A DNA stretch of 64,000 nt from Thermanaerovibrio acidaminovorans DSM 6589 (lineage in GTDB: Bacteria > Synergistota > Synergistia > Synergistales > Synergistaceae): NCBI RefSeq assembly GCF_000024905.1, contig NC_013522.1, positions 1,240,001 to 1,304,000 of the forward strand, written 5' to 3'. The translations under genes and the position numbers were made by a program. Shown in pieces: positions 1 to 64,000 of this stretch; within the stretch, counting starts at the first letter, position 1, and each line of letters starts with the position of its first letter. The notes under the pieces were generated by a model that did not search any database, was not told the origin of the DNA, and saw only the letters and a program-made list of their open reading frames with translations.

Positions 1-885
1 GAAGTCCTCCGCCAACGACAGGTTCTTCACGTTCAGCCTCCCCCGGGAGGTGAACACCGTCCCGTTCCTGCCGTTCCTGGTGGGTAGCACGCAGTCGAAC
101 ATGTCCACCCCCCGGGCTATGCCCTCCAGCAGGTTGGACGGATGCCCCACCCCCATGAGGTACCTGGGCTTCCCCTTGGGCAACACCCCCTTGAGGCAGT
201 CCAGGATCCGGTACATCTCCTGGTGGCTCTCCCCCACCGACAGCCCCCCGATGGAGTAACCGGGGAAGTCCATCTCCATCAGGGCCTCCGCGCAGGCTAT
301 CCGCTGATCCTCGAAGACGCTCCCCTGGACTATGCCGAACAGGAGCTGGTCATCCCTGGTCTTGGCGGCGAGACACCTCCTGGCCCACGCCAGGGTGCGC
401 TTCACCGCCCCCATGGAGTACTCGTAGGTGGTGGGGTACTTGACGCACTCGTCGAAACACATGGCGATGTCGCTGCCCAGCCTCTCCTGGATCCGCACCG
501 CCCTCTCGGGGGTCATCACGTGGCGGCTCCCGTCCAGGTGGGATCGGAAGACCACCCCCTCGTCCGAGAGGGTCCTCAGCTCCGCCAGGGAGAAGACCTG
601 GAAGCCGCCGCTGTCGGTCAGTATGGGCCTGTCCCAGCCCATGAAGCGGTGCAGCCCCCCGGCCCTCTCTACCAGCTCCTCCCCGGGCCGCAGGAACAGG
701 TGATACGTGTTCCCCAGGATTATCTGGGCCCCCAGGGCCTTCAACTCGAAGGGGGCCATGGCCTTGACCGTGGCCTGGGTCCCCACGGGCATGAAGACCG
801 GGGTCTTCACGACCCCGTGGGCGGTGGTCAGCTCCCCCGCCCTGGCGCCGGTCACGGGACACTCCGCCACCACCCTAAAGCCCAC
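1..885 (-). CDS. tgt: queuine/preQ1 tRNA-guanine transglycosylase (C-terminus beyond window)
   Basis: The product swaps guanine 34 of GUN-anticodon tRNAs for preQ1 in queuosine synthesis. The frame is open to the window edge, so 295 codons are visible and the C-terminal zinc site lies outside. Visible motifs are the PVFMPVGT segment (about residues 29-36), TDSGGFQ around Asp91, and [15 protein letters not shown], whose Asp264 is the expected catalytic nucleophile by family position. I chose the GTG at 885 because [10 protein letters not shown] then aligns with the usual N-terminus. GTGs at 894, 873 and 870 are alternatives. The gene overlaps the end of tatD by a few bases, so translation is probably coupled. 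Identity is certain; the exact start is not. Confidence 0.95.
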
Positions 886-1696
886 GGTCCGCACCCCCCA
901 GGGGTCCGAAGAGCCTTCGGCCGTTCTCCCACACGTCCGCCGCCAGCGCCTCCAGCGGCACACCCCTCACCTGGGCGGCGGTCCTATACACCTCCACCAC
1001 GAAGGCGGGCTCGTTCTTCTTCCCCCTCACCGACTGGGGGGCCAGGTAGGGGGAATCGGTCTCCAGGAGCAGCATGTCCCTGGGCACCATGGCGCAGGCC
1101 CTCCGGCTCTCCTCCGCCTTGGGATAGGTGATGGGCCCCGCGAAGGATATGAGGAACCCCATGTCCAGGGCGGATCGGGCCTGGTCAACCCCTCCGGAGA
1201 AGCAGTGAAGCACCCCCGGCGGGTCCGGAAGCCCGGAGAGGAAGGACCTGAGCAGATCGAAGGCGGGGCGGTATGCGTCCTCCCCGTCCCGGCCGCTCCT
1301 AAGGTGAAGGATCACCGGCCGCCCCACCCGGCAGGCCAGGTCCAGCTGGGCCTCAAAGGCCTCCAGTTGCACCTCCCGGGGGGAGTTGCAGTACCAGAAG
1401 TCCAGCCCTATCTCCCCCACCGCCCGGACCTCCCGGTGGGTGCAAAGGGCCTCCAGCTCCCCAAGGAGCCCCTGGTCCAGGTCCTTGGCATCGTGGGGGT
1501 GAAGCCCCACGGAGGCCACCACGCTGACCCCCCTCACCTCCAGGCTCAGCCCATGGGCCCTTCGGGAGGACGGGAGGTCGTAACCCGCCACCAGGGCGGA
1601 AGCCACCCCCGCAGCGACGCACCTCCCCACCTCCGACTCCAGCTGGCGGACCCCCAGGGACTCGTGATTCCAATGACAGTGGCTGTCGAAGAACAC
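875..1696 (-). CDS. tatD: TatD-family metal-dependent deoxyribonuclease
   Basis: A 273-residue TIM-barrel hydrolase of the TatD family (3'-5' DNase, possibly also D-Tyr-tRNA processing). Metal ligands are visible in order: HCH at residues 6-8, Glu95 in GEIGLDF, His131, His164 in LHCFSGG and Asp214 in ETDSPYLAP. The length is normal for the family. The start is GTG at 1696 with GGAGGT upstream. It overlaps tgt downstream and follows metG by about 85 bases. In many bacteria tatD sits directly downstream of metG, so this is the usual neighbourhood. Confidence 0.93.
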
Positions 1697-1781
1697 TAGG
1701 ACACCTCCGTTCGTTCAAACCTAAACGTCAAAGGGGCCGACGCCCCATCCAGGACGCCGGCCCTGCGTGGACCCCTGGGGA

Positions 1782-3725
1782 TCAGTGGATCCGGCTACCC
1801 AGCGGCACGTCCCTGTCCACGGTCAAAAGCCCCAGGGTGAAGTTGCTCTTGCTGGGGCTCTCGGCGGCCAGGAGCATGCCGTTGCTCTTCACCCCCCGGA
1901 TGACCGACGGCTTCAGGTTGCAAATGACGATTATCCTCTTGCCCACCAGCTCCTCGGCCCGGTAGAAGTCCCTTATGCCGGACACGATGGTCCGCTTCTC
2001 ATACCCCAGGTCAAGCTCCAGCTTGTAAAGCTTGTCCGACTTGGGCACCGGCTCCGCCGAGAGGACCTCCGCCACCCGGAGCTCCACCCGCTTGAAGTGG
2101 TCTATGGTGACCTCTTCCTCGTGGTCGCTGTAGTCCATGTCCGTGTCCGCCCCGGCCCTCTTGGCCAGCCTCTTGGCGTACTCCTCCTCCCAGGCCTTAA
2201 CGTCTATCCGGGGGAAGAGCACCTCCCCCTTGGTGACCCGCACCTCCGGTATCGGATCGAAGGACCACCGGATCCGGCCCTCCCCCACCTGGCCGTCCAA
2301 GCCCAGCTGGGACCATATGCGGGCCGCCGCGTCGGGCATGAAGGGGTAGACCAGCTGGGCGCTAAGCTTCAGCGCCTCGAAGAGGGTCCTCAGCACCCGG
2401 TCAAGCTCCTCCCCCCGGCCCTCGTTGCCCAGCTTCCATGGCATGGTCTCGTCTATGTACTTGTTGGCCCTGCCGATGAAGGACCAGATGGCCTTCAACG
2501 CCTCGTCGAAGGCGAACCTCTCCAGCAGTGAGTCCACCTGGGCGGTCACATCCTCCCCCATGGCGCGGATGGAGGACTCCAGCTTGGTGGGACAGACCCG
2601 GGAGGGGACAACCCCGCCCCGGTACTTGGTCATCATCTGGAGGGTCCGGTTGAGCAAGTTGCCCAGGTCGTTTGCCAGGTCGGAGTTGATCCGCTGGACC
2701 AGGCCCCGCTCGGAGAAGTCCCCATCCAGGCCGAAGGGCACCTCCCGGAGCAGGAAGTACCGGAAGGGGTCCGGACCGTAGAGCTCCGCCATCTCGAAGG
2801 GGTCCACCACGTTACCCTTGGACTTGGACATCTTGTCCCCGTCCACGGTCCACCACCCGTGGGCGAACACCATCTTGGGGGGCTCCAGGTCCAGGGCCAT
2901 AAGGAGGGCGGGCCACACCACCGAGTGGAACCTTATTATGTCCTTCCCCACCAGGTGGTGGCACACGGGCCAGAACTTGCGCCACTTGCCCCCCTCATCC
3001 GGGTAGCCCAGGGCGGAAAGGTAGTTGATCAGCGCGTCAAACCAGACGTAGACCACGTGCCTGGAGTCCCCCGGCACCGGCACCCCCCAGGTGAGGGTGG
3101 TCCTGGAGATGGACTGGTCCTTGAGGCCCCCCTTTATGAAGCTCACGATCTCGTTGTAGCGGCTCTTGGGCAGGATGGCCTCCGGGTGGGACTCGTAGTA
3201 CTCCAGTAGCCGGTCCTGGTACTTGGACATGCGGAAGAAGTAGCTCTCCTCGGTCATCTTCTGGAGGGGCCTCTTGCAGTCCGGGCAGGTGTTGCCCTCC
3301 CCCATCTGGGCCTCCGGCACGTAGGTCTCGCAGGGCACACAGTACCAGCCCTCGTAGGATCCCAGGTATATGTCCCCCTTCTCCAACAACTTGGAGAAGA
3401 TGTGCTGCACCACCCGCTCGTGGCGCTCCTCGGTGGTCCTTATGAAGTCGTCGTTTGTTATGTTGAGCACCTTCCACAGGCGCTTGAAGTTCTCCACCGT
3501 CTGGTCCGCCAGCTGCTGGGCGGTGAGCCCCTTGGCGGAGGCGGCCTGCTGGATCTTCTGGCCGTGCTCGTCCGTACCGGTGAGGAAGAATGTGTCCCGG
3601 CCGATCATACGGTTGTGCCGGGCCAGCACGTCCGCCGCTATGGTGGTGTAGGCGTGCCCTATGTGGGGCACGTCGTTGACGTAGTATATGGGGGTTGTGA
3701 TGTAAAAGGCGCTGCTCTCGCTCAC
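1782..3725 (-). CDS. metG: methionyl-tRNA synthetase with C-terminal tRNA-binding domain
   Basis: Charges tRNA-Met with methionine. This 647-residue class I synthetase shows the HIGH signature at residues 21-24 and KMSKS at 298-302. A four-cysteine zinc knuckle (Cys129, Cys132, Cys147, Cys150) marks the zinc-containing type. The last ~110 residues form the OB-fold tRNA-binding extension (begins near DHFKRVELRVAEV) that dimerises MetRS in many bacteria. The GTG start at 3725 is preceded by GGGAGGT at good spacing. It lies 35 bases after rsmI and before tatD, all on the same strand. Confidence 0.97.
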   Translation of the reverse strand: MSESSAFYITTPIYYVNDVPHIGHAYTTIAADVLARHNRMIGRDTFFLTGTDEHGQKIQQAASAKGLTAQQLADQTVENFKRLWKVLNITNDDFIRTTEERHERVVQHIFSKLLEKGDIYLGSYEGWYCVPCETYVPEAQMGEGNTCPDCKRPLQKMTEESYFFRMSKYQDRLLEYYESHPEAILPKSRYNEIVSFIKGGLKDQSISRTTLTWGVPVPGDSRHVVYVWFDALINYLSALGYPDEGGKWRKFWPVCHHLVGKDIIRFHSVVWPALLMALDLEPPKMVFAHGWWTVDGDKMSKSKGNVVDPFEMAELYGPDPFRYFLLREVPFGLDGDFSERGLVQRINSDLANDLGNLLNRTLQMMTKYRGGVVPSRVCPTKLESSIRAMGEDVTAQVDSLLERFAFDEALKAIWSFIGRANKYIDETMPWKLGNEGRGEELDRVLRTLFEALKLSAQLVYPFMPDAAARIWSQLGLDGQVGEGRIRWSFDPIPEVRVTKGEVLFPRIDVKAWEEEYAKRLAKRAGADTDMDYSDHEEEVTIDHFKRVELRVAEVLSAEPVPKSDKLYKLELDLGYEKRTIVSGIRDFYRAEELVGKRIIVICNLKPSVIRGVKSNGMLLAAESPSKSNFTLGLLTVDRDVPLGSRIH

Positions 3726-3760
3726 GGACCATACCTCCCTAATAAGTGGTTCGACCTATT

Positions 3761-4594
3761 CTAATCCGAACCGCGCAAAAGCCCAAGGAGGAACTCCTTG
3801 ACCTGGTTCCTCCTAACCCCGTACTCCTTGGACACCAGCTCCGCCACCTCCTTGAGGGGACGTCCGGACCGGAGCAGCTCCTCGCCTCGGGAGCGCCAGT
3901 GGAGCTCCCCCTGGGACTCATCCCCCTGGGAGCCCCTGAAGCCCTCCACCACCAGAACCATCTCCCCCCGCATCTCCCCCGCCCGGGCCAGCATCTCCGA
4001 TAGATTACCCCTCACCGCCTCCTGGTGGACCTTGGTGAGCTCCCTGAGCAGAGCCCCCCGGCGGTCCCCCAGGACATCCAGCATCAGCTTCAGGTCCTCC
4101 GCCAGGTGGTGGGGTGACACGTAGAAGACCAACGTCTCCTCCCGCCGGGCCAGCTCCCGGAGGCTCCGCTCCTTGGCGGACGTCCGCCCCTTGAGGAACC
4201 CATGGAAGGTGAACCGGGAGGGGTCAAGGCCGGACAGGACCAAGGCGGTGATCACCGCCGAAGGGCCGGGGAGCACGTCCACCGGAAACCCCTCCTCCAC
4301 CGCCATCCGAAGCGCCCGGTGCCCTGGATCGCTTATGCCCGGCATCCCCGCGTCGGACACCAGCGCCACCGTCATGTCCCTCGAGAGCATGTCCCTCAAA
4401 ACCCCGAGGCGCCTCACCTCGTTGTGCTCGTGAAGGCTGATCAGGGGCTTGGAGATGCCGTAGTGGTTAAGAAGCTTAAGCGTGCGCCTGGTGTCCTCAC
4501 AGGCCACCACGTGGGCCCCTCTGAGAACCTCCAGGGCCCTTATGGTCACGTCCCCCAGGTTGCCTATCGGGGTTGGAACCAGAACCAGCGGCAT
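3761..4594 (-). CDS. rsmI: 16S rRNA (cytidine1402-2'-O)-methyltransferase RsmI
   Basis: SAM-dependent 2'-O-methylation of C1402 in the 16S decoding site. The 277-residue protein opens with PTPIGNLGD (residues 7-15), followed by ACEDTRRT (31-38) and SDAGMPGISDPG (79-90), the hallmark tetrapyrrole-methylase-fold motifs of RsmI. The length is typical. The ATG directly abuts the TAG stop of the upstream methyltransferase gene, so the two are almost certainly translated together. Pairing with a TrmN6-like gene is common in Firmicutes-type genomes and suggests a small RNA-modification unit. Confidence 0.96.
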   Translation of the reverse strand: MPLVLVPTPIGNLGDVTIRALEVLRGAHVVACEDTRRTLKLLNHYGISKPLISLHEHNEVRRLGVLRDMLSRDMTVALVSDAGMPGISDPGHRALRMAVEEGFPVDVLPGPSAVITALVLSGLDPSRFTFHGFLKGRTSAKERSLRELARREETLVFYVSPHHLAEDLKLMLDVLGDRRGALLRELTKVHQEAVRGNLSEMLARAGEMRGEMVLVVEGFRGSQGDESQGELHWRSRGEELLRSGRPLKEVAELVSKEYGVRRNQVKEFLLGLLRGSD

Positions 4595-5341
4595 CTAAAA
4601 CCCCTCCGTTCCGTAGGCCCGGAGCAGATCCGGGGTGTACTCCCCGTCTGGCCCGTGGATGAACAGGGGACTCTCCACCACCAGCCCCGCCCTGGCCCCC
4701 TTGATGGCCTCCACCAGGAAAACCGACGCGGCCCTGCCGGGCTTCGGGTGAACCATCCTGAGCCTCTTGGGCTCCAACCGGTGCCGCCTCATGAGGTCCA
4801 GGCACTCTCCCATCCGGTGGGACCTCATGACCATGAAGAACCTGCCCTTGGGGCGAAGGACCTTGCCGGAACGGAGAAACAGGTCCTCCAGGGTGAAGCT
4901 CATCCGGTGGACCGCAAGGGCCACCGGTCCCCTGGGGCTGGGCCTGCCGCTTCCCGGATCCTCGTAGGGTGGGTTGCACACCACCAGGTCGAAGGGAGCC
5001 TCCTCCCAGCTCCCCTTTAGCTCCATCAGGTCCATGGGGATGAACCTGACCTGGTCCGTCATCCCGTGAAGGTCCCGGTTCCTCATCGCCATCTCCACCA
5101 GCTGGGGCTGGATGTCTATCCCCACCACCCTAAGATTGGCCCCCAGGGCCCGGGCCCTCTGGATCAGCATGAGGGACAGGATCCCGTGGGCGCAGCCCAC
5201 CTCCAGGGCCTTCAGGTTCCCCTTGAGCCTCACGAAGGCCCCCAGCAGGATGGTGTCCACCGTAACCCGGGGACCAAAGCCCTCGGCGGGTTGCTCCGCC
5301 CGGAGCCTGCCCCATAGAAGGTCGTCAAAGGTGCTCTTCAA
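4595..5341 (-). CDS. TrmN6-like tRNA1(Val) adenine-N6 methyltransferase
   Basis: A 248-residue Rossmann-fold methyltransferase. The SAM-binding EVGCAHG lies at residues 47-53 and the N6-amino-methyltransferase motif NPPY at 123-126, as in TrmN6/YfiC proteins that methylate A37 of tRNA-Val. Substrate assignment is by family only; another RNA or protein amine is possible. The start is TTG at 5341, overlapping the smc stop as TTGA, with GGAGG inside the smc 3' end. The next gene, rsmI, follows with no gap. Confidence 0.85.
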   Translation of the reverse strand: MKSTFDDLLWGRLRAEQPAEGFGPRVTVDTILLGAFVRLKGNLKALEVGCAHGILSLMLIQRARALGANLRVVGIDIQPQLVEMAMRNRDLHGMTDQVRFIPMDLMELKGSWEEAPFDLVVCNPPYEDPGSGRPSPRGPVALAVHRMSFTLEDLFLRSGKVLRPKGRFFMVMRSHRMGECLDLMRRHRLEPKRLRMVHPKPGRAASVFLVEAIKGARAGLVVESPLFIHGPDGEYTPDLLRAYGTEGF

Positions 5342-8300
5342 TCCCAGTCCTCCAGCCTGACCCCCACCACCTGCGATAGCCCCGGCTCCCTCAGCGTAAC
5401 CCCGTACAGCAACCGGGCCCGCTCCATGGTTATCCTGCGGTGGGTCATCACCAGTATCTGCCTCTCCTCGGCGCTCTCCGCCGCCAGGTCCGCGAAGCGC
5501 CGCAGGTTCACCTCGTCCAGCGCCGCGTCCACCTCATCAAGCACCGCCATGGGACAGCCCGCCACCTCCAGGGAGGCGAAGAGCAACGCCACCGCGGTCA
5601 GCGACTGCTCGCCCCCCGAGAGCTGGGATATGCCCTGGGGCTTCTTGCCCGGCGGGCGGGCGGTTATCTCCACCCCCGCATCCCACGGCCCCGCACCCTC
5701 CATCAGCTCCAGCCGGGCCTCGCCACCCCCGAAGAGCCGCTTGAACAGGGAGTCGAACCGGTGGTCTATGTCTCGGAGGGAGCCCATGAAGACCGTCTGG
5801 GCCCGGTGATCCGCCTCGGATATGAGCCGCTCCAGCTCCCCCATGGCCCTGCGGAGGTCCTCCATCTGGTCCTTCAGGAACTCCATCCTCTCGTCCAGGG
5901 ACCTGGACTCGGAGAGCACCCCCATGTCCACGGGCCCCATCTCCCTGAGGGCCCTCTCCAGCTCCCGGATCCTCTGCCTGAGCCCCTCCCCCTGGATGGG
6001 GGGGACCACCGACGGGTAGGGGTAGGACTCCTCATGGGAGGAGATGAGCTCCTCCAACTCCCGGCAGAGGGCCCCCTCCTCCCGGGAGAGCCCCTCCAAC
6101 GCCATATCCACCCCCCCAAGGGCCTCCATGGCGGATGCCATCCTGCCCCGAACCCGCTCGAGCCTGCCTCGCAGATCGGTGGAGGCCTCCATCACCTGGT
6201 CCCTTCGGGCCCGAAGCTCCGAGAGCTCCCTCCAGGCCTCAAGCCACCGGACCCCAAGCCCCCGGAGCTCCCCCAGGGCGGAGGCCAGGCGCCCGTCCCG
6301 GTCGGATGTGGAGGCCTCCAGCTGGGCTAGGCGGCCCTTGAGCCGATCCATCTCGGCGGCCATGCGGTCCACCAGGGCCCTGGCCCCCGATAGGCGCTCC
6401 TCTCCAAGGGCCAGCCTCATGGAGGCCTCCCGGTGTGCCTCCCGCAGGGACTCCAGCTGGGACTTGAGCTCCTCCAGATCCTCCCCCTCCCCCGGATCCC
6501 TGGGGGCCCGGAGCTCCAGGACCCTCCTGCCCTCCTGGGACATCCGGCGGTTGAGGTCCTCTATCACGTCCCGCAGGCGCTGGTGATCCCGCTCCAGCCG
6601 CTGGACCTCCGAGGCGGCCTCCTCCACCCGGGACCTGACCACCGACAGGTCCGCTATGGCCTCCCGGGACTCCGATGCCAGACGGGACTCCGCCTCCTCC
6701 AGGGCCTTGAGGGCCTTGGACTCCTCCTCCACTCTGGTCTCCAACTCCGAGAGCCTGCCCCTGCCCTCCTCCAGGGCGCACCGGATCTCCATGGCGCTCC
6801 GCTGGGACCTGGACTGCCCCCCGGACACGGCGCCGGTGGGCTGGAACACGTCCCCCTCAAGGGTGACTATGGGGCCCCGGAAGGAGCTCCGGGCCACCTC
6901 CTTGCCGGAGTCGTAGTCCCGGACCACCAGCAGGTCACCCATCAGGTGCTGAAGGGCCCTCTCGTACCGGGAATCCGCCTCTATCAGGTCCATGGCGAAG
7001 CCCACCACCCCAGGGGCGGATCTCAGGTTAGCCCGGTCGGGCCGCCGGGGGACGCACCTCTCCAGGGGCAGGAAGGTTGCCCTGCCCAGGGACCTGGACT
7101 TGAGGAAGGCTATGCACTCCCCGGACTCCTCTAGGGTGTCCACCAGCAACCAGAACTGCCTGCCCCCCAGGAAGGCCTCCACCGCACCGGATATCTCCTT
7201 GGGGCACCGGAAGGCATCCATGAGCACCGTGGGTTTGGCCCTCACCTTCCCCAGCCTGGCGGCGGACACTATCCCCTGCACCGGCTTGGGCAGCACCTGC
7301 AGCTCCAGGGTCTCCTCCAGCTCGTCCACCGAGGAGCGGACCTTGGCCAGCTGCCTCTTCAGGGACTGGAGCCTCTCCGCACCGGCCTGGAACTCCGCCA
7401 AGGCCTGCCGATGGAGCGAGTTGGCCCTCTGGGCCCCCTCCTCCGCCAGGTCGAGCCGGGCCCTCTCCTGCATGAGCCTTCCCCGGGCCTCCTCCAGGGC
7501 GGACTCGAGGCCCCGAAGGCCCTTAAGGGCATCCAGCCTCTGGACCCCCAGGGCCTTGAGGGACGCCATGGAGGATGACAGGGCCTCCTTAGCCCTGGCC
7601 TCCTCCTGCCGGATCCTCTCAAGCCTGGACTGGTTGGACCGGACCCGCTCCTCCAGATCCTGGAGCCTCCCCCGGGAGGACGCCTCCTGGGACCTCAAGG
7701 CCTCCACCTCCCCCTGGGCGGAGGCCAGTTGCTCCGTGGCCTGACGCAACTCCTCATGGGCGGAGGCAAGGGCCTCGAGCAGGGAGTCCCTCTCCCGGGC
7801 CACCTCCGCCCCGGACCTCCTGGCCTCCATCACCATGGTACCCAGGGAGAAGCACCTCCTGCGCCACTCCTCCATCCGGCGCTCCAGGTCCTCCATGGCG
7901 GCCCTAGCGCCCCCCAGGGCCAGGTCCAGCTCCCGGCCCTTGGAGTCCAGGCCCGAAGCCGCCTCCCGCCAGACCTTGAGCCACCGGGCTCTCATCTCCC
8001 GCTGGGCCGTCAAGGACTCGAGGGCGGACCGGACCTCCGAAAGCCTAGCCTCCAGGGAGCTACGCCTCCACCAGTAGTGATCCCGGTGGAGGCCCTCCAG
8101 CTCCGACTGGATCTCCCGGGCCCGCCGGGCCCTCTCCACCTCCTGGGATATCTCCCTCCGGCGGCTCGAGAGCTCTCCGTAGAAGGCCATGAGCCTGCCC
8201 AGGTCCTCGGACACCTCCTTGAGGCGGTCGGATGACTCGTTCCGGCGCTTCCGGTAGAAGTCTATGCCCAGCAGGGACTCCAGCAGCATCCGCCTGGCCA

Positions 8301-8742
8301 TGGGGCGCTGCTGGATCACCTCCGACACCTCCCCCTGGCCTATGAAGGCGAACCGGTCACCCTCCATGTGGATCCTCCGCTTGGCCTCCTCCAGCTCCGC
8401 CAGGGTCCTTCGGACCCCGTCCACGAACACCGCGGTGGTGCCGTCCTGCTGGACCCTGCGGCTTATGGAGGTGGACATCCCGTCCCCCCTAAACAGCACC
8501 GACACCTCCGCCTCCTTGGCGGGGGGCAGGGACGCGGATCCCTGGAAGAGCAGGTCGCTCTGCCGGTTTATGCGAAGCCGCGACGGGGATCCCTCCCCCA
8601 GGGTCCACTTGAGGGCGTCCAGTATGTTGCTCTTGCCGCTCCCGTTGGGCCCCACGATGGCCACCATGCCCATCTCCAACGGCAGCTCGTGGACCCCGCC
8701 GAAGCTCTTGAAGCCGTTAAGCCCTATCCGTCCTATGTACAA
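5338..8742 (-). CDS. smc: chromosome segregation SMC ATPase
   Basis: Condensin subunit that organises and segregates the chromosome with ScpA/ScpB. At 1134 residues it is slightly shorter than the usual ~1180. Visible in order: Walker A GPNGSGKS at residues 31-38, a long Arg/Glu/Leu-rich coiled coil, a hinge near residues 490-640 (GAVSGGQ at its end), the returning coil, and an ABC signature LSGGEQ followed by Walker B LDEVDAALDE near the C-terminus. The start is TTG at 8742 with GGGAGG eight bases upstream, inside the end of the RNase G gene (26-base overlap). Confidence 0.97.
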   Translation of the reverse strand: MYIGRIGLNGFKSFGGVHELPLEMGMVAIVGPNGSGKSNILDALKWTLGEGSPSRLRINRQSDLLFQGSASLPPAKEAEVSVLFRGDGMSTSISRRVQQDGTTAVFVDGVRRTLAELEEAKRRIHMEGDRFAFIGQGEVSEVIQQRPMARRMLLESLLGIDFYRKRRNESSDRLKEVSEDLGRLMAFYGELSSRRREISQEVERARRAREIQSELEGLHRDHYWWRRSSLEARLSEVRSALESLTAQREMRARWLKVWREAASGLDSKGRELDLALGGARAAMEDLERRMEEWRRRCFSLGTMVMEARRSGAEVARERDSLLEALASAHEELRQATEQLASAQGEVEALRSQEASSRGRLQDLEERVRSNQSRLERIRQEEARAKEALSSSMASLKALGVQRLDALKGLRGLESALEEARGRLMQERARLDLAEEGAQRANSLHRQALAEFQAGAERLQSLKRQLAKVRSSVDELEETLELQVLPKPVQGIVSAARLGKVRAKPTVLMDAFRCPKEISGAVEAFLGGRQFWLLVDTLEESGECIAFLKSRSLGRATFLPLERCVPRRPDRANLRSAPGVVGFAMDLIEADSRYERALQHLMGDLLVVRDYDSGKEVARSSFRGPIVTLEGDVFQPTGAVSGGQSRSQRSAMEIRCALEEGRGRLSELETRVEEESKALKALEEAESRLASESREAIADLSVVRSRVEEAASEVQRLERDHQRLRDVIEDLNRRMSQEGRRVLELRAPRDPGEGEDLEELKSQLESLREAHREASMRLALGEERLSGARALVDRMAAEMDRLKGRLAQLEASTSDRDGRLASALGELRGLGVRWLEAWRELSELRARRDQVMEASTDLRGRLERVRGRMASAMEALGGVDMALEGLSREEGALCRELEELISSHEESYPYPSVVPPIQGEGLRQRIRELERALREMGPVDMGVLSESRSLDERMEFLKDQMEDLRRAMGELERLISEADHRAQTVFMGSLRDIDHRFDSLFKRLFGGGEARLELMEGAGPWDAGVEITARPPGKKPQGISQLSGGEQSLTAVALLFASLEVAGCPMAVLDEVDAALDEVNLRRFADLAAESAEERQILVMTHRRITMERARLLYGVTLREPGLSQVVGVRLEDWD

Positions 8743-10207
8743 CCGAGGTTCCTCCCTCGACGCTCCTCATCCGGTGCTCCGCCTGCCTCAGGGCCCCCTG
8801 GTGCTCCACCTTGAACCGGCCCCACTGGAGGGACTGGTCCTCCCGGAGCAGGATCCTGCACCGGAACTCCTCCTCCCAGGCGAGGAGGTACTCGGCGCAG
8901 TGCCTGGCCAGCTGGGGGTTGGCGGCCACCAGCAAGGCCTCGGGGGGGCTGTCCCCGGTCATCTTCCTCACCGCCCTCTTGAGCCTCATGGCGCAGGCGT
9001 CCTCCCTCTCCACCAAGCCGGACCCGCCGCACATCGGGCAGCCCCGGGTCATCACGCTCTTGAGATCCCCCCTGGTGCGACGCCTGGTGAGCTCCACCAA
9101 CCCGAGGGAGGTGACCCCAAAGACCTTGGCCCGTTGCCGGTCCCCCTTTAGTAGCTCCCTCGTGGTCTCCAGCAGAATCTGCCGGTGAGACTCGTCGTCC
9201 ATGTCGATGAAGTCCACCACCACGATGCCCCCTATGGCCCGAAGCCTGAGCTGCCGGGCTATCTCCTCCGCCGCCTCCAGGTTGGTCTTAAGGATGGTGC
9301 TCTTGAGGTCCTTGGAGCCGGTGAACTTGCCGGTGTTGACGTCTATGACCGTCAGCGCCTCAGCCTGGTCTATCACCAGGTAAGCCCCGGAGGGGAGCCA
9401 CACCTTCCGCTCCAGCGCCAGCTCCATCTCCCTCTCAACCCCGTACACCTCGAAGACCGGGGTCCGCCCCCGGTAGAGGGTCACCTCCGGCCCCTTCCCC
9501 TGGGAGAAGAAACGTCCCACCATCTCCCGGACCAGGTCCAGCTCCTCCGGGTTGTCCACCACCACCTCCGCCACCTGGTGATCCAGCTCGTCCCTAAGCA
9601 CCCGGTCCAGTAGCCCCCTGTCCCGGTAGAGAAGGCAGGGGGCGGGGGACCGGGAGGCGGCGGCGCATATGCTATCCCACAGGTCCATCAGGTCCTCCAC
9701 ATCGCTCTTGAGCTGGTCCATGTGGCACCCCTGGGCCACGGTCCTCACGATGATCCCGAACCCCTGGGGCCTGACCTCCCTACCCAGCACCTTGAGGCGC
9801 TGCCTCTCCTCCTCGTCCTCTATCCTCTTGGAGACCCCCACGTCCTTCCCCTCGGGGACCAACACCAGGTAGCGCCCCGGAAGGGAGAGCTTGGGGGTCA
9901 CCCGGGCCCCCTTGCCCTTCCGGGCGGTCTTGGCCACCTGGACCAGTATCTCCTCCCCCGGATGGGGGCTGCGCCCCAGGTCCTCCAGGTACAGGAACCC
10001 GTTCCTCCCGTCCCCCAGGTTGACGAAGGCGGCGTTCATCCCGGGCAGCACGTTGTCCACCCGGGCCTTGTATATCTCCCCCGCCTTCTGTCGCTCCCAC
10101 ATGCGCTCGATGTATATGTCCAACAGTCTGCCCGACGGGTCCAGGACCGCCACCCGGGACTCCTCGCTCTCCAGCGTGTTGGCCACGATGGTCTTGCCGC
10201 GCCTCAA
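8717..10207 (-). CDS. rng: ribonuclease G/E family endoribonuclease
   Basis: Single-strand endoribonuclease for rRNA maturation and mRNA decay. The 496-residue protein has an S1 RNA-binding segment at about residues 43-115, catalytic Asp289 (VIDVNTGKF) and Asp332 (VVDFIDMDD), and a zinc-link CPMC at 390-393. The 43-residue spacing of the two aspartates matches that in E. coli RNase E. It has no long C-terminal scaffold, so it is RNase G-like. The start is TTG, with GGAGGT lying in the stop region of the upstream gene. It follows the radical-SAM pair, a combination seen widely in Firmicutes. Confidence 0.95.
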   Translation of the reverse strand: MRRGKTIVANTLESEESRVAVLDPSGRLLDIYIERMWERQKAGEIYKARVDNVLPGMNAAFVNLGDGRNGFLYLEDLGRSPHPGEEILVQVAKTARKGKGARVTPKLSLPGRYLVLVPEGKDVGVSKRIEDEEERQRLKVLGREVRPQGFGIIVRTVAQGCHMDQLKSDVEDLMDLWDSICAAASRSPAPCLLYRDRGLLDRVLRDELDHQVAEVVVDNPEELDLVREMVGRFFSQGKGPEVTLYRGRTPVFEVYGVEREMELALERKVWLPSGAYLVIDQAEALTVIDVNTGKFTGSKDLKSTILKTNLEAAEEIARQLRLRAIGGIVVVDFIDMDDESHRQILLETTRELLKGDRQRAKVFGVTSLGLVELTRRRTRGDLKSVMTRGCPMCGGSGLVEREDACAMRLKRAVRKMTGDSPPEALLVAANPQLARHCAEYLLAWEEEFRCRILLREDQSLQWGRFKVEHQGALRQAEHRMRSVEGGTSVVHRTDRA

Positions 10208-10210
10208 AGG

Positions 10211-10849
10211 TTACACCTCCCAAGGGCTATCGTAGGGGAGCAGGTCCAGGAAGCCCCGGGACTCGTCCCACCCCCCCAGCCTGACCCGGACGAAGACCAG
10301 GTCCGACCAGGCGGATGCCACCCCCATCGAGATGAGGTGCTTCACCACCGCCGAGGGGCCCACCGAGTCGGGCTCCAGCATGAAGAACCGGACCATCCCC
10401 CCCTGGACGTCAAGCCCCCTGAGCAGGTGGGCCCCGTCCCAGGCGCCAAGGGCCTCCGGTATGGCCTCCAGCGGACCGTCCCCCGCAAGCCCGATCAGGT
10501 ACTCCCCGGCGGAGCATAGCTTGGAAAGGGCCGGGGACGGACCCTCCACCGGGGCGTGGGGCCCGATGCCGAAGCCCTGGGGCAGATGGCCCCCAACCCC
10601 CTCGAAGGACCCCAGGGTGTCAGCGGACACCCTGGCCTCCGCTACCTCGAAGAGGCCCACCACCCCCACCGGAAGGGGGGGCCCCAGCGTTATCTTGGGA
10701 TGGGGGGAGAACCCCTGGGTCAGCTCCAGGGTGAGCCCCGCCCGCCTCATGGCCCGGGCGAAGAGGGTGGGTAGCTCCGCGTGGGGGATGAAGCAGGCCC
10801 CCCGTCTCTTGGAGTAGGCGAAACGGACCCGCACGAAATCAGCCCCCAT
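10211..10849 (-). CDS. TIGR03936 / DUF2344 radical-SAM-linked protein
   Basis: A ~212-residue protein of the family always found beside or fused to TIGR03960 radical SAM proteins. Diagnostic text is FAYSKRRGACFIPHAELP near the N-terminus and GFSPHPKITLGPPLPVGV around residues 45-62. The biochemical role is not established; the association with RNase G and a radical SAM enzyme suggests RNA or ribosome-related modification. The start is set at ATG 10849, overlapping the upstream stop; GTG 10858 is the alternative. It ends three bases before the RNase G start. Confidence 0.88.
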   Translation of the reverse strand: MGADFVRVRFAYSKRRGACFIPHAELPTLFARAMRRAGLTLELTQGFSPHPKITLGPPLPVGVVGLFEVAEARVSADTLGSFEGVGGHLPQGFGIGPHAPVEGPSPALSKLCSAGEYLIGLAGDGPLEAIPEALGAWDGAHLLRGLDVQGGMVRFFMLEPDSVGPSAVVKHLISMGVASAWSDLVFVRVRLGGWDESRGFLDLLPYDSPWEV

Positions 10850-12641
10850 GACCCTCACCCCCCCTGGCGGACTCGATCATGGGACAGGACCTGAGGTGGA
10901 AGCCGCACAGGTTGCAGCCCCCCTCCCGGCAGTCCCGGGTCCTGGCTCCCCCGAGGGCCCTCTCCCGCTCCATCCTGAGGAACTGGATGCTCACCCCCGG
11001 GTCTATGTGGGACCAGGGGAGGGGTTCATCCACCCTCCTGGCGGCGGTGTAGGCCCCCGGGTCCACCCCGCACCGGTGGAAGGCCTCTAGCCAGTTGTCC
11101 AGGTTGAACGTCTCGGTCCACCCGTCGAACCGGGCCCCCAGGTGCCACGCCTCCTCCAACACGGGCCCGAGACGCCGGTCCCCCCGGGAGAAGACCCCCT
11201 CCAGGAAGGTCTGGGCGGGCTCGTGGTAGGACAGCTTGACCGCCCTCTCCCGGGAGAGGAGGGACTTCACGAGCCGCCCCCTCTCCCTTAGCTCCTCCAT
11301 GGAGGCCTGGGCCTCCCACTGGAAGGGGGTGTGGGCCTTGGGGACGAAACCCGACAGGGAGACCGCCAGCTCCGGCCTCTTGCCCATGGAGCGGCCTATC
11401 TTGAGGACCCGGCGACATATCTCCCCTATGCCCTCCAGGTCCTCCCGGGTCTCGGTGGGGAGCCCCATCATGAAGTAGAGCTTGAGCCTGTCCCATCCGT
11501 GCTCGAAGGCGGACCGGACCGCGGTGTCCACGTCCTGGTCAGTGACCCCCTTGTTTATCACGTCCCGGAGCCTCTGGGTCCCCGCCTCGGGGGCAAAGGT
11601 AAGCCCCCCCTTGCGCATGGTCTCCAGCGATGAGGCCAGTTGGACCGAGAAGGCATCCATTCTGAGGCTTGGGAGGCTCAGCTTGATCCCCCTCTCAGAG
11701 AGAAGGGGCCTCAACTCCTGGATGACCCGGTCCAGCTGGGTCCAGTCACAGGTGGCCAGGGACAGGAACCCCACCTCCTCCCAGCCGGTGAAGTCCAGTA
11801 GCTCCCTCACCTGCCGGGCCACCGATTCGGCGCTGCGCTCCCTCACGGGCCGATCGATCATCCCCGCCTGACAGTAGCGGCACCCCCGGGTGCAGCCCCG
11901 GAATACCTGGACCGCCACCCGATCGTGAACTATCCCGCATGAGGGGACGATCATCCTACGGGGGATGAAGCCCCGGTCCAGGTGGCGGAGGATCTGCCGC
12001 CGGATCGTCTGCCCCTCCCAGAGGGAGGGCACGTAGACCCCCTCAAGCCTGGAGAGGGCGGAGAGGCGCCGCTCTCGGTCCATACCCCGGGTGGCGTGCA
12101 GGGCCTCCACCACCGGGGGCCACAGGACCTCCCCGTCCCCTATGAGGAACGCGTCCACGTGCTCCGCCAACGGCTCCGCCACAAGGGCGCCGGGGCCGCC
12201 GGCCAACACCAGCGGGTCCCCATCACCCCGGTGGGAGGACCTCAATGGCACGCCCCCCAGGTCCAGCATGGTGAGCACGTTGGTGTACGAAAGCTCGTAC
12301 TGGAGGGTGAAGGCCACCGCGTCGAACTCCTTGAGCGGGCGTCCGGTGTCCAGGGACCCCAGGGGCATGCCCTGGCCCCTCATGGCGGCCTCCATGTCAA
12401 CCCACGGACAGTAGGCCCTCTCCACGTCCGATAGGGGGTTCTCCTTGAGCAACTGGTAGAAGATCTGGAACCCCAGGTAGCTCATCCCCACCTCGTAGAC
12501 GTCCGGGAAGGCGAGACAGACCCGGACCACGTCCCCCTCCTTGGGGGGCAAAAGACCGTATTCCCCTCCCACGTAGCGGGAGGGGCGCTTGACCGATGCC
12601 CAAAGGGGCCATCGGGGATCGTCCATATCGGTGAAATGCAT
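10839..12641 (-). CDS. TIGR03960-type B12-binding-domain radical SAM protein
   Basis: About 600 residues. An N-terminal segment with the shape of a cobalamin-binding-like domain (FPDVYEVGMSYLGFQ) is followed by a radical SAM core with the 4Fe-4S motif CTRGCRYC at residues 250-257. The downstream TFAPEAGTQRLRD segment is typical of this family. Its substrate is unknown. A longer start (TTG 12659) would place the ribosome-binding sequence GGAGGAG inside the coding region, so I chose ATG at 12641, nine bases after it. It overlaps the DUF2344 partner and is followed by RNase G. Confidence 0.92.
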   Translation of the reverse strand: MHFTDMDDPRWPLWASVKRPSRYVGGEYGLLPPKEGDVVRVCLAFPDVYEVGMSYLGFQIFYQLLKENPLSDVERAYCPWVDMEAAMRGQGMPLGSLDTGRPLKEFDAVAFTLQYELSYTNVLTMLDLGGVPLRSSHRGDGDPLVLAGGPGALVAEPLAEHVDAFLIGDGEVLWPPVVEALHATRGMDRERRLSALSRLEGVYVPSLWEGQTIRRQILRHLDRGFIPRRMIVPSCGIVHDRVAVQVFRGCTRGCRYCQAGMIDRPVRERSAESVARQVRELLDFTGWEEVGFLSLATCDWTQLDRVIQELRPLLSERGIKLSLPSLRMDAFSVQLASSLETMRKGGLTFAPEAGTQRLRDVINKGVTDQDVDTAVRSAFEHGWDRLKLYFMMGLPTETREDLEGIGEICRRVLKIGRSMGKRPELAVSLSGFVPKAHTPFQWEAQASMEELRERGRLVKSLLSRERAVKLSYHEPAQTFLEGVFSRGDRRLGPVLEEAWHLGARFDGWTETFNLDNWLEAFHRCGVDPGAYTAARRVDEPLPWSHIDPGVSIQFLRMERERALGGARTRDCREGGCNLCGFHLRSCPMIESARGGEGHGG

Positions 12642-12713
12642 ATATCCTATCTCCTCCAAAGGCTGCGGCCGGATCCAGCCCAGTTTAACTCTCTCAGTTG
12701 ATCTGTGAACCCA

Positions 12714-13838
12714 TCACGACCCGGGAAGGTCGAACCTCTCCCTCCTGGACTCCACCGCGACGCTCTGCACCAATCCCAACGCCAGCATCTCCGCCACCAG
12801 AGAGCTGCCCCCGTAGCTGAACAGCGGCAGGGGCAGGCCGGTCACCGGCGCCAGCCCCATGCTCATGGCGATGCTCTCGAAGGTCTGGAAGAACATCCAG
12901 GCCCCCAGCATGGAGCAGAGCACCTTGGCCCGCAGGTCCCTGGCCTCGAAGGCGATCTGGAATATCCGCCATATGAGGGCTACGAAGAGGAGCACCGCCG
13001 CCACGCCCCCCACGAAGCCGAACTCCTCGGCGAAGACACTGAAGATGAAGTCCGTGTGGGGCTCCGGCAGGAAGTGGAGCCTGCCCTGGGTGCCCCCCAT
13101 GAAGCCCTTGCCGAAGAGCCCTCCGGATCCCACCGCTATCCTGGATTGGATCACGTTGTAGCCCGCCCCCAGGGGGTCCACCTTGGGGTCTATGAACACC
13201 AGGAGCCTCATCCTCTGGTAGGGCTTGAGGAACCCCCAGGCCACCGGTAGGGCCATCAGCCCCAATGTCACAAGCCCCCCCATGTACCGGGAACCTATAC
13301 CGGCGGCCCACAGCCCCGCCCCTATCATGGCGCAGTAGACCAGGGCGCTACCCAGGTCCGGCTGAAGCATCAGGAGCGCCAGCGAAAGCCCCGAGAGCCC
13401 CAGGGCCATCCCTATGGACCTAAGGTCCTCCGGGGGGAACCTGCACAGGTGCCGGGCCATGAAGACCCCAAGGGCCAGCTTGCCCAGCTCCGAGGGCTGA
13501 AGCCTGACGGGCCCCAGGTTGAACCAGCTCTGGGCCCCCTTGGCGGTGTGACCCATCACCAGCACCAAGAACAGCAACAGGAGGGAGGCCCCGTAGATCC
13601 TCTCGGACATCTCCAGGATCCTCCGGTAGCCCACCTTGATCACCCAAATGTACCCGGCGAAGCCCACCATCCCCCAAAGGGCCTGCCTTATGGGAAAGGA
13701 GTAGTTGGCCTTGTAGACCCCGGTGGAGGCGCTGAGCAGGGCCACCATACCCAGGGAGAAGAGGGCCCCGGTGATCAGCCCAAGGGGCCTGTCCAGGGTG
13801 GATCTTATCTCGTTCCAGGAGGGGGATTTCAGGGACAT
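12714..13838 (-). CDS. rodA: peptidoglycan polymerase RodA (SEDS family)
   Basis: Integral-membrane glycosyltransferase of the elongasome, acting with PBP2. The 374-residue protein has about ten hydrophobic segments and SEDS signatures: WFNLGPVRLQPSELGK in the middle, DLGSALVY, the large extracellular loop with GGTQGRLHFLPEPHTDFIFSV, and a C-terminal PLPLFSYGGSS. It is the last gene of the mre/min operon and overlaps the minE stop region by ten bases. The presence of mrdA in the same operon makes RodA, not FtsW, the better call. Confidence 0.95.
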   Translation of the reverse strand: MSLKSPSWNEIRSTLDRPLGLITGALFSLGMVALLSASTGVYKANYSFPIRQALWGMVGFAGYIWVIKVGYRRILEMSERIYGASLLLLFLVLVMGHTAKGAQSWFNLGPVRLQPSELGKLALGVFMARHLCRFPPEDLRSIGMALGLSGLSLALLMLQPDLGSALVYCAMIGAGLWAAGIGSRYMGGLVTLGLMALPVAWGFLKPYQRMRLLVFIDPKVDPLGAGYNVIQSRIAVGSGGLFGKGFMGGTQGRLHFLPEPHTDFIFSVFAEEFGFVGGVAAVLLFVALIWRIFQIAFEARDLRAKVLCSMLGAWMFFQTFESIAMSMGLAPVTGLPLPLFSYGGSSLVAEMLALGLVQSVAVESRRERFDLPGS

Positions 13839-14113
13839 CTAGACCCCCCGGACCTGCCGCAGCGCCTCACGTTCACCACCGGTATGCTGGCCACCAGGGC
13901 CACCGACCGGTCCTCCCGCTCCAGGTCCAGCTCGATCTTCTTCTCGTCTATCTCCATGTACTTGCTTATCACCGAGATGAGGTCCTTCCTGAGGCTCTCC
14001 ATCATCTCCGGGGAGATGTCGCTCCTGTCGTGGATCAGCACCAGCTGCAGCCTCTCCTTGGCGGTGCTGCCCGAGGGGGATCTGCCGCCGAAAAGCCTGT
14101 CTATGAAGCCCAT
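13829..14113 (-). CDS. minE: division-site topological specificity factor MinE
   Basis: A 94-residue protein that drives MinCD pole-to-pole oscillation. The N-terminus MGFIDRLFG is the amphipathic membrane-targeting helix. The middle AKERLQLVLIHDR is the MinD-interacting anti-MinCD region, and DLISVISKYMEID starts the topological domain. The last ~15 residues (CGRSGGSRCP) are unusual and may be a lineage-specific tail. It follows minD by 13 bases and overlaps rodA. Confidence 0.93.
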   Translation of the reverse strand: MGFIDRLFGGRSPSGSTAKERLQLVLIHDRSDISPEMMESLRKDLISVISKYMEIDEKKIELDLEREDRSVALVASIPVVNVRRCGRSGGSRCP

Positions 14114-14126
14114 GGTCCCCCTCCCC

Positions 14127-14924
14127 TCAACCCAGGAAGATCTTCTTCATCTTGGCCAGTATCCCCTTGCCCTCCCCGTCATCAAGGGGGGCGAAGGGCA
14201 CCTCCTCCCCCTCCAACCTAAGGGCTATGTCCCGGAAGGCCTGGGCCGCCGGGGACCTCTCCCCCAGCGTCAAGGGCTCCCCCCGGTTGGAGGAGGTCAC
14301 CACCGAGTCGTCATCGGGTACCACCCCGATCAGGTCGATGGCCAGGATCTCCAGCACGTCATCCACGCTCATCATGTCCCTACGCTTCACCATCTCGGTC
14401 CTTATGCGGTTCACCACCAGCCTCAGGGGCGACTTGCCCATGGACTCCAAGAGGCCGATTATCCGGTCCGCGTCCCGCACCGCCGACACCTCCGGGGTGG
14501 TCACCACCAGGGCCTCGTCGGCCCCCTGGGCGGCGTTCCTAAATCCCGCCTCTATGCCCGCCGGGCTGTCCACCAGCACGTAGTCAAACGCCTCCCGGAG
14601 CTCCCCGCACAGGGCCTCCATCTGTTCCGCCGTCACCGCGTCCTTGGTCCTGGTCTGGGCGGCGGGGATCATGTACAGGTTCTCCACCCGCTTGTCCCTC
14701 ACCATGGCCTGGTTCAGCCGACAGGTACCCTCCACCACGTCCACCAGGGTGTAAACTATCCGGTTCTCCAGCCCCATCACCAGGTCCAGGTTCCTGAGGC
14801 CTATGTCCGCGTCGATGGCCACCACCCTACGTCCCCTCTTGGCCAGGGCCACCGCCAGGTTGGCGGTGGTGGTGGTCTTGCCCACCCCACCCTTGCCGGA
14901 GGTCACCACTATGACCTTACCCAA
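14127..14924 (-). CDS. minD: septum-site determining ATPase MinD
   Basis: A 265-residue ParA-type ATPase. The deviant Walker A KGGVGKTT is at residues 11-18, and IDADIGLRNLDLVMGLENR is the conserved switch area. The C-terminal helix GKGILAKMKKIFLG is the membrane-targeting sequence that lets MinD bind lipid when ATP-bound. The TTG start at 14924 has GGGGGGATGAGG just upstream. It sits between minC and minE in the canonical C-D-E order. Confidence 0.96.
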   Translation of the reverse strand: MGKVIVVTSGKGGVGKTTTTANLAVALAKRGRRVVAIDADIGLRNLDLVMGLENRIVYTLVDVVEGTCRLNQAMVRDKRVENLYMIPAAQTRTKDAVTAEQMEALCGELREAFDYVLVDSPAGIEAGFRNAAQGADEALVVTTPEVSAVRDADRIIGLLESMGKSPLRLVVNRIRTEMVKRRDMMSVDDVLEILAIDLIGVVPDDDSVVTSSNRGEPLTLGERSPAAQAFRDIALRLEGEEVPFAPLDDGEGKGILAKMKKIFLG

Positions 14925-14945
14925 ACCTCATCCCCCCAAATCGAT

Positions 14946-15593
14946 CTATGCGGATGGCCACTGGGATACCACCACGGCCCCGTCCTCCACCGCCACAGTA
15001 ACCGCCTTGCCCCACCAGGGGTCCTCCCTGCCCATGGAGCCCACCTTGAAGCCGATCCTCACCTGGGGGGCCTCGAAGGCCCGGGCGCACACGGTGGCCT
15101 CCTCGTCGCCGCCGGAGCCCGCGTGCACCAGCCCCTGCAGGCGCCCCAGGACCACCACGTGCCCCTCCGCCACCACCTCGGCCCCGTCGTTCACGTTGCC
15201 CTCCACGATCACGTCCCCCCGGTGCTCCACCCGCTGCCCGGACCTCAAGGACCTCCGAACCCTCAAGGCGGGCAACAGCCCCTCCCACCGGGGCCTGGCG
15301 GGGACCTCCTCCACCGGCAGCCCCGCGGACTTGAGCAGCTCGAGGCTCTCCCGGTGAATCGACTTCCAGGCCACCACCTTGAGCTCCAGGGGGATCACCA
15401 GCTCCCTCATTATGAGGCACATCAGGTCCAAGGTGACCCGACGGGACTCGAAGTCCACCACCAGCTCGGAGCCCCTCAGTATGTGCTCCCCCTCCTCCGC
15501 CAGGCGCCGGACCTCCTGGGACAGCTCCCCATCGGGGATCTGGTCCGGGATGACGCACCTTAGGCGACCTCCGTTACCCTTCAGCTGGATCAT
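14946..15593 (-). CDS. minC: septum-site inhibitor MinC
   Basis: A 215-residue FtsZ-polymerisation inhibitor recruited by MinD. The C-terminal ~100 residues are the right-handed beta-helix MinC domain (RSLRSGQRVEHRGDVIVEGN, then GHVVVLGRLQGLVHAG). The N-terminal half is the divergent FtsZ-binding domain. The start ATG overlaps the mrdA stop as ATGA with AGGAGGGT upstream, so it is coupled to PBP2 translation. Confidence 0.92.
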   Translation of the reverse strand: MIQLKGNGGRLRCVIPDQIPDGELSQEVRRLAEEGEHILRGSELVVDFESRRVTLDLMCLIMRELVIPLELKVVAWKSIHRESLELLKSAGLPVEEVPARPRWEGLLPALRVRRSLRSGQRVEHRGDVIVEGNVNDGAEVVAEGHVVVLGRLQGLVHAGSGGDEEATVCARAFEAPQVRIGFKVGSMGREDPWWGKAVTVAVEDGAVVVSQWPSA

Positions 15594-17350
15594 GGAGATA
15601 CCCTCCTAAGCAGGGAGTTATCGTTCTTAACCAGGTATGCCAACACCTGCCCCACTATCGGGGCCGCGGCGGAGGACCCGTGCCCCCCGGCCTCCACTAT
15701 GGCCACCGCCACGTACCGGGGGTTCTCCCGGGGGGCGTAGCCCACGAACCAGGCGTGATCGTCCCCGTGGGGGTTCTGGGCGGTGCCGGTCTTGCCAGCC
15801 ACGGTGACCCCGTAGGCCGCCGCCCTCTTGCCGGTCCCGCTGTTCACCACCTCCTCCAGCCCCCTCTGCATGGCCCTAAGGCCGAACTTAGGGATCCGGA
15901 GGTCCCTCTCCAGGTGGGGGGCGGCGGCGTTCAGGTGCGGCGTGACCAGGTAGCCCCCGTTGGCGATGGCGGCGTATATCCTCAACACCTGGATGGGGGT
16001 CATGAGCAAGAACCCCTGGCCTATGGAGTAGTTTACCGTATCCCCCTTGTACCAGGGCTCCTTGAACCGGGCACTCTTCCACTTGGGACCCGCGATGTTC
16101 CCCTGGACCTCCCCGGTCAGGTCCACCCCGGTCCTCTCCCCCACCCCCAGGATGGAGCTCCACTTGAGGAGCCGGTCTATGCCAAGCCATACCCCCACCT
16201 GGTAGAAGTATACGTCGCAGGAGTCCCGAAGGGCCCTGGTGAGGTCCTCGGTCCCATGGCCGGTCTTCTTCCAGCAGTTGAAGGTCCTGTTGCCCAGGGT
16301 GAAGCTGCCGGGGCAGTAGACCGTGGTGGACTGGGTCACCACCCCCTCCTCCAGGGCCGCTATGGCAGTAACCACCTTGAACGTGGAGGCGGGGGGATAG
16401 GTGCCGCTCACCGCCCGGTTCATCATGGGCCGTTGCCGGTCCCCCATGAGGGCCCCCCACTCCTTGGAGGATATGCCCCAGGATATGGGGTTGGGATCGA
16501 AGCTGGGGGAGGAGAACAGCACCTTCACCGATCCGTCCCTCACGTCCATGGCCACCACCGCCCCCCGCTGGCCCGCCATCAGCTCCGAAGCCAGCCTCTG
16601 GGCGGACAGGTCCAGGGTCAGGGTGATGTCCTTGCCCCGCTTGGGCTCCCGGTGGGAGACGTCCCGCAGCTTGCGCCCCCGGGAGTCCACCTCCACCGCC
16701 TCCTCCCCGACTTCACCCCGGAGCTCCTCCTCGTAGACCGCCTCGATGCCGATCTTGCCTATCATGTCCCCCCCACGGTAACGGGGGTCCGCCAGGTCCT
16801 CCAGCTCATCCCGGGTTATCTCCCCCACGTAGCCCACCACGTGGGCCGCCAGCTCGCCGGAGGGGTAGACCCTCCGCCAGACCGGCATGGGGAAGAGGAG
16901 ACCCCGGAACTGGTCCTCCCCCATCAGGTCCACCACCTGGGCCAGCGTCAGGTTCCTGGCCAGGCTGACCGCCCGGTAGGGGGCCACGTACTGCTCCTCA
17001 ACCTCCTCCGCCAGGGAGTCCTGGTCCACCGGTATCCCCTTCCGGGACAGGAGGTCCGCCACCCGCTTAAGGTTGTCGTCCCTGGCCAGGTCCATGGGGT
17101 AGGCCTTCAGGTCGAAGGTCCTCACGTTCACCGCCAGGGGGACCCCGTTGGCGTCCCTTATTATCCCCCTTGGGGGGGATATGCGCATCACCCGGAGCCG
17201 GTTCCGGGAGGCCAGCTCCACGTACTGGTCACCCTTCAGCACCTGGAAGTGAAAAAGCCCCCCTATCAGCAGGGCCAGGAGGGCCACCATGAGGACCTGC
17301 AGGTGCCGAAGGCGCCTATCCATGTAGAACCGCTCGAAGCCCTTAATCAT
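15590..17350 (-). CDS. mrdA: penicillin-binding protein 2 (elongasome transpeptidase)
   Basis: Monofunctional class B PBP cross-linking lateral-wall peptidoglycan with RodA. The 586-residue protein has one N-terminal membrane anchor (about residues 19-38), a PBP-dimer domain and a transpeptidase domain. The latter carries the active-site STFK, an SCD second motif (SCDVYFYQ, as in other PBP2s) and KTGT. It overlaps mreD by eight bases and minC by four. Confidence 0.96.
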
Positions 17351-17801
17351 GGGAACTCCCGCGGAAGAGGACCGCCACCGCGTAGATCAGTATCAGGGGC
17401 ATGGCGGTCAGCTGCTGGATGAGAAGCATCCTGAGGGCCGCAACGCTACTGTCCCCCCAAAGGATCAGCCGGACCACCCCCAAGGCCAGCTGGGACGAAC
17501 AGGCCAGCACCACCCACAGAAGGGGGGTCCTGCCCGGCGATGGGGTCCTGGCCCATATGGAGCCCGCCACGGTTATGGTCACCGCCTGGATCGCCCCGGT
17601 GAGCCCCACCACGCTGGTCCACCGCATGTCCCACAGCACCCCGCCCAACAGGGCGGCCCACACGGGCCACTGGTAGGGCACATCCCGGTGACCTATGAAG
17701 GCCTTGAGCAACCCTATGAAGAAAAGGTCCGGCACCAGGAAGAACCCCATGAAGAGCGCCTGCAACATGTCCTGCAGGAGCCAAAGGATGATCAGCGTCA
17801 T
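17343..17801 (-). CDS. mreD: rod-shape protein MreD
   Basis: A 152-residue, very hydrophobic protein with about five membrane spans and no soluble domain, as expected for MreD. Sequence conservation in this family is poor; the call rests on position between mreC and mrdA plus topology. The start ATG overlaps the mreC stop (ATGA). Confidence 0.85.
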
Positions 17802-18568
17802 CGTCCGTCACCGGATATCATTATGTCCACCCAGTAGAGCTGGGTCAGGTGGGCCATCAGCGCCACGTTGTAGACCACGAACCCCCCGGACTCCCTGTCC
17901 TTGGAGAGTATGCGACCCACCGGCACGCCGGGGGGCACGTTGCCCCCCATGAGGGCAGTGGAGATCGTCATGTCCCGGTTCACCTCCCTGTCAGGGGGCA
18001 GGTAGTTGAGGAAGATCCTGCCCATCCCGTCCCCGGTGAGCACCCCCAGGTCCCGGGTCTGGTCCACCACCACCGCCACCATGGAGTCCTCGGCGGTCAG
18101 CAGCCGAACCCAGCAGTGGTCCCTCTTGACCGAGGACACGATCCCCACCAGGTATCCGCTGGAAAGCACCGGATCCCCGGGGGACACCCCGTCCGCGGAC
18201 CCCTTGTCCAGCCTAACCTCGGACCACCAGGCCTCCGGGTACCTCAACGTCACCAGGGCGGGGAGGAGACCACCCCCCCTCTGGGGAAGCTCCACCGACG
18301 ACAGGCTCAAGGTCCTCCTCATGGCCAGGTTCTCCGCCTCCAGCTCCCGGAGCCGCTCCTGCATGCTCTTCCTCTCTATGAGCCACCCGGTGAAGGCCTG
18401 AAACAGCAACCGGCCCTGGAGGGCGGGCCGCTCGGGCCAGCTGAGTAGCTGGCACCAGGGGTCCCCCAGGGCCTTGGAAAGGGGAAGGTTGAGGCTCAGC
18501 AAGGTGAGCGACAGGCCCACCAGTGTGGCCATGAGTCCGTGGATCCAGAGGGGCTCAAACCTCTTCAT
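17798..18568 (-). CDS. mreC: rod-shape protein MreC
   Basis: A 256-residue bitopic protein. One N-terminal membrane span (about residues 8-30) is followed by a short coiled coil ([17 protein letters not shown]) and a periplasmic beta-barrel pair containing [15 protein letters not shown]. It links MreB to PBP2. It lies 16 bases after mreB and overlaps mreD. Confidence 0.94.
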
Positions 18569-18584
18569 GAGCCGTCATCCCGGG

Positions 18585-19637
18585 CTAAAAGGAGCTTACC
18601 TCCGAGGCCACCGAGACCTTGGTGGTGAAGCTCCGGTCCTTGAGCATCCTCCCGAGCCCCAGGGCCACCGAGAACAGGGGCTGCTCCGCCAGATGGACCG
18701 GCACGTTGAGGGAGTCCGAGAGCCTCATGTTGAGCCCCCGCAGGTTGGCACCTCCACCGCTGAGCACCAGCCCCTGGTCAACTATGTCCTTGACCAGCTC
18801 CGGTGGGGTCCGCTCCAGCACGTTCCTCAGGATCTCCTCTATGCCCTCGATTATGGGGGTAAGGGCCTCCCGGACCTCCACGGAGCTGACCTTTATGACC
18901 TTGGGGAGCCCGTCCATCAGGTCCCTCCCCTTAACCTCCATCTCCAGCTCCTGCTCCAACGGTACCGCGGAGCCCAAGGCGAACTTTATCTCCTCCGCGG
19001 TGGTCTGGCCTATGGACAGGGCATAGTTCTGCTTCATCATGTCCACGATGGCGTTGTCCATCTCGTCCCCCGCCACCCGGATGGAGTCCTTCACCACTAT
19101 GCCCCCCAGGGACAGGACCGCCACCTCGCTGGTGCCGCCCCCGATGTCCACGATCATGTTGCCCCTGGGCTCGTGGATGGGGAGCCCAGCCCCCAGGGCG
19201 GCCACCAAGGGCTCCTCCACCACCATGGCCTCCTTGGCCCCCGCCCTCAGGGTGGCGTCCACCACCGACTTCTTCTCCACCTCGGTGACGCAGGCGGGGA
19301 CCGACACGATGGCCCTCACGTGGGAGAACAGCCCCCGGCCCCCCACCGCCTTGGTGATGGCGTGCCTAAGCAACGTCTCGGTCATCTCGAAGTCCCCTAT
19401 GACCCCGTGCTGCAGGGGCCTTATGGTCTCCACCCCCGCGGGGGTCTTGCCGATCATCCGCTTGGCCTCGGAGCCCACCGCAAGGATCTCCTTCTGCCCC
19501 TTCCTGCCGGACCTCCGGGTGGCCAGCACCGACGGCTCGTTGAAGACTATGCCGCGCCTTGAGGCGTACACCACCGTGTTGGCGGTGCCCAGATCTATAC
19601 CCACGTCCTCCCTGAAGAAACCTAAGAATCTAAACAC
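18585..19637 (-). CDS. mreB: actin-like cell-shape protein MreB
   Basis: A 350-residue actin homologue with phosphate-1 motif IDLGTANTVVY, the IVDIGGGTSEVAVLS phosphate-2 segment and GLVLSGGGANLRGL near the C-terminus. It forms membrane filaments that steer lateral wall synthesis. The start is GTG at 19637 with GGAGGGG upstream. It is the first gene of an operon that continues through mreCD, mrdA, minCDE and rodA. Confidence 0.97.
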   Translation of the reverse strand: MFRFLGFFREDVGIDLGTANTVVYASRRGIVFNEPSVLATRRSGRKGQKEILAVGSEAKRMIGKTPAGVETIRPLQHGVIGDFEMTETLLRHAITKAVGGRGLFSHVRAIVSVPACVTEVEKKSVVDATLRAGAKEAMVVEEPLVAALGAGLPIHEPRGNMIVDIGGGTSEVAVLSLGGIVVKDSIRVAGDEMDNAIVDMMKQNYALSIGQTTAEEIKFALGSAVPLEQELEMEVKGRDLMDGLPKVIKVSSVEVREALTPIIEGIEEILRNVLERTPPELVKDIVDQGLVLSGGGANLRGLNMRLSDSLNVPVHLAEQPLFSVALGLGRMLKDRSFTTKVSVASEVSSF

Positions 19638-19717
19638 CTAAACCCCTCCGAAAAGTTCGTATGTCCCCCACGTTCCCAGATGGGGATCGGATATCAAGGC
19701 CCCTCCGGGCCCCGAAG

Positions 19718-19746
19718 AGGATACATCATAGGCCCCGCGGGGGCAA
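19718..19746 (-). promoter_or_regulatory. possible promoter for the mre/min/rod operon
   Basis: On the minus strand TTGCCC and TATCCT are separated by exactly 17 bases in the 114-base gap upstream of mreB. Both boxes are imperfect. The remaining ~80 bases would be a leader with no recognised structure. Weak support. Confidence 0.35.
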
Positions 19747-19751
19747 CTTGA

Positions 19752-20387
19752 TCACCGGGGCCAGAAGGGGTTGTGAAGGCTCTCCTCCCCCAACGTGGTC
19801 TCCGGCCCGTGCCCCGGGTAGACCCGGATGGACCGATCCAGCTCCGACAGCCTCCTTATGGACCCCTCCAGCTGGTCACCGTCCCCCCCGGGCAGGTCGG
19901 TCCTGCCCACGCTCCGGGCAAAGAGGGTATCCCCGGAGAGCAGGATCCTATCCCCCTCCGCCTCCACCAGGAAGCAGCAGCTCCCCCTGGTGTGCCCCGG
20001 GGTGTGGATCACCCTCACCCCCATGGCCCCCACCTGGAGAAGGTCCCCCTCCTCCAGGAGCCGGTCCGCGGGCTCGAAGGCCCCCTCCTGGCCCAGGAAG
20101 GTGGACAGGTTGACCCGGGGATCCACCAGGGCCTCCCGGTCAAGGCGATGGATCCCCACCCCGTGGGCGGAGAGGGATCTGAGGTCTCCCAGGCCCCCCA
20201 TGTGGTCCCAGTGCCCGTGGGTCAGCAGCACCCACTCCAGCCTAAGACCCCGCTGGGCGATGAAATCCACCACCTCGGGACAGCTGCCCCCTGGATCCAC
20301 CCCGAAGGCGGCGCCCCCCTCATCCCAGACCAGGTAGAAGTTGGTCCAAAGCTCCCCCAGCGGGAAGCGTCTCAAGTTTATGCTCAA
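19752..20387 (-). CDS. MBL-fold metallohydrolase (glyoxalase II-like)
   Basis: A 211-residue metallo-beta-lactamase-fold hydrolase. It has the metal motif [10 protein letters not shown], further ligands in [11 protein letters not shown], and [19 protein letters not shown], the pattern of short single-domain glyoxalase II/YcbL-type enzymes. The substrate is unknown; a thioester such as S-lactoyl or related is the usual guess. The TTG start overlaps the dtd stop (TTGA). Confidence 0.88.
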
Positions 20388-20839
20388 CCGGAAACCCTCC
20401 CTGTGGATTCGATTATCAGCGTGACCGGCCCGTGGTTCACCAGCTCCACCTCCATATGGGCCCCGAAGACCCCGGTCCTCACCACCGGGACCCGGGCCCT
20501 CAGGGCCTCAACGAAGGCGTCGTACAGCTCCACCGCCACATCCGGCGGAGCTGCGTCGGTGAAGGACGGGCGACGCCCTTTGACGCAGTCCCCGTAGAGG
20601 GTGAACTGGGACACCACCAGGACCTCCCCCTCCACGTCCAGGAGCGACAGGTTCAGCTTCCCCTTTTCGTCCTCGAAGATCCTCAAGTTTACCACCTTGT
20701 CGGCCATCCAGTTCACCTGGTCCATGGCGTCCCTGGGGGAGAACCCCACCAGGAGGCACACCCCTGGGCCTATCTGGCCCACCACCTGGTGGTCCACCGA
20801 CACGCTGGCCCTTGAGACCCGCTGAAGCACCACCCTCAT
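20384..20839 (-). CDS. dtd: D-aminoacyl-tRNA deacylase
   Basis: A 151-residue proofreading enzyme that removes D-amino acids (and glycine) from mischarged tRNAs. Catalytic motif SQFTLYGD lies in the middle and the cross-subunit motif NHGPVT near the C-terminus; both are intact. It lies six bases downstream of relA and overlaps the MBL hydrolase gene. The relA-dtd neighbourhood is widespread. Confidence 0.95.
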
Positions 20840-20845
20840 CTCACT

Positions 20846-23116
20846 TCACCCCCGCTGCACTCCCGACACCCCGTTGACCTGGCTGATCCTGCCCATTATC
20901 CGATAGAGGTGCTCCAGGTCGTTCACCATCACGTCGCAGGCCATCCTGGCCTTGGCGTTCCCTATCACGTTGGCCTTGACCCCCACCAGGGACCCGTCCA
21001 TCACCCCTATGGCGGAGGTGACATCCGAGAAGAGCCCCGGCCGGTCGAAGCCCTCTATGAGGATCCGGGCGGTGTACTTGGTCTTTGGCCTACCCCAGAA
21101 GACGGTGACCAGCTTGTCATCCCCCTTGCCCCGGAGGTTGACGCAGTCGGAGCGGTGGACCGTGATGCCCCGGCTCTTGGTGACCGTACCCACTATGGGG
21201 TCCCCGGGGACCGGTCGGCAGCACTGGGCCAGGGAGACCAGCACCCCCTCGGCACCCTCCACCACTATCTCCGCGTCCACCTCCTTGCGCTGGGGCGGCG
21301 GGGACGTCACCTCCGGCACCGTCTCCTGGGGCCTCTCCCTCTCCCGGTCCTTCTCGAACCTCTCGAGGGATATCCGGGAGAGGATCCCCGAGGGGGTGTG
21401 GTTCCCGGACCCCACCAGGGCGATGAGCTCCTCGCCGCCCCCGTAGCCCATGTCGTGGGCCAGCTGGTTCAGCTGGGGCATGATCATGTCCACCGTGACC
21501 GTCCCGTAGGGGATCCGCTTGTTCAGCTCCCGCTGCAGGAGGTCCCTTCCCCTCTCTACCCGTTCCTCCCGGTCCGCCCGGTCCATCTGGCGGAAGTAGG
21601 CCTTTATCTTGTTCCTGGTCCGGCTGCTCCGGGCTATCTTGAGCCAGTCCCGGGAGGGCTTCCCCTGGGGGGAGGTGAGCACCCGGACGATGTCCCCGTT
21701 GGAGAGCTTGTGGTCCATGGGAACGATCCGGCCGTTCACCATGGCGCCCACGCACTTATGCCCCACTTCGGTATGGATCGCGTAGGCGAAGTCTATGGGG
21801 GTGGAGCCGTTGGGCAGGGACACCACGTCCCCCTTGGGGGTGAATACCAGCACCTCGGAGGTGAGCACGTCGGTCTTGAGGCTGTCCAGGAACTCCGCCG
21901 GGGACCCCTCCTGCTGGGTCTCCAGCACCTGTCTTATCCAGGACAGCTTCTGGTCTATCTGGTCTACCCGCCGTTTGCCTTCCTTGTAGTGCCAGTGGGC
22001 CGCCACCCCGTACTCCGCCAGCCAGTGCATCTCCCAGGTCCTTATCTGGACCTCCAGCGGCTCCCCGCTGGGGCCAAGGACGGTGGTGTGTAGCGACTGG
22101 TACATGTTGCTCTTCGGGTTGGCTATGTAGTCGTCGAACTGGCCCGGTATGGGCTTCCATATGGTGTGCACCAGCCCCAGCACCTGGTAGCACTCCGCCA
22201 CGGTCCCCACGATCACCCGGAGGGCCAGGAGGTCGTAGAGCTGGTCCAGGGACAGGTTCTTCCGCCTCATCTTCTCGTAGATGCTGTAGAAGTGCTTGGG
22301 CCGGCCGCTCAGGTAGGCCTCGATCCCCTCCTCCTTGAGCTTCCCCTGGAGCACATCCAGGGCCTGCTTTATTATGGCCTCCCGCTCGGGGAGCTTCTTC
22401 CGGACCCGGCGCCGGATCTCGTAGTAGATGTCCGGCTCCAGTATCTTGAAGCACAGGTCCTCCAGCTCCCGCTTCACGTTGTATATGCCGAGCCTATGCG
22501 CCAGGGGGGCGTATATCTCCAAGGTCTCCTTGGCGATGGTTATCTGCTTGTCCCGCCGGTGGGCCTGAAGGGTCCTCATGTTGTGGAGCCGGTCCGCCAG
22601 CTTTATCAGCACCACCCTTATGTCCTTGGCCATCACCAGGAACATCTTCCGCAGGTTCTCCGCCTGGTAGTCCTCCATGGACTTGAAGGCCAGCTTGCCC
22701 AGCTTGGTGACCCCATCCACCATGGTGAGGACCCCCTCGCCGAACCGGCTCAGCATCTCCTCCTTGCCCACCTCCGTGTCCTCCAGCACGTCGTGGAGGA
22801 GCGCCGCCGAGAGGGTCTCCACGTCCAGCCCCATGTCGGCCAGGATGGCCGCCACGCTGATGGAGTGGACTATGTAGGGCTCGCCGCTGTGGCGTCGCTG
22901 CTCCCGGTGGGCGTTTGCGGCGAAGACCAGCGCCTCCCCTAACTTCATCAGATCCTGCCTGTCCAGGTACTTGGACGCCTTGGTCCAGAGCTCCTGCAGG
23001 GGGACCCGGACCGACGATACCCGGTGATCCTCCGGTAGCCGCCCCACGAAGCTCTCCATGAGCGCCCTGCTCCCCCCCTGCTGGGACGGATCGCCCTGCG
23101 CATTGACCAGCTTCAA
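20846..23116 (-). CDS. relA: bifunctional (p)ppGpp synthetase/hydrolase RelA/SpoT
   Basis: Makes and degrades the stringent-response alarmone. About 756 residues: an HD hydrolase domain (AALLHDVLEDT), a nucleotidyltransferase synthetase (GRPKHFYSIYEKM), a TGS domain (VFTPKGDVVSLPNGSTPIDFAYAIH), and a C-terminal ACT domain. The intact HD residues suggest both activities. I chose TTG at 23116: it overlaps the recJ stop as TTGA and has GGAGGGGGT seven bases upstream. ATG at 23059, preceded by GGGGGGAG, is a real alternative (737 residues). A longer in-frame extension into recJ has shadow composition and is ignored. Confidence 0.95.
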   Translation of the reverse strand: MKLVNAQGDPSQQGGSRALMESFVGRLPEDHRVSSVRVPLQELWTKASKYLDRQDLMKLGEALVFAANAHREQRRHSGEPYIVHSISVAAILADMGLDVETLSAALLHDVLEDTEVGKEEMLSRFGEGVLTMVDGVTKLGKLAFKSMEDYQAENLRKMFLVMAKDIRVVLIKLADRLHNMRTLQAHRRDKQITIAKETLEIYAPLAHRLGIYNVKRELEDLCFKILEPDIYYEIRRRVRKKLPEREAIIKQALDVLQGKLKEEGIEAYLSGRPKHFYSIYEKMRRKNLSLDQLYDLLALRVIVGTVAECYQVLGLVHTIWKPIPGQFDDYIANPKSNMYQSLHTTVLGPSGEPLEVQIRTWEMHWLAEYGVAAHWHYKEGKRRVDQIDQKLSWIRQVLETQQEGSPAEFLDSLKTDVLTSEVLVFTPKGDVVSLPNGSTPIDFAYAIHTEVGHKCVGAMVNGRIVPMDHKLSNGDIVRVLTSPQGKPSRDWLKIARSSRTRNKIKAYFRQMDRADREERVERGRDLLQRELNKRIPYGTVTVDMIMPQLNQLAHDMGYGGGEELIALVGSGNHTPSGILSRISLERFEKDRERERPQETVPEVTSPPPQRKEVDAEIVVEGAEGVLVSLAQCCRPVPGDPIVGTVTKSRGITVHRSDCVNLRGKGDDKLVTVFWGRPKTKYTARILIEGFDRPGLFSDVTSAIGVMDGSLVGVKANVIGNAKARMACDVMVNDLEHLYRIMGRISQVNGVSGVQRG

Positions 23117-24750
23117 CGGTCCACCCCCTCCCCGGAGGACAGGACCACCTTCTCCAGGTACAGCTTGAGTCGGCGCCTGCCCCGCCAGGCCTCCATCTTG
23201 GGCCTGTACACTATCCCCCTGGCCTCCATCCCCTGGAGCTCCAGGGGGGAGGCGAAGGCCACTATCTCCCTCCCCTGGGCCAGCAGCTTGCTGACCCGGC
23301 CGGTCCTCCCCATGGGCTCCACCTGGAAGCCCCCGGGGTGATACAGGAGGGGCGCCGGGTTCCCCATTCCGAAGGGGCCCAGGGCGTCCAGGTCCTCCTC
23401 CATGGACTGGTCTATCCGATCCAGGGGCCAGTGGATCACGTCCAGCCGGCACCGGTCGGAGGGGAGCTCCCTCAATGCAGCCTCAAGCCCCTCTCTGACC
23501 GCCTCCCAATGGTGGCGCTGCACCGAGAACCCAGCGGCGCAGCGGTGTCCACCGAAGGCGCTTAGCATGTGGGACATGCGACTCAATATCTTCACCGCAT
23601 CGCCGGCGCCGTTGGGGATCCTAAGGGTACCCCTAAGGCCATCCCCCGCGGGGGCCACCAGGGCCACCGGGCGGCCCCGGTCGTTGCAGAGCCGGCTGGC
23701 CACGCTGCTCAGGACCCCCACGGGCCAGTCCTTGCCGTGGTAGACGTGCCGGTCCAGGTCCCCCTGGGCGTCCTTCATTATCACGGAGGACAGGCGGCGC
23801 CGCTCCTCGTTCAGGGACAGCACCCGGTCCACCAGGGGCTCCACCGATCCGTCCCCGGGATAGAGGAGCCTCACCGCCTCCTCCGCCAGGTCCAGCCTGC
23901 CCGGGGCGTTGAGGCAGGGGATCAGCTTCATGGAGAGGACCTCCTCGTCCACGTCCTGGGGCTCCACCCCGAGCCTACCCAGCAGGGCACCTATGCCCCT
24001 CCTGGGGCTCCGGCGGATCAGTTTGAGGCCCTCCTTGACGATGCACCGGTTGAGCGGCACCGACAGGTCCATGCAGTCCGCCACGGTGGCCAGACAGGCC
24101 AGGTCCAGCCGGGCGGCGGTCCAGGACCTGTCCATTATTCGGCTTCGCCATATCCATGACCAGAGGACCCCGGCGGCGCAGAGGGCCGTGAGGGGGGTGG
24201 GGAGGTCGAAGCAGTGCGGGTTCACCAGGACTCCCTTGGGTAGACCATCCCCCGGGGTGTGGTGATCGAACACCACCGTTGGGATCCCCGCCTGGTCTAT
24301 GACCTCCAGGGCCTCCACGTCCTTGGTGCCGCAGTCCACCACCAGCAGCAGGTCACACCCCCGGGCGGCTATCTTCCGGGCGGTGTTCACGTGGAAGCCG
24401 TAGCCCTCCAGGAAGCGATGGGGGATGAAGTAACGCACCGCAGCCCCCCGGGCCAGCATGAGCTCCATCGCCAGGGTGGTGGCGGAGAGTCCGTCCACGT
24501 CGTAGTCCCCGTATATTATGACCCGCTCCCCGGGCCTCACGGATGATATGACCTGCAGGGCCCGGACCTCCGGTTCCGCCAACGGGATCGCCTCCAGCTC
24601 CTGCTGGAGGTCCGCCCAGAGCCACGATAGGAACTCCTCCTCCCCCCAGCCCCGGATCCCCGCCACGGCGGATAGGAACTGCGACATCGCCCCCCCTGGG
24701 GTCTCCCTTCGGGGGGTGATGTCTATCTCGTCTATTCCGCAGAACATCAT
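23113..24750 (-). CDS. recJ: single-strand-specific exonuclease RecJ (DHH family)
   Basis: A 5'-3' single-strand DNA exonuclease for recombination and mismatch repair. The 545-residue protein has phosphoesterase motifs IYGDYDVDGLSA and VVFDHHTPG (DHH) in the first half, and the DHHA1 motif GGHRCAAGFSV (GGH) later, followed by an OB-fold tail. It is a little short for the family. It overlaps the lapA-like gene by four bases and is coupled to relA. Confidence 0.94.
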   Translation of the reverse strand: MMFCGIDEIDITPRRETPGGAMSQFLSAVAGIRGWGEEEFLSWLWADLQQELEAIPLAEPEVRALQVISSVRPGERVIIYGDYDVDGLSATTLAMELMLARGAAVRYFIPHRFLEGYGFHVNTARKIAARGCDLLLVVDCGTKDVEALEVIDQAGIPTVVFDHHTPGDGLPKGVLVNPHCFDLPTPLTALCAAGVLWSWIWRSRIMDRSWTAARLDLACLATVADCMDLSVPLNRCIVKEGLKLIRRSPRRGIGALLGRLGVEPQDVDEEVLSMKLIPCLNAPGRLDLAEEAVRLLYPGDGSVEPLVDRVLSLNEERRRLSSVIMKDAQGDLDRHVYHGKDWPVGVLSSVASRLCNDRGRPVALVAPAGDGLRGTLRIPNGAGDAVKILSRMSHMLSAFGGHRCAAGFSVQRHHWEAVREGLEAALRELPSDRCRLDVIHWPLDRIDQSMEEDLDALGPFGMGNPAPLLYHPGGFQVEPMGRTGRVSKLLAQGREIVAFASPLELQGMEARGIVYRPKMEAWRGRRRLKLYLEKVVLSSGEGVDR

Positions 24751-25094
24751 TCCGTCCCGGTCTGTCCTTCCTCCTGGTATAGGGGGGCCGGCTCCTCAAG
24801 CTGGACCGATCGGCCCATGCCCATCAACGCCCGCTTCTCCTCCTCCAGGGTCGATACCCGCTCCTCCAGGGCCTTGACCTTGGCCTTGAGCTTCCCCCGG
24901 ACCTCCATGAGGGCGAAGAGGGAGGTGATCCACATGAGGACCACGCCGGCGGCGAAGAGGAGGACCTCCCATATCCCCTGGGGCATGGTCCTCTCCAGGA
25001 ACAGGAACCTGACCGTCACCGCCGCCCCGTTCTGGAAGGCGTAGACCGCCGACAGCAACATGGAGAACGCTATGGCCAATATGTAGCTCTTCAT
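24747..25094 (-). CDS. LapA/DUF1049 family membrane protein
   Basis: A 115-residue protein with two membrane spans (about residues 3-20 and 40-63) and a charged C-terminal coiled coil (KLKAKVKALEERVSTLEEE), the layout of lipopolysaccharide-assembly-protein-A-domain proteins. The precise role is unknown. The start ATG has GGGAGGGG upstream. It is the first gene of the recJ-relA-dtd operon. Confidence 0.8.
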   Translation of the reverse strand: MKSYILAIAFSMLLSAVYAFQNGAAVTVRFLFLERTMPQGIWEVLLFAAGVVLMWITSLFALMEVRGKLKAKVKALEERVSTLEEEKRALMGMGRSVQLEEPAPLYQEEGQTGTE

Positions 25095-25135
25095 ACAACC
25101 CCTCCCATGCTAACATCCAACGGGTCTTTGAAGCT

Positions 25136-25164
25136 ATGATAAACCAACAGATACCGCAAGGGAA
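25136..25164 (-). promoter_or_regulatory. possible promoter for lapA-recJ-relA-dtd
   Basis: TTCCCT and TATCAT lie 17 bases apart on the minus strand, upstream of the lapA-like gene and just downstream of the secF terminator. The -10 box is good and the -35 box is weak. Confidence 0.4.
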
Positions 25165-25175
25165 CACGGGACATG

Positions 25176-25206
25176 AAAAAGGCCGAGGTCAAAATGGCCT
25201 CGGCCT
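25176..25206 (-). terminator. intrinsic terminator downstream of secF
   Basis: Read on the minus strand: a nine-base-pair stem AGGCCGAGG / CCTCGGCCT with a nine-base loop, followed directly by TTTTTC. It lies 22 bases after the secF stop and closes the yajC-secD-secF unit. Confidence 0.9.
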
Positions 25207-25227
25207 GGGCGGTCCGCCTCCGGATGC

Positions 25228-26103
25228 CTACCTGACGGGTGACTTGAGGAACCACTCGGCGAGGATGGCCCCAGCTATGTATATGGAGCTGTAGGTTCCG
25301 ACCCCTATGCCCACCAGGAAGGCGAAGGCGAAGTTGGATATCACGTCTCCCCCCAGGAAGAACATGGCCAGCACCGGGAGCAAGGTGGTGAGGGACGTGT
25401 TTATGGTCCTGGAGAGGGTCTGGTTGATTGAGTCGTCCACCACCTGGGATATGCCCTTCTTGGGCACGTCCCTCCAGTTCTCCCGGATCCGGTCCAGCAC
25501 CACGATGGAGTCGTTGAGGGAGTAACCCACAACGGTGAGCACCGCGGCTATGAAGGATACCGACACCTCCCGGCCGGTGAGGCTGTAGACCCCCAGCATT
25601 ATGGCCGCGTCGTGGACCAGGGAAAGCACCGCCGCCACGCCGAACCTGAACTGGAACCGGAACGCCATGTAGAGGAGGATGCCCAGGAGGGCCAGCGCCA
25701 GGGCTACCATGGCCTCGGACTTGAGCTCCGCCCCCACCACGGGACCCACGGTCTCCAGCTTGAGGACCTTCACGTCCCCAAACCTCTCCCTAAGGACCGA
25801 CAGCACCGCCTTGCGCTCCGCCTCGGAGGGGCTCTTGAGGCGTAGCATGAAGTCCCTGGGCCCGTAGGCCTGGATTATGGGCTCCCCGGAAACACGGGGG
25901 GACACCACGGACCTTATGTCCCCCACCTGGGCCTCCCGGGGGAGCTCCAGGTGCATCAGAACCCCGCCGGTGTAGTCCACCCCCAGGTTGAGCCCCCGGG
26001 TAAGGACCAACAGGAGGCTAAGCACCACCGCCACCGCGCTGATCGCCAGGGCAACTCGCCGGTAGCGCATGAACGGAATGTTTAAGCTACTCTTGTTGAA
26101 CAT
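25228..26103 (-). CDS. secF: protein-export membrane protein SecF
   Basis: A 291-residue RND-like partner of SecD that uses the proton or sodium gradient to pull proteins across the membrane. Six membrane spans are expected. Visible motifs are GVDYTGGVLMHLE in the first loop and GYSLNDSIVVLDRIREN in the fourth span region. It follows secD by 20 bases and ends before an intrinsic terminator. Confidence 0.96.
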   Translation of the reverse strand: MFNKSSLNIPFMRYRRVALAISAVAVVLSLLLVLTRGLNLGVDYTGGVLMHLELPREAQVGDIRSVVSPRVSGEPIIQAYGPRDFMLRLKSPSEAERKAVLSVLRERFGDVKVLKLETVGPVVGAELKSEAMVALALALLGILLYMAFRFQFRFGVAAVLSLVHDAAIMLGVYSLTGREVSVSFIAAVLTVVGYSLNDSIVVLDRIRENWRDVPKKGISQVVDDSINQTLSRTINTSLTTLLPVLAMFFLGGDVISNFAFAFLVGIGVGTYSSIYIAGAILAEWFLKSPVR

Positions 26104-26123
26104 GGTGATCCGACCTCCGTTCC

Positions 26124-27497
26124 CTAGAGGGCCGCCCTGCGGCGTCCCATGAGGATCTGCAGGATGGCCCGGGTGACCACCACGTTGCAGAACACCGACG
26201 CCACCACGCCGATGCTCAGGGTGACGGCGAAGCCCCGTATGGGTCCGGTGCCGAAGTAGAACAACACCGCCGCCGCTATGAGGGTGGTTACGTTGGAGTC
26301 CAGGATGACCGTGAGGGCCTTCCTGAAGCCCGCGTCCAGGGCGGCCAGCAGGGTCTTCCCCGCCCGGCGCTCCTCCTTGATCCTCTCGTATATCAGGATG
26401 TTACCGTCCACCGCCATCCCTATGGTGAGGATGATACCCCCTATGCCGGGAAGGGTTAGGGTCGACTTGAGGAGCACCATGGCGGCCATCACCAGGGTGA
26501 CCGCCACCGCCAGGGCCACGTCCGCCGCAAGGCCCATGAGGCCGTAGAAGACCAGCATGAACAGGGCCACCAAACCAGCGCCGATGAGCCCCGCCCTTAT
26601 GCCCCGGCTTATGGAGTCCGCCCCCAGGGTGGGCCCCACGGACCGGTTCTCCAGGATCTCCACCCCCACCGGGAGGGCTCCGGCCCTGAGCATTATGGCC
26701 AGCCTCTTGGCCTCCGCCTCGGTGAACCGGCCAGATATCTGGGCCTCGCCGCCCCTTATCCTCTCCTGCACCACCGGGGCGGACACCACCACCCCGTCGA
26801 GCACTATGGCGATCTGGCGTCCCACGTTCTGGGCGGTGGCCTCGTCGAACAGCTTGGCCCCCGCGTCGTTGAACTTGAGGGACACCACCGGGCGACCGAA
26901 CTGGTCGAAGCTGGTCCGGGCGTCCTTGAGCTCCTTGCCGGTCAGGTAGGGCCTGCCCAGCAGGTACCACCGGCCGTCCTCCCCCTTGGCCACCAGGCTC
27001 CCCTCCGGGGCGGACTTGCGCATCTCCTCCGCCACCTGGTCCGCCTGGGCCTTTATGGCTTCCCAGCGGGCCTTGGCGGCGTTGTAGGCCTCGTCGCTAT
27101 CGTAGTTCCGCCTCTCGGGCCCCGGGGGCAACTCCGGAGAGGCCCCGAGCACCGAGCGGAACTCCAGGAGCGCCGTCTTGCCTATCAGATCCAGCGCCGC
27201 GTCCGGATCCTCCACCCCGGGGAGCAGGACCAGGATCCGGTCCCCTCCCTGGCGCTGTATCTGGGGCTCCACCACCCCGTACTGGTCGATCCGGTTTCTC
27301 AGCACCGCCAACAGCCGCTGGATCCCGTCCTCTGTGAGGGGGTTGTCCGGGGTCCCCTTGGCCCTCAAGAGTATCTGAGCCCCGCCCTTCAGGTCCAGGC
27401 CGAGCCTTATCCTACCATCCAGCGGAAAGGCCACCGCGGCAGCCACCAGGGCCACCAGCAGGACCAGGCCCAACCGCCAGAAGTCCCTTCTGGTCAT
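26124..27497 (-). CDS. secD: protein-export membrane protein SecD
   Basis: A 457-residue SecD with the D1 motif LGLDLKGGAQILL, the periplasmic P1 domain, and six spans containing GIGGIILTIGMAVDGNILIYERIKEE. It works with SecF and YajC. The P1 region carries an Ala/Lys-rich insertion (about residues 135-170) that is longer than in E. coli-independent short forms. It is 37 bases downstream of yajC. Confidence 0.96.
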   Translation of the reverse strand: MTRRDFWRLGLVLLVALVAAAVAFPLDGRIRLGLDLKGGAQILLRAKGTPDNPLTEDGIQRLLAVLRNRIDQYGVVEPQIQRQGGDRILVLLPGVEDPDAALDLIGKTALLEFRSVLGASPELPPGPERRNYDSDEAYNAAKARWEAIKAQADQVAEEMRKSAPEGSLVAKGEDGRWYLLGRPYLTGKELKDARTSFDQFGRPVVSLKFNDAGAKLFDEATAQNVGRQIAIVLDGVVVSAPVVQERIRGGEAQISGRFTEAEAKRLAIMLRAGALPVGVEILENRSVGPTLGADSISRGIRAGLIGAGLVALFMLVFYGLMGLAADVALAVAVTLVMAAMVLLKSTLTLPGIGGIILTIGMAVDGNILIYERIKEERRAGKTLLAALDAGFRKALTVILDSNVTTLIAAAVLFYFGTGPIRGFAVTLSIGVVASVFCNVVVTRAILQILMGRRRAAL

Positions 27498-27534
27498 ATG
27501 AGATCTTCCTCCTTATGGTGGATATGGATAGGGG

Positions 27535-27864
27535 CTAGTCCTTCTTCTCCTCGGACTCCTTCTTGGCCTTGGGAGCCGGCTTCTCCCCCTCGGGGGTCCT
27601 CTTGTAGGAGATGGAGCCCTTCAGGATCCGCATCTTGACCCCCTCGTCCACCTCGATGATGAAGCTGTCGTCCAGGATGTCCCGGACGGTGCCGAAGAAG
27701 CCCCCGGCGGTCACCACCTTGTCCCCCCTGCTTATGGAGGCCAGCATCTCCTCGTGGGCCTTCTGCTTCTTCTTCTGGGGCCGTATTATGAGGAAGTAGA
27801 ATATCACCACGAATAGCGCCAGTGGCATCAACATGCCCATGAGACCCTGCTGCTGGTTACCCAA
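27535..27864 (-). CDS. yajC: preprotein translocase accessory subunit YajC
   Basis: A 109-residue protein with one N-terminal span, the motif FYFLIIRPQKKKQKAHEEML, and GDKVVTAGGFFGTV, both diagnostic for YajC. The Lys/Glu-rich tail (residues ~95-109) is cytoplasmic. The start is TTG at 27864 with AAGGAGGGG upstream. It heads the yajC-secD-secF operon. Confidence 0.95.
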   Translation of the reverse strand: MGNQQQGLMGMLMPLALFVVIFYFLIIRPQKKKQKAHEEMLASISRGDKVVTAGGFFGTVRDILDDSFIIEVDEGVKMRILKGSISYKRTPEGEKPAPKAKKESEEKKD

Positions 27865-27892
27865 AGGAACCCCTCCTTAGCATTTTTTGAAC

Positions 27893-27930
27893 AAAAACTT
27901 TGCGTGCGCCCCGCGCTGGAGCGCACGCAA
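27893..27930 (-). terminator. terminator hairpin of rex, also at the 5' end of yajC mRNA
   Basis: Stem TTGCGTGCGC paired with GCGCACGCAA (10 bp, 11-base loop), followed on the minus strand by AGTTTTTGTT. It can end rex transcription. It also sits where the yajC promoter would start transcription, so it may be a 5' stability stem as well. Confidence 0.8.
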
Positions 27931-27933
27931 GAG

Positions 27934-27962
27934 ATTTTACCACGACCAGCTGGGGGCTTAAA
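27934..27962 (-). promoter_or_regulatory. likely yajC-secDF promoter (extended -10)
   Basis: The minus strand reads TTTAAG, 17 bases, then TAAAAT preceded by TGG (extended -10). Transcription would begin about 7 bases downstream, at the base of the hairpin at 27900-27930. The -35 overlaps the rex stop codon. Confidence 0.5.
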
Positions 27963-28587
27963 CACCCGCGCCCCCTTTCAAGAAGAAGAGCAACTTCTCC
28001 AGCTCCACCGATATGTCCACCCGGTAGACCAGCATGCCCTCCGGCGCCACCAGGGCGGTGGAGGCAAAGGAGAGGATCCCCTTCACCACCTGGCTCTCCA
28101 CCGCCTTGTCCACGCAGGCCTGGGCCGCCGAGGCGGGCACCGTGAGGATAAGCACCTGGATGTCCCTCTCCCTCACCACCTCTGGAAGGTCGTTCAGGTG
28201 AAAGCAGGGCACCCCGCTTATCTCCTGCCCCACCTTGGCGGGATCCACGTCGAACAGGGCGTCGATCCTGAACTTATCGCTCCGGAAGGCGGAGTGACCC
28301 AGCAGGGCATACCCCAGGTGTCCCACCCCCACCAGGCCTATCCTCCAGATCTGGGGGGACGCCAGGATCCTGCTTATGTGGCCGTAGAGCCGGTCCACGT
28401 GGTAACCCACGCCCCTCTTGCCTATCTCACCGAAGTAGGATAGGTCCTTCCGGACCTGGCTGGCCTTTATGCCCAGCATCTCCCCCATCTGATGGGAGGA
28501 GACCACCAGCCGGCCCTCCTCTCGGAGCTGCTCCAGGAGCCGGTAGTATTGCACCAGCCGCTCGACGGTAGGCTCAGCCACCCTCAT
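27958..28587 (-). CDS. rex: redox-sensing transcriptional repressor Rex
   Basis: A 209-residue NADH/NAD+ sensor that represses fermentation and respiration genes. An N-terminal winged helix (VSSHQMGEMLGIKASQVRKDLSYFG) is followed by a Rossmann domain with GLVGVGHLGYALL. Both domains are complete. It lies 15 bases downstream of ridA. No Rex operator (TTGTGA-type palindrome) was noticed in the nearby gaps. Confidence 0.96.
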   Translation of the reverse strand: MRVAEPTVERLVQYYRLLEQLREEGRLVVSSHQMGEMLGIKASQVRKDLSYFGEIGKRGVGYHVDRLYGHISRILASPQIWRIGLVGVGHLGYALLGHSAFRSDKFRIDALFDVDPAKVGQEISGVPCFHLNDLPEVVRERDIQVLILTVPASAAQACVDKAVESQVVKGILSFASTALVAPEGMLVYRVDISVELEKLLFFLKGGAGV

Positions 28588-28602
28588 GGCCTGGCCACCC
28601 GC

Positions 28603-28983
28603 CTAGCCCTTGTAGGCTACCACCTCTATCTCCACCAGGGCACCCTTAGGCAGGGCGGCCACGGCCACGCAGGACCTGGCGGGGTACTGATCGGTGAAGT
28701 AGCGGGAGTAGACCTGGTTGACCGCCCCGAAGTTGGCCATGTCGGTGATGAAGACCGTGGTCTTGATGACGTTGCTGAAATCCATCCCCTCAGACTCCAG
28801 GAGGGCCTTCACGTTCTCAAGCACCCGCTCCGCCTGGGAGGCCGCATCGTCCCCCACCATCTCCCCGGTCTTGGGATCCAGGGGGATCTGGCCGGAGAAG
28901 AAGTAGAAGGGACCCGCCGCCACACCCTGGCTGTAGGGTCCTATGGCCCCCGGGGCCTTGTCCGTGTTCACTATCCTCTTCAA
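28603..28983 (-). CDS. ridA: RidA-family reactive imine/enamine deaminase
   Basis: A 126-residue protein with the family text APGAIGPYSQG near the N-terminus, VFITDMANF in the middle and the arginine-bearing PARSCVAVAALPKGALVEIE near the C-terminus. It deaminates 2-aminoacrylate and similar products of PLP enzymes. The start is TTG with GGAGGTG upstream. It sits between an S4-domain gene and rex. Confidence 0.95.
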   Translation of the reverse strand: MKRIVNTDKAPGAIGPYSQGVAAGPFYFFSGQIPLDPKTGEMVGDDAASQAERVLENVKALLESEGMDFSNVIKTTVFITDMANFGAVNQVYSRYFTDQYPARSCVAVAALPKGALVEIEVVAYKG

Positions 28984-29044
28984 GATGAAACACCTCCGAT
29001 GTATTTTTTCTATTCCGGGACCTTAGCCCCTCAGAGAAGGAAGG

Positions 29045-29314
29045 TCACCAGGGCTCCTCCCTGGAGACCTTCCTGTCCTCCAGAACCTCGAACGCGGCGG
29101 CCTTGCGCTTGATCTCCCCCTCGTCGGCGGTGAGGACCTTCACCCGCAGGAACCGGGACGGGAAGTCCACCTCCAGCTGGTCCCCCGCCCTCACCTCCGT
29201 TGAGGGCTTCGCCACCCGGCCCGATACCCGGACCGCACCCGCCTCCGCCATCTCCTGGGCCACCGTGCGCCGCTTCACTATCCTGGCAAGCTTAAGAAAC
29301 TTGTCCACCCTCAA
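29045..29314 (-). CDS. S4-domain RNA-binding protein, RqcP/Hsp15-like
   Basis: About 89 residues made almost entirely of one S4 RNA-binding domain: RVDKFLKLARIVKRRTVAQE, then VRVSGRVAKPSTEVRAGD. This size and pattern match RqcP (YlmH/YabO-type), which binds the 50S-peptidyl-tRNA complex in ribosome quality control, and the Hsp15 family. The start is TTG 29314 with GGAGGT seven bases upstream; the longer frame from 29335 would put this signal inside the gene. It lies directly downstream of the eRF1-like gene, which strengthens a translation-rescue role. Confidence 0.82.
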   Translation of the reverse strand: MRVDKFLKLARIVKRRTVAQEMAEAGAVRVSGRVAKPSTEVRAGDQLEVDFPSRFLRVKVLTADEGEIKRKAAAFEVLEDRKVSREEPW

Positions 29315-29381
29315 GGCTTGTACCTCCACTAACAATCTGCGTGGAAGTATACCAAAAGGGTGGACCCTTTACAAACCCCGC

Positions 29382-30446
29382 TCACCGGGAGAGCCTAGTC
29401 AGCCCCCCAACCCCCTCATGCTCCCTGAGCGATGACGGGCGTCCCAGCACCAGGACCTCCGCCCCGCTGAGCAGGGCCCTATGGGCCATGGCATCCAGCA
29501 GGTCCGTCTCCTCCTCCATCCCGGAGCCGCAAAGGGGGCACTGGTCCTCGTCCAGCCCCAGGGCCCCGCAGGAGGTGCACCGGACCCCCCTTACGGTCCG
29601 CCGCTCCTCCACCACCAGGCTCATCAGGGCCCTACGGTTCACCTGATCGATGGCCTGCCGGAGCCCCAGGACGGACCGGCCCGGGCTCTCCAGGATCCTC
29701 TCCACCAGGTCCTCCGCCTCCTGAAAGAACCGGGCCCCCATGGCCTCCCTCACGGACCTCTCCAGGTCCTCCTGGGACTTGGGGGCCTTAAGGGAGCGGA
29801 CCGGGAGGCTGAACCGCCCCAGGGCCTCCAGGGCCTCGGGCATTACCTCCTCGGAGCCGGTGACCCACACCTCCCCGGCGGGGCGCTCGGCGTTCAGCTC
29901 CCGGAGGCGCCAGGCCAGGTCCTTCAGGAATTTGGACAGGGACGTCTCCGCCCGCCTCTCCAGCCGGCGCTCCTCGCCCCCCCGAAATCCCGCGTCCCTC
30001 ACCTTGCGGGGGATCTCCTCCGACAGCTCCTCCACCCGCTCCAGCACCGCATGGTGACGGAAGATCTCCCCCCTGCCCCGGTGGATCCACACCACCCAGG
30101 CCTCCAGGAGGGGGCATAGGGCCTCCAGGGCCGGCAGGATCCAGGGCCTCTTGGAGATCACCTGCCCATCCACCGGGGACGGGAGGGGGAGCGCCAGGGA
30201 CCTTCCGGAGGGGGAGGCGAAGAGCCCCACCCCCAGGGGGGACCTCCCCTCGCCGAGGTGCAGGTCCTCCAGGAGCCCCTCCAGGGGACGGGAGGCCCAA
30301 TCCCCCACCTCCTCCGCCAGCTTCTTGGACCGGGTCTTCAGGTGGGCTATCCGCTGCTTCACGTCCCCACCGAGCGGGAGGTACAAGGTGAGCACCCGAT
30401 CCTCACCGCCGAAGGCCTCCAACACCTTCATCGCCCTTCCAGCCAT
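29382..30446 (-). CDS. bacterial eRF1/Pelota-like protein (baeRF/Vms1 type)
   Basis: A 354-residue protein that I read as a three-domain class I release-factor relative. Residues ~1-130 form an eRF1-N-like region. A central domain follows with FRGGEERRLERRAE, matching the place and context of the eRF1 GGQSxxRFxRxxE motif but with GGE in place of GGQ. The C-terminal L7Ae-like domain starts near GLRQAIDQVNRRAL, carries a CxxC...CxxC knuckle (CTSC, CPLC) and ends in GVGGLTRL, like the eRF1 GGIAAIL end. The role is probably rescue or cleavage on stalled ribosomes. The start ATG has GAGGAGGGG upstream. It lies between rpoD and the S4 gene. Confidence 0.75.
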   Translation of the reverse strand: MAGRAMKVLEAFGGEDRVLTLYLPLGGDVKQRIAHLKTRSKKLAEEVGDWASRPLEGLLEDLHLGEGRSPLGVGLFASPSGRSLALPLPSPVDGQVISKRPWILPALEALCPLLEAWVVWIHRGRGEIFRHHAVLERVEELSEEIPRKVRDAGFRGGEERRLERRAETSLSKFLKDLAWRLRELNAERPAGEVWVTGSEEVMPEALEALGRFSLPVRSLKAPKSQEDLERSVREAMGARFFQEAEDLVERILESPGRSVLGLRQAIDQVNRRALMSLVVEERRTVRGVRCTSCGALGLDEDQCPLCGSGMEEETDLLDAMAHRALLSGAEVLVLGRPSSLREHEGVGGLTRLSR

Positions 30447-30501
30447 GGTAACCCCTCCTCTCTTGGGTTCGAGGAGAGCCCGAGACCCCCGGATCCAGCG
30501 G

Positions 30502-31665
30502 CTAGTCCAGGAAGTCCCGGAGCCGCTTGCTCCTGCTGGGGTGTCTCAGCTTCCTCAGGGCCTTGGCCTCTATCTGTCTTATCCTCTCCCGGGTCACGCC
30601 GAACCTGCGCCCCACCTCCTCCAGCGTGTGGGAGTGGCCGTCCTCAAGACCGAACCTGAGGCGCAACACCTCCTTCTCCCGGTCGGTCAGGTCCTCCAGC
30701 ATCTCCTCCAGCTGTTCCCGGAGGATCTGGTTGGCCGCCGCCTCGTCGGGACTGGGGAGGTCCTTGTCCTCCAGGAAGTCCCCCAGCTGACTGTCCTCCT
30801 CCTCCCCTATGGGGGTCTCCAGGGAGACCGGCTCCTGGGCTATCTTCTGGATCTCCTCCACCCGGTCCACCGTGACCCCCATCTCCTGGGCTATCTCCTC
30901 CGCCGATGGCTCCCTCCCCAGCCGCTGGACCAGCACCCGGGAGATCCGGATAAGCTTGTTTATGGTCTCCACCATGTGGACCGGGATCCTTATGGTCCTG
31001 GCCTGGTCGGCTATGGCCCTGGTTATGGCCTGCCTTATCCACCAGGTGGCGTAGGTGCTGAACTTGTAGCCCTTGCGGTAGTCGAACTTCTCCACCGCCC
31101 GGATGAGCCCCAGGTTACCCTCCTGGATCAGGTCCAGGAAGAGCATGCCCCGGCCTATGTACTTCTTGGCTATGCTGACCACCAGCCGCAGGTTGGCCTC
31201 CACCAGCTTCTCCTTGGCCCTCTTGTCCCCCGCCTCGACCCCCTTGGCCAGCTCCACCTCCTCCTCGGGGGACAGGAGGGGTATCCGGCCTATCTCCCGG
31301 AGGTACATCCTGACCGGGTCCGACAGGGGCAGGTCCTCAAGGTCCCCCAGGTCGTCCGCTGGGGATATCTGGGGGAGTACCTCCTCCCCTATGCTATCCC
31401 CCCGCTGGGCCTTCGTCTCGTCCACCACGTCTATGCCCAGCTCCATAAGGTTGTAGTAGAGGTTGTCCAGCACGTCGGCGGACAGGAGCTCCTTGGGGAG
31501 GTGCTTCTCTATGTCATCGTAGGTGACGAACCCCTTCTCCCGGGCGTCGTGGAGCAGGTCCCTCACGTTCTCGATGTAGTCCATCATGTTGTCCGCTGAG
31601 GCCTCCGGGGCTGCCACCTCCCCTTCCACCCTGACGTCCTCTTCCTTCCTGTTGATGTCGTCCAT
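30502..31665 (-). CDS. rpoD: primary sigma factor RpoD (sigma-70)
   Basis: A 387-residue housekeeping sigma factor. A short region 1.1 is followed by region 1.2/2 ([53 protein letters not shown]), region 3 and region 4.2 ([20 protein letters not shown]). It lacks the large insertion of E. coli sigma-70. It follows dnaG by ten bases, as in the classic macromolecular-synthesis operon. Confidence 0.97.
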
Positions 31666-31675
31666 ATGGGACGCC

Positions 31676-33370
31676 CTACCCCCTTCCCTTCATCTTGGCG
31701 GCCAGAGCGAAGAACTCCCTAAGGTCCTCCTGGGTGACCTGGTCCCCCCGGGCTATCTTGACCTTCAAGGCCTCGTAACGTCTCAGGTCACGGTTCCGCT
31801 CCAGGTTCAATAATACCGCACCCAACGGATCATCCAAACCCAGCCCATCTATGAAAGCCCCCCCCTTGGCCAGGACGGAGAGGAAGACCGTCTCCCCGGT
31901 CCTGTGCCATCGGGACTCCAGCTCCTCGGGCCTCTCGCCGCAGAGCAGGGCCAGCACCAAGACCCGGGCCTCCTCCCGCATCAGAAGGGGGAGGAGCGCC
32001 TCAGGAGACTGCCTGGACCTAAGGTCAGGGTTGGTCCATAGCAAGCTACACAGCCCCCACTCCCAGAGGTCCTCCCGGCTGTCCCCCCGGGAGGGGGGCA
32101 CGCTGGCCTCCCGCCTGGCGGGCTCCGCCACCCGGGGCTTACTGCTGCGCCTTCCGGCCACCTCCCGCTCCACCTCGTGGGGCAGCAGGGAGAGGGCCTC
32201 CGCCACCCGGGGCATGTGCCGCTTAAGGTACGCGGGGGAGAGGGTGGCCAACTGGTCAAGCAGGTCCCCAGTCTCCTTCAGGGACCCTCCCCCCCCCTTA
32301 ACCTCCGCGTGGAACACCGGCAGCGGCAGGGTGGATTCCAGGGCCCGCCGGAAGTCCGATGCCCCATCGGGCTGGGAGAGCAACTCGTCCGGGTCCTTCC
32401 CCCGGGGGAGGCGGACCACCTCCACGTCAACCCCCAGGCGGTTCAGCATGTACATGCCCCTTATGGTGGCCTCCTGTCCTGCCAGGTCCGAGTCGAAGCA
32501 GATCAGGCACCGATCCGCGTGCCGGGCTATGACCCCGCACTGCTCCTCCGTAAGGGATGTCCCGAGGCAGGCCACCGCCTCGCTGAAGCCCGTAAGGTGA
32601 CACCTTATGGCGTCCATGTAGCCCTCCACCAGGATCACCCGGCCCCTCTCCCTTATGGCGTGCTTCGCCATGTTAAGAAGATATAGGAACTTGCGCTTCT
32701 CGAAAAGGGGTCCCTCGGGGCTGTTGACGTACTTGGCCCCCTCCCCGTCCACCAGCCGGCCCCCGAAACCCACCAGCCGGCCGGTCTCGTTCCTCAGGGG
32801 GAAGATGACCCTACCCCGGAACCGGTCGTAGGGCCCCTTGGAGCCCTCCACCAGAAGCCCCACCTCCAGCATCTCCTCCCTGGAGAACCCAAGGGAGGAC
32901 AAGTGATCCCGAAGGGCCCCCCAGGAGGCGGGGGCCCAGCCTATCTCGAAGAGCTCCAGGGCCCGTCGGTCCAGGCGCCGGCGCTCCAGGTAGGCCGCCG
33001 CGTAGGCCCCCTCCCGGGAGGCAAGGGCGTCCCGGAAGAACCGTAGTGCCTCCTCCAGCACGTCCCGGGACCTGCGCCTCCCGGGACCGGAGTCCAGCTG
33101 GACCCCCGCCATGGGGGCCAGCTTCTCCAGCGCCTCCCGGAAGGGCAGGTTCTCCATCTCCATGACGAAGGAGAAAATGTCCCCCCCCTTGCCGCAGCCA
33201 AAGCAATGGTAGGTCTGCCTCTCCCGGGAGACGGTGAACGACGGGGTGCGCTCCGAGTGGAAGGGGCACAGGGCCACGTAGCTCCTGCCCCTCTTCCTCA
33301 AGGGGATGTAAGAGGACACCAGGTCCACTATATCTATCCGCTCCTTTATGGCGCGAACTGGATCGTCCAG
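31676..33370 (-). CDS. dnaG: DNA primase DnaG (probable CTG start)
   Basis: Makes RNA primers for replication. The CHC2 zinc finger (CPFH...CFGCG), TOPRIM motifs ([11 protein letters not shown] and [10 protein letters not shown]) and a C-terminal helicase-interaction region are present. The conserved [11 protein letters not shown] helix extends upstream of the first GTG (33328). The frame closes at a TGA a few codons further up, and the only start that fits is CTG at 33370, with GGAGGT seven bases before it (564 residues). Using GTG 33328 would cut off the conserved N-terminal helix. It precedes rpoD. Confidence 0.93.
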
Positions 33371-33407
33371 GGTTCACACCTCCCCAGTGCGGGGCCCCCG
33401 GGGCCCA

Positions 33408-33446
33408 AAAGCCTCAAAGGCCCCCCGGCGGCTGCGCCGGGGGGCC
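33408..33446 (-). terminator. intrinsic terminator downstream of hppA
   Basis: A 12-base-pair GC stem GGCCCCCCGGCG / CGCCGGGGGGCC with a four-base loop, followed on the minus strand by TTTGAGGCTTTT. It lies 22 bases after the hppA stop, between hppA and dnaG. Confidence 0.85.
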
Positions 33447-33468
33447 GAAGGGACCCGATTCGGATCGT

Positions 33469-35433
33469 TTAGATGAAGAGAGGAGCCAGAACCAGGGCCA
33501 CCACGGACATGAGCTTTATGAGGATGTTGAGGCTGGGGCCAGCGGTGTCCTTGAAGGGATCGCCCACCGTGTCGCCCACCACCGCCGCCGCGTGGGCCGG
33601 GGTGCCCTTGCCGCCGTGATGCCCCTCCTCAATGTACTTTTTGGCGTTGTCCCAGGCGCCGCCCGCGTTGGACATGAAGATGGCCAGCATGACGCCGGTC
33701 ACTATGGAGCCGCCGAGAAGCCCGCCCAGGGCGTGGACCCCAAGGAAGTAGCCCACCAGCACGGGGACTATGACCGCCATGAGGCCCGGTACCACCATCT
33801 CCCGGAGGGCCGCGGCGGTGGAGATATCCACACAACTCTCATAGTGGGGCTCCGCAGTGCCCTCCATGATGCCCGGGATCTCCCGGAACTGGCGGCGCAC
33901 CTCATCGATCATCTTCTGGGCCGCCCGGCCCACCGCCTGGATGGAGAGGGCGCTGAAGATGAAGGGGAGCAGGCCGCCGATGAAGAGGCCCACCATCACG
34001 TGGGGGTCCTTTAGGTCTATGGCGGAGAGCTTGACCGCCTGGCCGTAGGCCACGAAGAGGGCCAGGGCGGTGAGGGCCGCGGAGCCGATGGCCAACCCCT
34101 TGCCTATGGCGGCGGTGGTGTTCCCCACCGCGTCCAGCTTGTCGGTGATGCTACGGACCGTCTTGGGCAGGCCGCTCATCTCCGCGATGCCCCCCGCGTT
34201 GTCCGCTATGGGGCCGTAGGCGTCCACCGACAGGGCCATGCCGGTTATGGCCAGCATGCCCACCGCGGAGCAGGCGATGCCGTAGAGGCCCCCGAACTTG
34301 ACCCCCACCAGGGTGGCGGCGCAGATGAGCACCACCGGCCAGCCGGCGGACTTCATCCCCACCCCGATGCCGGAGAGGATGTTGGTGGCGTAGCCCGTGT
34401 TGGACGCCTCGGCGATCTCCTTCACGGGCCTGTAGCTGGCGGAGGTGTAGATCTCGGTCACGTAGCCGATGGCCACCCCGGAGGCCACGCCGCCCAGCAC
34501 CGCCCAGAAGAGGCTAAGGTCCCCCTGGAACATCCAGCGGGTGACGAAGAAGGTTCCCAGGATCATGAGGGCCCCGGTGGAGATGAGCCCCATCCGGAGG
34601 GCCAGCTGGGGATCGCCCCCCTCCTTGACCCGGACGAAGAAGGTGCCCAGGATGGAGGCCACTATGCCCACCGCCGCCAGGAAGAGCGGGTAGGCCACCC
34701 CGGCGGTGCCGTAGATCATGGCCCCCACGGACATGGCGGCTATGATGGAGTTCACGTAGGACTCGAACAGATCGGCCCCCATGCCAGCGATGTCCCCCAC
34801 GTTGTCCCCCACGTTGTCCGCTATGACCGCCGGGTTCCTGGGGTCATCCTCCGGGATCCCCGCCTCCACCTTGCCCACCAGGTCGGCCCCCACGTCCGCC
34901 GCCTTGGTGTAGATGCCGCCCCCCACCCTGGCGAAGAGGGCGATGGAGCTGGCGCCGAAACCGAAGCTGGCTATCACGTTGGGATCCCCGTAGAGGACGT
35001 ACATGGCCACGATGCCGATCACGCCAACCCCCACCACGGTCATCCCCATGACGCTGCCCCCCTGGAAGGCCACCCGGAGGGCGGCGTTCATCCCCGAGGT
35101 GGCGGCGAAGGCGGTTTTGCCGTTGGACTTGGTGGCCACCCTCATGCCCGCGTAGCCGGTGGAGGCGCTACACACCGCCCCCACCAGGAAACACACCGCG
35201 CTGGGCAACCCCAGCTTGTAGCCCAGTAGCACCGCCACGATGGCCACGAAGGGGATCAGGGCCTTGTACTCCCGATAGAGGAACGCCATGGCCCCCCGCT
35301 GGATGATGCTGGAGAGGCGCACCACGTTCTCGTTGTCCACCTTGAAGGCGTTTATACGCCCGGTGACAACCATCGCAAACAGGATGGCCAGGACTCCGGT
35401 CCCGGCCACCAACCCTAACCACGTGTAATCCAT
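33469..35433 (-). CDS. hppA: membrane-bound K+-dependent ion-translocating pyrophosphatase
   Basis: Hydrolyses PPi to pump Na+ and/or H+. The 654-residue protein has about 16 membrane spans and the substrate-site text [23 protein letters not shown] followed by [19 protein letters not shown] has Ala where K+-independent enzymes carry Lys, so it is predicted to need K+. I chose ATG 35433 (GAGGAGGT seven bases upstream) over a longer frame reaching 35493. It has its own promoter and terminator. Ion specificity (Na+ versus H+) cannot be settled by eye. Confidence 0.95.
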
Positions 35434-35505
35434 AACCCAGACCTCCTCAGCGCGATTTGAAATAGCAGACCTGGCCCCCATCAGGGGACCCAAAAGCCGA
35501 CGTTG

Positions 35506-35534
35506 ATTATAGCCATCTCCCGTGAGGCGTACAA
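35506..35534 (-). promoter_or_regulatory. hppA promoter
   Basis: TTGTAC, a 17-base spacer and a perfect TATAAT on the minus strand. The start would fall about 65 bases before the hppA ATG, leaving a leader with a small hairpin (CCCC TGAT GGGG). Confidence 0.75.
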
Positions 35535-35568
35535 GGGAAGAGGCGGTATCGCAAATTCAGAAAACGCC

Positions 35569-36171
35569 CTACTCCTCCTCCCCGTCGTACCAAACGTAGG
35601 CCCCTATCCAGCCCCGCTTGAACCGGACCCCCTTCAGCTCCCGTAGCATCCCCAGCAGGCTCCCCCGGAGGAAGTCCGCCACGAACCCCTTCATGGGCAC
35701 CTCGCCGCCGGGGGTCATCACCTTGGCGTGCCGGTGGTTGGATCGGGCCAGCTCCAGGAGGCGCTCGCACAGCTCATCCAGCTGGGCCTGGTCCCCCGGG
35801 TCGTACCGGAAGAATACCCCCTGGACCCCCTGGGGGACCTCCTTTCCCACCCATACCTTGGGGAAAGGGAGGGACTTGCCCCCCTCCACGATCACCAGGT
35901 CCTTGGTGGGGAAGAGGCGCCTAGCCACCTGGTCCACCTCCCACTCCCCCGCCATCTCGAACCGGACCCCATCGGGGCCCAACAGGGCTGCGGAGCCGCT
36001 TATGGGGAGCGCCTTGCCAGTGTCGGTGGAAACGGGGGATAGCACCTCCTCGTGGGTTCGCTTTATGAACCCCACGTGGCACCCCCTCTGGGAGAGGCGC
36101 ACGAGGAGCTCCGAGCACAGGGTGGTCTTGCCGCTGTCCTTGAGGCCGCAAACGCACACTATGGGCAACAC
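35569..36171 (-). CDS. mobB: MobB-like molybdopterin-guanine dinucleotide synthesis GTPase
   Basis: A ~200-residue P-loop protein. CGLKDSGKTTL starts near residue 7, and GFIKRTHEEV and DLVIVEGGKSLPFPKVWV are the typical MobB features. It supports MGD cofactor assembly for molybdenum or tungsten enzymes, which are not in this window. I chose GTG 36171 with GGAGGT six bases upstream; the longer frame to 36210 begins outside this signal. It is divergent from the HD-GYP gene. Confidence 0.87.
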   Translation of the reverse strand: MLPIVCVCGLKDSGKTTLCSELLVRLSQRGCHVGFIKRTHEEVLSPVSTDTGKALPISGSAALLGPDGVRFEMAGEWEVDQVARRLFPTKDLVIVEGGKSLPFPKVWVGKEVPQGVQGVFFRYDPGDQAQLDELCERLLELARSNHRHAKVMTPGGEVPMKGFVADFLRGSLLGMLRELKGVRFKRGWIGAYVWYDGEEE

Positions 36172-36232
36172 GGTAACACCTCCATCGGTTGGGGTTGAAA
36201 GATGATACACCCAACCGGCCCGGGGGCCAAAT

Positions 36233-36262
36233 TTACGGAAAAGTCAGCCCCAGTGCTATAAT
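36233..36262 (+). promoter_or_regulatory. promoter of the HD-GYP gene (extended -10)
   Basis: TGCTATAAT at 36254-36262 is a strong extended -10. TTACGG about 18 bases upstream is a poor -35. The ATG at 36261 overlaps the -10, so it cannot be the translation start. Confidence 0.7.
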
Positions 36263-36290
36263 GGTCAACAACGGTTTTCAAGGAAGGGGG

Positions 36291-37445
36291 GTGACCCGTC
36301 TGACACCGGACATCTACCGGGTTCCGATAGAGGAGCTGACCACCTTCGGCGGCACCGTGGCGGATGACGTGATCTCCCGGGACGGGGCAGTGATCCTGCC
36401 CAAGGGGACCAAGATCGTCCTGCTGGGCGATAGCCTCCTCCAGGTGTTGAAGCGCCTGGAGGACGAGGGGATCGACCATCTGCACGTGATGCGCTCCGAC
36501 GAGGTCACCTCCGACGCGTTGGACTCCTTTGTGGAGAGCGTGGTCTCCTCCAACATGATCATCGACTCCCAGATAGCCAGGACGTCCATCCGGGAGGTGA
36601 AGCGGCTCTTCGAGTCCTTGAGGCACAACAAGCTCACCCCCGAGCTGGTGGGGCCGGTGATGGAGATGGCCCGGGAGCTGGTGGAGCAGATCCTCCGGAG
36701 GCCCAAGGTGCTCTTCTCGGTGGCCCGGGTGAGGCAGTGGGACGAGTACACCTTCATCCACTCCTTCAACACCGCCGCCATAGCGGGGTTCCTGGTCAAC
36801 CGGATGGACCCCCGGCTGGTGGAGAAGGCGGTGCTGGGGGGGCTGTTGCACGACCTAGGCAAGGCCAAGATCCCCTTGGAGATACTGAACAAGCCAGGTC
36901 CCCTCACCGACTCGGAGTTCCAGGTGATCAAGACCCACCCGGTGGTGGGGGAGGAGCTGGCGGTGAAGGTGGGCATAGACGACCCGGACATCCTGTCCAT
37001 CATAAGGGAGCACCACGAGCGCTGGTCCGGCATAGGCTACCCGGACGGCAAGTCCGGGGAGAGCATCGGCTTCCTCGCCCGGGTGGTGGCGGTGGCGGAC
37101 TCCTTCGACGCCATGACCGCCGAGCGGTCTTACAAGGCCCCCATCCACTACCGGTCGGCGGTGAAAAACATCCTGACGGACTCGGGGACCCACTTCGACC
37201 CGAAAGTGAGCCGGGTTTTGCTTCTTGCCTTCGGCCTATACCCCCCGGGCTCGGTGGTGGAGCTGTCCGACGGGTCGGTGGGGGTTGTGGTCTCCTCCGG
37301 CGGGGAGGACCTGATGAGGCCCGTGGTTCTGGTGAAGGTGGCCCCCGACGGGTCCATAGTGAGGGAGCCCAAGCTGCTGGACCTGAAGCGCTCCCGGGAG
37401 GGGATATGCAAGTACCTGGGCTGGGAGGGGAAGAGGGCCCTCTGA
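36291..37445 (+). CDS. HD-GYP domain cyclic-di-GMP phosphodiesterase
   Basis: A ~384-residue protein. A non-catalytic N-terminal region (~150 residues, no membrane span) is followed by an HD-GYP domain: HSFNTAAIAG, GGLLHDLGKAKIP, HHERWSGIGYP, ADSFDAMTAERSYK. All metal-binding residues look intact, so it should degrade c-di-GMP. No known sensor fold was recognised at the N-terminus. I chose GTG 36291 (AAGGAAGG just upstream, tight spacing); upstream ATGs fall in the promoter. One of only three plus-strand genes, convergent with guaA. Confidence 0.88.
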   Translation: MTRLTPDIYRVPIEELTTFGGTVADDVISRDGAVILPKGTKIVLLGDSLLQVLKRLEDEGIDHLHVMRSDEVTSDALDSFVESVVSSNMIIDSQIARTSIREVKRLFESLRHNKLTPELVGPVMEMARELVEQILRRPKVLFSVARVRQWDEYTFIHSFNTAAIAGFLVNRMDPRLVEKAVLGGLLHDLGKAKIPLEILNKPGPLTDSEFQVIKTHPVVGEELAVKVGIDDPDILSIIREHHERWSGIGYPDGKSGESIGFLARVVAVADSFDAMTAERSYKAPIHYRSAVKNILTDSGTHFDPKVSRVLLLAFGLYPPGSVVELSDGSVGVVVSSGGEDLMRPVVLVKVAPDGSIVREPKLLDLKRSREGICKYLGWEGKRAL

Positions 37446-37453
37446 GGCTCCCT

Positions 37454-37644
37454 CTAGGATGAGAGCCCGTGGGCGATGAAGAAGCCCCAGATGGCCCCCA
37501 CCGCGGCGGCGACAAGCCGGCCCATCATGGACCTGAGGGGGCTCACGTTGAGCCGCTGGACCAGGCCAAGCCGGATGGGAGGGCCCACCCGAGCGCCATG
37601 CCCAGGAGGGCCCCCAGGGCCCCGGCTATGACCGGGAGGCTCAC
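37454..37644 (-). pseudogene. small two-span membrane protein broken by a one-base frameshift
   Basis: A GTG at 37644 with GAGAGGGG upstream begins SLPVIAGALGALLGMALGWALP. The frame then runs into a stop. A second frame supplies PIRLGLVQRLNVSP and MMGRLVAAAVGAIWGFFIAHGLSS. Adding one C to the run at about 37585 (CCTCCCATCC) restores a 63-residue protein with two hydrophobic spans. The family is not recognised. It directly follows guaA. This is either a real inactivating deletion or a homopolymer sequencing error. Confidence 0.6.
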
Positions 37645-37657
37645 GGGACCCCTCTCA

Positions 37658-39199
37658 TCACTCCCACTCTATGGTGGCCGGCGGCTTGCCGGTCACGTCC
37701 ATCACAACCCGGTTTACCCCCCGGACCTCATTGCATATCCGGCGGCTCACCCGGTCCAGCAGGTCGTAGGGGAGCCTTGCCCAGTCGGCGGTCATGCCGT
37801 CCTGGGACTCCACCGCCCGGATCACCGCGGTCTCCGCGTAGGTCCTCACGTCCCCCATGACCCCCACGGACCTCACCGGGAGCAGGACGCAGAAGCACTG
37901 CCAGAGGGAGTCGTACAGGCCGGAGGCCAGCAACTCCTCCTGGAGGATGTGATCCGCCTCCCTAAGGACCTGGAGCCTCTCCCGGTTCACCTCCCCCAGG
38001 CAACGCACCGCCAGCCCGGGACCCGGGAAGGGGTGCCTGCGGATGAACCCCTGGGGTACCCCCAGCAGGGAGCCTATCCGCCGCACCTCGTCCTTGAAGA
38101 GGTCCCGCAGTGGCTCCAACACCTTCAGCCTCATGAAGTCGGGAAGGCCCCCCACGTTGTGGTGGGACTTGATCACCGAGGCCCCCTTGCCCTGGTGGCC
38201 GCTCTCTATCACGTCCGGGTAGAGGGTGCCCTGGAGGAGCCACTGGGCCCCCGGTATGGAGGACGCCTCCTCCTCGAAGACCCGGACGAAGACCTCACCG
38301 ATCACCTTCCTCTTCCTCTCCGGCTCCTCCACCCCCTCCAGGGCGGAGAGGAACCTGTGGGAGGCGTCCACCATCTTCACGTCCAGGTTGAGGGACGAGT
38401 AGGTCTCCATCACCGACCGGGCCTCGTCCTTCCGGAGGAGTCCGTTGTCCACAAAGATGCACTTGAGCCTGTCACCTATGGCCCTGGAGGTGAGGACCGC
38501 CGCAACGGTGGAGTCCACCCCGCCGGAGAGGCCGCATATGACCGTGTCATCCCCCACCCTTCGACGGATCTCCTCCACCGCCCCATCGATCCAGTCGCTG
38601 AGTATCCAGCTCCGGCGGCAGCCGCAGACCTTGAAGAGGAAGTTGGAGATGATGTCCATCCCCCCCTGGGTGTGGGCCACCTCCGGGTGGAACTGGAGGG
38701 CGGATATGCGCCCCGAGGCCCCCTCGAAGGCGGCCACCGCCCCGGACTCGCTCCTGGCGGTGACCCGGGTTCCGGGGGGCACCTGCTCCACCTGGTCCCA
38801 GTGGCTCATCCAGGCGGTGAAGGATCCGGGTAGGCCGGACAGGAGGGTGGAATCCTGACCCTCCAGGTCCACCCGGGACCTGCCGTACTCGGCGCTGGGG
38901 GCCTTGACCACCTGGCCCCCCAGCTGGTGGGCCAGGAGCTGCATCCCGTAGCATATGCCAAGAAGGGGTATACCGGACTTCAGGATCCGCTCGTCCAGCT
39001 TGGGGGATCCCTCCTCCACGCAGCTCATTGGCCCCCCGGAGATCACTATCCCCTTGGGGGATAGGGAGAGGACCTCCTCCGCTGACGCGTCCCAGGGGAG
39101 GATCTGGCTGTAGACCTCCAGCTCCCTTATCCTGCGGGCGATCAGCTGGGTGTACTGGGACCCACAGTCCAGCACCACCACCGTGTCCCTGTCGATCAT
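37658..39199 (-). CDS. guaA: GMP synthase (glutamine-hydrolysing)
   Basis: Converts XMP to GMP. The 513-residue protein has an N-terminal class I amidotransferase with Cys83 (GICYGMQ), His171 and Glu173 (FHPEVAHT), then an ATP-pyrophosphatase P-loop SGGVDS at 225-230 and the C-terminal dimerisation domain ending NRVVMDVTGKPPATIEWE. It is complete. It stands alone between decayed sequences, with its own promoter. Confidence 0.97.
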   Translation of the reverse strand: MIDRDTVVVLDCGSQYTQLIARRIRELEVYSQILPWDASAEEVLSLSPKGIVISGGPMSCVEEGSPKLDERILKSGIPLLGICYGMQLLAHQLGGQVVKAPSAEYGRSRVDLEGQDSTLLSGLPGSFTAWMSHWDQVEQVPPGTRVTARSESGAVAAFEGASGRISALQFHPEVAHTQGGMDIISNFLFKVCGCRRSWILSDWIDGAVEEIRRRVGDDTVICGLSGGVDSTVAAVLTSRAIGDRLKCIFVDNGLLRKDEARSVMETYSSLNLDVKMVDASHRFLSALEGVEEPERKRKVIGEVFVRVFEEEASSIPGAQWLLQGTLYPDVIESGHQGKGASVIKSHHNVGGLPDFMRLKVLEPLRDLFKDEVRRIGSLLGVPQGFIRRHPFPGPGLAVRCLGEVNRERLQVLREADHILQEELLASGLYDSLWQCFCVLLPVRSVGVMGDVRTYAETAVIRAVESQDGMTADWARLPYDLLDRVSRRICNEVRGVNRVVMDVTGKPPATIEWE

Positions 39200-39222
39200 C
39201 CAAACACTTCCTTCCCGATGGG

Positions 39223-39252
39223 CCTTTACTATTACCAGGCCCTTGATGTCAA
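39223..39252 (-). promoter_or_regulatory. possible guaA promoter with inverted repeat
   Basis: A perfect TTGACA and a weak TAAAGG 18 bases apart on the minus strand. An inverted repeat GGGCCT / AGGCCC (39220-39242) overlaps the -10, so it could be an operator or a 5' leader stem. Confidence 0.4.
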
Positions 39253-39298
39253 AGTAAGCGCATAAGAGTATGCCACAGGAGCCCCCTTAGGCCAAGGG

Positions 39299-39680
39299 CT
39301 AGTGGATCGGAGCACGGGGGCCATCACCGGCATCCTCCCAGCACCGCTTCCACTTAGGTCCCCGGATCCAGGGCGGCCTCTTCGAGAAGTGGCCCCACAG
39401 GTTCGCCAGGAAGCCTCCCCCCATATCAGGCCCCCAAGGCCCAGGGCCACGACCCCCACAAGGCCCCCATGACCGCCAACGCCTCCTTGCGAGCCTTGAA
39501 TATGCTGACCCCCTTGAAGCCCGAGCCGTAGACCACCCAGAGGAGGATGAAGGCGGTGGCTAAGGAGGGCGGCTATGAGCCCCCCAGGACCGACAGGGAC
39601 ACCAGGGAGCCCAGGAGGTCATCGGTGAGGGCGGTCAGGACCACCAGGGCGCAGAGGATAAGCATCACCGGATAGGTCAT
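39299..39680 (-). pseudogene. decayed membrane-protein gene(s), possibly Mrp/Mbh DUF4040-type
   Basis: From ATG 39680 a short frame reads MTYPVMLILCALVVLTAL and DDLLGSLVSLSVLGG before a stop at 39573. In-frame beyond the stop is ATAFILLWVVYGSGFKGVSIF. Further frames give GVVALGLGGLIWG and WGHFSKRPPWIRGPKWK, ending at 39299. At least one stop and two frameshifts separate these hydrophobic pieces. The first piece resembles the N-terminus of DUF4040/MbhD-like subunits of Mrp antiporters and membrane hydrogenases. Clearly not a working gene; family assignment is tentative. Confidence 0.5.
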
Positions 39681-39699
39681 GGGATCGCACCCGCCCGGG

Positions 39700-39855
39700 T
39701 CCTCCTCCCAAACGCCCTGCGATGGCGTGGAAGGCCATGGGGTTAGAAACCAGGAGGAAGGCACCGATTGGGATCACTTTAGGCGCCACATTCGGCAGGC
39801 GGATCAGCGGTGGAGCAGGTCACCAGCAGGGCCATCAGGGCAACCGGGAGGGAGG
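39700..39855 (-). pseudogene. fragment resembling the C-terminal part of MrpG/MnhG
   Basis: The minus strand reads LIRLPNVAPKV then IPIGAFLLVSNPMAFHAIAG, which looks like the last span of MrpG-type antiporter subunits (typically ...LFLLLTNPVAAHAIARAA). It has no start, and the upstream part is out of frame. It lies directly before the DUF4040-like remnant, the gene order of Mrp/Mbh operons. The rest of 39200-39970 holds only this debris, the guaA promoter and the groEL terminator. Confidence 0.4.
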
Positions 39856-39972
39856 GCACTGGATGGGATGGTTCACGGGCTTCACCCATTACCTCGTAAT
39901 TTGGCAGATCCCGGTTCAAGCATCGGGTCTTGGGTGGAATGATAGTCCAGGACAGGTGCTATGGTAAACGAA

Positions 39973-40003
39973 ACCGGGGCGGGGGAGATTCCCCCGCCCC
40001 GGT
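39973..40003 (-). terminator. intrinsic terminator downstream of groEL
   Basis: A perfect 14-base-pair stem ACCGGGGCGGGGGA / TCCCCCGCCCCGGT with a three-base loop, 26 bases after the groEL stop. On the minus strand it is followed by TTCGTTTACC, a weak U-tract. Confidence 0.8.
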
Positions 40004-40029
40004 GATGGATCGGTTCGATCCGGTCAGGA

Positions 40030-41673
<1,644 letters not shown>

Positions 41674-41701
41674 CTATCCTGAAACCTGGTTTGGGATTCG
41701 C

Positions 41702-41992
41702 TTACTTCTCAACGATGGCGAGCACGTCCCGCTCGCTCAGGATCAGGTACTCCTGGCCGTCGAACTTGACCTCCGTGCCGGAGTACTTGCTGTAGATCAC
41801 CCGGTTGCCCACCTTGACCTCCATGGGAAGGCGCTGGCCGTTATCCAGAACCCTGCCGGTGCCCACCGCCACAACCTCGCCCTCCACGGGCTTCTCCTTG
41901 ACGGTGTCGGGAAGCACTATGCCCCCCTTGGTCATCTCCTCCTTCTCCACCGCCTTCACCACCAGACGGTCGCCAAGAGGCCTAAGCTGCAT
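41702..41992 (-). CDS. groES: co-chaperonin GroES (10 kDa)
   Basis: A 96-residue lid of the GroEL chamber. It opens with [27 protein letters not shown] (mobile loop included) and ends with [15 protein letters not shown]. The length is standard. It is first gene of the groESL operon, about 65 bases downstream of the CIRCE element. Confidence 0.98.
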
Positions 41993-42056
41993 CTAAATCC
42001 CTCCTCCTTGGAGTTTGGTTTTGCCTCATCCCGGACCGGGGCTCCCCGGTTCCGTG

Positions 42057-42083
42057 TTAGCACTCCCATGTGCCGAGTGCTAA
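42057..42083 (-). promoter_or_regulatory. CIRCE operator (HrcA-binding site) of groESL
   Basis: A perfect inverted repeat TTAGCACTC-N9-GAGTGCTAA, the consensus HrcA operator. It predicts heat-shock control of groESL by HrcA, which is encoded elsewhere. A TTGAAT at 42103-42108 could be the -35 box, but no convincing -10 is visible. Confidence 0.97.
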
Positions 42084-42140
42084 ACCTTGCAGGTGAAAGT
42101 CTATTCAATGGGGGCCCACATCTCAAGAACGATCAGCGCC

Positions 42141-42181
42141 AAATAAAACCGGTTAGAGCGGATATAACCCGCCCTAACCGG
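42141..42181 (-). terminator. intrinsic terminator downstream of tsaD
   Basis: Stem CCGGTTAG.GCGG / CCGC.CTAACCGG, followed on the minus strand by TTTTATTT. It lies 31 bases after the tsaD stop and ends the lptA-lptB-murJ-tsaD run before the CIRCE promoter. Confidence 0.9.
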
Positions 42182-42211
42182 CCAAAGCTCTGTTTTTTGA
42201 TGTTTTTTGAC

Positions 42212-43240
42212 TTAGCGGCTCAACTCCCAGGAGGGGTCCGCCCGGAAGCTGAGGTCGTCCCTGACACCACGCCGGTAGGCCCAAAGACCAGCGGCGGCCA
42301 CCATGGCGGCGTTGTCGGTACACAGCTCCAGGGGGGGCAGGTAGACCCGGACCCTCCCGCCGGAGGAGCCCGCCAGGTCCTCCAGCCTCCGGCGAAGCTC
42401 CCGGTTGGCCGCCACGCCCCCGGACACCGCCACGGTCCGGACCCCGGTCTGGTTCATGGCCAGCTTCACCTTGGACACCAGGGACTCCACCGCCGCCCTC
42501 TGAAAGGAGGCGCAAAGGTCCGGCACCGAAAGGGCCTCCCCCTCCCGACGCACCAGCCAGAGCACCGCGGTCTTGAGACCGCTGAAGCTGAACTCCACCT
42601 GGGAGCTCCCCTTGAAGGGCACCGGCAACTGGTACCTGTCCGGGTCCCCCTCCCGGGCCAGGCGGTCGATCACCGGCCCACCGGGGTACCCCAGCCCAAG
42701 CATCTTGGCCACCTTGTCGTAGGCCTCCCCCACCGCGTCGTCCCGGGTGGCCCCCAGCAGCCGGTAGTCCCCGAAGGACCTGACCAGGTGAACCTCCGTG
42801 TGGCCCCCGGACACAATGAGGCACAGGAACGGGGGCTTGAGATCCGGGTGGGCCAGCACGTTGGCGAAGAGGTGCCCCTCCATGTGGTTCACCCCCATGA
42901 TGGGCACCTCCCAACCCTGGGACAGTCCCTTGGCGGCCATAACCCCCACCAGCAGGGAGCCCATGAGGCCCGGCCCGGCGGTAACCGCTATGAGGGACAG
43001 CTGCCTCATGGGGTTGGAGACCCCCGCCTGCCACAGACACCTGCGCACCAGCCCCATGATGGCCTCCTGGTGGCGGCGGCTGGCCAGCTCGGGGACCACC
43101 CCCCCGTGAGGGGCGTGGTCCTCCACCTGGCTCATCACCAGCGAGGCCCGGATCCTCCTGGGCTCCTCCAGTACCGCCACCGCGGTGTCATCACAGCTGC
43201 TCTCGATCCCCAGGACCAGAAAGGGGGAGTCCATGGTCAT
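42212..43240 (-). CDS. tsaD: tRNA t6A37 threonylcarbamoyltransferase TsaD
   Basis: Transfers the threonylcarbamoyl group to A37 of ANN-decoding tRNAs. A 342-residue ASKHA-fold protein: [13 protein letters not shown] at residues 11-23, metal motif HMEGH at 119-123 and [11 protein letters not shown] in the C-terminal half. I chose ATG 43240, overlapping the zinc-ribbon stop as ATGA; a longer frame to 43333 is just the shadow of that gene. Complete and essential in most bacteria. Confidence 0.97.
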
Positions 43241-43410
43241 CCGCAGGAACAACTGCCGCAGGTGCCGCACCGGGAGCCGCCACAGGAACAGGACTTGCGC
43301 CGCTCCCCCGACTCGTGGATCAGCACCTTGCACCGACAGTGGGGACAGGAACTAAGGTGCTTATCCGACTGGATCCTCCTGCCACACTCAACACAACGAT
43401 AGACGTGCAA
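43237..43410 (-). CDS. small zinc-ribbon protein with Cys-rich tail (FmdB-like)
   Basis: About 57 residues: [13 protein letters not shown], then [10 protein letters not shown], then a tail with seven Cys in 17 residues ([17 protein letters not shown]). The two CxxC knuckles match FmdB-type zinc ribbons; the tail could hold a second metal. The TTG start at 43410 has GGAGGT seven bases upstream; the frame opens as far as 43455 but without a signal. Function unknown. Coupled to tsaD. Confidence 0.75.
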
Positions 43411-43451
43411 AGCAAACACCTCCGGAAAATAGATCCGTCCGCCCCCGGCCC

Positions 43452-43982
43452 TCACCGGGAGACCTTCAGCTCCGCCCTGTCCTCCCCGTAGCCCACTGGG
43501 ATGAAGGACCCGGGCTTGACCGTCACCGGCGCCAGGACGCCGAAGAAGCTCTCCTCCCCGGAGGAGAGCTCGGTGAGCATCCGGTCCTCCCTGGTGAGGA
43601 GGAGCTCTCTCCTGAGGGGGACCCCTATTATGAGCCTGTTAAGGTCCACCGTGAAGGGCTTATTGGCCCTCACCGCCACCGCGAAGAGGCTGTGCCCCCG
43701 GGGTACCGAGTCCAGCTTCTGAACCTGGTCAACCAGCCACTGGGGCGGGAACTGGGCCCTGGATAGGGCCTCCGCTAGGCGCCGGTTGACCCAGATCACC
43801 TCCACGGTCCCCCGGGACCCGATCACCATGTCCCCCAGCACCTGCCCCTCCACGTGGAACCGGACCCCCTGGGACTGAAGCACCCGCTCCAGCTCCTCGT
43901 CCATGGCCCAGGAGCAGGGAGCAACCAGTAGGGCCAAGAGCACTGCCACGAACCAACGCAAACCCACCCCAGGATTCCTCAT
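43452..43982 (-). CDS. secreted protein of unknown function
   Basis: 176 residues with a clear signal peptide (residues ~8-26, cleavage expected after CSWA). The mature part contains GSRGTVEVIWVNRRLAEALSR and VPRGHSLFAVAVRANKPFTVDL, with no recognised domain or catalytic motif. It is probably periplasmic. It starts three bases after murJ and is followed by the zinc-ribbon gene, so it belongs to the lpt-murJ run. Not recognised beyond this. Confidence 0.7.
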   Translation of the reverse strand: MRNPGVGLRWFVAVLLALLVAPCSWAMDEELERVLQSQGVRFHVEGQVLGDMVIGSRGTVEVIWVNRRLAEALSRAQFPPQWLVDQVQKLDSVPRGHSLFAVAVRANKPFTVDLNRLIIGVPLRRELLLTREDRMLTELSSGEESFFGVLAPVTVKPGSFIPVGYGEDRAELKVSR

Positions 43983-43985
43983 ACC

Positions 43986-45566
43986 CTATCTCATCTCCCT
44001 TCTGCCTCCGGAGCGGCGAAGCAGCCGCAGCTCCTCAAGGCCCACCAGGGCCGCGCAACCGAAGTACGACACCACCGCCAGGACGCCGCAGAGGACGAAC
44101 CACCCAACCCGGGCCCCAACCCCCCCCTGGTAAGGGTAGCCTAGAAAGCCCCCGTAGGCCCCGAGGGTCACCGTAAGGGCCAGGAGGGGGAGGCCCTGCC
44201 TAACAGCCCACCGGAGGTCCAATAGCCCCAGGGGGAGCCCCATCCGGCGGGATATGGCCAGCCCCCCGGCGATGGACGCCAGGAGGAAGGCCAGGGAGGT
44301 CCCAAGCGCCAGGCCCGAGTAGGACATGAACCTCATGAGCACCGCCCCCAGGACCAGGTTGGACACCACCGTAACGCCCGTTACCCCCATGGCGGCCCGA
44401 GCCATGCCCCTGGCGTAGAGGGCCCGCATTATCACCGAGTTGCAGCTCATGAACACCAGCCCCAGGCCGTACATCCTGAGGGCCCCGGAGGTGGCCTCCA
44501 GGGCCCACGGGCCAAAGGCCCCCCGGTAGAACAGAAGGTGCACCGTGGGGCGGGCGAAGAGGACAAGCCCCACCGACACGGGAAGCACCACCAGCAGGTT
44601 GAACCGGAGGGCGTCCCGCAGGAAGTCCCGGAAGGAGGCCACGTCCTCCGGGTCTATCCGGGAGAGCATGGGGAGCACCGCCTGGGAGGTGGCCACCACG
44701 AAGAGCCCAAGCGGTAGCTGAAGGACCCGGTCCGCGTAGTTCAGCGCCGATATGGCGCCGCTCTCCAGGAACGACGCCAGCATCCGGCTTATGACCGGGT
44801 TCAGCTGGTTCAGCGATAGCCCCGCCGCGTAGGGAAGGAACAGCTTGAGCATTCGCTTTAGGTCCGGATCCTCCAGGTCCGGCCGCTCCGGCGCCAGCGG
44901 CACCCCGCAGCGATAGCTCCAGACCCACTGGAGGGCCATCTGGGATGCCCCACCCATCATCACCGCCGCCACCAGATGCCACACGGTCACCTTGGGGTAC
45001 CAGACCCATACCGACAGGATGAACACCAGGTTGCTCAGGGCGGGGGCCACCGCGGGGACGAAGAACCTGTCCAGGCTGTTCAACACCCCCATGGCCAGGG
45101 CGGCGGTGGACATGAAGAACAGGAAGGGGAACAGGGCGGCGGTGACCCGGGCGGTGTGGGCCCGCTCCTCGGGGGAGAAGCCCGGGGCCATTAGGGACAC
45201 CAGCTGGCCGGAGGACAGGATCCCCAGGATCACCGCCACCAGGGTGCATCCGATCAGCACCGCTGAGGCCTGCCGGGCCAGGCGGGCCGCCCGGTCCATC
45301 CCCCGGTCCCTGAGAACTCGGGTGAAGACCGGCACGAATGCGGCGGACAGTGCCCCCTCGGCCAGTAGCTGCCTCGCCAGGTTGGCCAGGGTATAGGCCA
45401 CGTAGAAGGAGTCCAGCTGGCGGGTGGCGCCGAAGACCGCGGCGGTTATCATCTCCCGGACCAGCCCCAACACCCGGCTCGCCAGGGTCCCCACCGTCAT
45501 CCTCAGGGCGTTGCCCACCATCCGGGACATGGACGCCCCGGGGGATCGGTTAGGCTGGGTCACCAA
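43986..45566 (-). CDS. murJ: lipid II flippase MurJ
   Basis: A 526-residue MOP-superfamily protein with about 14 membrane spans. The N-terminal TLASRVLGLVREMITAAVFGATRQLDSFYVAYTLANLARQ in overlapping segments and GALSAAFVPVFTR are MurJ hallmarks. It flips undecaprenyl-linked peptidoglycan precursors. The start is TTG 45566 or GTG 45563 (GTGA with the lptB stop). Coupled to lptB. Confidence 0.95.
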   Translation of the reverse strand: MVTQPNRSPGASMSRMVGNALRMTVGTLASRVLGLVREMITAAVFGATRQLDSFYVAYTLANLARQLLAEGALSAAFVPVFTRVLRDRGMDRAARLARQASAVLIGCTLVAVILGILSSGQLVSLMAPGFSPEERAHTARVTAALFPFLFFMSTAALAMGVLNSLDRFFVPAVAPALSNLVFILSVWVWYPKVTVWHLVAAVMMGGASQMALQWVWSYRCGVPLAPERPDLEDPDLKRMLKLFLPYAAGLSLNQLNPVISRMLASFLESGAISALNYADRVLQLPLGLFVVATSQAVLPMLSRIDPEDVASFRDFLRDALRFNLLVVLPVSVGLVLFARPTVHLLFYRGAFGPWALEATSGALRMYGLGLVFMSCNSVIMRALYARGMARAAMGVTGVTVVSNLVLGAVLMRFMSYSGLALGTSLAFLLASIAGGLAISRRMGLPLGLLDLRWAVRQGLPLLALTVTLGAYGGFLGYPYQGGVGARVGWFVLCGVLAVVSYFGCAALVGLEELRLLRRSGGRREMR

Positions 45567-46297
45567 CTGAAACCCTCCCCCAGGTAGAACTTACGGGCCA
45601 CCTCGCTCTGGGCCACCTCATCGGGGGTACCGTGGACCACCACCCGGCCCTGGTGGATAAGGTAGGTCTCGTCGGTTATGCTCAGGGTCTCCCGGACGTT
45701 GTGGTCCGTGAGGAGCACCCCGTAGCCCTTCTCCTTCAGGGCCAGGATCATCTGCTGGATGTCGTAGACCGCTATGGGGTCTATGCCGCTGAAGGGCTCG
45801 TCCAGAAGGAGGAACGAGGGCCTTAAGGCCACGCAACGGGCGATCTCCACCCTCCGGCGCTCCCCGCCGCTAAGGGCGTAGCCCTTGGTGTCCCCTATGT
45901 GACCTATGCCGAACTCCTCCAGGAGCTGGTCCACCCGGGGCAGGTAGTCCCCCGGGGACCAACCCAGCTCCTGGAACACCAGCTCCAGGTTCTCCCGCAC
46001 CGTCAGGTTCCTGAAGATGGAGGCCTCCTGGGGCAGGTAGCCCAGCCCCCGCCGGGCCCGCTGATACATGGGGAGGTGGGTCACATCCTCCTGGTCGATC
46101 AGCACCGACCCCTCGTCGGGCCTTATGCGCCCCACGGTCATGTAGAAGGTGGTGCTCTTCCCTGCCCCGTTGGGCCCCAGAAGCCCGGTGACGGAGCCCC
46201 GGCGGACCTGGAAGGACACCCGGTCCACCACCCGCCGGCCCCGGTAGCTCTTGGCCACCTGGACCACGCTCAACGTCCCGACCCGGGGCTCGTTCAC
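45560..46297 (-). CDS. lptB: LPS-export ABC transporter ATPase LptB
   Basis: A 245-residue ABC ATPase. Walker A GPNGAGKST, Q-loop at YLPQEASIF, signature LSGGERRR, Walker B FLLLDEPFSGIDP and switch His in TDHNVRE. VKRIRPDEG-like and DEVAQSEVARKFYLGE text near the end is LptB-typical. It energises LPS extraction via LptFG (not in this window). Starts GTG, overlapping the lptA-like stop. Confidence 0.96.
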   Translation of the reverse strand: MNEPRVGTLSVVQVAKSYRGRRVVDRVSFQVRRGSVTGLLGPNGAGKSTTFYMTVGRIRPDEGSVLIDQEDVTHLPMYQRARRGLGYLPQEASIFRNLTVRENLELVFQELGWSPGDYLPRVDQLLEEFGIGHIGDTKGYALSGGERRRVEIARCVALRPSFLLLDEPFSGIDPIAVYDIQQMILALKEKGYGVLLTDHNVRETLSITDETYLIHQGRVVVHGTPDEVAQSEVARKFYLGEGFSW

Positions 46298-47139
46298 CGC
46301 TTTTCCCCCTCGCTTCCCCCGTCCCTCACCGGGAAGGTCACCTGGATGGCCCCCTGGGCCTCCAGCCTCCGGGCGGCGATGTGGTAGACCATACGCTGGG
46401 CGGATATGGTCCTGCCGCCCTCCTGAACCGCCCTGGCGGAGCCCGATACGGTCAGGGTGTCGTCCGCCACGGAGTAGGACCCCCTATCTCCCGTGAGGAC
46501 CGTCCGCCTCCCCTCCCGGTCCCGGGTGACGAAGGTGAGGTCCCCCTCCGCAGTGGCGGAGAGCACCTGGTCGTTCCGGCCCAGGGTGCCATCCACCCGC
46601 CGGGCGGAGACCTCGAAGCCCCCCTTGAGGTCCGCGTACCTCCGGACGTTCACCCCCGAGAAGGAGGCCCCCTCCCGCTGGACCTGGTCCGCGTCCACCT
46701 GGCGACCCAGGAACGTACCCTTGATCGCCCCCTTCAGAACGTAGCTCCGCCCGCTCGAGTCCCAGCGGGCGCTCTGGCAGGTGATGGTCTCGTCCCCCCG
46801 GGTGGCCCGGACGTTGCCCTGGGCCGACAGGGAGTAGCCGCCCCCCTTGAGGGAGTTCACCTGGATGGTCTGGGCCCTTACGGTCACGTTGTCCCTCCTG
46901 GACACCGCCACCGCGTCGCCCCGGAGGGTGAAACTATGGCCGTCCACGGTCCCCTCCCCCACGGAGCCCCGGGCCTCCAGCTGGTCCTTCCGGACCACCA
47001 CATCCCCCTCCGCCCGGAAGCGCTCCGTGCGGGGGTCGTAGTCCAGCCGATGGGCGGTGAGCTGAACCTGCCCCGCCAGGGCCCCGGCGGCCATGGCCGC
47101 CCAGATAAGGACCCCAAGGGCCAAACGAAAGGTCTTCAT
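46294..47139 (-). CDS. lptA: OstA/LptA-domain periplasmic LPS-transport protein
   Basis: 281 residues with a signal peptide (cleavage near residue 22) and repeated beta-jellyroll LptA/OstA elements: VQLTAHRLDYDPRTERFRAEGDVVV and similar blocks around residues 95-115, 130-150 and 215-250. It probably forms the periplasmic LPS bridge. It is longer than E. coli LptA (185 residues). Co-transcribed with lptB. Confidence 0.82.
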   Translation of the reverse strand: MKTFRLALGVLIWAAMAAGALAGQVQLTAHRLDYDPRTERFRAEGDVVVRKDQLEARGSVGEGTVDGHSFTLRGDAVAVSRRDNVTVRAQTIQVNSLKGGGYSLSAQGNVRATRGDETITCQSARWDSSGRSYVLKGAIKGTFLGRQVDADQVQREGASFSGVNVRRYADLKGGFEVSARRVDGTLGRNDQVLSATAEGDLTFVTRDREGRRTVLTGDRGSYSVADDTLTVSGSARAVQEGGRTISAQRMVYHIAARRLEAQGAIQVTFPVRDGGSEGEKR

Positions 47140-47152
47140 CCGATCTACCTCC

Positions 47153-47185
47153 CCAAAACTTAAAGGACGCCCCGAGGGGCGCCCC
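47153..47185 (-). terminator. terminator of asd, overlapping the lptA transcript start
   Basis: Stem CGCCCC / GGGGCG with flanking GG/CC pairs, then TTTAAGTTTT on the minus strand. It can end the thr/asd operon. An extended -10 (47187-47195) lies just upstream, so the lptA mRNA would begin in this hairpin. Confidence 0.65.
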
Positions 47186-47186
47186 T

Positions 47187-47215
47187 ATTCTACCATTCAT
47201 GGGATACCGGATATC
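47187..47215 (-). promoter_or_regulatory. possible lptA operon promoter (extended -10)
   Basis: TGGTAGAAT is an extended -10; the sequence 17 bases upstream (GATATC) is a poor -35 and overlaps the asd stop. Arrangement mirrors the yajC promoter. Confidence 0.4.
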
Positions 47216-48209
47216 ACCCGGCGAAGAGGGCCTCTGCGATCTGGACCGCGTTCAGCGCCGCCCCCTTGAGTAGGTTGTCGGACACCACCCACATGGCGAG
47301 CCCGTTCTCCAGCCCCGTGTCGGGCCTTATCCGGCCCACCAGCACGTCCCCCAGGCCCGCCCCGTCCCTGGGGGTGGGGTAGAGGGCCGCATCTGGGTCA
47401 TCCACCACCCGGACGCCGGGGAAGGCCTCCAGCAGTTCCCGGGCCTCCCGGGGATTCACGGGCTCCTGGAACGAGGCGCTTATGGCCTCCCCGTGGCAGC
47501 TGAAGGTGGGGACCCGGACGGTGGTGACGCTCACCCGGAGGTCCTCCATGTCCAGGATCTTCCTGGACTCCCTCACCATCTTCCACTCCTCCTCGGATAT
47601 TCCATCCCGGTCGAAGGGGCCTATGTGGGGGAGCAGGTTGAACGCCACGTCCCGGGGGTAGACCGAGGGAGAGAAATCCTCCCCCCGGAGGAACGCCTGG
47701 GAGGCGGCCCTCAGCTCCTCCACCGCCCGCTTGCCGGTGCCCGAAACGGACTGGTAAGTGGCGGCGGAGAAGTACCGAAGGCCATATCGCCGGTGAAGGG
47801 GATAGAGGGTCATGAGGGCCTGGATGGTGGCGCAGTTGGGGTTGGCCACGATCCCCCGGTGGTTGCCCAGGTGGTGGGGGTTGATCTCCGGGACCACCAG
47901 GGGGACCTGGGGATCCATCCTCCAGGCGGAGCTGTTGTCCACCACCACCGCCCCCCTTGAGGCCGCCACCGGCACCCACCTCTTGGAGGGCCCGGATCCG
48001 GCGGAGAATAGGGCCAGGTCCACCCGGTGGAAGTGGCGCTCCTCCACGGGGAAAACCTCTATCTCCTCCCCCCTGAAGATGACCCTCTTCCCCGCGGACC
48101 TCTCGGATCCCAGGGGGATCACCCTCTCCACCGGAAGCCTGCTCCCCTCCAGCACCCTGAGCATCCATCCCCCCACGAGCCCGGTGGCCCCAAGCACCGC
48201 CACCCGCAT
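47214..48209 (-). CDS. asd: aspartate-semialdehyde dehydrogenase
   Basis: Reduces aspartyl phosphate to the semialdehyde that feeds lysine/DAP, threonine and methionine synthesis. 331 residues: NADP motif GATGLVGG at residues 7-14, catalytic Cys in NPNCATIQ, and the substrate His region TFSCHGEAIS. Its ATG shares one base with the lysC stop. Last gene of the T-box operon. Confidence 0.96.
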   Translation of the reverse strand: MRVAVLGATGLVGGWMLRVLEGSRLPVERVIPLGSERSAGKRVIFRGEEIEVFPVEERHFHRVDLALFSAGSGPSKRWVPVAASRGAVVVDNSSAWRMDPQVPLVVPEINPHHLGNHRGIVANPNCATIQALMTLYPLHRRYGLRYFSAATYQSVSGTGKRAVEELRAASQAFLRGEDFSPSVYPRDVAFNLLPHIGPFDRDGISEEEWKMVRESRKILDMEDLRVSVTTVRVPTFSCHGEAISASFQEPVNPREARELLEAFPGVRVVDDPDAALYPTPRDGAGLGDVLVGRIRPDTGLENGLAMWVVSDNLLKGAALNAVQIAEALFAG

Positions 48210-49441
48210 CAGAAGGACGCCTCCTCCACGAAGGCCTCGTGCAGGGCCCGGACCGCATCCTCGCAGCGGTCCGCGGACAGCACGCAGGTGAGCGAGAGGG
48301 CGTTGGAGGAGATCATGTCTATGTTGATGCCCTCCTCCGCCAGGGTCTCGAACATCCTGACCGGCAGCTCCGGGTGGTTGGCCATGCAGGCCCCCACCAC
48401 CGAGACCCGGGCCACCTCGGAGTCGAAGCTGACCCCCTGGGCGTCCACCTGAGAGCAGAACTCCTGGGTCACATCGATGGCGTCGTCCAGGGAGGACTTC
48501 TTAACCAGGAACGTCATGTCCGTCAGCCCCCCCCTCATGGTGTTCTGGACGATCATCTCCGCCCCTATCCCCCGCCGCTCCAGGCTCCTGAACAGCCGGG
48601 CCGCCACGCCGGGCATGTCCGGTGCCCCTATCACGGTTATCTTGGCCACGTTGGTGTCGTGCACCACCGCCCTTATCACCAGTCCCTCGCTAACCGGGTT
48701 CGACATGACCCACGTCCCCTCCTCTTCATCGGTGAAGCTGGACCCCACGTAAAGGGGCACCTGATATCGCATGGCCATCTCCACGCTCCTGGCCTGGAGC
48801 ATCTTGGCCCCCAGGGCGGACATCTCCATGCACTCCTCGTAGCTCAGGACCTTCAGCTTCCTGGCCCCCCTTACCACCCTGGGGTCCGCGGACATTATCC
48901 CCGCCACGTCCTTGAGAATCTGGCAGCTGTGGGCTCCCAGGGCCGCCGCCAGGGCCACGGCGGACAGGTCCGAGCCCCCCCGCCCAAGGGTTATCAGGTC
49001 CCCCCGGTCGGTCACCGCCTGGAAGCCGGTCACCACCGGCACCACCCCGTTTGCCAGGGTCTCCTCCACCTCCTGGGCGTCCACCCGGTAGATCCTCCCC
49101 TCCATGGGAAAGCCCACCGCCTTGAACCCCGCCTGGGGGGCGGTGAAGGACTGGGCCATCACCCCCTCCGCCTTGAGGGCCAGAGCCAAGAGGGCCGCGC
49201 TCTGCTGCTCCCCGGTGGCCAAAAGTTGATCCAGCTCCCTCCCGTCTAACCGGACGTTCACGTCCCGGGCCAGGGATATGAGCCGGTCGGTGGTCTTCCC
49301 CATGGCGGACACCACCACCGCCACCCGGAAGCCCCGGTCCATCTCGGACCTGACCCGCCGGGCCACCTCCCTCATCCTGGCGGGATCCGCCACGGAGCTG
49401 CCTCCGAACTTGAGCACCGTCAATGGAAGGCCCCGATCCAT
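48209..49441 (-). CDS. lysC: aspartate kinase
   Basis: First step of the aspartate pathway. About 410 residues: VLKFGGSSVAD near the N-terminus, GRGGSDLSAVALAAALGA in the kinase domain and two C-terminal ACT domains (KITVIGAPDMPGVAARLF and VSVVGACMANHPELPVRMF), so feedback inhibition is expected. ATG 49441 follows GGAGGTGAGG; the longer frame is shadow. Transcribed with thrC, thrB and asd under Thr T-box control. Confidence 0.95.
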   Translation of the reverse strand: MDRGLPLTVLKFGGSSVADPARMREVARRVRSEMDRGFRVAVVVSAMGKTTDRLISLARDVNVRLDGRELDQLLATGEQQSAALLALALKAEGVMAQSFTAPQAGFKAVGFPMEGRIYRVDAQEVEETLANGVVPVVTGFQAVTDRGDLITLGRGGSDLSAVALAAALGAHSCQILKDVAGIMSADPRVVRGARKLKVLSYEECMEMSALGAKMLQARSVEMAMRYQVPLYVGSSFTDEEEGTWVMSNPVSEGLVIRAVVHDTNVAKITVIGAPDMPGVAARLFRSLERRGIGAEMIVQNTMRGGLTDMTFLVKKSSLDDAIDVTQEFCSQVDAQGVSFDSEVARVSVVGACMANHPELPVRMFETLAEEGINIDMISSNALSLTCVLSADRCEDAVRALHEAFVEEASF

Positions 49442-49446
49442 GGACC

Positions 49447-50391
49447 TCACCTCCCACCTATCCGCCTGACCTCGGCGCCCCTGGGTGGGCACCTGAGAAC
49501 GAAGAACTTGGACCTGACCCCGTTCTCCCGGAAGGTGCCGCACATGGCCTGGGCAACCAGGCTGGGGGAGCCCTTCACCAGGGCTATTACGCTGGGGCCC
49601 GAGCCGCTTATGGCCACCCCAAGGCACCCCTGCACGTCCGAGACCCGCTCCATTATCTGATCCCCACCGGGGAATAGCTTGGCCCGGTAGGGCTGATGTA
49701 GCCGGTCGTCCATGCCGAGCCGGAGCAGGTCGTACCTGCCCATGGCCCAGGCGGAGGCCAGCATGGCGGCCCGGCCCACGTTGAAGACCGCGTCGTGGAA
49801 GTCCACCCGGCTGGGCAGGGCGCTCCGGGCCTCTTGGGTACTAACCTTCACGTCCGGCACCGCCACCACCGCCAGCAGGTCCTCCGGGGGCTGGGGGAGC
49901 TTAAGGTGCCTAACCGCCCCACCGCTGACGCAGCTGACCACCACGCCGCCGGTTAAGCAGGGCACCACGTTGTCCGGATGTCCCTCCAGGGAGACCATGA
50001 TCTCCAGCAGGAGCTCCTCCGAGGGCTTGGCCCGGGCCAGCTCCGCCCCCATGAGGACCCCCGCCACCACCGCGGAGGCGGAGCTGCCGAGCCCCCGGCT
50101 CATGGGGATGGCGTTGTGGCACCTAACCCACAGGCCTGGACGCTCCCCCTGGGGCACCCCCAGGGCCTCCAGGGCCCCAAGGTAGCTCCTGATCAGCAGG
50201 TTCTCCTCCGGCGGGACCGGATCCTCCAGGGCCCCCTCCCCTATCACCTCCACCTTGAACTGCCCGGGGGGCAACTCCTCCATCAGGTCGAACACGTTGT
50301 ACAGGGACAGCGCCATGCCCAACGCGTCGAACCCGGGCCCAAGGTTCGCGCTGGTGGCCGGGGCCTTGATGGAAATTAGGGGCCTCCTCAC
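49447..50391 (-). CDS. thrB: homoserine kinase
   Basis: A 314-residue GHMP kinase that phosphorylates homoserine. APATSANLGPGFDALG near the N-terminus and the ATP loop PMSRGLGSSASAVVAG are diagnostic. The start is GTG 50391, overlapping the thrC stop (GTGA) with GGAGGGGGT upstream. Five bases separate it from lysC. Confidence 0.96.
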   Translation of the reverse strand: MRRPLISIKAPATSANLGPGFDALGMALSLYNVFDLMEELPPGQFKVEVIGEGALEDPVPPEENLLIRSYLGALEALGVPQGERPGLWVRCHNAIPMSRGLGSSASAVVAGVLMGAELARAKPSEELLLEIMVSLEGHPDNVVPCLTGGVVVSCVSGGAVRHLKLPQPPEDLLAVVAVPDVKVSTQEARSALPSRVDFHDAVFNVGRAAMLASAWAMGRYDLLRLGMDDRLHQPYRAKLFPGGDQIMERVSDVQGCLGVAISGSGPSVIALVKGSPSLVAQAMCGTFRENGVRSKFFVLRCPPRGAEVRRIGGR

Positions 50392-51422
50392 GGGATCACC
50401 CCCTCCAGGGTCTCCAGGGAGTCCTCCAACTCCACCACCGATCCAGCGGACCGCAATGGGGTCTCCACGTCCTTCAGGCCGTTGCCGGTGAGCACCATGA
50501 CCACCCGGATCCCCCGGGGTAGCCGCCCCTCCCGGGCCAGCTTGCGGAGCCCCGCTAGGGGTGTGCAGGAGGCGGGCTCCGCGAAGAGGCCACACCGGGC
50601 CAGGTCCATCTGGGCCCTCAGGATCTCCCGGTCCTCCACCGCCTCGAAGGCCCCGCCGCTCATCATCACCGCCCAGCGGGCCCTCCGGGCGTTCACCGGC
50701 CTTCCTATCCTTATGGCGGTGGCCACCGTCTCCGGGTGGTCCGTGAACTGACCGGTCACCATGGGGCAGGCCCCCTGGGCCTGGAAGCCCATCATGACCG
50801 GCACCCGGCTTGACCGGCGGCGCCTCATGTAGGCCACGAAACCGGCCCAGTAGGCGGTCACGTTGCCCGCGTTGCCCACCGGGATGGCCAGCCAGTCCGG
50901 GGCGTCCCCCAGCTGGTCGCAGATCTCGAAGGCGCCGGACATCTGCCCCCGGAGCCTAAAGGGGTTCACGGAGTTCACGATCCTGTATCCCCGCCTCTCC
51001 GCCATGGCCCTGGCCAGCTCCAGGGCTCTGTCGAAGTTGCCCCTCACCGCCGCCACGGTGGCCCCGTATATGAGCGCCTGGGCCACCTTGCCCTTGGCCA
51101 CGTTGCCGCTGGGGAGCAACACCGTGCACGACAGCCCCCCGCAGGCGGCGTAGGCGGCGGCGGAGGCGGAGGTGTTCCCCGTGGAGGCGCATATGACCCC
51201 CCTGGCCCCCTCCTCCATGGCCTTGGAGACCGCCAGGACCATCCCCCGGTCCTTGAATGACCCGGTGGGGTTGGCCCCCTCGAACTTGCCCCAGAGATCC
51301 ACCCCAAGCTCCTCCCCAAGGGCCCTCAGGGGGACCAGGGGAGTGCTGCCCTCCCCAAGGTCCAGCCTGGGGGTCCTGGGAGTTAGGGGAAAGAAATCGC
51401 CGTAACGACCAAGGATGCCCAA
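50388..51422 (-). CDS. thrC: threonine synthase
   Basis: PLP enzyme converting O-phosphohomoserine to threonine. About 344 residues; PLP lysine in NPTGSFKDRG, phosphate loop VGNAGNVTAYW. I chose TTG 51422, seven bases after GAGGAGGT; the GTG at 51431 lies inside that Shine-Dalgarno. First gene behind the T-box leader. Confidence 0.95.
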   Translation of the reverse strand: MGILGRYGDFFPLTPRTPRLDLGEGSTPLVPLRALGEELGVDLWGKFEGANPTGSFKDRGMVLAVSKAMEEGARGVICASTGNTSASAAAYAACGGLSCTVLLPSGNVAKGKVAQALIYGATVAAVRGNFDRALELARAMAERRGYRIVNSVNPFRLRGQMSGAFEICDQLGDAPDWLAIPVGNAGNVTAYWAGFVAYMRRRRSSRVPVMMGFQAQGACPMVTGQFTDHPETVATAIRIGRPVNARRARWAVMMSGGAFEAVEDREILRAQMDLARCGLFAEPASCTPLAGLRKLAREGRLPRGIRVVMVLTGNGLKDVETPLRSAGSVVELEDSLETLEGVIP

Positions 51423-51453
51423 TGAAGCCACCTCCTCTTATATGTATGCGCAA

Positions 51454-51700
51454 GGCGACCCCGTCATCAGGAGACGGGGTCGCCGCGGTTCCACTCCAGT
51501 TCCGGATCAGCCGATCCGGCCCTCCATCCCGGTATCGCCGGGAACGCGTACGCCTTAATCCCCCCGGGGGGGGTTTCGGCGTCCGCTCCGGGACGGTCTT
51601 CCCGGGGCCTGGATGGGGGCCCTCTCAGCCCGTGAGACCCCCTCTCTGTGATCCCGCCGATCCGGTACTCTTCCCTTCATCGCGTTAGCTATAGACCCTT
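51454..51700 (-). ncRNA. threonine-specific T-box riboswitch leader
   Basis: Minus-strand leader of thrC. T-box core TGGAACCGCG at 51484-51493. Specifier loop: GGGA-AGAGTA-CCGG on the 5' side (51675-51662) pairs with CCGG-GAAGACCG-TCCC on the 3' side, placing ACC (Thr) at 51597-51595. GGAG before the T-box can pair with CTCC in the terminator loop, as in the usual antiterminator. The terminator stem GGCGACCCCGTC / GACGGGGTCGCC spans 51454-51484. Uncharged tRNA-Thr should turn the operon on. The stem is followed by TTGCGC, not a U-run, which is unusual. Confidence 0.9.
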
Positions 51701-51735
51701 TGGAATGACGCCAATGGGTGGTTAAATTGGGAGGT

Positions 51736-51764
51736 TTTATACAATATGCTTGACCCCTTGTCAA
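51736..51764 (-). promoter_or_regulatory. promoter of the T-box/thr operon
   Basis: A consensus TTGACA, a 17-base spacer and TATAAA on the minus strand. Transcription would start near 51729, about 50 bases before the stem I base. One of the best promoters in the window. Confidence 0.88.
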
Positions 51765-51811
51765 TGGGGGTGCAGGTGAAAATGGTGGGCGCCACGGACG
51801 GGAAGGCCCCC

Positions 51812-51840
51812 TTTCAAAAGACGGCTCCTTGTGGTATATT
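51812..51840 (+). promoter_or_regulatory. probable greA promoter
   Basis: TTTCAA, 17 bases, TATATT on the plus strand, 70 bases before the greA start. Divergent from the T-box promoter. Confidence 0.5.
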
Positions 51841-51912
51841 GCGACATCTGATGGGGCCCCCGGGGGCCCCGGACCTTATGGGTGAACTCTTTCTATCTTG
51901 GAGGTAGGGTTT

Positions 51913-52407
51913 ATGGCTGTGCAGCGTTCCGGCGAAGAGCAGGTGATAATGACCCGGGAGGGTTACGAGAAGCTGAAGCAGGAGTTGGCCTCCCTCAGGG
52001 GGGATGGAAGGTCCGAGATAGCCTCCAAGCTGGAGGAAGCTCGGGCCTTCGGTGACTTGAGCGAGAACGCGGAGTACCACGCCGCCAAGGAGGAGCAGGA
52101 GAAGCTGGAGAGCCGGATCATGTGGCTGGAGTACCAGCTCAGCAAGGCCAAGGTGGTGGAGTCCTCGGACATCGACACCAGCACGGTCAGCCTGGGGGCC
52201 ACGGTGCAGCTGAGGGACCTGGACACGGGCAACACCTACACCTACGTGCTGGTGGGCTCCGAGGAGGCGGACCCCAAGGCCAACCGGATATCCGCCCAGA
52301 GCCCGGTGGGCAAGGCCATAATCGGCCGGGCGGAGGGAGAGGAGGTCATAGTCCGGGTCCCCAAGGGGACCAGGCATCTCAGGATCGAGAGGATATCCGT
52401 ATCCTAA
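51913..52407 (+). CDS. greA: transcription elongation factor GreA
   Basis: Rescues backtracked RNA polymerase by stimulating transcript cleavage. 164 residues: an N-terminal antiparallel coiled coil with the tip acidic pair near FGDLSENAEYHAAKEEQ and a C-terminal FKBP-like domain (ISAQSPVGKAIIGR). ATG 51913 follows GGAGGT by seven bases; ATG-like starts further upstream lack a signal. Plus strand, alone. Confidence 0.96.
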   Translation: MAVQRSGEEQVIMTREGYEKLKQELASLRGDGRSEIASKLEEARAFGDLSENAEYHAAKEEQEKLESRIMWLEYQLSKAKVVESSDIDTSTVSLGATVQLRDLDTGNTYTYVLVGSEEADPKANRISAQSPVGKAIIGRAEGEEVIVRVPKGTRHLRIERISVS

Positions 52408-52430
52408 ACTGAACAAACGGGCATCAAATT

Positions 52431-52457
52431 AGCCTCCCTATGTGAAGGGGGGGCTTT
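52431..52457 (+). terminator. likely terminator downstream of greA
   Basis: Stem AGCCTCCCT / AGGGGGGGCT with a six-base loop, followed by TTCCCTTGTTG on the plus strand. The U-tract is short. Confidence 0.5.
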
Positions 52458-52500
52458 CCCTTGTTGAGTTCATCAAATTAAATACATGAAGGTGATACTG

Positions 52501-53748
52501 ATGGGACGCGATCAGCTGGTGGCCCTGGCGATCTTCGGAGGTACCTACGGGTTGATCATCTCCGAGAAGGTGGATCGCCTGGCGGCCGCCATGGCGGGGA
52601 TCTGCGCCATGTTGATCATGGGATTGGTGGAGCAGTCGGAGGCCTTCTCGTTCATCGACTTCAACACCATAGGGCTCCTTCTGGGGATGATGATCCTGGT
52701 GGGCATAGTGAAGAAGACCGGGCTGGTGGAGCTGGCGGCGGTCCGGGCCATAACCTTGAGCGCCGGCAGTCCGGTGAGACTGCTGGTCCTGCTATCCTCC
52801 CTCACCGCCCTCCTGTCCGCCATGCTTGACAACGTGACCACCGTGCTGGTCATGGGCCCCATAATGCTGGCGGTCTGCGACGCCCTGGACCTGAACCCCA
52901 TGCCCTTCGCCCTCTCCATGATCTTCGCATCCAACATAGGTGGCACCGCCACCTTGGTGGGGGATCCGCCCAACATCCTGATCGGATCCGCCGCCCGGCT
53001 ATCCTTCAACGACTTCCTCCTCAACATGGCCCCGGTGAGCCTTGTTTGCCTCATCCTATCCCTGGGGATCGTGGTGGTTATCTACCGGAGGGACCTGATG
53101 GACCGGCCCAGGGGAGGAGCCTCCTTCAACCATGCCCGCCAGAGGCTGGACAGGCGGCTCACCCCCCGGGTGCTGGCCATAATGGGAGGGGTGCTGGCCG
53201 CCTTCCTGCTCCACGGGGTTCTCCACCTGGAGGCGGCCACCATAGCCCTCACCGGCGCCGCCCTGGCGATGCTAACGTGCCCGGTGAACGTGGAGGAGCT
53301 CATAACCCACGAGGTGGACTGGACCACCCTGGTCTTCTTCTCCGCCCTCTTCATGCTGGTGGGCACCGTGGACCACCTGGGGGTCATAGAGATGGCCGCC
53401 AAGGGGGTGGTGAGCCACGTGGGGGGAAGCCCGCATATCCTCTCCATGACCATCCTCTGGGCCTCCGGGCTCCTCTCCTCAGTACTGGACAACGTTCCCT
53501 ACGCGGCGGCCATGATCCCCATGGTGAAGAACGTGTCGCACCTGACGGGCTTCCCCCCCGAGCCGCTTTGGTGGTCCCTGGCTCTAGGGGCGTGCCTGGG
53601 GGGCAACGGGACCCTGGTTGGGGCCTCCGCCAACGCGGAGAGGAGCGGTTGCCAGATAACCTTCAGGGGCTTCATGAAGACCGGATCGGTGGTCACCATC
53701 GCCACCCTGGCGGTCTCCGCCGCCTACGTGCTAATCAGGTATAGCTGA
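52501..53748 (+). CDS. ArsB/NhaD-type (IT superfamily) ion permease
   Basis: About 415 residues, 10-12 membrane spans. Two-fold repeat signatures LDNVTTVL...GDPPNILIGSAA and LDNVPYAA are typical of ArsB/NhaD/P-protein anion or Na+/H+ carriers. Substrate is not assignable; no arsenical genes are nearby. ATG 52501 follows AAGGTGA; ATG 52486 has no signal. Ends 18 bases inside the convergent ddl gene. Confidence 0.85.
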   Translation: MGRDQLVALAIFGGTYGLIISEKVDRLAAAMAGICAMLIMGLVEQSEAFSFIDFNTIGLLLGMMILVGIVKKTGLVELAAVRAITLSAGSPVRLLVLLSSLTALLSAMLDNVTTVLVMGPIMLAVCDALDLNPMPFALSMIFASNIGGTATLVGDPPNILIGSAARLSFNDFLLNMAPVSLVCLILSLGIVVVIYRRDLMDRPRGGASFNHARQRLDRRLTPRVLAIMGGVLAAFLLHGVLHLEAATIALTGAALAMLTCPVNVEELITHEVDWTTLVFFSALFMLVGTVDHLGVIEMAAKGVVSHVGGSPHILSMTILWASGLLSSVLDNVPYAAAMIPMVKNVSHLTGFPPEPLWWSLALGACLGGNGTLVGASANAERSGCQITFRGFMKTGSVVTIATLAVSAAYVLIRYS

Positions 53749-54690
53749 TCCGGGCTGAAGGGCCAGCGAGGCCTCGCATATGCGGCGAAGCATCTCCGGG
53801 AAGTCCCACCCGAAGGCATTGGCCGCCTTGGGCACCAGGCTGGTGGAGGTCATGCCAGGAGCGGTGTTGACCTCCAGCACCCTTGGTTCCCCGGTCCCCT
53901 CCTCCAGCCTCACGTCCACCCGGGAGTAGACCGAGCATCCCATGGCCCGGTAGGCCTCAACCGCCGCCCTGGCCACCGCCTCCGCCTCCTGCTCCGATAG
54001 GGGGGCAGGACACAGGTACTCGGTCATCCCCTTGGTGTACTTGCTGCTGTAGTCGTAGAAGCCGCTACGGGGCCTTATCTCCACCGTTGGCAAGGCCTTC
54101 GGCCCTTCGGGAGTGTCGAAGACCGCTACGGTAAGCTCCCTCCCCTCTATGAAGCGCTCCACCACCAGCCTACGATCGTAGCGGAACGCCTCATCCAGGG
54201 CCCGGTCCAGCCGGGACGGGTGGTCCACTATGCCGATCCCCACGGTGCTGCCGCACCGACAGGGCTTCACCACCAGCCTCCCCCACCGCCGGAGCAGCTC
54301 CAACAGCACCCCCTGGTCCATGGAGCCATCAAAGGGGATCCCCTCCGGCACCCTCACTCCCCGGGCCAGCAGGACCCCCCGGGTTATCTCCTTGTCCATG
54401 CAGGCCATACAGGCCCCCCAGCGGGGACCCGTGTAGGGTATCCGGTGGGTATCCAGCAGGCACTGCAACGTCCCATCCTCCCCCCAGCCCCCGTGAAGGG
54501 CCACGAAGACCAGGTCGAAGGCCCCAGAGAGGGCCCTTTCCACCACCCTCAAGGGGCTGTCCGCGTCCAGCCCCTCCACCGTCCAGCCCAGGGAGGACAG
54601 GGCCTCCTTTACCGCCTCTCCGGACCGGAGCGACACCTCCCGCTCGGGGCTGTCGCCCCCATAAGCCACCAGAACCTTCAAATCCGTCAC
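53731..54690 (-). CDS. ddl: D-alanine--D-alanine ligase
   Basis: Makes the D-Ala-D-Ala dipeptide of peptidoglycan. 319 residues of the ATP-grasp fold: VAYGGDSPEREVSLRSG near the N-terminus, VKPCRCGSTVGIG, and a C-terminal EVNTAPGMTSTSLVPKAA. A Tyr-type specificity (vancomycin-sensitive) is expected, but not checked. GTG start overlaps the lptD stop. Last gene of the rho-to-ddl run. Confidence 0.95.
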   Translation of the reverse strand: MTDLKVLVAYGGDSPEREVSLRSGEAVKEALSSLGWTVEGLDADSPLRVVERALSGAFDLVFVALHGGWGEDGTLQCLLDTHRIPYTGPRWGACMACMDKEITRGVLLARGVRVPEGIPFDGSMDQGVLLELLRRWGRLVVKPCRCGSTVGIGIVDHPSRLDRALDEAFRYDRRLVVERFIEGRELTVAVFDTPEGPKALPTVEIRPRSGFYDYSSKYTKGMTEYLCPAPLSEQEAEAVARAAVEAYRAMGCSVYSRVDVRLEEGTGEPRVLEVNTAPGMTSTSLVPKAANAFGWDFPEMLRRICEASLALQPGSAIPD

Positions 54691-56408
54691 TTTCCTTCCG
54701 AAGAGTCGCCGCCGCCGAAGGGGTCCTCCGGGGTGCCTTCCGAGGCAGACTGGGTCTCCAGCCCGCCATATATCTGATCCGCTTGGTCCACCACAGGCTC
54801 ATAGTAGGTACCATCCTGGAAACCGCTCCTGGGGGCATCGCTTAGCCTCACGTTGACGCCAAACCAAAGATCCCCGCCGGACCGGTTGTCCTTCACCATC
54901 AAGTCCCAGGTGAGGCAGTGGTGCTTGTAGGAGACCAAGTAGAGCATCTGGGCCAGGCTTGAAGCTTTGAGATCGTACCCCCACCGGACGGATACCCGCC
55001 AGTTGTAGTCCCCCGCGGGATCCCCCAGGTAGAACCCCACGGTTTGGTACAGGCTCTCCGCCTCCGAGTACCGATCCCACTCCATGGGGGAACCGCCGAA
55101 GACCCACCTCCTGCCGTAAACGGTGGACATGTCAAGGGAGCCTAGCCTCCAGTCGAGCCCCGCCTCCCCGTAGGTTACGGCCTGATACCCCCCGTCTCCC
55201 GAATAATCGTGGTGCCAGTGGGAAAGGTAGATCCTGGGCCTCAAGGCCCCTTCCCGCTGGGCCCATAGGAGCTCGCTGCCCAGGGAGGCCCGCTCGGAGG
55301 AGGTGCGCCCCTCCTCGTAGCGGCCGTACATGGCGCTGAGCCGCCCCATGAGGTCCCCCATCCTCATCCAGGGCCCGGCGAGGGACACCTCCGGCTCCCG
55401 GTACCGGAAGTAGGTGGTGGTGCTGCCCAGGCTCTTCTCCACCTTGTAGCTCTCCCGCTGGGACCAGGTGACTGAGCCCTCCACCTGCCCCATGGTCCAC
55501 CGGGCCCCCCAGCTGGGGCGCCACAGCATCTCCTTCGAGTCCGAGTCGTAGACCCGGTTGAGCAGGCCGAACAGGTACCCCCGGTTCCACAGGTCCCACC
55601 GGAGGTCCACCCATCCCTCCGGGTCCACCCTAGTCCAGCCGATCACCCCAAGTGAGAGCCGAAGATCCTCGTACAGGAGGGGGCCCGAGACCCCGATCCC
55701 AACCCCCTTGTCGGAGTCGTACTTGATGGAGGGCATGAACGAGTCCTCCTGCCGGGACCGGCCACTCCTATCCCTCAACACGTAGTCGAAGGGGTAGCTG
55801 AAGAGAAGCGCCCCCCCCAGGTAGACCTTTGGTCTCCTCACCACCGTACCCCTTCCGGGTATCACCAACAGCTCCCGGGCCTTGAGGACGTAGTGGGGCC
55901 TCTCCTGGTCGCAGGTGGTGGCGGACACATCCCTCCAAAGGGCCGCCTGCTCATCCCCCTGGGCCCTCTTGAGCCTCTTGGACGTGAGCCCCCTTGATGC
56001 CGCCTCGGCGACGGTCATCACCTCCACGTCGGATCCCCTGACGAAGACCCCCTCCGACTCCCCGTGGGCCCCGGTCAGGACCCCCGAGCGGGACTCCAGG
56101 TTATACCTCAGGTGGCGGCCCTGGAGGCGGCGGCCCTGGGATATGAGGGTCACCTCTCCCCCGCTGGAGCTGGCCTCCACCAGGCCCCGGTCGGGGTGGT
56201 ACTCTATCCTATCCGCCAAGAGCCTGACCTGGCCGTGGGTCAGCACCGCGTTGCCCTGGGCCACCGCCAGGCCGCTGTGCTCGTCCACCTCCAGGCTCTC
56301 GGCGGTGAGGCGCGCCTCATATGCCCAGGAGGGCATTGACTGGCACAGAAGGAAGAGGGCGGCCAGAAGAAACGCCCCAAGGGAACCCCTTACGATACGA
56401 ACGAACAC
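54687..56408 (-). CDS. lptD: LPS-assembly outer-membrane protein LptD-like
   Basis: 573 residues: signal peptide (~29 residues), OstA jellyroll (RLTAESLEVDEHSGLAVAQG) to about residue 130, then an amphipathic, aromatic-rich region with many Trp/Tyr/Arg alternations that fits a beta-barrel. Shorter than proteobacterial LptD (~780) and without an obvious pair of conserved disulfide cysteines. It inserts LPS in the outer leaflet. Abuts lptC. Confidence 0.88.
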   Translation of the reverse strand: MFVRIVRGSLGAFLLAALFLLCQSMPSWAYEARLTAESLEVDEHSGLAVAQGNAVLTHGQVRLLADRIEYHPDRGLVEASSSGGEVTLISQGRRLQGRHLRYNLESRSGVLTGAHGESEGVFVRGSDVEVMTVAEAASRGLTSKRLKRAQGDEQAALWRDVSATTCDQERPHYVLKARELLVIPGRGTVVRRPKVYLGGALLFSYPFDYVLRDRSGRSRQEDSFMPSIKYDSDKGVGIGVSGPLLYEDLRLSLGVIGWTRVDPEGWVDLRWDLWNRGYLFGLLNRVYDSDSKEMLWRPSWGARWTMGQVEGSVTWSQRESYKVEKSLGSTTTYFRYREPEVSLAGPWMRMGDLMGRLSAMYGRYEEGRTSSERASLGSELLWAQREGALRPRIYLSHWHHDYSGDGGYQAVTYGEAGLDWRLGSLDMSTVYGRRWVFGGSPMEWDRYSEAESLYQTVGFYLGDPAGDYNWRVSVRWGYDLKASSLAQMLYLVSYKHHCLTWDLMVKDNRSGGDLWFGVNVRLSDAPRSGFQDGTYYEPVVDQADQIYGGLETQSASEGTPEDPFGGGDSSEGK

Positions 56409-56942
56409 CTACCTCACCTCCAAGGTCACCCGGATCCCGCCTCGGAGGGAGATCCGTCCGTCCCGGTGTATAACGCCCCCATCCCCCTGGGCGGTGAACC
56501 CATCCCGGCTCACCTTGACACCCCGGGCCAGATCCCACCGGTCCTGGTCCACGTGGTAGACCGCCTCCCCACCGGAGCAGACGTAGTCCCTCCCGGCGGA
56601 GCGGAAGGTGCCGCTGAAGTCCAGGGTCTTAACGAAGGTCCCATCCTCGTCGTAGAGCCCCTCCCGGGCGGTCAGTTCCATCACCGGCCGCCCCGATGGC
56701 GAGGATCGCCTCACCCGGAAGTCCCAGACCCTCACGGTGCCACCGGACTTCTCCGCCCGTTGGGCCTCCATCAACCACCTCTCCCCCTTTATGGTCCTGT
56801 CGATGGAGAGTCCCTGGGCCTCCACGTCCGGCAGGGACCTCAACGTCCCCGCCTCCTTGGCCCTCTCGGGGAGGGACAGGTCCCTATAGAGGAAGAAGGC
56901 CCCCACGGCCAGCAGGGCCGCCAGGGGCAACAGGATCTTCAT
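56409..56942 (-). CDS. lptC: LPS-export inner-membrane protein LptC
   Basis: About 177 residues: one N-terminal span (residues ~3-18) then a periplasmic LptC jellyroll (ITVEAQGLSID-like, REGLYDEDGTFVKTLDFSG, GVKVSRDGFTAQGD). ATG 56942 gives the natural signal-anchor; TTG 56963 is possible. Directly upstream of lptD; its partners LptA/LptB lie at 45.5-47.1 kb. Confidence 0.85.
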   Translation of the reverse strand: MKILLPLAALLAVGAFFLYRDLSLPERAKEAGTLRSLPDVEAQGLSIDRTIKGERWLMEAQRAEKSGGTVRVWDFRVRRSSPSGRPVMELTAREGLYDEDGTFVKTLDFSGTFRSAGRDYVCSGGEAVYHVDQDRWDLARGVKVSRDGFTAQGDGGVIHRDGRISLRGGIRVTLEVR

Positions 56943-56952
56943 CCTACCAATC

Positions 56953-58044
56953 CTACCAGTCAATCAGGTAGCGCCCCCCCTCCTCCACCAGCCTCAGCCG
57001 CTCCTCCTTGATCATACGGACCATCAGGAACCGCTGGGTGGCGGCAACCTTGGCCCCCTGGTCGGTGATGGACACCTTGTAGCCCTCCTTGAGGGCCCAC
57101 CGGAAGGGGTGCCCCATGAGCCTCTCGCCGAACTCCCTCCGGCCGGTCCTCTTCTTGGCGGCGGAGGAGAGCATCCCGTAGGCGGCGTCCACGTCCTCCC
57201 TGCGCCAGGCCTCCAGGAAGGCCCTCACCGCCTCCTCCCGGGCCCGCCTTGGATCCTCCTTGGGTTTCTCGGGGGCCTCCGGCTTGGGGGCCTCGGGCCT
57301 CTGGACCTCAACCTTGGGTGTCTCCGGCGCCTCCTGGGGCTTGGTCTCCGCCCTGGTGGGCTGGGGCCTCTCCGGCGGGGCCTTGGGGGCCTCCGGCTTG
57401 GGGGACTGGGGCTTCACGGGCTGGGAGGCCTTGGCCTCCTTGCCGCCCTGCTCCTTGGGGGCCCGCTGGGGCTTCACGTCCTGGACCTTAAGGGCCCTCA
57501 CCACCGGCGCTCCCATCTCCGGCGCATCGGTTGGGAGCTTGAGGCTCACCGGCGAGGGGAGTATGCCCTTCACGGTGAGCTCGAAGGGGGGCCTGGCCTC
57601 CCTGGGGAAGAAGACCAGCCCCTGGACTATGCCGGACATGGGCTGGTCCAGCCGCCGGTCGTAGTCCAGGGGACGGAAGGTCCTGTTCCCCGCCCGGAGG
57701 GCAACGTGGTCCCTCAAGGGGGAGAGCTTCAGGGGGCCCCCGAAGACCTGAAAGGTCATCAGGAACGGGCGGGACCTGTCCATCTTGAGGCTGTCCCGAA
57801 AGGACCTCTCGTAGGCCTTGAGGTCCTTGGGCCGAACCCTGCCCCTCCTGGCCTCCAGGGCCGCCCAGGGGGCCACCATCTCATCCGGGTAGTGGACCAG
57901 CCACACCACGCAACCCTCCCCCCAGGTTATGGCGCTCCACCGGTTGAGCTGCCGGGCCAGCGCCTCCTCCGGGGGCTGGGCCCCCAGGGCCGCCCAGGGG
58001 AGGGCCAGGAGGGCCGCCATGAGCAAGGTCAGGGATCGGAACAC
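56953..58044 (-). CDS. secreted protein with Pro/Lys/Glu-rich linker and C-terminal NTF2-like domain
   Basis: About 363 residues. Signal peptide (cleaved near ALG-AQ), an unrecognised domain to residue ~185 (FQVFGGPLKLSPLRDHVALR), then an ~85-residue linker built of PKPEAPKxP-type repeats (about 57240-57480), and a C-terminal ~95-residue segment (AREEAVRAFLEAWRREDVDAAYGML) that looks NTF2/DUF4878-like. The linker may span the periplasm or wall. GTG 58044 has GGGAGGG six bases upstream. Function unknown; overlaps lptC. Confidence 0.7.
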   Translation of the reverse strand: MFRSLTLLMAALLALPWAALGAQPPEEALARQLNRWSAITWGEGCVVWLVHYPDEMVAPWAALEARRGRVRPKDLKAYERSFRDSLKMDRSRPFLMTFQVFGGPLKLSPLRDHVALRAGNRTFRPLDYDRRLDQPMSGIVQGLVFFPREARPPFELTVKGILPSPVSLKLPTDAPEMGAPVVRALKVQDVKPQRAPKEQGGKEAKASQPVKPQSPKPEAPKAPPERPQPTRAETKPQEAPETPKVEVQRPEAPKPEAPEKPKEDPRRAREEAVRAFLEAWRREDVDAAYGMLSSAAKKRTGRREFGERLMGHPFRWALKEGYKVSITDQGAKVAATQRFLMVRMIKEERLRLVEEGGRYLIDW

Positions 58045-58066
58045 GGGCAACCCTCCCGCACCGGGG

Positions 58067-58510
58067 CTATATCCTAAGGTCTATGACCGCCGACACGCCA
58101 ACCCCCTGGACCCGGCGGAACTGCTGGATGGGGTTCTCGGAGTCGATGGGGACCAGGATCTTGACCCGCAGCTTGTCCTGGAAGGAGGTCTCCAGCTGGG
58201 CCACCGCCTTGGTCCTGTCGATGGCCCCCTTGGGCCCCGAGACCTGGGCGGCGCCTATCCTGGTGCCGTCCCCGATGGAGACTATGGGGACCACCTTGGT
58301 GGCCGACTGGTTCTCCAGCCCCTTGTTGAAGGTGATGGTGTTTATGAACTTGTTGAGGGGCTCCGCCACGGCGGAGACCAGGAAGCCTCCACCCACCACC
58401 CCTATGAGGCTGGAGAGGTCGAAGGCCGAAGCAGGGAAGGCCAGGGCGGTCAAAAGGGCCCCGGTGACGATCAGGTTCTTCAGCTTGCGGTTTCTAACGT
58501 TCATTTTCAT
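58067..58510 (-). CDS. small secreted protein, family not recognised
   Basis: 147 residues: signal peptide ending ASA-F, a Gly-rich hydrophobic helix (SLIGVVGGGFLVSAVAEPLNKF) and a C-terminal mixed domain with VVPIVSIGDGTRIGAAQVSGP and KLRVKILVPIDSENP. Co-translated with the upstream gene (ATGA overlap) with GGAGGT. Periplasmic or membrane-associated by inference; no enzyme motif seen. Confidence 0.7.
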   Translation of the reverse strand: MKMNVRNRKLKNLIVTGALLTALAFPASAFDLSSLIGVVGGGFLVSAVAEPLNKFINTITFNKGLENQSATKVVPIVSIGDGTRIGAAQVSGPKGAIDRTKAVAQLETSFQDKLRVKILVPIDSENPIQQFRRVQGVGVSAVIDLRI

Positions 58511-59499
58511 TTCGCACCTCCTGAGCCGCCGGATCCACCCACCAGCGGCATCATCTCGTTGGTTACGGGATATCCGAACACCTGGGTGTCGGCACCACCG
58601 GCGGCCTCAAGGTAGAACTGGGTCCCCGCCGGTATGGTCTTATCGTCCCCCCGGACCAGGAAGCCCCCCGCCAGCCCCAGGGGTCCGAAGATGGCGAGCC
58701 CCGCCACGCTGGCCCCGGCGGCCCCGATGGTCCCCCGGTCAAGGTCCGCCGCCCGCTTGGCGTTCTCCCCCAGCACCACCGGCAGCCTCTCGGCCCCCAC
58801 GGTCTCCAGGTGCTGGAAGGCCAGCTTCACCTCCGAGGGGCGTCCGAAGCTCCTGGGCCCCTCCACCTTGTCCACCTGGGCCATGATCCGGCTCCCCTTG
58901 GGGGCCACCAGCACGTTGTTGAGCACCAGGTCCTCCGCCAGCTCCAGCTTGACCCTGTCCGAGGGCTTGGAGGCCCGGGCGGAGAGGGGCTGAAGCAGGG
59001 TGACCTTCATCACCGTGCCGGACGGGACGGTCACCAGGGCGGACTGGACGCCGCCGGGCAGGAGCCTGGTTATCATCCGCTCCAGCCTCATGGCCAGGGG
59101 CCCCTGCTGTATGGACCCCTCCAGCACCTGCTCCAGGGCCTCTATTCTGGAGGCGGCGAACCTCTCGGAGTTAACCTTCTTGAACAGGGCCCACTCCGCC
59201 ACCGAAAGCTTGAAGAGGAAGCCCGGCTGGCCCTGGGTCCCCCTGTCCAGGAACTGGACCAGGGCGTTCTGCCTCTCCACCAGGCTACCCGGCAGCTCCC
59301 GGCCAAAGAGGTCCCTCTCCGCCCGACCCAGCCGCTCGAAGAGGCCCCCCGCCTGGGGTCCCCCGTAAAGCACCGTCTCCACCCGCTCCAGGCTCTGGGT
59401 GAAGCCGGTGGAGACCGCCTCATCCTGGGCCAAGGCCAAACCGGCCACGGTGCCCATCAGGACCAGGGCTAGGCAAAGGGATCTGAAGATCCTGGCCAT
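58507..59499 (-). CDS. secreted protein with leucine-zip-like repeats and Gly-zipper, unrecognised
   Basis: 330 residues: signal peptide (AQD cleavage), an N-terminal helical part with repeated VLYGGPQAGGLFERLGRAE / LFGRELPGSLVERQ pattern, a middle beta domain (SGTVMKVTLLQPLSARASKPSDRV; APKGSRIMAQVDKVEGP) and a glycine-zipper segment (GAAGASVAGLAIFGPLGLAGG), then a GGSGGSGG tail. Suggests an envelope-anchored protein. Starts 34 bases after pyrG. Not recognised. Confidence 0.7.
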   Translation of the reverse strand: MARIFRSLCLALVLMGTVAGLALAQDEAVSTGFTQSLERVETVLYGGPQAGGLFERLGRAERDLFGRELPGSLVERQNALVQFLDRGTQGQPGFLFKLSVAEWALFKKVNSERFAASRIEALEQVLEGSIQQGPLAMRLERMITRLLPGGVQSALVTVPSGTVMKVTLLQPLSARASKPSDRVKLELAEDLVLNNVLVAPKGSRIMAQVDKVEGPRSFGRPSEVKLAFQHLETVGAERLPVVLGENAKRAADLDRGTIGAAGASVAGLAIFGPLGLAGGFLVRGDDKTIPAGTQFYLEAAGGADTQVFGYPVTNEMMPLVGGSGGSGGAK

Positions 59500-59533
59500 G
59501 GAATCTCACCTCCAAAGATAGGGTTCAAGGGAT

Positions 59534-62477
<2,944 letters not shown>

Positions 62478-62504
62478 AAGGATCTCCTCCCTTCCATTGG
62501 GGCC

Positions 62505-63878
62505 TCAGGCCATCTTGACCGTGGCCAGGAAGTCCCGGTTGGTGGGTGTGTTCCTCAGCTTCTCCAGGATGAGGTTGAGGACCTCCGCCTCGTCCATGTT
62601 GGCGATCCGCCGCCTGAGCACCCATATCCTCTGCAGGTCGTCCTCGGGGATCAGCAGGTCCTCCCTCCTGGTGCCGGACCTGGTTATGTCCACCGCGGGG
62701 AAGATCCGCTGCTCGGATATCTTCCTGGAGAGGTGTATCTCCATGTTTCCGGTCCCCTTGAACTCCTCGTAGATCACGTCGTCCATGCGGCTGCCGGTCT
62801 CCACCAGGGCGGTGCCTATGATGGTTAGGCTGCCCCCGTCCTCTATGTTCCTGGCGGCGCCGAAGAACCGCTTGGGGAAGTGGAGCGCCGCCGGGTCCAT
62901 GCCGCCCGAGAGGGTCCTGCCCGAGGGGGCCACCACCAGGTTGGAGGCCCTGGCCAGCCGGGTTATGGAGTCCAGGAGGAGCACCACGTCCTTTCGGGCC
63001 TCCACCAGCCTCTTGGCCTTCTCCAGCGCCAGGGTGGCCACCCGGATGTGCTCCTCCGACGGCCGGTCGAAGGTGGAGGCTATAACCTCACCCCTTATGG
63101 ACCGGGACATGTCGGTGACCTCCTCGGGGCGCTCATCGATGAGGAGCACCATGAGGATCACCTCCGGGTGGTTCTGGGTCACCGCGTTGGCTATCTTCTT
63201 GAGCAGGGTGGTCTTCCCCGCCTTTGGGGGGGAGACTATGAGGGCCCGCTGTCCCTTGCCTATGGGGGCGAAGAGGTCTATCAGCCGGGTGGAGATCTCC
63301 CGGGAGGTGGTCTCCAGTCGTAGCCGGCTGTCGGGGAATATGGGGGTCAGGTGCTCGAAGAGGGGCCTGGACCTGGCCAGCTCCGGGTCCTGGTAGTTGA
63401 CGGTCTCCACCCTGACCAGGGCCTCGTAGTGCTCCTGGGTCTTGGGGGGACGGACCACCCCCCAGACCACGTCACCGTTCCGGAGGCCGAACTTCTTTAT
63501 CTGGGAGGGGGAGACGTATATGTCCGAGTCCCCGGGGAGAAGCCCCGGCCCCCGGAGGAACCCGTAGCCCTCCGGGAGGCACTCCAGCGTCCCCCCCCCC
63601 AGCCGCTGCCCCTGGGATGACGCCTGGGCCCCCATGATGGCCAGCACCAGCTCCTCCTTCTTCATGGCCGAGTAGCCGGTCACCTGGGCCTCCTTGGCCA
63701 GCCGCCGCAGTTCCGACACCCCCAGCTGGATCAGCTTGGCGAAGGAGTGCTTGGGCTGCTCCCTCTGGGTGGAGCGCTTCCGGTCCTCCCCCTTGTCCTT
63801 GGGCCTGGACTCCTCCAGGGGCTGCTCCGGCGACGGGGCCGCCTCCTGCTGGATCACCTGGTTCAGCCCCTCATCCAT
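62505..63878 (-). CDS. rho: transcription termination factor Rho
   Basis: 457 residues. A Lys/Glu/Gln-rich N-terminal extension (~45 residues), the Rho N-terminal helix bundle, the cold-shock RNA-binding domain ([30 protein letters not shown] region) and the RecA-like ATPase with P-loop [10 protein letters not shown] and [11 protein letters not shown]. Hexameric helicase ending untranslated transcripts. Overlaps the transaldolase stop by eight bases. Confidence 0.97.
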
Positions 63879-64000
63879 TGGCCTTCGACAGCTCCTGCCA
63901 GTCCTTGAGGAACCGGTCTATCCCCTGGTCCGTCAGCGGGTGATGGAAGAGGGAGGTTAGGACCTTGTAGGGGACGGTGGCTATGTGGGCCCCCGCCATG
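63871..64000 (-). CDS. transaldolase / fructose-6-phosphate aldolase-like (C-terminal end only)
   Basis: Only the last ~43 codons are inside the window: [24 protein letters not shown], then [18 protein letters not shown]. This is the C-terminus of the short TalC/Fsa-type transaldolase family. The reading frame enters from beyond 64000; the internal Met near 63999 is not a start. First visible gene of the run reaching to ddl. Confidence 0.85.

Follow-up and report, generated by a model that had tools for sequence, protein, structure and literature searches.

A Balon-like baeRF protein with a predicted zinc ribbon, encoded behind rpoD in Synergistota, is a probable ribosome hibernation factor

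The 354-aa protein encoded directly behind rpoD in the window (the whole stretch of 64,000 nucleotides analysed here, positions 1,240,001-1,304,000 of a Synergistota genome consisting of a single contig of 1.85 Mb) is, judged by its sequence and its predicted fold, a baeRF of the Balon type, and among the possible readings that of a hibernation factor like Balon has the best support; we consider it probable. Most likely it is a non-hydrolytic, Balon-like occupier of the ribosomal A site, which is made with the rpoD operon and has kept an archaeal-type zinc ribbon. The features observed are the fold, the order of the domains, the family, the lack of a glutamine of the GGQ or GGxSQ type, the invariant arginines at the start of the post-loop helix, the cysteines of the ribbon and the position in the dnaG-rpoD block. 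The initial annotation had described an eRF1/Pelota relative, with GGE as the equivalent of GGQ, next to an RqcP-like gene, and suggested that the two may be a rescue module; the family, the layout and the RqcP identity stand, the equivalence of the motifs does not, and the module is not supported.

Results

Gene and locus

The following features are discussed here.

31676-33328, minus strand: dnaG, preceding rpoD
30502..31665, minus strand: rpoD, upstream neighbour of the baeRF gene
30452..30459, minus strand: Shine-Dalgarno sequence of the baeRF gene, AGGAGGGG, strong, read from the sequence
29382..30446, minus strand: baeRF family 10 / Balon-like gene, 354-aa open reading frame with ATG start
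Residues ~1-112, ~113-239 and ~240-354 of its product: N domain, central RNase H-fold domain and C-terminal L7Ae/eRF1_3-like domain, from profile matches and the predicted structure
29955..29993, minus strand: loop that faces the peptidyl transferase centre (PTC) in homologues, and helix start, codons 152-164, AGFRGGEERRLER, from alignments
29529..29579, minus strand: zinc-ribbon-like insert of the C-terminal domain, C290-x2-C293 ... C303-x2-C306, with invariant Cys
29346..29374, minus strand: own sigma-70-type promoter-like site of rqcP, TTGTAA-17-TATACT with extended -10 TG, from the sequence pattern
29045..29314, minus strand: rqcP, encoding an S4 protein of 89 aa when read from the likely start at TTG, open reading frame extensible to 29335

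Read along the minus strand, the genes are, in order, hppA, dnaG, rpoD, the 354-aa baeRF gene, rqcP, ridA, rex, yajC, secD and secF, some of these names being given by domain scan and the remainder by recognisable sequence. The end of rpoD is separated from the start of the baeRF gene by 55 bp, and since a promoter search of this gap revealed no promoter-like site, the baeRF gene is probably read together with rpoD. The distance from the baeRF gene to the S4 open reading frame as called (29045-29335) is 46 bp. A RidA-family gene (28603-28983) lies between rqcP and rex; an enolase-like gene occupies the corresponding spot in the four relatives checked (L026, L027, L029 and L030), and in L034 enolase is found two genes past the baeRF relative.

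Family and fold of the 354-aa protein

Taken alone, the window protein matches Pfam baeRF_family10 (PF18854) at 8e-5 with 23.4 bits, the cut-off being 27.1, and at 1.1e-6 the Rv2629 family of ribosome hibernation factors in NCBIfam. The PF18854 cut-off is surpassed by 13 of the 16 Synergistota orthologues; all 14 close relatives match baeRF_family10 (best 1.8e-16), eleven of them match eRF1_3, and scores for PF18854 reach 6e-32 in relatives from other phyla. According to NCBIfam the 14 orthologues match the Rv2629 hibernation family (14/14), the MSMEG_1130 family (13/14, best 7.8e-24), aRF1_eRF1 (10/14, 1.2e-10) and pelota (1/14). Because the window protein reaches 28 bits against an equivalog cut-off of 320, its sequence makes it a relative of the named Rv2629 subfamily and not a member.

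A profile of the 14 Synergistota orthologues, run with hmmsearch against solved (PDB) structures, found Balon MSMEG_1130 first (7.5e-24) and Rv2629 second (1.3e-7), with archaeal aRF1 at 2.7e-6 and 1.1e-4 and P. urativorans Balon at 1.7e-4. The AlphaFold model of the protein (mean pLDDT 86.8, pTM 0.80) matches Balon and aRF1/eRF1 from end to end, at Z of 27.7-20.8 for six Balon entries and of at most 13.5 for aRF1, eRF1 and Pelota (13.5 for aRF1, about 12 for Pelota). Sequence and predicted structure together confirm the three-domain layout of the eRF1/Pelota superfamily.

With Balon, MSMEG_1130 and Rv2629 the window protein shares the whole-length profile match, the three-domain fold, the missing GGQ and an LKN/LRN-type motif in the N domain; it differs from them in its score under the equivalog cut-off, in its conserved GxxGxEE loop and in the place of its gene beside rpoD, not raiA. 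With aRF1/eRF1 it has in common the domain order, the R-R-x-E-R that starts the post-loop helix and, for aRF1, the C-terminal zinc ribbon, but its translation contains neither GGQ nor NIKS, and it is more distant from them in fold and in sequence.

A single-sequence phmmer search of the PDB matched only the zinc ribbons of sirtuins, where the profile search gave Balon and aRF1 instead, and single-protein scans of genome contigs and viral contigs returned no relatives, which a profile scan did find. One match within the phylum (L017) was set aside as a sirtuin-like sequence, and nothing similar turned up in the phage records searched.

The superfamily also offers a non-catalytic rescue of the Pelota/Dom34 kind, in which the protein would enter stalled ribosomes and lead to splitting or drop-off rather than to storage. 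Burroughs and Aravind named it as an option for baeRFs (PMC6514570), and the common superfamily, the missing Gln and the fold match to Pelota agree with it; nevertheless, Pelota is clearly farther than Balon both in sequence and in fold, and we regard this role as unlikely.

The loop at the peptidyl transferase centre

Residues G153, G156, E158, E159, R161 and R164 are invariant in 14 relatives, so that the orthologues follow the pattern G-x-x-G-x-E-E-x-R-x-x-R, in the variants AG[FY][RQ]GGEERR[LI]ER (four), GGR[YQ]GMEERRIER (three) and AGWYGLEE[RT]RI[EK]R (seven). The loop varies less than any other part of the protein: six residues between 150 and 164 are invariant (Fisher p 0.0013), and its length is fixed.

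The GGE, which had been placed in the position of GGQ, is found in just 4 of the 14 orthologues, G157 being replaced by Met or Leu in the other ten. In three alignments (one HMMER, two MAFFT) the GGQ of aRF1 falls over A152-G153-F154, and in one MAFFT alignment the GGW of GGWSQ from a bacterial relative (L122) falls there as well; residues 155-157 (RGG) form a three-residue insertion, E158-E159 lie over S-Q, and thereby E159 over the Q of GGxSQ. As GGQ is aligned elsewhere and 155-157 are inserted, GGE, which overlaps the insertion, is not a GGQ with one substitution. The loop of the window protein contains no Q and therefore no catalytic Gln of the GGQ or GGxSQ type, and none of the 14 relatives has a Q at the residue that aligns with this Gln; one of them (L004 and L007) has Q at the variable residue 155.

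The Gln is described as well conserved in baeRF family 10 (Burroughs and Aravind 2019, PMC6514570), whereas the subgroup of the window, with its 14 matches in 14 close relatives, is without it; the Q-bearing L122 is family 10 at 1.4e-23. The agreement of L032-L044 at GxEE is a matter of selection, since most of them were retrieved by a pattern containing GxEE, and the profile-retrieved set L114-L124 varies at the loop (GLAE, GYGED, none, SQ).

Balon has no GGQ and no NIKS, it occupies the decoding centre and the PTC, and its loop curls around A2602 without cleaving the peptide (PMC10901736). A conserved loop of fixed length was linked by Burroughs and Aravind with catalytically active families (PMC6514570). 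One could imagine that the rebuilt G-x-x-G-x-E-E loop, with Glu where the VLRF1-type Gln would be, has a particular task in the PTC, for instance a slow hydrolysis of peptidyl-tRNA or holding of the P-site tRNA end on 70S/50S, and is not a passive plug; we give this idea a low probability.

Zinc ribbon

C290, C293, C303 and C306 are invariant in all 14 orthologues and mostly kept in distant relatives. In aeRF1 proteins a zinc ribbon is often part of the Pelota domain, and in many baeRFs its site is taken by an insert of two strands (PMC6514570); MSMEG_1130 has a Cys-free segment aligned with the four-Cys insert of the window protein. In Balon, EF-Tu-GDP is touched by a beta-loop of the C-terminal domain (PMC10901736), and the predicted zinc ribbon, which falls in the alignment on the segment of this beta-loop, may be its counterpart in this role.

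The downstream gene and the proposed rescue module

The closest PDB chain to the S4 protein is B. subtilis YabO/RqcP (1.2e-14). RqcP proteins are recognised by Arg2, Asp4, K14-R15-R16 and a span of no more than 110 aa between Arg2 and the C terminus (PMC11317155), and the S4 protein has R9, D11, K21-R22-R23 and 87 residues to its end; by these marks the gene is rqcP, as had been proposed. Its start is probably TTG 29314 (89 aa), not 29335, with GGAGG upstream of this TTG at 29323-29327. The rqcP reading frame (107 aa) is the only short-ORF match to the S4 domain in the genome, which also contains an NFACT/RqcH-like gene; the RqcH-RqcP pair without YlmH is reported for 84% of Synergistota (PMC11317155). 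In the 60 bp before rqcP, a -10-like TATA[AC]T is present at 32 of 35 Synergistota loci (16/16 with the baeRF gene and 16/19 without; 5% in shuffles), and the extended -10 is seen in close relatives.

The initial annotation suggested that the two genes may form a rescue module that releases nascent chains; in this reading the baeRF would free them from 50S/70S ribosomes on which RqcP is active, a Glu replacing the Gln. The strongly conserved loop, the RqcH of the genome and the alignment of E159 with the Q of GGxSQ in the bacterial relative speak for it, as does the adjacency itself, which holds in 16 of 16 close Synergistota relatives, inside a conserved block. However, all 116 good Synergistota genomes (116 of 116) encode RqcP and 13 of them have the baeRF gene, and at least 48 genomes of the phylum that have no baeRF gene carry rqcP directly behind rpoD (a hand count from the rows listed); 19 of these loci, fetched and re-aligned, have rpoD-rqcP gaps of 7-205 bp with no baeRF. 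In this phylum rqcP is a separate neighbour of rpoD, with or without a baeRF gene. Four divergent Synergistota matches (G008, G009, G179 and G185) lie away from rqcP/rpoD where the latter two could be located on listed contigs, and for relatives in other phyla neither rqcP nor rpoD was detectable in flanks of up to 6 kb. Since rqcP follows rpoD also where there is no baeRF gene, carries in both cases mostly a promoter-like site of its own and is not seen near relatives from other phyla, the best explanation of the adjacency is that the two genes share the place behind rpoD. The chemistry does not favour release either, the loop having no Gln and the closest folds and relatives being Balons, non-hydrolysing hibernation factors not known to cleave peptidyl-tRNA. 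The pair is thus probably not a dedicated rescue module, and such a function seems to us quite improbable; what the initial annotation had staked its proposal on, an eRF1 fold and the S4 adjacency in close relatives, is nonetheless there, the latter for the reason of position.

The presence of the baeRF gene is patchy, and it is missing from most genera of the phylum. On an RpoD tree it requires 5 presence/absence changes (3-5 in bootstrap), and a single origin is compatible with this tree.

Discussion

If the protein is a Balon-like hibernation factor, it would enter 70S ribosomes that are idle or have stalled, at their A site. Its N domain would occupy the decoding centre with no need for a stop codon, the G-x-x-G-x-E-E-x-R-x-x-R loop would come to lie next to A2602 and the end of the P-site tRNA and leave the peptide unhydrolysed, and the C-terminal domain would contact EF-Tu-GDP and the factor-binding site via the predicted zinc ribbon. 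Ribosomes would be protected and silenced in this way in stress or growth arrest, and RqcP would do its work apart from this protein, together with RqcH on 50S subunits after splitting.

Some relatives have neighbours that fit such a function. One (L032) follows hsp20-dnaK-grpE-clpB, and another is carried by an Azospirillum plasmid, where its gene overlaps with the end of one that encodes a sigma factor and where DnaJ, CbpM, a universal stress protein and DegQ are encoded close by; these stress-gene neighbourhoods match those published for Balon. A third (L033) precedes a protein with a weak match to sigma-70 region 2, and the others (L034-L044) are found among metabolic genes. In L119, L120 and L121 the matched range of the whole-genome search contains one in-frame stop, yet long open frames are present there too.

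HPF/RaiA co-binds with Balon (PMC10901736). No RaiA/HPF gene was found beside the baeRF gene at the locus; the same genome encodes an HPF/RaiA-domain protein in a 203-aa open frame (G000:C1:777533-777796), far from it, and its presence speaks for the hibernation reading. The missing neighbour counts against the hibernation reading, as do the housekeeping neighbours of the gene (dnaG, rpoD and secDF, not stress genes), the low equivalog score and the highly conserved loop of fixed length, and binding to the ribosome is itself a prediction. That the gene is a degenerate relic of little function in the rpoD operon, as its patchy presence might suggest, is very unlikely in view of its intact reading frame, its good ribosome-binding site, its confident predicted fold and 34 residues invariant among relatives just 30-56% identical.

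Our analysis shows that the association of baeRF with RqcP, inviting as it looks, is misleading. Family 10 includes Gln-bearing as well as Gln-less (GxEE) members, so membership in it is no predictor of peptide release. For the Synergistota, the analysis places a Balon-like factor bearing a predicted zinc ribbon in the dnaG-rpoD block of several lineages of the phylum.
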